A DNA stretch of 39,181 nucleotides, taken from contig JABARV010000022.1 in NCBI GenBank assembly GCA_019186965.1, forward strand, positions 1 to 39,181, written 5' to 3'. Position numbers and translations under genes: made by a program. The stretch comes from Turneriella sp. (GTDB taxonomy: Bacteria > Spirochaetota > Leptospiria > Turneriellales > Turneriellaceae). How positions within the stretch are numbered: position 1 is the first letter of the stretch; every line of letters starts with the position of its first letter. This document shows positions 1 to 39,181 of this stretch, in pieces. Under the pieces are notes generated by a model. It saw only the letters and a program-made list of their open reading frames with translations. It had not been told where the DNA came from and did not search any database.

Positions 1-56
1 CCGATCTCGCGACAGTATAGAAATTACTCTCTCTGGCGTTAAACATTAGTTAAAAG

Positions 57-82
57 TGAGCGAGTCAGAAGTGACTCGCTCA
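57..82 (-). terminator. hairpin terminator after recD
   Basis: A perfect 10-bp stem (TGAGCGAGTC at 57-66 paired with GACTCGCTCA at 73-82) has a 6-base loop and lies just past the recD stop codon. Read on the minus strand it is followed by ACTTTTAAC, a modest T-tract, so it fits an intrinsic terminator of the aat-recCBD operon. On the plus strand it is followed by an AT-rich tract, so it could also stop transcription arriving from the left. Confidence 0.6.
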
Positions 83-84
83 TT

Positions 85-1515
85 TTATTTTATTTTCCAA
101 ATCACCGCTTTATCTTTTGCCCGCGTGACTGCGGTGTAGAGTAGGCGGGGGTCGCTCTCACCATTTTCCTCACACACAATAAAAACATTATTATACTCAG
201 AGCCTTGGCTTTTATGGATTGTTAGGGCGTATGCAGTTTCAGTATGCCGTAGTTCATCAAGTAGAAAACGTCGGAACGTACCATCGCTTTGCTTAAAATA
301 AGCACTCACGACACCGTCTTTTTCGTAAAGGAAGCCTAAATCGCCATTCAAAAGTTGCAGTGTATAGTTATTTTGTGTGTTGATGATGGGCTCTAATGTG
401 CGGCTTAATTCTTTTTGCTTTAAGAAATTGCGAATGTGTGCGTTAAATGCGTGGCTTCCCCATGCGCCTTCGCGCCGTTCGCACAAGAGTATATTTTGTG
501 ATAAAAAATTAAATGCTTTTTGGAGGAGTTCATCGGAGGGATTCTCTTTTTTAATAATGTTACTGAATTCATCACGGAGTTTTTGGGCTACTTTATCGAG
601 TAAATTTTTTTCAATAAAAGTGTCGATTTCTTTATAGAGTGCATTTCTATCGCTTAAGGGGATGGTAGAAATTTCACTGGCAACTTCTTTGTCTTGGAGA
701 GCGGCAAAGCCTTCTTGCGCGATACGCTTATACGCATTATTTTTATTTTCAGAAAAGCGTTTGGCTTCTGTTAAATGGATATGGTGGACGATTTTTTCTT
801 GAACCAGAAAGTGGATTGCTTTATCGACAGCAATCCCATCGATAGTGGGTAATTGTTGCAAGTCACCCACCAGCACTAATTGCGCATGTGGAGGGAGGGC
901 ATGCACGAGAGAGCTTAAGAGAAAAAGGTTGAGCATCGAAACTTCGTCAACAATGACGATGTCGTAGGGGAGTGGGTTTCGAGCGTTATATTTAACGTAA
1001 GTCGTGTGTTCGCTTACCCCCAAAAGACGATGGATGGTGGCGGTGGTGACGAGTGCGTTGGGAGACTTCTCTAAGGATATAAACCGCGCAGCTGCTTTAC
1101 CGGTGGGGGCACAAATAGCAACGCGTGTATATTGACCGTTTTTAATTTTTAACGACTCGATGAATTGGGAGATGGTAAAACTTTTGCCCGTGCCGGGGCC
1201 GCCAGTTAATAAGAGGTGGTTTCCTTCTTTAAAAAGTGTCTGCGCATCGTCCTGGTTTTTTCCCGTTTTGTCTCCCCGTTTTTTCAAAAGTTTATCTAAC
1301 CAAAGCGCATGGCGTTGCGGTACGAGGTATTGCTTTCGGTGGTATGTCCGTTCAAGAAAGATCGTACTTTGTGCGTCGCTCTTGGTTTCAAAGGCAATAT
1401 TCGCTTGCGTAATTTGCTCCAAAAGCTGGGTGCGTTCTTCTGCGGTGGCAATCGATTGCGGCCAAAGCGAGTTATCCTCCACCAAGGTAGCCCAAGTATC
1501 TTTTTTATTTTCCAT
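85..1515 (-). CDS. recD: exodeoxyribonuclease V alpha subunit (RecD helicase)
   Basis: RecD is the 5'-to-3' superfamily 1B helicase of the RecBCD complex, which resects double-strand breaks and degrades foreign linear DNA. The 476-residue protein has Walker A GGPGTGKS at residues 105-112, a Walker B-like DIVIVDEVSML, the GDLQQLPTIDG motif, and the late helicase motifs TIHKSQGSEYNNV and LYTAVTRAKD near the C-terminus. It is shorter than the roughly 600-residue E. coli protein, mainly at the N-terminus. Its start overlaps the end of recB by 11 bases, indicating translational coupling, and recC and recB precede it in the same operon. The ATG start opens directly into the expected N-terminal region. 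Identification is firm from the motifs plus the recC-recB context. Confidence 0.95.
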   Translation of the reverse strand: MENKKDTWATLVEDNSLWPQSIATAEERTQLLEQITQANIAFETKSDAQSTIFLERTYHRKQYLVPQRHALWLDKLLKKRGDKTGKNQDDAQTLFKEGNHLLLTGGPGTGKSFTISQFIESLKIKNGQYTRVAICAPTGKAAARFISLEKSPNALVTTATIHRLLGVSEHTTYVKYNARNPLPYDIVIVDEVSMLNLFLLSSLVHALPPHAQLVLVGDLQQLPTIDGIAVDKAIHFLVQEKIVHHIHLTEAKRFSENKNNAYKRIAQEGFAALQDKEVASEISTIPLSDRNALYKEIDTFIEKNLLDKVAQKLRDEFSNIIKKENPSDELLQKAFNFLSQNILLCERREGAWGSHAFNAHIRNFLKQKELSRTLEPIINTQNNYTLQLLNGDLGFLYEKDGVVSAYFKQSDGTFRRFLLDELRHTETAYALTIHKSQGSEYNNVFIVCEENGESDPRLLYTAVTRAKDKAVIWKIK

Positions 1516-4438
1516 GGTTTGTCCTTAGAAATACTAAGCCGGATGTGCTTTCTGCTTTAAGATAGCGCAGTGCCATAAAAAAACAACCGGCAACACGGCG
1601 ATTTTCATTGGGATAATTTTTAGAGAGAAAAGTATCCAACGCTTCTGTATAAATTTCGGCTTGTTTGTAGTAATGTTCATGGATGTAATCGGTTAAGTGC
1701 TCTGGAGATATATCGCTCACCGAATTACTTTTATAGTCGAGGATGTAATAATTTTTTTCGTCGTGGGTAAAAATTAAATCCATGACTCCATGCATCGAAG
1801 TGCGTAGTGGTGTTTGTTTGCGTTCACGCAAAATCTGGTGCGTTCGAGCAGAGCTTCCAAACGAGATCTCTCGGCGTAAATTTGAGCGTGAAAGTTTTGC
1901 TAAACTGACGACCGTATTTCCGCTTAAAGTTAATTGTGCGTGTGCGCAGGCGTGGATAATCTCGAACACCCGCTCCGCGTAACGGCGTGTTTTTTCCTCG
2001 CCGTGTGGGTAAGCGTAGCCTAGTTGGGTTTGGTATCCAACAATAAGTTTTTCCTTTTGGGACGGCGCCATACCCACAAAGGTAGTAAAGTCGGTGTGTT
2101 CTAGTATTTTATGGAGAATGTCGCCGGTGCGCGTGCCTCGCGGCAAAACATCTTCAATAAAACTTGTTTCAGTAAATGTGGAATGTACGAGGCTGCTGAA
2201 TGATTCTTGTTTCGATATGCGTTTATCTATATCTTTGTGATCAATTTTTTCTTTGAGAACTTTTTGTTTTACTAAAGTAAATGTAGGTAGATTTTCCAGT
2301 GCATCTTTCAAGGATAGTGTGTTAATGGTGTCGCGCAAGGGGTAGAGAAACTCGGCGATGGGGCCTTTAGAGTTTTCTGTTTGTGAAGGTGTTATATAGC
2401 CAATGAAATAGTTTTTTGCACGCGTGAGTGCAACGTATAAATTGTTGAGTTGGGTGATCTTGGATTCATCTTCGATGGAGAGGAGTTTATCGGGACTTAG
2501 ATTAAAACTGTCGTTGTTCGCAGGTATAACAGGCTTTCCTTCTTTATTATGAAAAAACGGAAAGTTTTTCCATTGTTTGTTGTTGTGTCCATCTGCCAAG
2601 ACAACGATATCCCATGCAAGGCCTTTAGCGCTCTGCACTGTCAAAAGCATTGCAGCGTTGGGGGAGCGTAGCATATCTCCGTTTCTTTCTGTGTCCTCGT
2701 TTTCAATTTGCAATAAATAATTTTTAAGCGATGCAATATCGTAAATACTTTCTCCCACCGCATTGAGTAAGCGTTCAAAAAGGACGCGCCATGTATGGTA
2801 TGTCAGTGCATCGCCGTCGTGTTTTAGAAGAAGATGGAGTACAGCATGGTTTTCTGCAAGGCGCTGCAAAAAACTCATAATTTTTTTTTCGTTTGCCAGT
2901 TGGTAGAGATAGGAGTAATACGTATACAATGTATTTGTGTCTTCGTTTTCGATAATACTTCTTGCGCGTAAAAAAAGCGTATCGGCTGCCATGCGAAACC
3001 CTTCTTCCAGTGGCAATGCGAATGATTGTAGAAAAATTTTAAGATGTTTAAATTCAATTTGTGAAAATTTGGGTTTTGCATTGTAGTACGCAAATTCAAT
3101 CCCCGTTTCACGGAAGACTTTTGCAAAGACTTCAAGCGAAGAATGCTTAAACGCAATGACACCAATAGACCAAGTGGGATTTTTTTTCTTTAATTCTTGG
3201 ATACGGCTCGCTGTTAGGTAGGCAAAATCTTGAGTGGGAAATCCTGTGTTTTTTTCTTTTTCGTGGAGGTAAAACTCCATCGGATTTTCCATACCGCTTG
3301 TGTGTACGATGGTGGGTGGGGTGTAAGTAAAACCAGCTTTTTCCCAGACGCCTTGTACGCGCTCGTTTGTGAAGATAGAGTTGAGTACGGTTAAAATTTT
3401 ATCGGTGCTGCGGAAGTTTTGTGGCAGCTCATCTTCTAGTGCGCCATAATTACGCATTTCTTGTTTTGCATCGAGGTACACAAAAACGTCTGCGCCACGG
3501 AATTTATAAATTGCCTGCTTGGGATCGCCTACGACAATGAGCTTGTGCGTTTTATTTAAAAATAAGCTACTGAAAATTTTCCACTGTACAGTGTCGGTGT
3601 CTTGGAATTCGTCGATGAGAGCATATTTGAATTTTTTTTGTATTTCCTTGACAAATTCTTTGTCGCCTAACGCGTCTGCTGTTTTGGTGATCATCGTCGA
3701 AAACGTCAGTAAGTTCTTTTGTTCACACGCCTTACGCATGCGCTCGAACGTACGGTAAATTGTCCACGCAATGAAATCGTCGCCTGTCTTGACTTGCTGC
3801 ATCTTTTTTATGTCAGGAAAAAGCTTTGTCGATGGCGAGGCGAAAAGGTGCATACTTTTCGTGGTGATTTCTTTTTCAAAAATGGCGTCTTTCCCACCCT
3901 TACCGTACTCTACCTGAGCTAAAAAATTCGCTAAATCATCGGTGGGCAATTTTGTCCAATCCAGTCGAATCACTTCTTCGAGGGCATCTTGCGCTAAAAT
4001 TGCATCGTCTGCATTTTTGTCGTTACTCTCCAAAAAATTATTGGGTAAATCGCGTAGCGCTAAAAGACAAAAACTGTGTATTGTCCCAATGGCGTTTTGC
4101 GAAAATTCCTGCAGAGCAGCTTTTGCATGGGAGGATGCGCTTCCTTTCAAGCGCTGGTAAACGCGTGATTTAAGCTCGGCGGCGGCTTTTTCGGTAAAGG
4201 TGACGCATAAAATTTCAGGAAGTTTTGCTTTCTCCTGTTCGATAATTTCCACGATGAGAGAGACCAAGCGCGTTGTTTTTCCCGAGCCTGCTGACGCTTC
4301 AATAAAAAGATGGGTCTCATTTTGGATGAGTTCTTTTACTTTTTCTTTTTCTTTTTCATCGGCTGTGGGCAATTCTACGGTTCTCTCCTTTTGGGGCTTA
4401 CCGCTTGCTTTTTGGATTGCAGCAGTTTTCTTTTGCAT
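1505..4438 (-). CDS. recB: exodeoxyribonuclease V beta subunit (RecB helicase-nuclease)
   Basis: RecB is the 3'-to-5' UvrD-like helicase and the only nuclease of RecBCD. The 977-residue protein has Walker A with GSGKTT at residues 51-56, a DEFQDTD Walker B, GDPKQAIYKFRGAD, a QNFRS motif and NLYVALTRAKNYF. The C-terminal nuclease domain keeps its metal-binding signature: GDILHKILE, then GVMDLIF followed by YILDYKSN (the D...DYK motif), so it should cut DNA. It is somewhat shorter than E. coli RecB (about 1180 residues). The ATG lies one base after the recC stop codon, with recD overlapping downstream. Confidence 0.95.
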   Translation of the reverse strand: MQKKTAAIQKASGKPQKERTVELPTADEKEKEKVKELIQNETHLFIEASAGSGKTTRLVSLIVEIIEQEKAKLPEILCVTFTEKAAAELKSRVYQRLKGSASSHAKAALQEFSQNAIGTIHSFCLLALRDLPNNFLESNDKNADDAILAQDALEEVIRLDWTKLPTDDLANFLAQVEYGKGGKDAIFEKEITTKSMHLFASPSTKLFPDIKKMQQVKTGDDFIAWTIYRTFERMRKACEQKNLLTFSTMITKTADALGDKEFVKEIQKKFKYALIDEFQDTDTVQWKIFSSLFLNKTHKLIVVGDPKQAIYKFRGADVFVYLDAKQEMRNYGALEDELPQNFRSTDKILTVLNSIFTNERVQGVWEKAGFTYTPPTIVHTSGMENPMEFYLHEKEKNTGFPTQDFAYLTASRIQELKKKNPTWSIGVIAFKHSSLEVFAKVFRETGIEFAYYNAKPKFSQIEFKHLKIFLQSFALPLEEGFRMAADTLFLRARSIIENEDTNTLYTYYSYLYQLANEKKIMSFLQRLAENHAVLHLLLKHDGDALTYHTWRVLFERLLNAVGESIYDIASLKNYLLQIENEDTERNGDMLRSPNAAMLLTVQSAKGLAWDIVVLADGHNNKQWKNFPFFHNKEGKPVIPANNDSFNLSPDKLLSIEDESKITQLNNLYVALTRAKNYFIGYITPSQTENSKGPIAEFLYPLRDTINTLSLKDALENLPTFTLVKQKVLKEKIDHKDIDKRISKQESFSSLVHSTFTETSFIEDVLPRGTRTGDILHKILEHTDFTTFVGMAPSQKEKLIVGYQTQLGYAYPHGEEKTRRYAERVFEIIHACAHAQLTLSGNTVVSLAKLSRSNLRREISFGSSARTHQILRERKQTPLRTSMHGVMDLIFTHDEKNYYILDYKSNSVSDISPEHLTDYIHEHYYKQAEIYTEALDTFLSKNYPNENRRVAGCFFMALRYLKAESTSGLVFLRTNHGK

Positions 4439-4439
4439 A

Positions 4440-7400
4440 CTAATTTTCTTTTTTCACCTTCTGGGTTGAAATACATTCGGCCATGGGTCGAATGATGGTT
4501 TTATAAAAATCAACACTTGCCGAGTCTGGTTCTTTTTGAAAGAAATAAGCGATTGAGTCCCCGTTACTGTATCCATTCCGGATGAGTGTTTCAATGACTT
4601 GGTCATCTTTATTATTATATCCTTCGATATTGTTTTTTCCGAGATAATCGACGCTAAAGCAGGCTGCGTTTTGGTTTTGTAGCTGCGTGAGAATTTTCTC
4701 CAGATGGAGTTCAACTATTTTTTGGGGCTTGTCGAGCGTAAGCGTGAATTGTACTTTTTCAGAAAGGTTATCCTTTTTTTTGTCAAATTCATATACTATT
4801 TTTTTTATAGAATCAAGTGTAAACGATTCAAGCTTGGTTTGCTGTATTAACGCAAGGAGGAGATACAGTTTTACAACACTTACGGAGCGTTCTTCGTAAG
4901 GCGATAAATAAAGATACTCATTAGCATTTGTATTGTAGAGCAAAGAAAAACTTTGGCCGGTGATGGTCATTTTCCCAATGTGTGGCGCTGGCAAATAAAT
5001 GCGGATAAGTCTATCCGTCTCTTCAATACGCAGAGGGGTCTTGATGCGTTCATCGAAAAGAAAAAGGTGTATTTGGTAGGATTGTCGTGCAAGTCTTGCG
5101 CTGGTGAAGAGTTCCGCGTTATAAGTTTGGCTTGACGCTTCGCCTTTTTGGACTAAAAACCGTCGCATAAAATCAAAACCATCGGGAGGGAGCTTCGCGC
5201 AGCGTTCTTCCCTTGCCACTTTTTGGAGTGGCTCTAAAGATAATCCTTCTTGCGGATTCGTCAACGCATCATAAAGATATTTCTCGATAAAATGGTAACG
5301 CGAACTACTCGATTCCGCCAAGCGTGGTGTGTCGGATTTAAACTCCAATAAACTTTCGCTTTGGTGCGTGAGCACTTTATAGAAATAATCGAAAGGGTTT
5401 AAGACATATTTTATAATTTCGTCGAGAGTAATATTCTCTTTTGCGGGCGTAGGCGGAAGTTCAGGCAATAAAAATTCAGAAAGAGGATGTTGATTTTTTT
5501 GATTCTCTAAAATTAGCCGGCGGGTGGTTAAATCAGCGTCGGACGCGATTGGTACTGTGTTATACGAGAAATCTAAAATTGTCGATGCGAAGGTTTTTTC
5601 TTCTTGAAAATCGTCTTTGCTGAGCGATGCCTTAAACTCTTCGAGGGTAAGGCTTGGATATTTCTCAGCACCGGTTATAGGATCAAAAATTGTGTACGCG
5701 ATTTGTAAAACTTCGCAAGGAGAAAGCACCGCTTGCACAAGTTCAATTTGAGTCCGTTCGCGCTTTTCCAGCCGTGTGGGGGAAAGAAAATACTCAGGCA
5801 AAGCGTCGGCGTCTAATTTCGTGTCTTTATCGATTTCTTCGTTGAGATTAAAAAACGTGGTGTACCGGCGGTGGGGTGCCACGGATAAAAACGACGAAGC
5901 GCAAATACCAAATTCATCATATTTTTGGGTGAGGCTTGGCTTAATAAGGGTGCTGTTTAGTAAGCTAACAATTTGCGCTGCCGACATTTCATGCTCTCCC
6001 ACAGCAAGTTCAATTTTTTTTAGAGTGCTACACACCTCGGCGATTTCAAAAGGGCTGTTGGGGCTTTCAAAGCGCGTGATGAGTTTAACAAATTGTTCTG
6101 CCAATTTTTTCGCACTTTGGTTTTGGAGCATCTTAGGAGCATCCAAAAGGAGACCTATGCAACTTAAAAAATTTTCAAACGTTTCTTCGCTATCAAATTC
6201 ACGCAGGTACGCTGCCCCTGGTATTTCTTCATCGGAGGCGTTTTGTGTATCGACGAGAAGGCCTAAGCGGAGGCGTTTTATGGCAGCGTCAAAATTATAA
6301 ATGGCGAGCGAGGCTTCGTAATTGGAACGGTAGCCGTTCGCGCTCGAAAGTGCGGTAATGTAGAGCTCTTGCGTCTCTCGCGTGAGCGTAAATGTTTCAC
6401 AAACCAAGGGGTTGTTGAGGTATGTTACAACAAGTTCGCGCGTCACGCCTTCTGAAGATGCTTGTGAAAAAATGGAGAGGAGATCTAAAACATCCGACGT
6501 ACGCTCAAAAAATTTAGCGCGAGTAAAAAGAGACAATTTACGTTCGTGAGATGCTTTTTCAAATGCAGCAAGCTGTTTTTTTCCATCGGTAAGTAAGAGA
6601 GAGAAATCTTCTTGGCGCAAAGCATTGTCTTTCATAAGTGCATCGTGCCATTTGTCGGCGATAATTTCCGCCCCTCGGTACGTGGCGGGTAAGGCCAAAA
6701 AATTGATACGTTTATCGGTAGAAGTTTGGGATAAGTCACCCGATGCCCATCTTTTTTGCCACGGAGAAAGCATACTCTCGGTACTTTCGATGTGCAGCGT
6801 TGCGTTAAGTGCCGCTACTTGCTTTTGAAGAAAGTTTGTGTATTTCTCGAAGTGCTGAGCCGCCTTTTGGTAGAATGGATTTTTTCCTCCTTTAATGACC
6901 GGTATATGTAACGCTGCTAAGTGCACATCGATAGTTTGTGAAACGCGGACAAGTTGCGTTAAATGGTACGCCGAAAGGAGGGGCATGCCAAAGAGATAAA
7001 GTGCATTGGAAATTTTTTGTGTTGGAGATTCTTTTAACGGAAAAGAATCTTTTTTTTGTGGAGGCAATAGAAAAAGAGGAGAAAGTAACCCGCGTTGCGC
7101 TAATTTTTCGTGCGCAAGAGAGAAAAGCTGCAAAGGAAGCGAAGAATTTTTTTTGGTGAGTGTTTCTTGCATTGCTTGCGGGGCGTGTAAAAGGTATTCG
7201 TTGATTTGCTTTGTCACCTTTTGCACCAGAGCAAGTATTTGTAGTTGAGTGAGGTTCTTGAGGTTGAATTCCTTTTGGAATGCATCTTCTTTTTCTTGCG
7301 AGGCAAATAAAATATCTAAAACAGCCAATTGAAAATCAAAGAATGTTGCATAAGAAAGTTTGTCGTTTTCTTGTGGCGCTTTGAACCACGATTCGTTAGC

Positions 7401-7655
7401 CTCGGGAAAGTTTTGGGTATTTAGGCGTTCGTCAAATGCTAAAAGAGCGTTTTCCAAAAAAAGAAAATCGATCCCCATTAAAACGTCATCGCGCTCGATA
7501 AATTTTTCTTCAAGCCATTCGGCAATATCCCGACTACCGACGACAATGGTTTGTGGGGTTTGTGGTTTTAGTGTTTTACGTTCCACTTTGATGAGCGTGT
7601 AGATTTTGTCGAAAAGAGCGTTAAAGTCGGTTGCTTGGTAGTAGTAAAACGCCAT
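4440..7655 (-). CDS. recC: exodeoxyribonuclease V gamma subunit (RecC)
   Basis: RecC holds the RecBCD complex together, splits the duplex and reads Chi with its inactivated helicase and nuclease domains. This 1071-residue protein has no intact Walker A, as expected for RecC, and its length is close to the E. coli protein (1122). Typical segments are an N-terminal VGSRDIAEWLEEKF, a helicase-like VAPHRRYTTFFNLNEE, and a degenerate RecB-like C-terminal region ending with DYLGKNNIEGY. The aat stop and recC start share one base (TAATG), and recB follows after one base, so the four genes form one transcript. The family call rests partly on its place in front of recB and recD because RecC diverges quickly. 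Confidence 0.92.
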   Translation of the reverse strand: MAFYYYQATDFNALFDKIYTLIKVERKTLKPQTPQTIVVGSRDIAEWLEEKFIERDDVLMGIDFLFLENALLAFDERLNTQNFPEANESWFKAPQENDKLSYATFFDFQLAVLDILFASQEKEDAFQKEFNLKNLTQLQILALVQKVTKQINEYLLHAPQAMQETLTKKNSSLPLQLFSLAHEKLAQRGLLSPLFLLPPQKKDSFPLKESPTQKISNALYLFGMPLLSAYHLTQLVRVSQTIDVHLAALHIPVIKGGKNPFYQKAAQHFEKYTNFLQKQVAALNATLHIESTESMLSPWQKRWASGDLSQTSTDKRINFLALPATYRGAEIIADKWHDALMKDNALRQEDFSLLLTDGKKQLAAFEKASHERKLSLFTRAKFFERTSDVLDLLSIFSQASSEGVTRELVVTYLNNPLVCETFTLTRETQELYITALSSANGYRSNYEASLAIYNFDAAIKRLRLGLLVDTQNASDEEIPGAAYLREFDSEETFENFLSCIGLLLDAPKMLQNQSAKKLAEQFVKLITRFESPNSPFEIAEVCSTLKKIELAVGEHEMSAAQIVSLLNSTLIKPSLTQKYDEFGICASSFLSVAPHRRYTTFFNLNEEIDKDTKLDADALPEYFLSPTRLEKRERTQIELVQAVLSPCEVLQIAYTIFDPITGAEKYPSLTLEEFKASLSKDDFQEEKTFASTILDFSYNTVPIASDADLTTRRLILENQKNQHPLSEFLLPELPPTPAKENITLDEIIKYVLNPFDYFYKVLTHQSESLLEFKSDTPRLAESSSSRYHFIEKYLYDALTNPQEGLSLEPLQKVAREERCAKLPPDGFDFMRRFLVQKGEASSQTYNAELFTSARLARQSYQIHLFLFDERIKTPLRIEETDRLIRIYLPAPHIGKMTITGQSFSLLYNTNANEYLYLSPYEERSVSVVKLYLLLALIQQTKLESFTLDSIKKIVYEFDKKKDNLSEKVQFTLTLDKPQKIVELHLEKILTQLQNQNAACFSVDYLGKNNIEGYNNKDDQVIETLIRNGYSNGDSIAYFFQKEPDSASVDFYKTIIRPMAECISTQKVKKEN

Positions 7656-8296
7656 TAGCGGAGAGCCTCTGTTAAATAAATTTCATAAATTTCACGCGAT
7701 ACTTCGTATCCACCAAACGCCTCTGCAATGGCGGATGGAACCTGGAAATCAAAAAGTTCTATACCTTCGGAAAATAAGTCGTCGTACATCGCAAGAAAAG
7801 CTTCCTTGCCCGCGTTCGGTTGTAAATGGAATGTCGATTCTAAAAATGCAGCACGCTTTATAACAACTCCATAAAGTCCGCCGACAAGATTTTCTCCGTC
7901 GAAGCATTCCCACGAGTGTGCCCAGCCTGTGTGGTAAAGCCTGAGGTACGCCTCTTCCATTTCAGGGGTAATCCACGTGTCTTTGCGTAGCGTACCGCAT
8001 AGGCGTATAACGTCAGCAAACGCGGTGTTTTTCCGTATGCTTCTTGTTGATTTACGCATGTGCCTTTTGAGCGAGCGTGAAATGTGGATTTCTCCTTTTT
8101 TTAAAATCATGCGGCGTGGGGGTGAGCACCATTCGATAGGCTCTTCTTCGTACCAAGGAAAAAATCCATGCGTGTAGGCGTAAAGGAGGGTGTCGATTTC
8201 TAAATCTGCCCCAATACCCAATACCGTATTGTTTCCCAAAATAGACGTAGGTGGAAAATTATACCGCGTTGTGAATCGTTTTACGTCGAGACTCAT
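7655..8296 (-). CDS. aat: leucyl/phenylalanyl-tRNA-protein transferase
   Basis: Aat transfers Leu or Phe from aminoacyl-tRNA to proteins with N-terminal Lys or Arg, marking them for ClpS/ClpAP degradation (the N-end rule) in the cytoplasm. The 213-residue protein shows the family blocks in order: GIGADLEIDTLLYAYTHGFFPWY, SPPRRMIL, HISRSLKRHMR, DTWITPEMEEAY, GWAHSWECF, LVGGLYGV and NAGKEAF. The usual C-terminal D-x-Q is present in FDFQV, but the following His-containing block is replaced by SAIAEAFGGYEVS, a mild divergence. It heads the recCBD operon, an unusual partner. The 113 bases between it and the divergent gene at 8416 must hold both promoters; no strong consensus was found there. Confidence 0.93.
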   Translation of the reverse strand: MSLDVKRFTTRYNFPPTSILGNNTVLGIGADLEIDTLLYAYTHGFFPWYEEEPIEWCSPPRRMILKKGEIHISRSLKRHMRKSTRSIRKNTAFADVIRLCGTLRKDTWITPEMEEAYLRLYHTGWAHSWECFDGENLVGGLYGVVIKRAAFLESTFHLQPNAGKEAFLAMYDDLFSEGIELFDFQVPSAIAEAFGGYEVSREIYEIYLTEALR

Positions 8297-8415
8297 TTTT
8301 TGGTTTATACCTTAAAATTAGGCACTGGCTGCGGCACTTCCATTTTATTAACTTCTATCCATGCTCGCAAGTTTAGTTATGCCTATAAAAGAACGATATT
8401 TAAATAAGGGTGCCG

Positions 8416-9264
8416 TTGAAAATTAAATATTACGGAGTTCGTGGCTCTTTGCCTGTAAGCGGAATGGCGTACGAGCGCTTTGGCGGCAACACGACGTGTT
8501 GCTATATAGAACACGAAGATACAAAAATAGTCATCGATGCAGGGACGGGTATCCGTATTCTTGGGCTCGACCTTATGGCAACCGATTTGCCTAAAACAGG
8601 CGGATGCATCCACATGCTTTTTACGCATACGCATTGGGATCACATCCAAGGATTTCCCTTTTTTATCCCTGCGTTTTTACCCAACGTTACCCTTGATATC
8701 TATGGGCAAACGAAGAGCGTTGAGGGGTTAGACGGCAAGATAGAGGAATGGACGATTGAAAAAGCGCTCAAGATGCAGCAGCATTTTATTTTTTTTCCTG
8801 TGGGAACAAAATACATGTCTTCGAACAAAACATTCCATGCGGTAGATGTAGGGAAGAAATTTAAAATCGATAAGGTAACAATCGATACATTTGTCCTCCA
8901 CCATCCCAACGCGACGCTTGCGTACCGGTTTGAAGCTGATGGTAAAGTATTCGTTTTTTCGACAGACGTAGAGCACAACGACGATATGCTTATCCGTTTG
9001 TCTAAGTTCGCAAAAGACGCGGATTTTCTTGCGTACGACTGCCAGTACACAACCGCTGAATACACTGCCGGCAAAATAGGCTGGGGGCACTCTACGTACG
9101 AAAGCGCAATCCAAATTTGTAAAAGAGGAAACATCAAAAACCTCCACATGATACACCACGATCCTTTGCACTCGGATAAAACTCTTTTACAAATGGAAGA
9201 CGACGCAAAAAAACTTTTTCCCGCTGCGCAAATGATTCCCGAAGGGTTTGAATTTTCGCTTTAA
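8416..9264 (+). CDS. metallo-beta-lactamase-fold hydrolase
   Basis: The protein has the metallo-beta-lactamase fold, with YYGVRGSLPV at the N-terminus, DAGTGIR, the metal-binding motif THTHWDHIQGFP (HxHxDH), and later metal ligands in STDVEHND and IHHDPLHSD. It belongs to the branch that includes GVRGS-starting phosphodiesterase-like hydrolases, so a phosphodiester or cyclic nucleotide substrate is possible, but the sequence does not decide it. No signal peptide is visible, so it should act in the cytoplasm. A GTG at 8410 is also in frame. The TTG at 8416 is preferred because it gives MKIKYYGVRGS, the usual beginning, and has AAGGG 4 bases upstream. It is followed by argS after 22 bases. Confidence 0.85.
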   Translation: MKIKYYGVRGSLPVSGMAYERFGGNTTCCYIEHEDTKIVIDAGTGIRILGLDLMATDLPKTGGCIHMLFTHTHWDHIQGFPFFIPAFLPNVTLDIYGQTKSVEGLDGKIEEWTIEKALKMQQHFIFFPVGTKYMSSNKTFHAVDVGKKFKIDKVTIDTFVLHHPNATLAYRFEADGKVFVFSTDVEHNDDMLIRLSKFAKDADFLAYDCQYTTAEYTAGKIGWGHSTYESAIQICKRGNIKNLHMIHHDPLHSDKTLLQMEDDAKKLFPAAQMIPEGFEFSL

Positions 9265-9286
9265 GGTTAAAAGTCTTGGAATGTAA

Positions 9287-11002
9287 ATGACCTTACGCTT
9301 TCTTTTACGCAATCTTTTGGCACAGGCTGCAAAAGTGGCCGCTAAAAAACTTGGCGTTGCGCTGCCCAATGGTTTTGTTGCACGGGTAGACTATACACCG
9401 AATATAAAACTGGGGCATTATGCAACACCAGTTGCGATGGAGCTTGCGAAGGTATTTAAAAAGTCGCCACGGCAAATTGCGGAATCTATTCTTGACGCAC
9501 TCGATAAATCTTATTTTACAAAAGTAGAAATTGCCGGCGCAGGGTTTATCAACCTTACCTTTAGCACAAAAACACTTTCTAATGCAGTTTCTTTTCCAAG
9601 CGTTGGTAAGTGGTTAAAAAATGTGCAGGGCGAAATAGAAAGCGAGAAGATAATTTTTGAATACGTTTCTGCAAACCCCACAGGGCCAATGAACATTGTC
9701 TCTGCGCGAGCAGCGTCTGTAGGGGATAGTTTAACGCGCACTCTTAAAGCCGCCGGGTGCGATGTATGGCGTGAATACTATGTGAACGATTTTGGTAATC
9801 AAGTAGAGATGCTTGGCCTTTCTTTTGCGTACCGTTATTTACAAAAATTTGTCCCGGTAGAGCTGCCTGAAAATTGTTACCAAGGCGAATACATAAAAGA
9901 TTATCTTGAAAAAATTTTAACCGATGAAAAAACTCCCGATGCTATACTTTTAACAAAAGAGCGAATCGACACACTCGATAAAAGTGCGTGGTTTTTGGAA
10001 GCGGGAAAATACTTTGCGCCTTTAGGCGTACGTGCGATTTTAACGGATCAACAAAAAGACTTAAAGACGTTTAGGGCTGAGTTCGATCAATTTTTTTCGG
10101 AGGCATCGCTCCACCAAAAAGGTGCAGTTTTAGAGATAGCGGAAAAACTTAAAGTAAAAGGAAAGATAAAATCTGAAGATGGCGCACAGGTTTTTTTAAG
10201 TACCGAATACGGCGACGATAAAGATAGGGTTGTCGTGCGTTCCGACGGCAGGCCAACGTATTTGCTTGCGGATATTGCGTACCACCACAACAAGGTAGAG
10301 CGTGGCTTTAAGCGCATCGTCGATATATGGGGTCCCGACCACCACGGTTATATCGCACGTCTTGCGGGTGCGCTTAAAGCTTTGGGTTTCGAGAATTTTA
10401 AAGTTATTATTGCACAGCAAGTGAATTTACTGGAAAACGGAGAGCCTGTTGTAATGTCAAAAAGGTTGGGTAAATTTCAAACGATGCGCGACCTTATCGA
10501 AAAAATTCCCGTGGATGTGTGCCGTTATTTTTTTGTTGTACGCAGTTTGGGTACGCACCTCGATTTTGATTTAACCCTTGCGCTCGATCAATCCAAAAAA
10601 AATCCTGTATACTATATCCAGTACGCACACGCCCGCATCCATTCGATTGCGCGTGAAGTAGATTTTGGTTTAACTAAGCCGCTCGAATTAGAACGCGTTA
10701 TAGGTGCAGGTAGGCTTTACGAATTTTTCGAGCGAGAAGAGTTGTTCCTATTCCTTTTGCGTTTTCCCGAAGTAGTCCAAGATATTGCGCGTAATTACGA
10801 GATACAACGGCTTCCCGAATACCTTTACCAAACGGCGACTCTTTTTACGGCGTTTTACCACGGCAAGAATAACCGTATTAAGGATGTTTTACAATCGAAT
10901 CCCGACGAAGGATTTGCCCTTTTGGCGCTTTGTGCATTTACCGCGCAGGTTTTAGAAACGGGACTTTCTTTTCTTGGGATATCTGCTCCCAAGGAAATGT
11001 AA
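9287..11002 (+). CDS. argS: arginyl-tRNA synthetase
   Basis: ArgRS charges tRNA-Arg with arginine. The 571-residue protein has the N-terminal Add1-type region, the ATP-site block EYVSANPTGP, the DIWGPDHHGYIARLAGAL block, the KMSKS-like VVMSKRLGKFQTMRDLI, and the anticodon-binding helical domain beginning QYAHARIHSI. Where most ArgRS carry HIGH (NPTGPLHIGHAR), this protein reads NPTGPMNIVSARAASVGD, so both catalytic histidines are replaced (Asn and Ser). Everything else is intact and in frame, so this looks like a natural variant rather than a pseudogene. No second argS is visible in the window. Confidence 0.93.
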   Translation: MTLRFLLRNLLAQAAKVAAKKLGVALPNGFVARVDYTPNIKLGHYATPVAMELAKVFKKSPRQIAESILDALDKSYFTKVEIAGAGFINLTFSTKTLSNAVSFPSVGKWLKNVQGEIESEKIIFEYVSANPTGPMNIVSARAASVGDSLTRTLKAAGCDVWREYYVNDFGNQVEMLGLSFAYRYLQKFVPVELPENCYQGEYIKDYLEKILTDEKTPDAILLTKERIDTLDKSAWFLEAGKYFAPLGVRAILTDQQKDLKTFRAEFDQFFSEASLHQKGAVLEIAEKLKVKGKIKSEDGAQVFLSTEYGDDKDRVVVRSDGRPTYLLADIAYHHNKVERGFKRIVDIWGPDHHGYIARLAGALKALGFENFKVIIAQQVNLLENGEPVVMSKRLGKFQTMRDLIEKIPVDVCRYFFVVRSLGTHLDFDLTLALDQSKKNPVYYIQYAHARIHSIAREVDFGLTKPLELERVIGAGRLYEFFEREELFLFLLRFPEVVQDIARNYEIQRLPEYLYQTATLFTAFYHGKNNRIKDVLQSNPDEGFALLALCAFTAQVLETGLSFLGISAPKEM

Positions 11003-11005
11003 AAA

Positions 11006-11150
11006 AAAGGGGCATCTAAAAAGTCGTGAACCATGCCTACACGGCGCGGGTGAATGCGCGAAAACAGGCCATTTCTGGCCGTTTTGCAAGCGGTTTGTTC
11101 GCCAAACCGCGGCGCTTTCGCTCATTCGGCGACTTTTTAGACTGCCCTTT
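11006..11150. repeat. 145-bp element with terminal inverted repeats (MITE-like)
   Basis: The ends are inverted copies: TCTAAAAAGTCG at 11015-11026 matches CGACTTTTTAGA at 11130-11141 exactly, and the flanking GGGGC and GCCCT are similar. Inside it, GAATGCGCGAAAA near 11052 imperfectly pairs with TTTCGCTCATTC near 11117. Two further hairpins sit in the centre: AAAACAGGCC with GGCCGTTTT (11061-11085) and GCGGTTTG with CAAACCGC (11090-11110). It is G+C-rich, codes for nothing obvious and fills the gap between convergent argS and a lipoprotein gene. A miniature transposable element, an intergenic palindromic repeat or a large bidirectional terminator would all fit. Confidence 0.6.
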
Positions 11151-11166
11151 CTAAAAACTGTTTTCT

Positions 11167-11182
11167 CTAATTTTTAAATTAG
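11167..11182. terminator. AT-rich palindrome between convergent genes
   Basis: CTAATTT at 11167-11173 and AAATTAG at 11176-11182 are perfect inverted copies around TT. The palindrome covers the stop codon of the lipoprotein gene. It is A/T-rich, so its stem is weak; at best it helps end transcription. Confidence 0.25.
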
Positions 11183-11661
11183 TGTGAAGCGAGTTCGGCC
11201 ATCGCCAATTCGCAGTCTTTTTTGATACCTTTTTTGACGATTTCCATAATGACTTTGCAGCCAACGTATTCGCCGTCAGGTTTACAGTTTGATTTTTTAA
11301 CTTGTGCGCCTTTGATGCGACCAGCTAAATCTTTACCAATAACTGAGTTTGCAAGTTCTGCGTTCTCAACAGTTGCAGCTGCTTGCATGTTTGCTCCACG
11401 GCAGATTTCAATGACTTTTGACATTGCATCCATACGTGCAGCTTCTTTTGCTGTAGTTTCTTTTTGGATATTGGTTTTCACGCCTTTCTTTGATACTCCA
11501 GCGCCTTTTACGATAAGCTTATCTTCGCCCACAAAGCCGCCTTCAATCTCGTCGATTGAACCTTCGCCTTGGCTAATATCTTGCATGCCCTTTGTGCCGC
11601 CGCCGCAGTATGTTACCACGAATGCGATTACAAAAAAAGCTAAGTAACCTGTTCTTTTCAT
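11179..11661 (-). CDS. small LPP20-like lipoprotein
   Basis: This 160-residue protein begins MKRTGYLAFFVIAFVVTYC, a positively charged hydrophobic signal ending in V-T-Y-C, which fits the relaxed lipobox of spirochaetes, followed by a Gly-rich tether. The mature part resembles LPP20-type lipoproteins: an Ala/Met-rich helix (ETTAKEAARMDAMSKVIEIC) followed by a beta-rich segment with CKPDGEYVGCKVIMEIV. It is probably exported and lipid-anchored in an outer membrane. AAAGGAG lies a few bases ahead of the ATG, one of the best ribosome binding sites in the window, suggesting high expression. It is transcribed away from the papain-like protease gene, with which it shares a 184-base regulatory gap. 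The role is unknown. Confidence 0.7.
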   Translation of the reverse strand: MKRTGYLAFFVIAFVVTYCGGGTKGMQDISQGEGSIDEIEGGFVGEDKLIVKGAGVSKKGVKTNIQKETTAKEAARMDAMSKVIEICRGANMQAAATVENAELANSVIGKDLAGRIKGAQVKKSNCKPDGEYVGCKVIMEIVKKGIKKDCELAMAELASH

Positions 11662-11692
11662 AGAGTCTCCTTTAGTTCCCAGTTGGGTTGGA

Positions 11693-11717
11693 TTGTCATT
11701 TATTTTTTTTATGACAA
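11693..11717. promoter_or_regulatory. inverted repeat in the lipoprotein promoter region
   Basis: TTGTCAT at 11693-11699 and ATGACAA at 11711-11717 are perfect inverted copies separated by a T-rich spacer. Just beside them on the minus strand lies TTGACT, with the ATGACA of the repeat 17 bases further on. The repeat could therefore be a regulator site covering the lipoprotein promoter. It lies about 30-55 bases ahead of the lipoprotein start codon. No regulator is assigned. Confidence 0.35.
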
Positions 11718-11767
11718 GTCAAGCCAAAAGGTAAGTTTTAGTTGTTTCCAAGTAGACGTTTGTTCCC

Positions 11768-11796
11768 TTGAAATGGGTCATAAAAAAAACTAATTT
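11768..11796 (+). promoter_or_regulatory. possible promoter of the papain-like protease gene
   Basis: TTGAAA (11768-11773) and TAATTT (11791-11796) are separated by 17 bases, the standard spacing for a sigma-70-type promoter, about 50 bases ahead of the protease start codon. The -10 element is poor. A second candidate, TTTACA with TAAGTA 17 bases later, would leave almost no leader. Confidence 0.3.
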
Positions 11797-11845
11797 TTGG
11801 AAAAAAATGGTCTTTACATCGCAAAGTAAAACGTCTAAGTAGTAT

Positions 11846-12850
11846 ATGGAAAAGAATAATAGGTGGATTTATACCGCAATAGCGGCAATCCTCATTGTGG
11901 GTGTCCTCCCACTCGTCTCAATTGATACAAATGCAAGAAGGAAAAGTATTCAAGATCGTTTTAACAAAATTAAAGCGCAAAACGATGCGAAGCTTGAAAA
12001 ACTACGTCAAGAAGTCAACGATATGAACGCCGAAATCAAACGGCGTAGCTTATCGTTTCAGGTTGAAATCAACGAAAAAATGAAAGAGAAAATGGCGGAT
12101 ATCACGGGGTTAAGGCCGCCTAAACCACCTAAACCAAACCCTAAACCTGCGCCTGAACCTAAACCTGCACCACCGCCGCCTGTGCCCGATGAAGATAAAC
12201 GCAGCCAATGCGACCCCAGCGCAGAAGCATTCGATTGGCGTGCCTACGGAGTTGTACCTGCAATTCGTGACCAAAAAACATGCGGGGATTGCTATATGTT
12301 CGCTGCGATGGCCTCGTACGAAACAGCGCTAAAAATCCGTAACAACCACGAAGCCGATATGGCCGAGCAGTATTTCTTAAACTGTACCAGAGAGTTTGGT
12401 TGCGACGGGGGTTGGTATGGTACGGTTTGGACAAAAATGACTAAAATGAATGGGGATATCGAAACAAATTATCCATACCAAGCCAAAAAAGGAATGTGTA
12501 AAAATGTTACTCCTAATGGAAACTATCTCGTTATGAAATCGGGGTATGTTTCGCAAAACCTTGCCTCGCCACAGGCAATAAAAAATGCGCTATGCGAACA
12601 CGGTGTGCTTGCGACTGCAGTTAATGCAACGCGGATGTTTACCGCATATAAAAAAGGTATTTTTAATGAAGGCGCAAACTCAGGTGGTGTAAACCACGCT
12701 GTCAATATCGTTGGTTGGGATAACTCCAAACGCGCATGGCTCATCCGTAACTCGTGGGGCACCGGTTGGGGCGACCAAGGGTATGCATGGGTTGAGTGGG
12801 GCTCGAACCTCATCGGCTATGGTACGATGTGGGTCGAACCAGTGAAATAA
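11846..12850 (+). CDS. membrane-anchored papain-family (C1) cysteine protease
   Basis: This 334-residue protein has four parts: a short basic start and one membrane segment (about residues 8-25), a charged coiled coil (about 30-85), a Pro/Lys linker rich in PKP and PAP repeats (90-114), and a papain domain (about 125-334). The catalytic set is complete: Gln143 (RDQKTCGDCY), Cys149, His284 (GVNHAVNIVGW) and Asn302 (IRNSWGTGWGDQGY). The CDGG motif near residue 186 is also typical. There is no recognisable inhibitory I29 propeptide; the coiled coil and linker take its place. The signal-anchor topology puts the protease on the periplasmic or outer face. The ribosome binding site is weak. Substrates are unknown; turnover of envelope proteins or secretion toward a host or prey are inferences. 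Confidence 0.88.
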   Translation: MEKNNRWIYTAIAAILIVGVLPLVSIDTNARRKSIQDRFNKIKAQNDAKLEKLRQEVNDMNAEIKRRSLSFQVEINEKMKEKMADITGLRPPKPPKPNPKPAPEPKPAPPPPVPDEDKRSQCDPSAEAFDWRAYGVVPAIRDQKTCGDCYMFAAMASYETALKIRNNHEADMAEQYFLNCTREFGCDGGWYGTVWTKMTKMNGDIETNYPYQAKKGMCKNVTPNGNYLVMKSGYVSQNLASPQAIKNALCEHGVLATAVNATRMFTAYKKGIFNEGANSGGVNHAVNIVGWDNSKRAWLIRNSWGTGWGDQGYAWVEWGSNLIGYGTMWVEPVK

Positions 12851-12856
12851 AAATTG

Positions 12857-14290
12857 TTACAGATAGCGAATTTGTAACAGAGTCAAATCGTCTTCTAACG
12901 GAATTTTGCCACGAAAAGTGTGGAGTTCTGTTAGAAGACGTTCCTCGCGTTGCTCTAAAGATAGCACAAGCGAAGCGTTCAAGACTTCGCTTAATTTATT
13001 CTCTTGAAACTCTTCGCCATTTTCGTTCGTTGTTTCCAGAAGGCCGTCGGTATAGAAGAGTAGCGTGTCGCCATGTTCTAGCGTGATTGTCTTCGGATTG
13101 AAAACACTGTCGGTGACGACTCCTAAAAGTCGCCCGGGTACCGTTAACGAATTTACACAGTTTTTTTGTAAATGAAAAATAGAGGGATGCCCTGCGTTGA
13201 TGATCGTCGTTTCACCGGTTAAAAAATGTATTTCAACAAAAACCGCGCTAATAAAAATTCCATTTGCGGAGTAACGTAAAATCTCAGCGTTTAAGTATTG
13301 CGCTGCGTCGATTAAACTGTGTTTGGAATCTTTCCAAAAATCGCGGAGAATGAGCGAAGCCATTGCAGAGAAAAAGCCGGCTGAAACTCCATGGCCGCTC
13401 ACGTCGCCGAGAATGATACGCCATGAGTTTGGTGTTTTTACGAAATCATAAAAATCACCACCCACTTTGTCGACGCTTTGATAAAAAATGCGAGAATCTA
13501 AAAAATGGTCGCGGGGGAGTACAGAAGGTAAAAGTTTTCGATGCAGTACGCGTGTGAAATCTAAATCGCGTTCAATAGTTTCATTGCGTTCGCGCAATTC
13601 TGTTTCGCGGAGGATAATTTTTTCGGTGAGTGCTTCGAGCCGCCAAGCACGGTTGCGCAATAAAATCCAAGCGTACGCAATCACCGAAAGCATGAGTGCA
13701 AAACTGCCCAATGCAGGCGATTGCTTAAAGCCCAAAATTGGGGCGACGGATAAACTTAAAAGAGCAAATGATATACTCGATATATAAATCCACAGTATAC
13801 TTTTGGCTAAAGGTAAAATTTCTTTTTGTTCGTTTGTTGGTGAGCGGATTGTTTTTATGAGCTTAAAGGTTGCCCAAAAAATGGGTGTCGCGATATAGAT
13901 AACGTAAAGAATATACATCGGTTGTCGGGTGTATAGGCGTTCAACACGGTGCTCGCCAACCCATGTAGTTTGTTTGAGTATCTCGTAAGCAGAGGGCGTG
14001 AGTAATTCGTAGAGAGTATAAAGTGTAAAAACAAGCCCAAAAATAAAATATCCGTATTCTATACGTTCCATGAGTTTTCTTGAGCCGATGACGGCTTTAA
14101 TAAAAAGATGGAATGTAAAACCCAAGTAGCATAAAATGGGCATAAGGAGGATAATAAACTGCGCCTCCCAAACACGAAACGAAATGGTGAGAATACTAAT
14201 GATGGCAAAGTAGGCAATGACTAAAAGGAGCAACGTAAATGCTCGGTTGATGTTTGCTTTGCGGTTGAGAAAATAAAAGAGAACGGCCAA
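12857..14290 (-). CDS. membrane-bound SpoIIE/RsbU-type PP2C phosphatase (start probably displaced by a frameshift)
   Basis: The N-terminal half has about seven hydrophobic segments (7TM-type sensor), followed by a short coiled coil (LTEKIILRETELRERNE) and a SpoIIE-type PP2C domain. The phosphatase motifs GGDFYDF, ILGDVSGHGVSAGFFSAM, INAGHPS and LLFYTDGLLETTN are all present, so the catalytic part looks active. Such proteins dephosphorylate anti-anti-sigma factors in partner-switching pathways, which are abundant in Leptospira-like spirochaetes. No anti-sigma partner is adjacent. The only in-frame start is a TTG at 14290 with no ribosome binding site, placed inside what reads as the first membrane helix; see the entry at 14291-14384 for the likely true start. 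Confidence 0.85.
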   Translation of the reverse strand: MAVLFYFLNRKANINRAFTLLLLVIAYFAIISILTISFRVWEAQFIILLMPILCYLGFTFHLFIKAVIGSRKLMERIEYGYFIFGLVFTLYTLYELLTPSAYEILKQTTWVGEHRVERLYTRQPMYILYVIYIATPIFWATFKLIKTIRSPTNEQKEILPLAKSILWIYISSISFALLSLSVAPILGFKQSPALGSFALMLSVIAYAWILLRNRAWRLEALTEKIILRETELRERNETIERDLDFTRVLHRKLLPSVLPRDHFLDSRIFYQSVDKVGGDFYDFVKTPNSWRIILGDVSGHGVSAGFFSAMASLILRDFWKDSKHSLIDAAQYLNAEILRYSANGIFISAVFVEIHFLTGETTIINAGHPSIFHLQKNCVNSLTVPGRLLGVVTDSVFNPKTITLEHGDTLLFYTDGLLETTNENGEEFQENKLSEVLNASLVLSLEQREERLLTELHTFRGKIPLEDDLTLLQIRYL

Positions 14291-14384
14291 AACAATAAGG
14301 AGTGTTGTAAAAAGAATCCAGAGTAAATCTATCCAAAGAAACGTGATGGGGCTGTGGAAGGTGGTTGTAGATGCTGGAGGTCAT
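14291..14384 (-). other. frameshifted 5' end of the PP2C phosphatase gene
   Basis: An ATG at 14382-14384 (minus strand) has AAAGGA ideally placed in front of it and reads MTSSIYNHLPQP. The phosphatase frame is open upstream of its TTG and reads TFLWIDLLWILFTTLLIVLA, a perfect first membrane helix, but contains no start codon before a TGA. Removing one base from the GGGG run at 14348-14351 joins the two pieces into one protein of about 508 residues. This is either a real inactivating or phase-varying mutation, or a sequencing error in the homopolymer. Confidence 0.7.
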
Positions 14385-14411
14385 AGTTTCCTTTAAGCGG
14401 CAAGCTGTCTT

Positions 14412-14468
14412 TTATTGCAACACATCAAAGCCCATGACACGAAAATCGTTATCGAATGTAAAGATAAT
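14412..14468 (-). pseudogene. C-terminal remnant of a PIN-domain (VapC) toxin
   Basis: On the minus strand this stretch reads IIFTFDNDFRVMGFDVLQ and then stop, the typical last strand and helix of a PIN toxin (TFDxDF). It lies directly downstream of, and overlaps in another frame, the end of an intact-looking antitoxin gene. A deletion has apparently removed about 110 codons of toxin from just after the antitoxin's conserved YLY to the TFDNDF region. The antitoxin is left orphaned. Confidence 0.7.
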
Positions 14469-14670
14469 TATTATGATTCTTACTCAAATCACTCTCTACT
14501 TGGCCTATATAAAAATCTGTGTCGCTAAAAAAAGGGGCTTCATTTTTAGTTGCAAGCTTCTCTTCAAGAGACTCTCGAATCAGTTCGCCTAAAGATATAG
14601 AAGGAGACGCGGCTAACTTTTCGGCTTTAAGTTTTAGGTGATCGGGAAGCATAATTGCAGTACGCATCAT
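14449..14670 (-). CDS. orphan ribbon-helix-helix (CopG/VapB-like) antitoxin
   Basis: This 73-residue protein begins MMRTAIMLPDHLKLKAEKLA and continues SISLGELIRESLEEKL, a ribbon-helix-helix DNA-binding domain. Its C-terminal half (PFFSDTDFYIGQVESDLSKNHNNYLY) resembles the toxin-binding tail of CopG-type antitoxins that are paired with PIN toxins. The expected toxin gene is reduced to its final codons (14412-14468), so the protein can no longer neutralise its own partner but may still bind its operator or cross-neutralise a related toxin. Two ATG codons (14670 and 14667) lie inside the palindromic operator. Confidence 0.75.
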   Translation of the reverse strand: MMRTAIMLPDHLKLKAEKLAASPSISLGELIRESLEEKLATKNEAPFFSDTDFYIGQVESDLSKNHNNYLYIR

Positions 14671-14698
14671 AGATATAATGTATGTTATACCTATGATG
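14665..14698. promoter_or_regulatory. palindromic operator of the orphan antitoxin
   Basis: CATCATAG at 14665-14672 and CTATGATG at 14691-14698 are perfect 8-base inverted copies, with an inner TATAA/TTATA pair between them. One arm contains the antitoxin start codon. This is the arrangement expected for an autorepressed ribbon-helix-helix antitoxin. Confidence 0.6.
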
Positions 14699-14717
14699 TG
14701 TCAAGAATTACCGCAAG

Positions 14718-15113
14718 TTATTTGTATTGCCATTTATAGAGTCGGACTAAATTCAATTTCTCCATAAATTGAAAATCAGAATCAAAACTCCAGATAGTAG
14801 CCTTTGCCTCGCGGGCTAAAGCGGCAATTAGTAAATCAGCAAAAGCAAATGTGTACCCTTTTTGTCGAGCAATATGAATCATTTCTGTAATCATTTCACA
14901 ACTTTTTTGTGACGGATAGTGTTGAGGTAAGGCTTGCAGTAAAGGCACTAAACGCGCCGCGTCTGTTTTGTTTGCACCGATTAACAATTCTGCAAAAACT
15001 GGATAGGCAAGTGCTACATTATCATCATCCAGTAAACGGATCACTTCATTTTTGCACGCATGAGGCTTGGGGCGAAAGAAATCTATCCAAACCGAAGTGT
15101 CGATGAATACCAA
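14718..15113 (-). CDS. vapC: PIN-domain ribonuclease toxin (VapC)
   Basis: VapC toxins are PIN-domain endoribonucleases that cut tRNA or rRNA and stop growth. The 131-residue protein keeps the acidic catalytic set: Asp5 (MVFIDTSVWIDFF), Glu42 (FAELLIGA), Asp93 (FADLLIAALA) and Asp111/Asp113 (WSFDSDFQ). It starts with TTG two bases after the vapB stop codon, so translation is coupled to the antitoxin. It appears intact and should be active unless neutralised. The target RNA cannot be read from the sequence. Confidence 0.88.
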   Translation of the reverse strand: MVFIDTSVWIDFFRPKPHACKNEVIRLLDDDNVALAYPVFAELLIGANKTDAARLVPLLQALPQHYPSQKSCEMITEMIHIARQKGYTFAFADLLIAALAREAKATIWSFDSDFQFMEKLNLVRLYKWQYK

Positions 15114-15115
15114 AA

Positions 15116-15310
15116 TTATTTACGTTCCCGTGATTTTTTTATATCAATTTTTAAGTCGATTTTACCTGCCAAAGATTTCAATTCGTCTATCTTTTTACGA
15201 CGAATCATTTCAGTTAGAGAATAGATAACCGTATCTGTTTTTGATTTAAAACCCAACATTTTTTGTGCTTCGGCTAAGGTTTCAGCCGGTATATCTAAAG
15301 TTGTACGCAT
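15116..15310 (-). CDS. vapB: VapB antitoxin
   Basis: This 64-residue antitoxin reads MRTTLDIPAETLAEAQKMLG then SKTDTVIYSLTEMIRRKKIDELKSLAGKIDL, a ribbon-helix-helix domain followed by the helix and GKIDL tail that wrap the VapC active site. The frame is open for a further 36 codons upstream, but MRTTLD is the conserved beginning, so the ATG at 15310 is used. It precedes vapC by two bases. Confidence 0.85.
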   Translation of the reverse strand: MRTTLDIPAETLAEAQKMLGFKSKTDTVIYSLTEMIRRKKIDELKSLAGKIDLKIDIKKSRERK

Positions 15311-15368
15311 ACAAAAAGCATAAATATATATGTAATGAGTCGTCAATATAAATAAAAATTGTGCATAT

Positions 15369-15455
15369 ATGCAAAAGATGATGAAGGGTTTTGTGACTTT
15401 CGGTGATGCAGAAGGCAAAAATCACTCGCAATACCATTGGCATTTACAAGAGTAG
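15369..15455 (+). CDS. possible 28-residue peptide, unrecognised
   Basis: An ATG inside the perfect palindrome GCATATATGC (15363-15372) opens a short frame beginning MQKMMKGFVTFGDAEGKNHS. It ends four bases ahead of the next gene. Nothing identifies it. It could be a leader peptide or the end of a decayed gene, or chance. Confidence 0.15.
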   Translation: MQKMMKGFVTFGDAEGKNHSQYHWHLQE

Positions 15456-15458
15456 CCC

Positions 15459-15647
15459 ATGCGTAATATGCCTGTGCGTGTCTTTCGCTCGTTTGAAGAA
15501 GAAGAAAAAGCCAACCGTGAATACGACCGGTCGCTCACGCCCGATGAGCGGTTTGCCATTGCTCATGAAATCATCAAGCATGTTCACGGCGATTTATCGA
15601 AATGCCCTGACGTGAGAGAGTACCACCGCATGAGGGGCGATGTCTGA
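15459..15647 (+). CDS. small partner protein of a nucleotidyltransferase module
   Basis: A 62-residue acidic protein containing VRVFRSFEEEEKANREYDRS and LTPDERFAIAHEII. Small proteins of this pattern (SFEEA-KA-REY, SLTPEER) are commonly encoded directly ahead of AbiEii/DUF6036-like nucleotidyltransferases. Here it overlaps the next gene by 8 bases. It may be the antitoxin half of a toxin-antitoxin-like pair, but this is inferred from arrangement only. An internal ATG three codons in (MPVRVF) could be the actual start. Confidence 0.65.
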   Translation: MRNMPVRVFRSFEEEEKANREYDRSLTPDERFAIAHEIIKHVHGDLSKCPDVREYHRMRGDV

Positions 15648-16110
15648 TCTTGGTTTCAGCAAAGACATTCGCGAGTTCATAGAGCTCTTGGCAAAGTATA
15701 GAGTGCGGTACTTACTCGTGGGAGGTAATGCCGTTATTTTTCACGGTTATGCTCGATACACTGGTGATGTCGATTTTTTTTATGCAATGGATGACGCTAA
15801 TACAAAGAAACTTTTTACTGCTCTTCAAGAGTACTGGGGTGGTAATGTACCTTTTGTCGCAAGGGAAACCGACCTTCGTGTCGAAGGTCAAATTATCCAG
15901 TTTGGTGTACCGCCTTTTCGTATTGACCTGATTAACAGAATCGATGGAGTTACTTTTGAAGAGGCCTATGCCACTGCAATTTCAGAAACCATTCCACACG
16001 GCAAAGAAGTGCTCCCTATTAAAATTATTTCTCTTGATATGTTGAAAAAAAACAAAATCGCCAGTGCTCGCATTAAAGATATTGAAGATGTACAAAAATT
16101 GAAAGGATGA
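15640..16110 (+). CDS. nucleotidyltransferase-fold protein (AbiEii/DUF6036-like)
   Basis: This 156-residue protein reads VRYLLVGGNAVIFHGYARYT followed by GDVDFF, the GG...DxD signature of the DNA polymerase beta-like nucleotidyltransferase fold, with the aspartates at residues 43 and 45. The rest (FGVPPFRIDLINRIDGVTFEEAY, then ISLDMLKKNKIASARIKDIEDVQ) matches stand-alone minimal nucleotidyltransferases related to AbiEii-type toxins. The usual Lys and Arg/Lys helix (MLKKNKIASARIKDIED) is present. It overlaps its small upstream partner by 8 bases and sits among VapBC systems. A toxin that modifies tRNA ends is possible but not shown. Confidence 0.75.
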   Translation: MSDLGFSKDIREFIELLAKYRVRYLLVGGNAVIFHGYARYTGDVDFFYAMDDANTKKLFTALQEYWGGNVPFVARETDLRVEGQIIQFGVPPFRIDLINRIDGVTFEEAYATAISETIPHGKEVLPIKIISLDMLKKNKIASARIKDIEDVQKLKG

Positions 16111-16157
16111 ATTGATTTTTTATAGACACTCCACGAGTAATTAATTGTACTGCTACC

Positions 16158-16277
16158 ATGAGCTGGATGATGATTGCCGGTATTTCGTTACTCGTTGGGT
16201 CTGCTATTTATTTTTTTGGTGTTGGTATTGCGGGTCTAATTGCAGATCAGGTAAAGAAAGAACTTGCTAAAAGATAA
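16158..16277 (+). CDS. 39-residue single-pass membrane peptide
   Basis: The frame reads MSWMMIAGISLLVGSAIYFF, then a further hydrophobic GVGIAGLIA and a basic tail ending KKELAKR. One membrane helix with a positive C-terminus is clear. It lies between the nucleotidyltransferase and the attC-like site. Small hydrophobic peptides of this size include type I toxins and membrane-protein regulators, but no family is recognised and the ribosome binding site is weak. Confidence 0.4.
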   Translation: MSWMMIAGISLLVGSAIYFFGVGIAGLIADQVKKELAKR

Positions 16278-16319
16278 CAAACTTCTTGTTTTCTTTGCCG
16301 CCGCACGACGCTGCTTTCA

Positions 16320-16472
16320 GGGCATAACAGCGGCTGCACCCCGCTTTTACTTTAGATACGACTGAGGCTGACGCGAACTTTGCGAAAAGACACGAATGTG
16401 TCCTTCGAAGGGTAAGTTTAAGCGGTTTGGGCAATTCAACGCAAGAAAATCAACGTTGTCGCTGTTAGACCC
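16320..16472 (+). other. attC-like recombination site (integron cassette end)
   Basis: The ends are near-perfect inverted copies: GGGCATAACAGCG at 16320-16332 and CGCTGTTAGACCC at 16460-16472 (11 of 13 pair). The right end contains GTTAGAC, which fits the integron core site GTTRRRY; the left end GCATAAC is one base off RYYYAAC. GCTGCA follows the left core, as in many attC sites, and CCGCTTTTACTT pairs with AAGTTTAAGCGG further in. Length (153 bp) and the gene-then-site order suit a cassette attC. Only one copy and no integrase are seen. Confidence 0.45.
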
Positions 16473-16520
16473 TGTTTACGGCAAGCAGGTTGTGGCGGTT
16501 TTGGAAAAATAGTTGACCAA

Positions 16521-16552
16521 ACATTTGTAATACATAGAAGTATGACAAATGT
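16521..16552. promoter_or_regulatory. palindromic operator of the second vapBC-like operon
   Basis: ACATTTGT (16521-16528) and ACAAATGT (16545-16552) are perfect inverted copies, with inner CATA/TATG also paired. The antitoxin start codon at 16549 lies in the right arm. TTGACC at 16513 could be a -35 element. The layout fits autorepression by the ribbon-helix-helix antitoxin. Confidence 0.6.
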
Positions 16553-16803
16553 ATAGTTTACGACTCCCGAAAAATCTTGAGCACGAACTGGAAAAAATGG
16601 CAAAAATAGAAAGTAAATCTAAAGCGCAGATCATAAAAGACGCTTTAGGAAATTATTTAGCCGCAAAAACAAGCAAACCTACTGCGTACGAGCTGGGCAA
16701 GGAGTATATCGGCAAATATGCTTCGGGCCAATCTGACCGTTCCACTTCTTATAAAACAATCATTGCAGATAAAATCAAGGCAAAGCATCGAAAATCCCAA
16801 TGA
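16549..16803 (+). CDS. ribbon-helix-helix antitoxin (VapB/RelB-like)
   Basis: This 84-residue protein begins MYSLRLPKNLEHELEKMAKI and continues KSKAQIIKDALGNYL, a ribbon-helix-helix DNA-binding domain, followed by a charged, probably disordered toxin-binding tail rich in Lys and Ser. Its last bases overlap the downstream PIN toxin start (ATGA). The ATG lies within a palindromic operator with AGAAG eight bases ahead as a weak ribosome binding site. It starts 77 bases after the attC-like site, as a cassette gene would. Confidence 0.8.
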   Translation: MYSLRLPKNLEHELEKMAKIESKSKAQIIKDALGNYLAAKTSKPTAYELGKEYIGKYASGQSDRSTSYKTIIADKIKAKHRKSQ

Positions 16804-17207
16804 AGGCTGCACTTATCGATACGGGGCCTTTATATTCTTTCTTTGATAGCTCCGACAAACACGCTCAAACCGTTCGCAATTTCTTGAGTAGATACAAAGG
16901 TCGATTGATAACAACCATAGCTATCGTCACCGAAGTATCTTATTTGCTCGGCGATATGAAACCCGCACAATTAGACTTCATCGAATGGATACAGAAAGGC
17001 GCAGTAGAAATAATGGACGTTGGAGTTCAAGATTTCGCAGAGATACATAAAGGCATGAAAAAATACGCAGACACTCCTATGGATTTTGCCGATGCTACTT
17101 TGGTTTTTATCGCCAACAAATTAAAAATTTTGAACATCATTACTTTAGACGACGACTTTCGAGTTTATCGGCTATCGGGTAATAAGCGTTTTATTTACCT
17201 GATCTAA
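16800..17207 (+). CDS. PIN-domain toxin (VapC-like)
   Basis: This 135-residue PIN-domain protein keeps the acidic residues Asp7 (ALIDTGPLYSFFD), Glu45 (IVTEVSYLLG), Asp95/Asp98 (PMDFADATLVFIA) and the TLDDDFRVYR end with Asp117-119. It should be a metal-dependent endoribonuclease toxin held in check by the preceding antitoxin; the four-base ATGA overlap couples the two. It belongs to a different PIN subgroup from the VapC at 14718 (longer, DTGPLYSFFD start), so the two systems are not recent duplicates. Confidence 0.85.
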   Translation: MKAALIDTGPLYSFFDSSDKHAQTVRNFLSRYKGRLITTIAIVTEVSYLLGDMKPAQLDFIEWIQKGAVEIMDVGVQDFAEIHKGMKKYADTPMDFADATLVFIANKLKILNIITLDDDFRVYRLSGNKRFIYLI

Positions 17208-17276
17208 TTTCCGTTCTTTCCCAATCACACCCTCTACTAATCCTTGTCCACCTGTCTAAAAGGTATGCTTCGACGT

Positions 17277-19601
17277 ATGCAAATTGTAGACCGCGACGGT
17301 ACTCCTGAGGAAGCGAGGAAGCTCGGCCTTTTAGACGGCGAGTTTGAGATGATTGTAGGTCATCTCGGACGCACGCCGTCTTTCACTGAACTGGCGATGT
17401 TTTCGGGCATGTGGTCTGAGCATTGCTCGTATAAAAATTCGATACTCATCCTTAAAACTCTCTATTCCGAGTCGGATCGCATGCTCGCCAAGCCGGGCGA
17501 AGAAAACGCGGGGGCACTCAGGATTAACGACAAGCAAGCGGTGGTTTTTAAAGTAGAATCCCACAACCACCCTTCGGCGGTTGAACCATACCAGGGCGCT
17601 GCGACCGGCGTGGGCGGCATCATGCGCGATATTTTCACGATGGGCGCACGGCCTGTAGCGACACTCAACGCCTTACGTTTTGGTCATGTCCAATTAGCGG
17701 CACCTCGATACGATTCGTACCGGTCGTCGCCAGACGAATCACTCGGTGACCGCGCTTTGAATCAGCAACAAAACAAATATCTATTCACTCGCGTCGTTAA
17801 AGGCATCGGCGATTACGGCAACAGCTTGGGGATTCCTAACGCAGGGGGAGAAATTTTCTTCCATGAAAGTTACAATCGTAACCCACTCGTCAACGCGATG
17901 ACCGTCGGCGTTGCCGACATCGACAAAATGGCGAGTGCAAAAATTCCTAAAGTTGCTGGAAATTACGTTGTGTACGTCGGCGCAAAAACGGGGCGCGATG
18001 GCATCCACGGCGCGAGCTTTGCTTCAAAAAATTTAAGCAAAGAATCCGAAGAAGAGCGCAGCGCAGTGCAGGTGGGCGATCCGTTTTTAGAAAAACTCGT
18101 CATGGAAGCGACGCTCGAATGTATTCAAAAAAAATTAGTGCTCGCAATCCAAGACATGGGTGCGGCAGGGCTCGTGAGCTCGTCGTCGGAGATGGCGGCG
18201 TCGGGTGGCGTGGGAGTGCGCCTCGATTTAGAAAAAGTGCCTGCGCGGGAAACCCAAATGCAGCCTTTCGAGTTTATGCTTTCAGAAAGCCAAGAGCGGA
18301 TGCTCATGGTGGTGGATCCAGTGCGCTGGAATGAAGTGAAGGCTGTCTTTACAAAGTGGGAGCTCGACGCTGCAATCATCGGTGAAACGATGGATGGAAA
18401 CCAACTGCAAATTTTTATGAACGGTGAATGCTACGCAAATTTACCTGCGGATGTTCTCTCCAAAAAAGCGCCGCGCTATGTGCGTGAAACCAAAGCAGTG
18501 CCGATGAAAACGGGTGGCACAGAGCTGACGCAGTTGGATGACCTCTCCAAAGCGTCGGATGTGTCTGGAGTTACAAAACTTTTTTGCCGACTTTTGGGGC
18601 ATACGAATTTGTGCTCGCGCCGCCCCATTTACCGCCAGTTCGACACCGACATCGGCCGTGGGCGCGTCATTGGCCCGGGGCAAAATGGTTGTGTGGTGCG
18701 CGTACCCAATAGCAACGAAGCGTTGGCGATGACGATTGACGGCAATGGTTTTTATATCCAAGTTAATCCCTACAACGGCGCACAACACACGGTCGCCGAA
18801 GCGGTGCGCAACATCGCCGCCACGGGGGCAATCCCACTCGGGCTCACCAATTGCCTCAACTTTGCCAATCCCTATATCCCCGAAAATTTTTGGTATTTCA
18901 AAGAAGCGGTCACCGGCATGTCGGATGCGTGCCGTGCATTCAAGCTGCCCATTATTAGCGGCAACGTGTCGTTCTACAATGAATCGGAAGATGGGCCGGT
19001 GTTGCCCACGCCGACGATGGGCGTAGTAGGGCTTATCGAGAACGCCGAACATGCCTTACCCGCTGCGCCTGTAGATACATTTACAAAATTGGAGCTTTAC
19101 CTTTGCGGTAAATTTATGCCGTCGCAAAACGCGAGCCAGTACCAATACATCGAAGGGAAAGCCGCTGTGGGTCCATTACCCGAGCTCGATTTGAACGCTG
19201 AGATCACCGGCGCGCAAAAGATGGTTCATTTAGCAAAGTCGAAAATACTTAGGGGCGCAATCGATTTGTCGTCGGGCGGGCTTTTACGTGCGCTTTGCCG
19301 CATGGCGTTTGCGACCTACGAAGCACAAGGGAAGATGCCGTCACTCACGCTCATGCCCCAAGTGCAGGGGGATTTATCCCTCGACACCTGGCTTTTAGGT
19401 GAGACGGCGCACACGTATTTGGTCGCGGTGGATAGCAATAACGCGCCTGCTCTAATTAAAGAAGCAACACCAGAATTTCCGGTGGTTAAAGTGGGAGAGC
19501 TGACGGTAGGTGGCGAAAAGCTGCGTATTGCGGGGATGGAGATTCCACTCAATACACTATACACAGCGTGGTCGAAAGGATTGAGTCCTTATTTAGGTTG
19601 A
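17277..19601 (+). CDS. purL: phosphoribosylformylglycinamidine synthase subunit PurL
   Basis: PurL catalyses the ATP-dependent step four of purine synthesis (FGAR to FGAM), taking ammonia from a separate glutaminase, PurQ, with PurS. The roughly 775-residue protein is the short form without a glutaminase domain. Motifs are FTELAMFSGMWSEHCSYK, VESHNHPSAVEPYQGAATGVGG, GIPNAGGEIFF, the repeat half GLTNCLNFANP and GNVSFYNES. The frame is open from a TTG at 17244, and an ATG at 17265 is also possible; 17277 is chosen because AAAAGG lies 13 bases ahead, though the spacing is long. purS and purQ are not in the window. It borders the toxin-antitoxin island. Confidence 0.95.
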   Translation: MQIVDRDGTPEEARKLGLLDGEFEMIVGHLGRTPSFTELAMFSGMWSEHCSYKNSILILKTLYSESDRMLAKPGEENAGALRINDKQAVVFKVESHNHPSAVEPYQGAATGVGGIMRDIFTMGARPVATLNALRFGHVQLAAPRYDSYRSSPDESLGDRALNQQQNKYLFTRVVKGIGDYGNSLGIPNAGGEIFFHESYNRNPLVNAMTVGVADIDKMASAKIPKVAGNYVVYVGAKTGRDGIHGASFASKNLSKESEEERSAVQVGDPFLEKLVMEATLECIQKKLVLAIQDMGAAGLVSSSSEMAASGGVGVRLDLEKVPARETQMQPFEFMLSESQERMLMVVDPVRWNEVKAVFTKWELDAAIIGETMDGNQLQIFMNGECYANLPADVLSKKAPRYVRETKAVPMKTGGTELTQLDDLSKASDVSGVTKLFCRLLGHTNLCSRRPIYRQFDTDIGRGRVIGPGQNGCVVRVPNSNEALAMTIDGNGFYIQVNPYNGAQHTVAEAVRNIAATGAIPLGLTNCLNFANPYIPENFWYFKEAVTGMSDACRAFKLPIISGNVSFYNESEDGPVLPTPTMGVVGLIENAEHALPAAPVDTFTKLELYLCGKFMPSQNASQYQYIEGKAAVGPLPELDLNAEITGAQKMVHLAKSKILRGAIDLSSGGLLRALCRMAFATYEAQGKMPSLTLMPQVQGDLSLDTWLLGETAHTYLVAVDSNNAPALIKEATPEFPVVKVGELTVGGEKLRIAGMEIPLNTLYTAWSKGLSPYLG

Positions 19602-19630
19602 TTGTATGCGTGTATCTTGGATGAGGGTTG

Positions 19631-20353
19631 ATGGCTATCTGGCAAAGAGTGCGAATTTTTAGTCTATCGCTCATACTCATGTTGGGTGTCTCAGCGTGCC
19701 TCACAACGCGCAACACGAAAGATATTGAGGAATACAAATCACCCATAAACGAGCTCGATCGCCGTTTCGTAAATGGGCAAATTGCCGTGTTCCACGAAGC
19801 ACAAATGCGCCGTATAAACGACACGGTAGAATTGCAGTTCTCGCATGTTCTCATCGGGCGTGACCGCTATCTGAATGCCACTATCCAAAAAAATGAAATT
19901 CGATTTTTTGAAGCCGATACGCCAATGCAGGGCGGAGAGCGTGCATACCTTTGGCAACAGAATGCTTGTTGCATCGACGAAGCCGCACACCGCAAATTAC
20001 TTTTTTTAAAGGCGGGTGAAGAGTTATCTTTACCCGATTTTTTACGGCAGGGTTGGAATGGCCCAACCACCGAAGTTAAACCAGCTGCGGCTCTTTTTGT
20101 GCTCGATACCACGAATGTGTATACTTTAAGCGCGATGGCTGTTTTATGGCAAGATGAAAAAACGCTGCTAAAAGACACAGCGGTTGCCGTCGGAGACTAT
20201 AATGTGCTCATGCACGATATACCTTGGAAGCAGCGTAGCCGAGTGAAACTTGCTTTACTCTATGCTTTTTATGGGGTGAGTGTTCCTGTCGATATTGTGA
20301 CATCGCCGTTTCAACTCCTCGCGCTGTGGCTTTATGGAAAAGGAATGCGTTAG
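19631..20353 (+). CDS. predicted lipoprotein, unknown function
   Basis: The signal peptide has a hydrophobic core (IFSLSLILMLGVSAC) with lipobox V-S-A-C, placing the lipidated cysteine at residue 23. The C-terminal end (ALLYAFYGVSVPVDIVTSPFQLLALWLYG) is hydrophobic and vaguely like the P-x-D-x-x-x-x-P stretch of YceK/YidQ-type lipoproteins; this is only a resemblance. The middle carries no recognisable domain. A TTG one codon earlier is also in frame; the ATG is preferred. A nitroreductase gene follows after 7 bases, so the two are probably co-transcribed. Confidence 0.65.
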   Translation: MAIWQRVRIFSLSLILMLGVSACLTTRNTKDIEEYKSPINELDRRFVNGQIAVFHEAQMRRINDTVELQFSHVLIGRDRYLNATIQKNEIRFFEADTPMQGGERAYLWQQNACCIDEAAHRKLLFLKAGEELSLPDFLRQGWNGPTTEVKPAAALFVLDTTNVYTLSAMAVLWQDEKTLLKDTAVAVGDYNVLMHDIPWKQRSRVKLALLYAFYGVSVPVDIVTSPFQLLALWLYGKGMR

Positions 20354-20360
20354 GATTTAT

Positions 20361-20924
20361 ATGGCACGGCATACAGATTTCCCCGTCGATTCTCAATTTA
20401 CCGACCGTTGGTCGCCGCGCGGTTTTGACCCCAACCATACACTCACCGAAGAAGAAATCGGCTCGCTTTTTGAAGCCGCACGCTTTGCCCCCTCGCGCGC
20501 GAACGAGCAGCCATGGGTATTTTACCGCGAAAAAGATAAATCGTCGCGTGATTTATTTTTAAGTTTTTTAACAGGCGCCAATGCGTATTGGGTAAAACAT
20601 GCGAGCCTTGTCGTTATCGTTTGTGCCCGCAAAAGGTTTTCCGACGACAACACCATAAACGACCACGCTCGTTTTGACACCGGTGCGGCATGGGTGTCGC
20701 TTGCATTTGAGGCACGTAAAAGGGGGCTTTATGCACATTGCATGTCAGGCATCTACCGTGAAACCATTTATGAAAAATTAGGGATTAACCCCGATGGAAT
20801 AGACGTTATTGCTGCGATTGCTGTAGGCAAAAAATGGGAGGACATAAATTTAAGCGATAAGCATAAAAGCCAAGAAGAACCCAATAACCGAAAAAAGCAA
20901 ACAGAATTTGTTTTTGTTGTATAG
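20361..20924 (+). CDS. nitroreductase-family flavoprotein
   Basis: This is an FMN-dependent oxidoreductase of the nitroreductase family, about 187 residues. It shows RWSPRGFDP followed by EEEIGSLFEAARFAPSRANEQPW, the FMN-binding N-terminal block, then DTGAAWVSLAFEARKRGLYAH and IAAIAVGKKW. The natural substrate cannot be told. An ATG at 20334 is in frame but lies inside the upstream gene; the ATG at 20361 has AGGA five bases ahead and gives the usual beginning. Confidence 0.85.
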   Translation: MARHTDFPVDSQFTDRWSPRGFDPNHTLTEEEIGSLFEAARFAPSRANEQPWVFYREKDKSSRDLFLSFLTGANAYWVKHASLVVIVCARKRFSDDNTINDHARFDTGAAWVSLAFEARKRGLYAHCMSGIYRETIYEKLGINPDGIDVIAAIAVGKKWEDINLSDKHKSQEEPNNRKKQTEFVFVV

Positions 20925-20981
20925 GTTTAGTGCCGCACAACCTCTTCGCTTTTCGTGCTGAGTCTAAAATTACAATTAACC

Positions 20982-23711
20982 ATGGCGCGGCGTGAACTCG
21001 ATAAAGTCTATAATCCCAAAGGCTTGCAAGAAAAATGGTACCCACGCTGGGAAAAAGGCGGCTACTTTGAACTCAAAGAGGAAAATAAAAAATTTACTCC
21101 CGCAAACAGCTATTCGATCGTCATCCCACCGCCCAACGTGACGGGCTCGCTCCACTTGGGGCATGCCTTAAACCACACACTCCAAGATATTTTGATTCGT
21201 TTCGAGCGCATGCGGGGCAAAGATACGCTGTGGGTGCCGGGTACCGACCATGCGGGCATCGCGACGCAAAACGTCGTCGAGCGGCTTTTGGCGAAAGAAG
21301 GATTGCGCCGCGAAGATTTAGGCCGCGAAAAATTTGAAGAGCGTGTGTGGCAATGGAAAGCCGAGTCGGGCGGCATGATAACCCACCAAATGCGCAAGCT
21401 GGGCGAGAGCGTCGCGTGGCAGCGCGAGCGTTTCACGATGGATGAAGGGTTAAGCCATATTGTACGCCGTGTTTTTGTGGAGCTATATAAAGAAGGATTG
21501 ATTTACCGTGGCGAGCGGATGATCAACTGGTGCCCGAAAGATAAAACCGCGCTTTCGAATATAGAAGTTGAACATAAAGAAATAAACGGCAATTTATATT
21601 ATGTACGCTACCCCTTGGCAAAAGGATTTTCACACGAGGGGAAGCCGTATCTCGTTGTAGCAACCACGCGCCCCGAAACGATTTTAGGTGACGAGGCGCT
21701 CGCGGTACATGTAGCCGACGAACGCTACGCGCATTTGAAGGGCGCACGTGCGGTGGTGCCTTTTATCGAAAAAGAAATCCCGATTATTTTCGATAGCGCG
21801 GTCGATAAAGAGTTTGGTACGGGGGTGGTTAAAATTACCCCCGCGCACGACTTCAACGACTTTGAAACCGGCCAACGCCACAAACTCCCGATGACAAATG
21901 TGATGACCGAGTCGGGGCACATCAACGAACACGGTGGGATTTACACCGGATTAAGCCGCGAAGAGTGCCGCAAAAAAATAACCGCCGACTTAGAGGCCAA
22001 AGCACTCATCGAGAAAATTGACGCACACAAACACAGCGTCGGCCACTCGTACCGCTCGGGTGCGGTGGTCGAGCCGCGCCTGTCGTTGCAGTGGTTTATC
22101 GACATCAAACCTTTGGCCGACAAAGCGACGCACGCTGTTAAATCGGGTGCGACCGAGTTTTATCCCAAGCGCTGGGAAAACCTATTTTTCGATTGGATGG
22201 ATAAAATCGAAGACTGGTGCATCAGCCGCCAACTGTGGTGGGGGCACCAAATACCCGCGTGGTATTGCGTGGGCGACGACCACTGCAAACGCGAATGCAA
22301 AGAGCCGATTGTCGCGGTAGAAAAGCCGGATGCATGCCCCCACTGCGGGTGTAAAAATTTAGAGCAAGACACCGACGTGCTCGACACTTGGTTTTCATCG
22401 GCGCTGTGGCCTTTCTCAACGCTGCTCCCCAAAGAGCCGGCGGAAATTGATAAAGCGTGGCAAGGCGGGAAAGTGCCGACGAGCGCCATCCTCGATAATT
22501 TTTATCCGACATCGACTTTGGTTACCGGCTTCGACATTATTTTCTTCTGGGTGTCGCGCATGCTCATGATGGGGATGCACTTCATGAAGAAAGCGCCGTT
22601 CAAAAAAGTGCTTATCCACTCGCTCGTGCGCGACGCCAACCGCCAAAAAATGTCGAAGTCGAAAGGCAATGTGGTGAATCCCCTTGAAAAAATGGACGAG
22701 TACGGTACCGACGCGTTTCGTTTTTTTATCATCAGCATCATGCCCGACGGCAAAGACATTATCTACGACGAAAGCCGCCTCAAAGGCTACCAAGCGTTTT
22801 GCAATAAAATTTGGAACACCGCACGCTACATTCTCATGAACACGCCCGAGGATTATCGCATCCCTAAGGATGTGCCGACGCTTTCGGCGATGGACGTTTA
22901 TGTTTTAGAAGAACTCAACGCCGCGATTGAAAAATGTGAAAAAGCAATTGAAGGTTTCCACTTCGCCGAATACGCGCTCACGATTTATGATTTCCTTTGG
23001 AAAACATTTTGCGACCAGTATATTGAAATGAGCAAAGTCGCGTTGAGAAACGAAGCGATAAAAGAAGGCACTCTCTATACACTGTATACTGTGTTTGCAG
23101 CGGCGCTCAAAATACTCCACCCCGTGATGCCGTTTATTACCGAAGAGCTCCATAGCTTTCTGCCTGATACAAAAGAAAACGACTTGCTTATCATCGCGCC
23201 GTGGCCAAAGGTCGATGGGGAGATAAGAAAGGGGGCGCATAAAACCCAACACGCCACCGAGGCACTTTTGGCGGTTGTGGCAAAAATTCGGCAGGTGCGT
23301 GCTGAACTTTCGGTGGAACCCGGTGCAAAAATTACGGCGTATCTAACGCTCACCGATAGCGCACTTGTCGCGTTTTTCCAAGAACATTTGCCTTTTTTAC
23401 AAAGCTTAGCGCGGTTGGGTGATGTCCATTTTACCGAGCCTAAAGGTAAAATGATCCGCGCTGTAATTAAAGGAGGCAATGTGTATTTAGATTTAGCCAG
23501 CAATATCGACATCGAGCGCGAAAAAGCACGTATCGAAAAGGAAATCCAGACGCTGGAGAAAGGACGCATGGCTTCAGAAAGTAAACTCGCTTCGCCGCAG
23601 TTTGCTGAGCGCGCCCCTAAAGAGCTTGTCGACGCTGAGAAGGCTAAAGTTACTGAATATAATACCCGTCTTGACGCATTAGCGCAAATGCTTAATACGC
23701 TCAAAGGATGA
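20982..23711 (+). CDS. valS: valyl-tRNA synthetase
   Basis: ValRS charges tRNA-Val and edits threonine. The roughly 909-residue protein has the ATP-site HIGH motif in PPPNVTGSLHLGHALN, the CP1 editing domain with VATTRPETILGDEALAVH and ITPAHDFNDFE, KMSKSKGNVVNP, the anticodon-binding helices and the C-terminal coiled-coil arm beginning NIDIEREKARIEKEIQTLEKG. A cysteine-rich zinc-binding segment (CPHCGCKN) is present in the middle. GTG at 20955 is in frame, but MARRELDKVYNPKGLQEKWY is the usual beginning. Its stop overlaps the next start (ATGA). Confidence 0.97.
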   Translation: MARRELDKVYNPKGLQEKWYPRWEKGGYFELKEENKKFTPANSYSIVIPPPNVTGSLHLGHALNHTLQDILIRFERMRGKDTLWVPGTDHAGIATQNVVERLLAKEGLRREDLGREKFEERVWQWKAESGGMITHQMRKLGESVAWQRERFTMDEGLSHIVRRVFVELYKEGLIYRGERMINWCPKDKTALSNIEVEHKEINGNLYYVRYPLAKGFSHEGKPYLVVATTRPETILGDEALAVHVADERYAHLKGARAVVPFIEKEIPIIFDSAVDKEFGTGVVKITPAHDFNDFETGQRHKLPMTNVMTESGHINEHGGIYTGLSREECRKKITADLEAKALIEKIDAHKHSVGHSYRSGAVVEPRLSLQWFIDIKPLADKATHAVKSGATEFYPKRWENLFFDWMDKIEDWCISRQLWWGHQIPAWYCVGDDHCKRECKEPIVAVEKPDACPHCGCKNLEQDTDVLDTWFSSALWPFSTLLPKEPAEIDKAWQGGKVPTSAILDNFYPTSTLVTGFDIIFFWVSRMLMMGMHFMKKAPFKKVLIHSLVRDANRQKMSKSKGNVVNPLEKMDEYGTDAFRFFIISIMPDGKDIIYDESRLKGYQAFCNKIWNTARYILMNTPEDYRIPKDVPTLSAMDVYVLEELNAAIEKCEKAIEGFHFAEYALTIYDFLWKTFCDQYIEMSKVALRNEAIKEGTLYTLYTVFAAALKILHPVMPFITEELHSFLPDTKENDLLIIAPWPKVDGEIRKGAHKTQHATEALLAVVAKIRQVRAELSVEPGAKITAYLTLTDSALVAFFQEHLPFLQSLARLGDVHFTEPKGKMIRAVIKGGNVYLDLASNIDIEREKARIEKEIQTLEKGRMASESKLASPQFAERAPKELVDAEKAKVTEYNTRLDALAQMLNTLKG

Positions 23712-24832
23712 GTGTTTTTAAAGAACGTACCGAACGCAAATACCAAACAATAAACGACCCCGCTAAATTGGGCACAATGCTCAAACAATACGCAACGGGA
23801 AAAATTTTTTACCTAAAAGGCTTTTATGAGAAAATTGACCTTAAGGCGTTAGAGGTTCGAGAGGGAAACATGCTTGTTGTTGATTCTCTGCGCGATATAG
23901 AAGGTCCAATTGTTCTATACCATACCTTCAATAAGCAGATGGAAATCCACGGCGAGGTTGTTGAAAAGTTGGTTGGAACACAGTATAAAGTACATGCAGC
24001 GGCGGTGCGGATTGCTACCGTTGAAAGGCATTCTCCGCGGCTTACAATGTCACCCGACATTGTCGTCATCAATAGCATACGTGCAGCGCGTAACACCATA
24101 AACGCGTCGCTTTTTAATGTTCCTACTTCGGTGAAAATTCATTTAGAGAAATTCCAAGACCGCCTCAAAGATTTTGCCGACGAAGTAAAAGTTAAAATTT
24201 TCGATAAAAGCGACGAAAAAACGGAATTAGTGAGAAAAACATTAAAAATTTTAATGTTAACCGACACGCAAGATATAGTGTCGTATATTCCAGAAGACCC
24301 TACTGGCTTTATTGACTACCGCGAGCATTTGAATACAGAAATTGGCCATGTTATGGAAGACTACCGCAAGAAAAGAATAGTTTCGGAGATGATTGTCCCG
24401 ATTATTTACTTGGGGCACGATGGCGCTTCCATTCCTCTTGGGTTTATCCAACTTGTTTCGCACGATAAAAAATTGGGAATGGATACCGCTCTCGAGCTTA
24501 AAATGATGGCGTTTGAAATGGTAGATCAAATGCGCGATTCAAACACGATGCTCATTAGTAAAAGGCAATCGGTTGCGGATATTTCACGAGGCGGTTTGCG
24601 GCTAGTTTTCACCGATCCAGAACTCAAAAAGTTTTTAGTACACCAAAAAGGGTTTAGCTTCGATGTTGTTTTTAAGTTGCAGCAACCGATTACTGTCTTT
24701 TCAGAAATCGTATGGACTGGGTATACACCAAGCCAAGACCTTGCGATTGGGGTTAGCATCAAGGGATTTTCTTCGCGCAAAGGGGAAAGCGATCGATTCC
24801 ATCATAATCTTGACAACCTGAATAAAACGTAA
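23708..24832 (+). CDS. DUF1577/PilZ-like domain protein
   Basis: The 374-residue protein resembles the DUF1577 proteins known mainly from Leptospira. The N-terminal 150 residues form a mixed alpha/beta domain with LYHTFNKQMEIHGEVVEKLVG; the central part contains VPIIYLGHDGASIPLGFIQL; and the last about 90 residues read QSVADISRGGLRLVFTD then ITVFSEIVWTGYT, a PilZ-like beta-barrel. The usual R-x-x-x-R of c-di-GMP binders is not obvious, with D-I-S-R-G-G present as in PilZ (D/NxSxxG). It is soluble and starts within the valS stop codon. A c-di-GMP sensing role is plausible but not shown. Confidence 0.75.
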   Translation: MSVFKERTERKYQTINDPAKLGTMLKQYATGKIFYLKGFYEKIDLKALEVREGNMLVVDSLRDIEGPIVLYHTFNKQMEIHGEVVEKLVGTQYKVHAAAVRIATVERHSPRLTMSPDIVVINSIRAARNTINASLFNVPTSVKIHLEKFQDRLKDFADEVKVKIFDKSDEKTELVRKTLKILMLTDTQDIVSYIPEDPTGFIDYREHLNTEIGHVMEDYRKKRIVSEMIVPIIYLGHDGASIPLGFIQLVSHDKKLGMDTALELKMMAFEMVDQMRDSNTMLISKRQSVADISRGGLRLVFTDPELKKFLVHQKGFSFDVVFKLQQPITVFSEIVWTGYTPSQDLAIGVSIKGFSSRKGESDRFHHNLDNLNKT

Positions 24833-24843
24833 CGGGAAAGGCT

Positions 24844-25275
24844 ATGCAAGCATTAAAAATTGTTGAAGCAAAAAAACACCCTAAGCCAAGCATCCGACAA
24901 TCGGATAGTGTTTTGTCTGCGGTAAAAAAAATGCTCGAAATCAAAGAAAGCGGTTTGCTTATTTTAACGCCTTCAGACGAACTTGTTGGAATTATTACCG
25001 AGAAAGATGTCATGCGTTTGGTATCCGAAAGGTATACGCTTATGAATAAAATTGAAGTGTGGGAAATCATGTCGAAATCTCTCACGACATTAGATGCTAA
25101 AGCAACAATTGATGAAGTGCTTAAAGTAATGGGAGAAAAAAACATCCACCATTTGCCGCTAATGCGCGATAAAATTGTCGTTGGGCTCATTTCCTCGGAC
25201 GATATAATTTCTGCACGGCTTAAAAAGAGCGAATACGAAGCAGAGATGCTCAAGGAGTATATAGAGAAACAATAG
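24844..25275 (+). CDS. two-CBS-domain protein
   Basis: This 143-residue protein is a Bateman module: one CBS repeat with SDSVLSAVKKMLEIKESGLLIL and LVGIITEKDVMRLV, and a second with ATIDEVLKVMGEKNIHHLPLM and VVGLISSDDII. Such modules bind adenine nucleotides and control a partner. GGGAAAGG four bases ahead of the ATG is a clear ribosome binding site. It follows the DUF1577 gene by 11 bases, so a joint nucleotide-sensing unit is possible; no catalytic domain is attached. Confidence 0.85.
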   Translation: MQALKIVEAKKHPKPSIRQSDSVLSAVKKMLEIKESGLLILTPSDELVGIITEKDVMRLVSERYTLMNKIEVWEIMSKSLTTLDAKATIDEVLKVMGEKNIHHLPLMRDKIVVGLISSDDIISARLKKSEYEAEMLKEYIEKQ

Positions 25276-25286
25276 CGCAATGGCCG

Positions 25287-26459
25287 ATGCCTAAAGAAAT
25301 TACGCATTGTATTTTAGCCGAAGGCGCCGCACACACCATGGCGGCCTCTAAAAATTTATTTAAACAACAAATAGGAAGAGAAATTTATTTTCTCTTTGAA
25401 GAAAATCCGCAAGTTTTTTATTTTGGTTCGGTATCTCCCGATTTGTTTTATTACGATATTCGTTTGCCATGGGAACTTTGGCAAAAAAATTGGGGAGTAA
25501 AGTGGAGTGACCGCATCCATGGTAACGAGGGTGAAAATACAATGGAGCCCGTTTTTGCGATGCTCGATATACTTAAGGACAAAGAGTCTCAGTACCTGCT
25601 TAACTTCGGCATGCCTTTGGCGTACGATGAAACAAGAATGTTGGCCCTTTTTGTTTTGGGCTATTTGTCGCATATTTCTCTCGATACTCTTTTACACCCG
25701 ATTGTATACCATTTTGCCGGCAACTACTACGCAGAAAATATACTCGAGAAAAAGCAAGCGGAAGCACGGCACCGTGTTATTGAAACGTTGCTCGATCTTT
25801 ATAACTTAGGCGCGGTTGGCCAAGATGTAACGCGCTACCACGGTATAAAAAAAATGTCGCTTCCAAAAAAAGTGCGTGATTTAGTCCTTGCGTTTTTAAC
25901 GCTTGCTCTTTTAAAAGTATATAAAAAGCATGCAGACACAGAATATGGAACAACCCTAGATAATTTATCAAGCGTGTACGAGCATCCACTTTTTAAAGTA
26001 AGTTTACGAGCGTACAAAAAACAAATAATTTTTAATAAAATGTTCCAAAATAAACGATTGGCCCGCTGGGGTTTTAGTTATAACCGCCGTCGTGCGGATA
26101 AATTGCAAAACCACACAAGCCTTTTTTATCCTGCACGTAGCTACGCCGAGTATTTACAAACAAACCCCGGAAAATATTTTACTTTGGAGTCTCTTAAAAC
26201 ATACCGCCATCCAGTAACAAATAAGTTTGTAGAAATTAACCGTGAAAAAATACGGCGTAAAGTTTTTGCGCGAACACACGCTTTTTACCGTACGGCATGG
26301 CTTTACGCAACAGATAAAATTACCCGGACCATTGCATGCCGTACCTTAAAAGGATATAATTTGAATAACGGCCTTGTGTGTACGGCGACAAATGCAATGC
26401 AATATTTTTCGACTATCCAAGTGAACGGTAATTTTGAAATTGTGGAAGAGGGTGTATGA
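25287..26459 (+). CDS. phospholipase C/zinc-hydrolase-family protein
   Basis: The 390-residue protein begins MPKEITHCILAE and has YFGSVSPDLFYYD followed by LFVLGYLSHISLDTLLHPIVYHFAGNYY. This pattern of His and Asp residues is that of the zinc-dependent phospholipase C-like superfamily (PF00882 type), which cleaves phospholipids or related phosphodiesters. No signal peptide is seen, so it is probably cytoplasmic. The C-terminal half is basic and unrecognised. It is followed by the flavoprotein gene with an ATGA overlap. The actual substrate is open. Confidence 0.75.
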   Translation: MPKEITHCILAEGAAHTMAASKNLFKQQIGREIYFLFEENPQVFYFGSVSPDLFYYDIRLPWELWQKNWGVKWSDRIHGNEGENTMEPVFAMLDILKDKESQYLLNFGMPLAYDETRMLALFVLGYLSHISLDTLLHPIVYHFAGNYYAENILEKKQAEARHRVIETLLDLYNLGAVGQDVTRYHGIKKMSLPKKVRDLVLAFLTLALLKVYKKHADTEYGTTLDNLSSVYEHPLFKVSLRAYKKQIIFNKMFQNKRLARWGFSYNRRRADKLQNHTSLFYPARSYAEYLQTNPGKYFTLESLKTYRHPVTNKFVEINREKIRRKVFARTHAFYRTAWLYATDKITRTIACRTLKGYNLNNGLVCTATNAMQYFSTIQVNGNFEIVEEGV

Positions 26460-27016
26460 AAATAATTTTAGGCGTTAGTGCATCTATTGCGCTTTATAGG
26501 GCATGCGACATTGTGCGCGAGTTGACGAAAGCAGGGCATAGTGTGCGTGTGGCGATGACGCGTACCGCACAAAGTTGGATTAACCCCGTTCTCTTTGAAG
26601 CGCTTTCGGGAAACGAAGTTTATACCGACGCGAATGAGGGATCTCGCTTTGGGCATAACCAAGACACCTCGAGAACGAGTCATGGTATGGCGCATATAGA
26701 AATCCGCGAAGGCGCAGATTTAATGCTCGTTGCCCCCGCAACAGCCGACCTTGTTGCACGCGCTGCGCAGGGGATGGCGAATTGTATCGTAACGGCAACT
26801 CTTTTGTCGTTTGGTGGGCCACGGTTTATTGCGCCTGCAATGAACCCGTTTATGTACTCGCATCCGGCGACACAAAAAAATTTAAAGACACTCGCAGAGT
26901 TTGGTTATCACATCCTTGACGCGGCCTCAGGCGAGGCAGTCTGTGGCGATGCTGGACAAGGAAAGATGATGGCAGTAAAAGATATTATCGCCGCAATAAC
27001 AAACCTAAGAGCGTAA
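26456..27016 (+). CDS. coaC: stand-alone phosphopantothenoylcysteine decarboxylase-type flavoprotein
   Basis: CoaC decarboxylates phosphopantothenoylcysteine with FMN in coenzyme A synthesis. The 186-residue protein has the FMN site ILGVSASIALYRACDIV, the catalytic His80 (MAHIEI), VAPATADLVARAAQGMANC, Asn130 (APAMNPFMYSHP) and Cys153 in AVCGDAGQGKM. All catalytic residues known from E. coli CoaBC are present. The CoaB synthetase half that is normally fused is missing; it must be encoded elsewhere. Alternatively this is another HFCD flavoprotein such as a prenyl-FMN synthase, but the Cys motif argues for CoaC. The last 12 bases overlap the convergent cysteine desulfurase gene. Confidence 0.85.
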   Translation: MKIILGVSASIALYRACDIVRELTKAGHSVRVAMTRTAQSWINPVLFEALSGNEVYTDANEGSRFGHNQDTSRTSHGMAHIEIREGADLMLVAPATADLVARAAQGMANCIVTATLLSFGGPRFIAPAMNPFMYSHPATQKNLKTLAEFGYHILDAASGEAVCGDAGQGKMMAVKDIIAAITNLRA

Positions 27017-28198
27017 TTTTTTGATAGCGTGGTAAAGCGTTTGAACGACACGTCCCATTTCGGCATCGGTGAAATTTTGTGGATACGATAGCCGTATTAC
27101 TCCAAGCGCCCTCTTTTCGCCAAGCCCCATAGCAAGTATTGCCGAAGAGGGGGTGCGTGAGCGCGATTTGCACGACGTCCCCGTCGAAACAGTAATTCCT
27201 TCTTGGTCAAGCGCCATCACCAAAAAATCGATGGGAACATCGGGTAGGTAAAGGAGCGTTGTCCCAGGAGCGCGTATAGCTTCTCCGTTGTTTTCTTTTC
27301 CCAAAATTTCTGCGCCAAAAACGCCAAGTTTTTCCATTAAGTGCGTTTCGAATGTTTTGGTTGCGGTTAGCCATTTTTCGTACGAATTTACGATAAGCTT
27401 ATCGTGGATTGCCTCTTGAAGCGCAATAATTGCCCCTGTGTTGTGGGTTCCTGCGCGTAGTTCTCTTTCTTGATTTCCACCAGATAGAAGCGCCCCTGCT
27501 TTCCATGGTAAAAATTTTTTTGGAAGGATAATAAGGCCAGCTCCAAAACCTGCGCCTATTTTATGTCCTGTCGCGGTTATAAAAATATTTTTAGACGTTA
27601 AGCGTTCAAAGATGTTGGGCGTAAGTGCATTTGGAGCATCTTTGGCAAGTTTAGAAAAACCTTGAGAGAAGTCGACAAGTACAAAGGGAGAATTTTCAGT
27701 GGGCAAAAAATCGAGAAGGGATAGGTAAGGCTGAATTACTCCGGTTTCATTTTGTACGGCGATTAGAGAGATTAAATCGTACGAAGAAAAATCAACGCTA
27801 CAAATTTCGCTTTGGGGAACAACGCCATCCGGCGTTGCAGGTAAATAAGTAATTTCAGCATTGTGAAGGCGCTTTAAAGTTTCGGCGACGGAAGGGTGCT
27901 CGAAAGGAGAGCTAAGGATTCGAAAAGGAGACTTTTTTCGATTTCTATAAAACTCGCGGATGAGTAAATTATTAGATTCCGTCGCACATGAGGTGAAAAT
28001 AACTTGTTTGGGCGAAAGCGAAAAACTTGAAGCAATACTTTCGCGTGCCTCTTCAATACGTTTGTTTACGCGCTGCGAAGCTAAGGATAGTCCAGAGGAG
28101 TTTGCAAAATTTGAAAAATAAAACTCACGCGCCTTTTCTAATGCCTTTTCGTTGGGAGGGTGTGTTGCGTTAAAATCGAGATATATTTTCGCTTTCAT
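27005..28198 (-). CDS. cysteine desulfurase (NifS/IscS-like class V aminotransferase)
   Basis: This is a PLP enzyme that removes sulfur from cysteine for Fe-S clusters or thiolation. The 397-residue protein has His101 (FEHPSV), Asn150 (AVQNETGVIQP), Asp176 (LVDFSQ), Lys213 that carries PLP (TATGHKIGAG), GGNQERELRAGTHN and the sulfur-carrying Cys343 (TGTSCKSRSRTPS). The loop around the cysteine resembles group I enzymes. No iscU, iscA or regulator is adjacent; it is the last gene of an envelope-type operon and starts 29 bases inside the preceding gene. Whether it feeds Fe-S assembly or tRNA thiolation cannot be told. Confidence 0.88.
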   Translation of the reverse strand: MKAKIYLDFNATHPPNEKALEKAREFYFSNFANSSGLSLASQRVNKRIEEARESIASSFSLSPKQVIFTSCATESNNLLIREFYRNRKKSPFRILSSPFEHPSVAETLKRLHNAEITYLPATPDGVVPQSEICSVDFSSYDLISLIAVQNETGVIQPYLSLLDFLPTENSPFVLVDFSQGFSKLAKDAPNALTPNIFERLTSKNIFITATGHKIGAGFGAGLIILPKKFLPWKAGALLSGGNQERELRAGTHNTGAIIALQEAIHDKLIVNSYEKWLTATKTFETHLMEKLGVFGAEILGKENNGEAIRAPGTTLLYLPDVPIDFLVMALDQEGITVSTGTSCKSRSRTPSSAILAMGLGEKRALGVIRLSYPQNFTDAEMGRVVQTLYHAIKKLRS

Positions 28199-29348
28199 GC
28201 ATGTTTAAATCGAGAAGAAAACGTAAGCGCTCCAAGTCGCGCCGCATAGACTCGTCTTTAATATAAGTAGACTTAAGCGCGTTGGCAATAATGTTTTTAG
28301 CGCGGGTGTCTTCGCCCGCACGTACTGCAGTTTCGGCCAACGCGTATAGATAATCCGCACGTTCGCTTATACCAGGGTAGTCTAAGGCAAAAAGTTCGTA
28401 GTGGCATTTTTGTGCGATACCGGGCGTACCGTGTTGTGCCTCTGCAAGAAGAGCTTGGATTAAAGAAGCAAGTGTTTGCGTATTAGGAATACGTGAATAC
28501 ATGCTGCGCATATTTTTTAGGTGCGCACTATCGTATAGAGTACGAAATTTTGTGGCTTCAAAATAGCGCAGTGTTAAATCACGATAAAATAAATCTGCTT
28601 TATATGCTTCGCGGCTTTGTGCGTCGAAAAGTTCGGGAGAGTTTATGTACGTACGCCCTGAATCTTTTTCAAAAATATTTTTCTGTAGTGTGTATTCGCG
28701 AAAATCAAGAGCACGAGAAAGTAAAGGAGCAACTTCTCGCATAGAACATGCGGCGCGAAAAACCTCTCCAGAAAGCTCTATTGCGGGAATATAATCGGGT
28801 TTTTTTTGCAATGCACCCTCAGCGTATTCTTGCTGTATTTGTAGTAAAGACAGAAGCGATTCTTTTAAATGTTTTTTGAGCTTTTCTTCTTCATCTTTGT
28901 GGTCAAGCCTGTCGTTGTTTTTTGTCGTGATTGAAACATCTGTTACAAGATGCCCACAGTTTGAGGCAAGCAAGTTAAAAAAATAAAAAATATTTGTTTC
29001 GGCATTTTTGTTTAGAAATTGCGAGTAGGGGCGAGGGCGAATATTTTGGATAACGGCATTTTTTGTTTCTTCAACTCCCAATGCCTTTTCAGAAAGGCGA
29101 GCAATTTTTTCCCACGCTTTTGCGGTTAACCTTTCTGCTTTTGTAGCGTCTTCATTAAACGCAAAAGGCTTTCCTGCGTACGTTGCAACATCGCCCCAAT
29201 TGGGTGTTGAAAAAAGGCGCGAAAGCGAAAGGTATAACCTATCGCGCGAATTGAAAATGAGCGCAAAAGAAATTACGAGTATTGCGCCAAGCGTTGCAAA
29301 GCGTGCGAGTTTATTTTCCCAAAGCCGGTTAAGCAGGTAGCGCCACAT
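28170..29348 (-). CDS. membrane-anchored helical protein, possibly TPR
   Basis: The 392-residue protein has one N-terminal membrane helix (FATLGAILVISFALIF) preceded by basic residues, then a mostly helical body. The C-terminal region (YPGISERADYLYALAETAVR followed by GEDTRAKNIIANALKS) looks like TPR-type repeats. No enzyme motif was found. It lies 6 bases after the LpxL-like acyltransferase and overlaps the cysteine desulfurase start by 29 bases. It probably scaffolds something at the inner membrane. Confidence 0.6.
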   Translation of the reverse strand: MWRYLLNRLWENKLARFATLGAILVISFALIFNSRDRLYLSLSRLFSTPNWGDVATYAGKPFAFNEDATKAERLTAKAWEKIARLSEKALGVEETKNAVIQNIRPRPYSQFLNKNAETNIFYFFNLLASNCGHLVTDVSITTKNNDRLDHKDEEEKLKKHLKESLLSLLQIQQEYAEGALQKKPDYIPAIELSGEVFRAACSMREVAPLLSRALDFREYTLQKNIFEKDSGRTYINSPELFDAQSREAYKADLFYRDLTLRYFEATKFRTLYDSAHLKNMRSMYSRIPNTQTLASLIQALLAEAQHGTPGIAQKCHYELFALDYPGISERADYLYALAETAVRAGEDTRAKNIIANALKSTYIKDESMRRDLERLRFLLDLNMHESENISRF

Positions 29349-29354
29349 TTATTT

Positions 29355-30296
29355 TCAATTTTCCTTTTTGGGTATTTGTGTTTTCCAGCGGCGGTGCACC
29401 CAAAAGTATTGCTCGGGAAATTTCATTACTTCTTTTTCTAACTCCCCTACCCACAGTCGCGTCAATTTTTCAGCAGCGTCTTTGGTCGATGCAAAGTCGG
29501 ATTTACTTTGAAAACGGTATAGCTCCCGCGCATAGAAATAATATTTTCCGCGTCCTTTGTAAATACAAAAACCAACAGCGAGCTTTGCTTTTCCCAAGTA
29601 TGCCAAAACCGCGGGGCCTGTGTGCGTCGACGCAGGACGTCCCAAAAAGTTGATAAAGAGTCCATCCGCGCCTGCGTCTTGATCGGAGACTAAACCTAAA
29701 GGAGCTTTTTTGCGTAATAATGGAATAAATTTTTCTGCTTCTTTAAGATAAATTGGTCCGCCGCCACCGTAGCCGATACGGTTGCGGTGCGTCCATGCAT
29801 CGACGTACGGGTTTGAAAGGCGTTGTGCGGAAAAAAATATTTTAAACCCAATCGATGCATAGGCGGGAATAGGTATCTCCCAATTGCCGAAATGCCCTTC
29901 TGCAAAAACAACGCCCTGCGAAGTATCGGTGGCAATTTTACGCGCTTCGTCGTCTATTTCTACATACTTATCGATAAACTTTTTTTTCCGCATTTTCCAC
30001 GCTTGCATAAGCTCTAAAAAAATACGGACTGTATGGTCCAAATTTTTATTGGTAAACCGCTTAAGCTCTTTTTTCTCAGAGATTTTAAGAGAGATGGAAG
30101 CATGCGTACGGATGCGTTTTCTTGCAGATGCGAGTAGAGGAAAAAAAATAATACGAAAAAATTTAGCGATATAGTGGAGTGCCGAGAAAGGAAATAAATT
30201 CACAATACCAAAAATTAACATTGTGAAAACAAATTCGAAAACGTGCGAAATTCTTTTTTTTAATGGAAAATATTTTTTTTCTTCGGTGTCAATCAT
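29355..30296 (-). CDS. LpxL/HtrB-like lysophospholipid acyltransferase
   Basis: This 313-residue acyltransferase has a membrane segment at about residues 20-55 and the catalytic HX4E motif, EGHFGNWE (His135, Glu140), then SDQDAGADGLFINFLGRPASTHTGPAVLAYLG, the substrate block of the LpxL/LpxM family. It ends with EQYFWVHRRWKT, as usual (Y-x-W-x-H-R-R-[FW]). These enzymes add the secondary acyl chains of lipid A from acyl-ACP at the inner membrane. Neighbouring PgpA and the SpoIID-like gene support an envelope role. Which acyl chain it adds is not known. Confidence 0.9.
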   Translation of the reverse strand: MIDTEEKKYFPLKKRISHVFEFVFTMLIFGIVNLFPFSALHYIAKFFRIIFFPLLASARKRIRTHASISLKISEKKELKRFTNKNLDHTVRIFLELMQAWKMRKKKFIDKYVEIDDEARKIATDTSQGVVFAEGHFGNWEIPIPAYASIGFKIFFSAQRLSNPYVDAWTHRNRIGYGGGGPIYLKEAEKFIPLLRKKAPLGLVSDQDAGADGLFINFLGRPASTHTGPAVLAYLGKAKLAVGFCIYKGRGKYYFYARELYRFQSKSDFASTKDAAEKLTRLWVGELEKEVMKFPEQYFWVHRRWKTQIPKKEN

Positions 30297-30316
30297 TCTG
30301 CCCTATAGATTTCTTA

Positions 30317-31495
30317 TTACTGTTCTTTATTTTTGCTTTTATTTTGCATACGCATCAATTTTCGATAACGGTAATTAAAAGTTTGCCGAGGAATCCCTAA
30401 AAGAAGCGCCGCGTCGGATTGGTTGTCGTTTGCTTCGCGCATTGCCCAAGCCATGGCACGAGCTTCTTCTGCAGCTAAAATTTCAGGGAGTGTACGGCCA
30501 GAAAACTCCGTATTTGGCAAAGCATTACTATCCAAGGAAAAATTTTCACCGCTTTGTACCGGCGAATTTTTAGCGTCTTTAGGCACGAGCCAGAAAATAT
30601 ATCCTTGCGCACGCGCATTAGGGTCTTCGTAATTACGTATTGCTTTACATAAAATATTGTACGCACGAGGGCTACTCTTTAGCTGGATTGCATTTTCAAT
30701 GTCTAAATTCCCTTTGAGCGCACTTTCTGTAATTGCGTCCTTTGCACTATGCATAAGTTCGGTAGTTTTAAGATAAAGGCCGTCGCGTAAGCGGATTTGT
30801 GCAAACGCACGGTTGTGAAAAATTTCAGCACCGTTTCCGTCGCAAGCCATGAGGGGTAAATCTAACGCAGCGAGCGTGTTTATAGCAAGGCGGCCACGCT
30901 CAATATCGCGGTGTATATTTGACGCAATATTTTTCTCTGGTATACGCGGTATTTCGTCTTGAGGAGTGGTGCCGCTTGGTTCCTCTGGCGTTTTTTCGAT
31001 AGTTATGGAATTTTCTTTTTGTGGCGCCGAGATATTTATTTGTACAGAATTGCGTACAATGGAAAAGCTGGCGGTATTTTCTGGGATACTTTCGGTTGTA
31101 CCTTCAGTGGCGTGAAAAACGGAATTGACAGGGTCAGGTTCTAAAGGGGGCGTCCAAACTTTAACCTGTGGCGTACGGCCACCGCCTTGGATAATTTCGG
31201 CGCGTGTTAAAAGGGCGTTAAATTCGTAGTTGCGGTTGATGGTTGCAAGCGTGTCGCTTTTTGAATCATCGAGTCTTTTAAGGAGAGTGTCGGTTGAGTC
31301 GGGAGGCTTTATTGTAAGCGAGCATCCTTCGGGACGAATTTCGCTTAAAGCTTCAATGAGTTGTGCACGATCAATTTGCCCAATTATGCGGCCGCGCTCG
31401 ACGACGGGCAAGACATCGGTCTGGTGCTCCATAAAAATACGCATCAACCGATGCAGTACATCTGTACTAAGGTGTAAGGGTGCGGTTTCGGCCAC
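30317..31495 (-). CDS. CBS - PAS-like - Fis-type HTH regulator
   Basis: The 392-residue protein starts with a single CBS-type half (DVLHRLMRIFMEHQTDVLPVVE followed by IGQIDRAQLIEALSEI), then a low-complexity hinge, a PAS-like sensor (LDLPLMACDGNGAEIFHNRAFAQI), and ends in a Fis-type helix-turn-helix (MAWAMREANDNQSDAALLLG then IPRQTFNYRYRKLMRM). That HTH is usually attached to the AAA+ domain of sigma-54 activators, yet no AAA+ domain or GAFTGA is present, so it should act as a plain DNA-binding regulator. The start is a GTG overlapping the preceding gene by 29 bases; no better start lies in frame. Confidence 0.7.
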   Translation of the reverse strand: MAETAPLHLSTDVLHRLMRIFMEHQTDVLPVVERGRIIGQIDRAQLIEALSEIRPEGCSLTIKPPDSTDTLLKRLDDSKSDTLATINRNYEFNALLTRAEIIQGGGRTPQVKVWTPPLEPDPVNSVFHATEGTTESIPENTASFSIVRNSVQINISAPQKENSITIEKTPEEPSGTTPQDEIPRIPEKNIASNIHRDIERGRLAINTLAALDLPLMACDGNGAEIFHNRAFAQIRLRDGLYLKTTELMHSAKDAITESALKGNLDIENAIQLKSSPRAYNILCKAIRNYEDPNARAQGYIFWLVPKDAKNSPVQSGENFSLDSNALPNTEFSGRTLPEILAAEEARAMAWAMREANDNQSDAALLLGIPRQTFNYRYRKLMRMQNKSKNKEQ

Positions 31496-32333
31496 CGGGG
31501 CGAATAGTGTAACTTAAACGTGCGCCGTACACAAAAAAGTGACGTCCGTAGAATTGGACGTACGGGCGGTATTCCATTTTTTTACCAACTTTTTGGCTTG
31601 CAAAAACAACTTTTTTTTTGAGCATACTTTGTGAAATTTCGATTGGCGTAAAGTAGGCGTCAGAGTAGACAAATCTTTTTTGTCCTTTAAAGTCGATAAA
31701 AAAAATAGCGTATGAATATGCAGCACTTACTTTACCATCTACGGGAAGTTTATATTCAGAAAATCCTGTTTCTATAAGTTTAACTGCAACGGGGCTATTT
31801 GTTAAAGTCTTTTTTACAATTTTTTTTACCACAAGCGCATAATGGAGGTTCGATGCAGCAAGGAGCATTAAACGTATTTTTGTCGATTCCTTCTTTTTGA
31901 CGTCTAAAGCAGGGCGTGGCTGGGTAATAACTCCTTCGGCGTCGGGGTATTTCTCCCTAAGCGCTTTAAACGACTCTTCTTCTTCGAGGGTTGCACGAAT
32001 TTTTTGGTATAGCTTGGGTTCTAAAATTTCATTTGCAAGGTTGGAGCGTAACCTCGAAAGAAGAAATCCCAAAGAATTAAATCCTCGCCTTTCCGCTTCC
32101 CATTTTTGCATTAAATCTAAAAGCACGGTTTCCATGAGGGTTAAACGGCGTAGAAGCGCTGCACGGGGATGTTTTACAAAAAGAGCCTTTGCTTTACGTA
32201 CCGACCTAAGAAGAGACGTATAGCTACTCCCTAAATTGTGCCGAGAGCTTTCGGCGTGTAGAAAAGTTTTTTCAACCTCGACAAATTTTTCGTCAAGGTA
32301 GTGGAAAAGGCGTTGTACACGGTTTGTTGCCAT
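31467..32333 (-). CDS. conserved-looking protein of unknown function
   Basis: The 288-residue protein has a helical, charged N-terminal half with a possible coiled coil (VQRLFHYLDEKFVEVEKTFL) and a basic C-terminal half rich in beta strands (SAAYSYAIFFIDFKGQKRFV, EYRPYVQFYGRHFFVYG). No signal peptide or membrane helix was seen. I do not recognise the family. It lies five bases after pgpA and overlaps the regulator gene, so it belongs to the same transcript. Confidence 0.6.
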   Translation of the reverse strand: MATNRVQRLFHYLDEKFVEVEKTFLHAESSRHNLGSSYTSLLRSVRKAKALFVKHPRAALLRRLTLMETVLLDLMQKWEAERRGFNSLGFLLSRLRSNLANEILEPKLYQKIRATLEEEESFKALREKYPDAEGVITQPRPALDVKKKESTKIRLMLLAASNLHYALVVKKIVKKTLTNSPVAVKLIETGFSEYKLPVDGKVSAAYSYAIFFIDFKGQKRFVYSDAYFTPIEISQSMLKKKVVFASQKVGKKMEYRPYVQFYGRHFFVYGARLSYTIRPGGRNRTLTP

Positions 32334-32338
32334 TTATT

Positions 32339-32968
32339 TTAGGAAATATAGCTTTTAAGTGGCCACGAAACAAGAAATGCACACGCACCTGCAATGGCTC
32401 CTGCAAGAACATCGTCTAAAACAATCCCGCGGCCGCCGGGCAAATTTTGGAGTGAGGCAATGGGGCCTGGTTTTAATATATCGAAAAGACGGAAAAAAGT
32501 AAACGCTATTAGTATGCCTAAAATTGTCGGAGCAACAAAAAGGCATGCGATAAAAATTCCTGCAAATTCATCGATAACAATTTCACCTGGATCTTTTTCG
32601 CGCCACTCATTTGCGAGCTTTTCCGATGTGTAAATTCCGATAAACGTGGTAGCTATTCCTAATGCGAAAGCAAGGTACGAAAAAGAAAACGCACCAAGTG
32701 TCCATCGGCCTTCTAAAGGGATAAATTGCGCTACGAGATAAAAAAGAAATGCCGCGCACAAAGAGCCCCAGGTCCCTGGCGCTTTAGGCAAGTAGCCGGA
32801 GAAAAAACCTGTCGCAATAAATTCGTACCACGTAAAGACGGGAAGGCGCTGCGCTGCAAGGGGTGAAATGTACGAAGTTGGAGTCTCCTGTGGGGTTTCG
32901 TCAATTTTTTTTCGCAGTGGCTTTGTTGTTGTAGCGTGTTTACTTTTTGCTATTCTCTTTTTTGCCAT
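32339..32968 (-). CDS. pgpA: phosphatidylglycerophosphatase A
   Basis: PgpA removes the phosphate from phosphatidylglycerophosphate to make phosphatidylglycerol at the inner membrane. The 209-residue protein has the family blocks FSGYLPKAPGTWGSL, the catalytic EWREKDPGEIVIDEFAGIFIA, and FRLFDILKPGPI followed by LPGGRGIVLDDVLAGAIAG. Several membrane helices are visible. An unusual basic extension of about 40 residues, rich in Lys and Thr, precedes the domain. Its ATG overlaps the stop codon of the SpoIID-like gene by one base (TAATG). Confidence 0.95.
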   Translation of the reverse strand: MAKKRIAKSKHATTTKPLRKKIDETPQETPTSYISPLAAQRLPVFTWYEFIATGFFSGYLPKAPGTWGSLCAAFLFYLVAQFIPLEGRWTLGAFSFSYLAFALGIATTFIGIYTSEKLANEWREKDPGEIVIDEFAGIFIACLFVAPTILGILIAFTFFRLFDILKPGPIASLQNLPGGRGIVLDDVLAGAIAGACAFLVSWPLKSYIS

Positions 32969-34095
32969 TATACCCTCTGTGAATTAAGCGTACGTAAAGA
33001 TGTTCCGGGAAAGTAGTGTTCCAAGATGCGCTTGTAACTTGTGCCGTGTGCATCTGCTTCAAGTTTTGCTCCCCACTGGCACATACCTACGCCATGGCCA
33101 AACCCACGCCCTGTGAGGACGACAGAGTTTCCTGCTTTTGCGACGCCAAAAAAAGTTGATTTTACTTTTAATGCTCCCAAAGCAATACGAAATTTATCTG
33201 CACGAACTTTTTTTGTTCCACGCGACGTTATAACTTGGATTGTTTTTACCCGCTTTGATTTACTGCGTTTTACAACGCGTAACGCTTTAATGTTTTTTAT
33301 TTTTAAATGACGGCTAATTTCGTTAAGAGAAATCTTGACTTGCCACTTGTAAACAGGCGCGGCTGAGCACCACGTAGAATTTTTGGCGGTAAGGTATGGC
33401 AGCGATTTTCCCCAGACTTCTTCGGAAGAGGCGAGTGTGCCGCCGCAGGAAGAATGGAAAAAAGTTTGTGCAAGGTTTGTTCCGAAGTAAAGGACTTCGT
33501 CGTGTGTTTCGCTAACGGCGATGCGCGAAGTCTGGTCGCCTTTTTTTACGCCGCCGTATACTTGGTAGTTTGTGCTTGTGTCGACATCGTAAGGTTCTGC
33601 AGCGCGTTCTTTTATTTTTTGGAGAAGATACGTACGCGCAACAACCGCTTGCGCCTTCAATGCTTCTTTGTTCCACGATGGGCTCATCTCGTGGCTTACA
33701 ACAGAGGTAAGGTATTCATCCATTGGAACGTGGTTTACGTAAAGCCATCTTCCTTTGCTTGGGCGCACTTCAAGCGAGCCGTGGTAGCGCTTTCCCTTGA
33801 AAGTAAAAGTGTCTTGTGGTTCTATAATCCCCGCTTCGGTTATAGTAATACTTTTTGAACCACGCCGCGTTGTTTTTCCTGTAGTGAAAGAAAAATTTTC
33901 CGCAAAAACGGTTGTGGCTTCTCCTGCATAAAGTTTAACCCGTACGAGAGGCGTTCCGCGTATACCTTGCGTAAGTGCTGCCCTATTTTTGGGGCGGTAC
34001 ATAAAGGAGGAGTAACTACCTTTTGTATTGGGTGAGCAAGCGCCAAAAAATACGACGAGAAGAAAAATTGCGATAGATGAAGAGAAAACTCGCAT
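32968..34095 (-). CDS. SpoIID/LytB-domain lipoprotein
   Basis: The 375-residue protein has a signal peptide ending FFGACS with the lipid-bearing cysteine at residue 20. The SpoIID/LytB core follows: PMDEYLTSVVSHEMSPSWNKEALKAQAVVARTYLL, then TFFHSSCGGTLASSEEVWG, and GRGFGHGVGMCQWGAKLEA near the end. In SpoIID this fold is a lytic transglycosylase acting on peptidoglycan stripped of stem peptides; the catalytic glutamate in SHEMSP is kept. In a spirochaete it probably trims peptidoglycan of the sacculus. It is the first gene of a seven-gene minus-strand operon. Confidence 0.88.
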   Translation of the reverse strand: MRVFSSSIAIFLLVVFFGACSPNTKGSYSSFMYRPKNRAALTQGIRGTPLVRVKLYAGEATTVFAENFSFTTGKTTRRGSKSITITEAGIIEPQDTFTFKGKRYHGSLEVRPSKGRWLYVNHVPMDEYLTSVVSHEMSPSWNKEALKAQAVVARTYLLQKIKERAAEPYDVDTSTNYQVYGGVKKGDQTSRIAVSETHDEVLYFGTNLAQTFFHSSCGGTLASSEEVWGKSLPYLTAKNSTWCSAAPVYKWQVKISLNEISRHLKIKNIKALRVVKRSKSKRVKTIQVITSRGTKKVRADKFRIALGALKVKSTFFGVAKAGNSVVLTGRGFGHGVGMCQWGAKLEADAHGTSYKRILEHYFPGTSLRTLNSQRV

Positions 34096-34146
34096 ATTTT
34101 ATTATCGGCCTGTATACTTTGCATAATCAAAAATAAATTGGCACAT

Positions 34147-34176
34147 TATGGTAAAAAAAACGAAAATATTACCATA
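34147..34176. promoter_or_regulatory. inverted repeat between divergent genes
   Basis: TATGGTAA (34147-34154) and TTACCATA (34169-34176) are perfect 8-base inverted copies, lying between the SpoIID-like operon and the small gene at 34240. It is about 50 and 65 bases from the two start codons, so a regulator bound here could affect both. No T-tract follows on either strand, so a terminator is unlikely. Confidence 0.4.
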
Positions 34177-34239
34177 GTACGAACCCAGATTGGTTATATA
34201 AAATTGGCCTTTGTGGTTGTCCTTTAGTAATCTTATAGT

Positions 34240-34428
34240 ATGGCAGTAGATGCAGTCAATAACACGAGTGCCAGGCATGCCTCCGAAGCTCAGCAGGCAG
34301 CGGTGCAACAAGCGCAAAGCAGGGCGGAAAGTAGCGTGGAAAATAGGCAAGAGGTAAGCGCACAAAAAGACCAACCTGCTCAAGCGACGGGGACAGCTTC
34401 TGCTCCCTCTGTAGACACATACGCTTAG
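34240..34428 (+). CDS. small Ala/Gln-rich protein (MAVDA start)
   Basis: The 62-residue protein is low in hydrophobic residues, with EAQQAAVQQAQSRAE, then an Ala/Thr/Ser-rich tail; it is probably disordered. It begins MAVDA, as does the gene 38 bases downstream, hinting at a common leader or duplicated start. The region ahead (AATCTTATAGT) holds no clear ribosome binding site. The function is unknown; coding status rests on the pairing. Confidence 0.45.
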   Translation: MAVDAVNNTSARHASEAQQAAVQQAQSRAESSVENRQEVSAQKDQPAQATGTASAPSVDTYA

Positions 34429-34466
34429 CCTCTTAATAACACGCCCTTTTACGCCGAAAATAATTT

Positions 34467-35264
34467 ATGGCAGTTGACGCGGCGACCAAAGCTCTTTACA
34501 ACGAACGTATTGGTGAGCAAAAAGCGCAAATTTCTGAACACGAAAAAGAAATTGCCGCATACAAAAAAGCAATGACGGCGAACAAAAAGTTGAAGCCGTT
34601 TTTCCATTTAGGAAACGTTGCGCAGCTACTCGAAATTATTCGGCTACAAATTGAAATGAATAAAATTTCCGAAGAAATGATGCAGTTGAAAAACAGCGCG
34701 TTTTTGGACAACGCACGCAAAAATCTCTACAAGGCTTTTGCCGACCTTGACGTTGTTGTTAAAGGGGATATTGACGAACCAATAGATTTTAACCGCGAAG
34801 AGCTGGATAAAATTGCGCCGTTTAATCCAAAGCAACGCTTAAATTTGTATAGGCATTTAAGGACTTCCGTAACTAAGCTGATTGATGCATACGGCCAAAA
34901 TACCAAGTGGTTGTGGTCATTCCCCGAGCTTTTTTCAAAAAGCGCAAACCTTGGTAAAAATCTTATCGATTTTCGTGAAGTGCAATCGAAACGCGACCCC
35001 AGAGAACCTTTTTTTTACGATCGTAAAGAAATGGTTCAAAAGATTATCGACGACCTTATGGATGCCTCTAACCGTTACCGCGACAAGTACGAAATTTCTA
35101 CAAAAGCGACGGGAGACCTTTTAATGGCGATCAAACTTTTAGACGCTTTGCGTCGCGTTGCAATTGCGGTTAAAGACGACGCAATGGCAACAAAGGCAAA
35201 AACGGGAATTGATTCTTATAAAGCACGCATCGAAGCTGAAAAAGAAGAGAAAAAGAAAAAATAA
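34467..35264 (+). CDS. helical protein of unknown function (MAVDA start)
   Basis: The 265-residue protein is largely helical, with an N-terminal coiled coil (EQKAQISEHEKEIAAYKKAM), a central part with DVVVKGDIDEPIDFNREELDK, and a strongly basic end of Lys/Glu repeats (EEKKKK). No membrane segment or enzyme motif was found and I do not recognise the family. The DUF3299 gene follows after 8 bases, so it may be co-transcribed with the ABC transporter cassette. Confidence 0.65.
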   Translation: MAVDAATKALYNERIGEQKAQISEHEKEIAAYKKAMTANKKLKPFFHLGNVAQLLEIIRLQIEMNKISEEMMQLKNSAFLDNARKNLYKAFADLDVVVKGDIDEPIDFNREELDKIAPFNPKQRLNLYRHLRTSVTKLIDAYGQNTKWLWSFPELFSKSANLGKNLIDFREVQSKRDPREPFFYDRKEMVQKIIDDLMDASNRYRDKYEISTKATGDLLMAIKLLDALRRVAIAVKDDAMATKAKTGIDSYKARIEAEKEEKKKK

Positions 35265-35272
35265 GGCAAAGC

Positions 35273-35737
35273 GTGTTTTTACACAACAAGATTTTTTTTT
35301 GCGTCTATCTGTTATTGAATTTTGTTGCTATTAGTTTTACACAAATTTTTCCACAAAATTCTGTAGTGGTTGAAGTTTCATGGAAAGTACTAAGAGGTTC
35401 CACTTCTAAATCACCAAAGATACGAGAACAAGTTACTGCGTTAGATGGAAAAAAAATCCGTATTCCTGGTTTTATTGTGCCGCTTGACGATTTGGGGTAT
35501 GCGACTGCAGGACGCTTTCTTTTAGTCCCCGATCCACAATCGTGCATCCATGCTCCTGCGCCGCCACCAAACCAAATGATATACGTTGTAATGGAAAATA
35601 AAAAACAAGTGCCTGTACGCTATGGCGTTCCCGTTGTCCTTGTTGGAGTTCTTAAGGTAAAAAAAATTCGTTCACAGTTTGGAACAGTTTCTTTCCAAGT
35701 CTCTGGTGAGAGTGCTGAGCAATTTCGCGGCAAATGA
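35273..35737 (+). CDS. DUF3299-domain exported protein
   Basis: The 154-residue protein has a signal-like hydrophobic start (FFCVYLLLNFVAISF) and the DUF3299 core: LDGKKIRIPGFIVPLDD, then FLLVPDPQSCIHAPAPPPNQMIYVV. Members of this family are typically secreted or periplasmic and often neighbour MacB-like ABC transporters; the cysteine and histidine in CIHAPAPPPNQ suggest metal binding. The start is GTG. Its stop overlaps the start of the ATPase gene (ATGA). No biochemical activity is assigned. Confidence 0.8.
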   Translation: MFLHNKIFFCVYLLLNFVAISFTQIFPQNSVVVEVSWKVLRGSTSKSPKIREQVTALDGKKIRIPGFIVPLDDLGYATAGRFLLVPDPQSCIHAPAPPPNQMIYVVMENKKQVPVRYGVPVVLVGVLKVKKIRSQFGTVSFQVSGESAEQFRGK

Positions 35738-36450
35738 AAAAGAGTACAAAAAATAAATTGTGTGCTGTAGAGATCAGTCAATTAGAATTTTCGTACGAAC
35801 AAAAAAAAACTCTCTCAATCCGTAATCTATCGATTGCAAAGGGAGAACATACTCTTATTTCTGGAGAGAGCGGTTGTGGAAAGAGCACGCTTTTAAATCT
35901 TATCTCTGGAATTATAACAGGCTATAGTGGAAGCCTTTGCGTTTTAGAAAAAGATTATGCGGACATGAGTTCGGTCGAGCACGATAGGTTTCGTGCAGAA
36001 AATATTGCAGTTATTTTTCAGCAGTTTAATTTGATTCCGTATCTTACGGTTAAGGAAAATATTTTGCTGGGTGTAAAGTTTTCAGGAAAAAAAATTAGCG
36101 ATATCGAAGTACAGCGCTTACTTGAGCACTTGCAAATTGGCGGCATTGCTCTTTTACGTGCAGGTACCTTAAGCCATGGGCAACAACAAAGAGTCGCGGC
36201 TGCACGTGCGTTAGCGCAGCGCTCCCCTATTATTTTAGCAGACGAGCCAACGAGTGCGCTTGACGAAAAAAACGCCAGACTTTTTTTAGACTTACTTTTT
36301 CGCGAAGCGAGCGAAAACAATACAACAATCATTGTCGTGTCGCACGATATACGCCACCAAAAACGTTTCGACCGCGTTATCGATTTTGCAAAAATTAACG
36401 TTGCTCACCTGCAAAAAATGGCGCATACAGTGCGAAGGAGTTTTCGTTGA
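35734..36450 (+). CDS. ABC transporter ATPase (LolD/MacB type)
   Basis: The 238-residue ATPase has Walker A GESGCGKS (residues 44-51), a Q-loop in VIFQQFNLIPYLTV, the signature LSHGQQQRVAAARAL, where the usual LSGGQ has His in the second Gly position, Walker B IILADEPTSALD and the H-loop VVSHD. It is of the LolD/MacB family, which powers lipoprotein release or export rather than import. The permease gene follows with a TTGA overlap. Confidence 0.92.
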   Translation: MKKSTKNKLCAVEISQLEFSYEQKKTLSIRNLSIAKGEHTLISGESGCGKSTLLNLISGIITGYSGSLCVLEKDYADMSSVEHDRFRAENIAVIFQQFNLIPYLTVKENILLGVKFSGKKISDIEVQRLLEHLQIGGIALLRAGTLSHGQQQRVAAARALAQRSPIILADEPTSALDEKNARLFLDLLFREASENNTTIIVVSHDIRHQKRFDRVIDFAKINVAHLQKMAHTVRRSFR

Positions 36451-37691
36451 CACACCTTGTCCTTGCTTCGTTAAGAAATCGCTGGGTAATTGCGCTTTTA
36501 ACTGCGCTTTCTGTCGCAATGGGAGTTTTTCTTTTTGCAGGCGTCGAGAAAGTCCGCCTTGGGGCACGTAAAAGTTTTACACAAACAGCGAGTGGTACGC
36601 ACCTAATTGTGGGTGCGCGGTCAGGACAAATACCACTCCTGCTGTCGTCGCTTTTCCATATTGGGCAGCCAACACAAAACATTTCGTACCGTTCATTTCT
36701 TAAGTATAAAAAAAATCCACAGGTGGCATGGGCGCTTCCACTTTCTATTGGCGATAGCCACCGAGGGTTTCGGGTTGTAGGGACAAATGCAGATCTACTA
36801 AAATTTTATCGGTTTGGCGATAGACAAAAGGTAGAAATCCAAGACGGTAATTTTTCGTTGGGGCGTTTCAAGGCAACTTTGGGATGGAATGTTGCACGCG
36901 ATTTAGGTTACCGTGTGGGAGACAAAATTGTACTAACACACGGCATCACAGATGTAGTGGGAATTCACGACCACGACGAAAATCCCTTTGTCGTCGAAGC
37001 AGTGCTTAAACCTACAGGGACTGCATTCGATAAGGCGATTTTTATTTCACTACAAAGTATGGAGCTTATCCACGCGGATACGTATGGAGAAGATTCGAAC
37101 ATCCACGACGAGCACGCACTTTATGCTCCCATAAAAATTAAAAATATATCAAGCATACTTTTGGGCGTTAAAGAACCTACGGATATTTTACCACTTTTAA
37201 GGGAAATAAACGAAGATACCGAAGAACCTTTGACGGCGATTTTACCCGGCGTTGTGTTAAGTGAAATTTGGAACATGGTTGGATACGCTGAAAGTGCGCT
37301 TAAACTAATTTCTTTTTTGGTAATGGCAACAGCTATCGCTGGACTTTTTATCGCGCTTTATGCATCACTTGCCGAACGGTACCGAGAGATGGCAATTTTG
37401 CGTGCGCTGGGGGCATCCCCTACAAAAATTGCATCGCTCTTAATTGCTGAAAGTTTTTTTATTACGCTTTGTGGAATTTTTTTAGGATATTTTTTATTCT
37501 TCCTTGTGTCTTTTTTGTTTAAAGAGGCTCTTAGCCAATGGATGAACGTAAGGCTTAGCGTACTTCCTTTGGCTTACGGAGAAATAATTTTTCTTGCCGC
37601 GCTAATTATTGTAAGTATTCTTGTCGCAATGGTGCCTGCATATATTCTTTACCGGCGTGCTTTGGGACAAACTCTACAGGTAATGAGATAA
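36447..37691 (+). CDS. ABC transporter permease (FtsX/MacB type)
   Basis: The 414-residue permease has one N-terminal membrane helix, a large periplasmic domain (about residues 40-265) and three C-terminal helices containing IAGLFIALYASLAERYREMAILRALGASP, the FtsX-family coupling segment. The start is a TTG sharing bases with the ATPase stop. Together with the ATPase it forms a mechanotransmission-type transporter like MacB or LolCDE; the DUF3299 protein may be its periplasmic partner. The substrate is unknown. Confidence 0.9.
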   Translation: MTHLVLASLRNRWVIALLTALSVAMGVFLFAGVEKVRLGARKSFTQTASGTHLIVGARSGQIPLLLSSLFHIGQPTQNISYRSFLKYKKNPQVAWALPLSIGDSHRGFRVVGTNADLLKFYRFGDRQKVEIQDGNFSLGRFKATLGWNVARDLGYRVGDKIVLTHGITDVVGIHDHDENPFVVEAVLKPTGTAFDKAIFISLQSMELIHADTYGEDSNIHDEHALYAPIKIKNISSILLGVKEPTDILPLLREINEDTEEPLTAILPGVVLSEIWNMVGYAESALKLISFLVMATAIAGLFIALYASLAERYREMAILRALGASPTKIASLLIAESFFITLCGIFLGYFLFFLVSFLFKEALSQWMNVRLSVLPLAYGEIIFLAALIIVSILVAMVPAYILYRRALGQTLQVMR

Positions 37692-38386
37692 TGGGGCGCA
37701 AAACGCTCGACAAAGAGCGCGATCTTGATCCAAAAGTACGTAGCGAATACTTAGCGCGTCTTTTACCATTTTTTATCGAAAAGGGGATGAGCGTCCACAG
37801 CATGGATGCAATCGCGCAGCATCTCGAAATTAGTAAAGCGACTTTTTATAAACATTTTCATTCTCGCGATGAACTCTTTGAGCTTTTTATCGACTATACA
37901 GTGGAGAAGATACTTTCGTCACGAATTTTTTTACACAATACAGTATTGCCGTACGAAGAAAGATATCTTTTAACCTTTGCTGCAATTTTGCACGAACTTG
38001 GTGGCATGGGCGCTACCCTCCTTTTAGATTTGCGTAATAATATGCCCCTTCTTTGGGATAAAATTCGTGAGACGTATGCAATTTGGGAAGAGGAGTTACA
38101 AAAATTTTTTTCTGAGGGAATAGAAAATGGTTACGTACACCCAGTAAATACTACAATAATGTCACACATGATTATTGTTTTTTTTCGCGAACTCATGAAT
38201 CCTGAATATTTAGAAACACTACAAATGACTCTTGCAGAAGCATTTATGGAAACGTTCCGAATACAAATCCGTGCAATCGTTAAAGATCCACACTTCTCGT
38301 TCGATAAAATCGAAGAAAGAATGCGATCTACTTTTCCCGAACTTGAGCGACTTTTTGTTACACGAAATTTTCCGCTGCACAAATAA
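37691..38386 (+). CDS. TetR-family transcriptional regulator
   Basis: The 231-residue protein has a TetR-type helix-turn-helix (MDAIAQHLEISKATFYKHFHSRDELFELF, about residues 37-65) and a helical ligand-binding C-terminal domain. Its ATG overlaps the permease stop (TAATG), so it is translated with the transporter and probably represses the cassette when its ligand is absent. No matching operator was found upstream of 35273. Confidence 0.9.
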   Translation: MGRKTLDKERDLDPKVRSEYLARLLPFFIEKGMSVHSMDAIAQHLEISKATFYKHFHSRDELFELFIDYTVEKILSSRIFLHNTVLPYEERYLLTFAAILHELGGMGATLLLDLRNNMPLLWDKIRETYAIWEEELQKFFSEGIENGYVHPVNTTIMSHMIIVFFRELMNPEYLETLQMTLAEAFMETFRIQIRAIVKDPHFSFDKIEERMRSTFPELERLFVTRNFPLHK

Positions 38387-38404
38387 AAAAGCCCCTTTCG
38401 GGGC
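38384..38404 (-). terminator. intrinsic terminator of rpmI-rplT
   Basis: GCCCC and GGGGC (38391-38404) form a 5-bp stem with a 4-base loop. On the minus strand it is followed by TTTTTT, so it is a typical rho-independent terminator for rplT. Its T-run overlaps the stop codon of the TetR gene on the other strand. Confidence 0.85.
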
Positions 38405-38432
38405 AAATTGTGGAGGAATCGAAAAAGATTTT

Positions 38433-38780
38433 TTATGCAGCTTTCGCTATTTTAATAACTTCTTTAAATGCCGCAGGGTCGTTGATTGCAAGTTCGCTTA
38501 AACTTTTACGGTTAAGTGCAATTTTTGCTTTAATGACACCAGCCATAAACTTACTGTAGCTTATGCCTTCTTCGCGGCATGCAGCGTTTATACGCGCAAT
38601 CCAAAGGACGCGAAAATGGCGCTTCCTTTGTTTGCGGTCACGAAACGCCCACATGTCTGCCTTCATCGCAGCATCTTTTGCAGTACGGTACAAACGGCGA
38701 CGGCCAGCCCTAAAGCCTTTTGTCCGTTTTAGAATTTTTTTACGGCGATTTTTGTGAATAGTACCGTTAGTTGAACGCAT
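38433..38780 (-). CDS. rplT: 50S ribosomal protein L20
   Basis: L20 binds 23S rRNA early in 50S assembly. The 115-residue basic protein shows the full family pattern: RRKKILKRTKGFRAGRRRLY, DRKQRKRHFRVLWIARINAA, and SYSKFMAGVIKAKIALNRKSLSELA. The length is typical. AGAGG lies five bases ahead of the ATG. It follows rpmI after nine bases. Confidence 0.98.
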   Translation of the reverse strand: MRSTNGTIHKNRRKKILKRTKGFRAGRRRLYRTAKDAAMKADMWAFRDRKQRKRHFRVLWIARINAACREEGISYSKFMAGVIKAKIALNRKSLSELAINDPAAFKEVIKIAKAA

Positions 38781-38789
38781 GGAAACCTC

Positions 38790-38987
38790 TTACTTTACAC
38801 CGAGAAGACGTTCGACACGTCCCATATCGGCTTCGTGCACGTAACCAGCTTTGGCTAAATCGTTTTTACGCTTTGCAGTTTTTTTGGTCAAAATATGGTT
38901 TTTACCCGCTTTTGTTCTTTTGATTTTACCTGTTGCGGTAATCCGAAAGCGTTTTTTTGCGGCCTTATTTGTTTTTTTCCCGTGCAT
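38790..38987 (-). CDS. rpmI: 50S ribosomal protein L35
   Basis: L35 is a small basic 50S protein of 65 residues: MHGKKTNKAAKKRFRITATG, then KAGKNHILTKKTAKRKNDL. The frame is open 11 codons further upstream, but MHGKKTNKAAKKRF is the conserved beginning, so the ATG at 38987 is used. The partner gene infC, normally just ahead, is not visible in the remaining 194 bases. Confidence 0.95.
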   Translation of the reverse strand: MHGKKTNKAAKKRFRITATGKIKRTKAGKNHILTKKTAKRKNDLAKAGYVHEADMGRVERLLGVK

Positions 38988-39056
38988 CCGCCAAAATTGT
39001 CTTTTAAGACAGAGCGTCAACGTGAATCAATAAGTTTGTCGCGTAAAAAAACTCCA
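38988..39056 (-). other. rpmI leader region, nothing clear
   Basis: These bases directly ahead of rpmI hold no recognisable gene. A GGCGG stretch next to the ATG is a weak ribosome binding site. A -35/-10 pair could not be placed with confidence, and no L20-type pseudoknot leader was worked out. Confidence 0.3.
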
Positions 39057-39176
39057 AAAACCACCTGCCGCTACGGCCTCAGTGGTGTGAAGAAACTGCA
39101 GCTGACACGCCTAAAAGCCAGCATTTCCTCAAATTTTACCCTCATTTTTGACCACTCCAGCACTTTTGGGGAATAG
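39057..39176 (+). pseudogene. possible transposase C-terminal remnant
   Basis: On the plus strand this stretch reads KTTCRYGLSGVKKLQLTRLK and on to a TAG stop. The RYxGLxxVxxQ-like pattern followed by a hydrophobic helix resembles the C-terminal end of IS4/IS5/IS1182-like transposases, but the match is short and imprecise. It opposes rpmI and could mark an insertion between infC and rpmI. No inverted-repeat ends were found inside the window. Confidence 0.22.
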
Positions 39177-39181
39177 TTACC

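What the first reader, a model, noticed from the sequence alone, without database searches (positions are those of the whole stretch)
14288..14384. One-base frameshift separates the start codon from a signalling phosphatase
The ATG at 14384 has an excellent AAAGGA ribosome binding site but is in another frame from the PP2C gene. The PP2C frame is open upstream through a complete membrane helix that has no start codon. Deleting one base from the GGGG run at 14348-14351 rejoins them perfectly. A homopolymer there could switch the phosphatase on and off, could be a fixed loss, or could be an assembly error.
Basis: partly seen in the sequence, partly recalled or inferred. Interest (0 to 1): 0.72.

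Follow-up and report, generated by a model that had tools for sequence, protein, structure and literature searches.

The report
Frameshifted start of a membrane phosphatase
A signalling phosphatase gene in a spirochaete related to Turneriella has its start signal one base out of register with the rest of the protein, most likely through an ordinary recent mutation (or a sequence error) and not an on/off switch.

Summary
On the minus strand, AAAGGA-AACT-ATG (ATG 14384) lies one base out of frame with a SpoIIE/PP2C phosphatase (12857-14380). That frame is open upstream of its first usable start (TTG 14290) through a conserved hydrophobic helix and has no ATG, GTG or TTG there. Two same-genus orthologues (50-51% identity) and three distant homologues carry the helix in frame right behind an ordinary start codon. 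So the helix is ancestral and the frame break is specific to this genome.

An on/off switch at the run of four is very unlikely. The run is ordinary (1,117 such G/C runs in 328 tested genes of this genome; none coincides with a detected frameshift), it is not conserved in the orthologues, and it is shorter than known contingency tracts. The best reading is a recent fixed one-base frame break that removes or strongly reduces the full phosphatase. A consensus error cannot be excluded: one other frameshift, at an A7 run, turned up in those genes. Leaky slipping at CCC-C or a non-ATG start could give some protein; truB in this genus seems to start at ATT.

Directly upstream, a vapBC toxin gene has been deleted down to its last codons. 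Ordinary; low interest.

The parts
12857..14380 (-). SpoIIE/PP2C phosphatase reading frame, open from 14380; first ATG/GTG/TTG is TTG 14290 (477 aa from there)
   Evidence: SpoIIE PF07228 E=1.2e-38
12863..13429 (-). SpoIIE/PP2C catalytic domain, no stop inside; motifs VGGDFYD, GDVSGHG, FYTDGLLE, EDD present
13649..14314 (-). seven-helix membrane region (HisKA_7TM-like; below the Pfam cut-off here, above it in orthologue L009)
   Evidence: low-confidence model
14258..14347 (-). helix 1, conserved in orthologues; two thirds of it lies upstream of the TTG
14288..14290 (-). TTG, first usable start in the phosphatase frame, in mid-helix, no Shine-Dalgarno sequence
14348..14351 (-). CCCC run where the two frames join when aligned with orthologues
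14382..14384 (-). ATG with a Shine-Dalgarno sequence, out of frame with the phosphatase
14389..14394 (-). Shine-Dalgarno sequence AAAGGA
14196..14384 (-). 62-codon frame read from the ATG without a shift
14412..14459 (-). remnant of a vapC toxin gene: only the last 15 codons (TFDNDFRVMGFDVLQ) are left
14449..14667 (-). vapB-type antitoxin gene, its end fused into the vapC remnant
14675..14704 (-). promoter-like site just before the antitoxin; no terminator-like site between it and the phosphatase
   Evidence: consensus match only

Best explanation
This is a membrane-sensor phosphatase (seven N-terminal helices, coiled linker, SpoIIE/PP2C domain) whose coding sequence in this genome carries a recent one-base frame break between its start codon and helix 1, best placed at the CCCC run 14348-14351. 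Ribosomes load at AAAGGA-ATG 14384, read 11-12 codons and then continue in the wrong frame to a stop at 14196. Full-length phosphatase is therefore absent or made only in traces. Shown: the two frames, the ancestral helix, an intact remainder of the gene, and the absence of the break in orthologues. Inferred: that the break is a real fixed mutation rather than a consensus error, that it is recent, and that it lowers or abolishes the product.
For: Frames and signals. Orthologues with helix 1 in frame behind a normal start: L009 (ATG, MERLLLKPVTLLWID) and L010 (TTG, MHQPVNLLWID), about 50% identity over the whole length; distant homologues L011-L013 with the same arrangement. Protein-level constraint on the 20 codons before the TTG. 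The TTG has no Shine-Dalgarno sequence and cuts helix 1. Remainder of the frame intact over 477 codons with catalytic motifs, as expected for a recent break. Assembly quality: one frameshift candidate in 328 genes and 372,747 bases, not at a G/C run of four. The neighbouring upstream gene is also damaged.
Against: No reads and no second genome of the species could be consulted, so a consensus error is open. The phosphatase half shows more changes unique to this genome (43 against 28 and 20) but the membrane half does not (23 against 28 and 29), which is not the pattern of uniform decay. A non-ATG start could make the frame break irrelevant.
Confidence: 0.55

Rival explanations
1. The extra base is an assembly or consensus error and the gene is intact in the living cell.
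For: Draft assembly of 27 contigs; the rest of the gene is intact; one other frameshift, at an A7 run in a CoA-disulfide-reductase-like gene, shows that such breaks, real or not, occur in the assembly.
Against: None of 1,117 G/C runs of four or 302 longer ones in tested genes coincides with a detected frameshift (about 65% sensitivity); homopolymer lengths follow a Markov expectation up to 8.
Confidence: 0.22
2. The phosphatase is translated from a non-standard start in its own frame, for example ATC 14347, and the ATG at 14384 is irrelevant. A variant: the ancestral start was a TTG at the homologue of G002's start and was lost by substitution (TTC here).
For: truB in this genome and in G005 has no ATG/GTG/TTG and seems to start at a conserved ATT, so unusual starts occur in the genus. 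G002 starts at a TTG three codons before the shared proline, where this genome has TTC.
Against: No Shine-Dalgarno sequence before 14347, whereas one stands before 14384; ATC starts are very rare (own knowledge); the orthologues have GTC there.
Confidence: 0.12
3. The ribosome slips +1 at CCC-C often enough to make useful amounts of the phosphatase, as a regulated (programmed) frameshift.
For: CCC-C is a known +1-slippery sequence; up to 1% slip in E. coli when it is the second codon (PMC4519876). Both proline tRNAs (GGG and UGG) are present. The shifted product rejoins the frames.
Against: Here CCC-C is codon 12, less slip-prone than codon 2; no adjacent stop codon; orthologues have CCA-GTC and no frame change.
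Confidence: 0.06
4. Translation starts at TTG 14290 and gives a functional phosphatase without helix 1.
For: It is the first usable start in frame.
Against: No Shine-Dalgarno sequence, in mid-helix, and every homologue examined has the helix.
Confidence: 0.03
5. A phase-variable homopolymer switches the phosphatase on and off.
For: A run of one base at the frame joint.
Confidence: 0.02

Closest known systems
SpoIIE/RsbU-type PP2C phosphatases with an N-terminal membrane sensor (PF07228, HisKA_7TM PF16927)
   Same: domain content, order and catalytic motifs; orthologues in two other genomes of the genus
   Different: in this genome the start codon is one base out of frame with helix 1
Recent frameshift pseudogenes
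   Same: single-base frame break in an otherwise intact reading frame, relatives intact
   Different: the break lies only 11-12 codons from the start, so nearly all of the protein remains in one frame
Phase-variable contingency genes with homopolymer tracts
   Same: a run of one base at the frame joint
   Different: run of four only, not conserved, no sign of length variation
+1 slippage at CCC-C by proline tRNA
   Same: the shifty motif is present in the right phase
   Different: not conserved, far from the second codon, no stimulating element seen

Membership tests
SpoIIE/PP2C phosphatase with 7TM sensor | SpoIIE/PP2C catalytic domain with conserved acidic motifs | tested here: met
   PF07228 E=1.2e-38; motifs in the alignment
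SpoIIE/PP2C phosphatase with 7TM sensor | N-terminal seven-helix membrane region in the same reading frame | tested here: met
   frame open through all helices; PF16927 24 bits here (below cut-off 28.6), 30.4 in orthologue L009; hydropathy; structure model of low confidence
SpoIIE/PP2C phosphatase with 7TM sensor | usable start codon in frame upstream of helix 1 | tested here: not met
   no ATG/GTG/TTG between 14380 and 14291
Frameshift pseudogene | frame break absent from orthologues | tested here: met
   L009 and L010 continuous
Frameshift pseudogene | break confirmed in reads or in further strains | not testable with these tools
   no reads and no second genome of the species available
Frameshift pseudogene | relaxed constraint on the rest of the gene | tested here: inconclusive
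   phosphatase half 43 unique changes against 28 and 20; membrane half 23 against 28 and 29
Phase-variable homopolymer gene | long repeat tract, about 7 or more G/C | tested here: not met
   tract of 4; limits in PMC5084427
Phase-variable homopolymer gene | length variation within the population | not testable with these tools
   no reads
Programmed +1 frameshift gene | shift site conserved in orthologues | tested here: not met
   CCA-GTC and no frame change in both orthologues
Programmed +1 frameshift gene | efficient shift in vivo | not testable with these tools
   needs a reporter or ribosome profiling

The most novel reading that the evidence does not exclude
The phosphatase is made at a deliberately low, tunable level by +1 slipping at CCC-C (or from a non-AUG start, as truB of this genus appears to use), so that dosage depends on proline-tRNA modification or initiation stringency.
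Probability: 0.06. Interest if true: 0.6.

Novelty: new member of a known kind. Interest (0 to 1): 0.15.

Why it matters
Mainly as a caution. A short homopolymer at a frame joint is not evidence of phase variation, and annotation pipelines would call this gene from a mid-helix TTG and so misplace its topology. If a read check confirmed the sequence, it would be one lineage-specific loss among the 16 places in this genome that match the phosphatase.

Tried and rejected
A scan of genome contigs and a plasmid search gave only distant phosphatase-domain relatives. The stretch 14345-14480 has no second copy in the genome, so a fusion with a duplicated cassette is not supported. Four further genomes of the genus (G001, G003, G005, G006) lack the gene at the thresholds used; two of them are only 83-84% complete. 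A single-sequence structure prediction was of low confidence (mean pLDDT 45.8) and is used only for helix placement.

Full report
What is there. On the minus strand the window holds a phosphatase gene whose frame runs from 14380 to the stop at 12857. Its C-terminal part is a SpoIIE/PP2C domain (E=1.2e-38); its N-terminal part resembles the seven-helix region of membrane histidine kinases (24 bits, just under the Pfam cut-off; 30.4 bits, above the cut-off, in an orthologue). The first ATG, GTG or TTG in this frame is TTG 14290, in the middle of the first helix and without a Shine-Dalgarno sequence. A good start signal, AAAGGA-AACT-ATG, stands at 14394-14382, one base out of frame; read on without a shift it ends after 62 codons. 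The frames join at the CCCC run 14351-14348.

Is it more than chance? The 20 codons upstream of the TTG are conserved with orthologues at codon positions 1 and 2 far more than at position 3 (0.75, 0.85, 0.25 against G002), so they were coding in this lineage. AAAGGA-N3..9-ATG is found 9 times in both strands of the window, 3.0 expected. The position of the frame change at CCCC is less certain than the change itself, because any one-base change in the overlap would do; it rests on a Gln-Pro match with G002.

Orthologues. Two other genomes of the genus hold full-length orthologues (L009 from G004, 50%; L010 from G002, 51%). L009 starts at ATG (MERLLLKPVTLLWID) and L010 at TTG (MHQPVNLLWID), each directly before the helix and in frame. 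Homologues in G034, G031 and G044 (25-27% identity) also begin just before the helix. The neighbouring upstream genes differ in all three genomes, so the gene's setting is not conserved. Chromosome length and contig count suggest that G005 is Turneriella parva (4,384,015 bases plus a small second contig, against a total of 4,409,302 in PMC3746428), an inference; G005 lacks the orthologue.

How good is the assembly? I compared 839 kb of this genome (two long contigs and the window) with proteins from 2.0 Mb of G005. In 328 shared genes (125,323 aligned residues, 372,747 bases) there was one frameshift candidate, in a CoA-disulfide-reductase-like gene at an A7 run. In a simulation the method recovered 39 of 60 planted indels. 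The tested genes contain 1,117 G/C runs of exactly four and 302 longer ones, and none coincides with a detected frameshift. Homopolymer lengths follow a Markov expectation up to 8 in both genomes. A consensus error is possible but has no specific support.

Not a switch. A run of four is common here (2,285 G/C runs of four in 800 kb, as expected), absent from the orthologues, and shorter than tracts treated as contingency loci: a meningococcal survey ranked G/C tracts under 7 as weak and could not see C5 (PMC5084427).

Could the protein still be made? CCC-C is a known +1 slip site, up to 1% in E. coli as the second codon (PMC4519876); here it is codon 12. Both proline tRNAs are present. A non-standard start at ATC 14347 is conceivable, since truB in this genome and in G005 has no ATG/GTG/TTG and shares an ATT at the right place, but there is no Shine-Dalgarno sequence before ATC 14347. 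Neither route is supported by conservation. Unique amino-acid changes are not raised in the membrane half (23 against 28 and 29) but are somewhat raised in the phosphatase half (43 against 28 and 20; p = 0.096 and 0.005, uncorrected). That is inconclusive.

Surroundings. Directly upstream is a vapB-type antitoxin gene (14449-14667) whose end runs into the last 15 codons of a vapC toxin (14412-14459). Intact pairs in G001 and G006 show the missing part. A promoter-like site lies before the antitoxin and no terminator-like site follows, so the phosphatase may be co-transcribed with it. This neighbourhood of toxin-antitoxin genes is decaying, which fits a mutated gene but proves nothing.

Verdict. 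A real frame break relative to relatives, most likely a recent fixed mutation (0.55), possibly a consensus error (0.22), with small probabilities for other starts or slipping. Ordinary.

Noticed in passing
window 14412-14667 (-): A vapBC pair reduced by deletion: the antitoxin is nearly complete, but of the toxin only the last 15 codons remain, joined at a short TTTAC sequence. Intact homologous pairs exist in G001 and G006.
   Followed up: partly
G000:C1 about 430497 (-), and G005: truB has no ATG, GTG or TTG start in either genome; both share an ATT at the expected N-terminus, suggesting a conserved AUU start codon.
   Followed up: partly
G000:C1 about 302050-303338 (+), and G005: A transposase-like ORF of about 382 aa (IS91-like by eye) is open upstream without a start codon, while a conserved ATGCTCTCCGGAG start lies in another frame in both genomes: a candidate for frameshifting or an odd start.
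   Followed up: no
G000:C1:418519-420149 (+): CoA-disulfide-reductase-like gene broken by a frameshift at an A7 run near 418790; the only frameshift among 328 tested genes.
   Followed up: partly
window 14718-17207: Cluster of further toxin-antitoxin genes: VapB/VapC (14718-15418 -), a DUF6036 protein (15640-16110 +) and an RHH/PIN pair (16549-17207 +).
   Followed up: no
window 11846-12850 (+): Papain-family cysteine protease gene that converges on the phosphatase gene, stops 6 bases apart.
   Followed up: no
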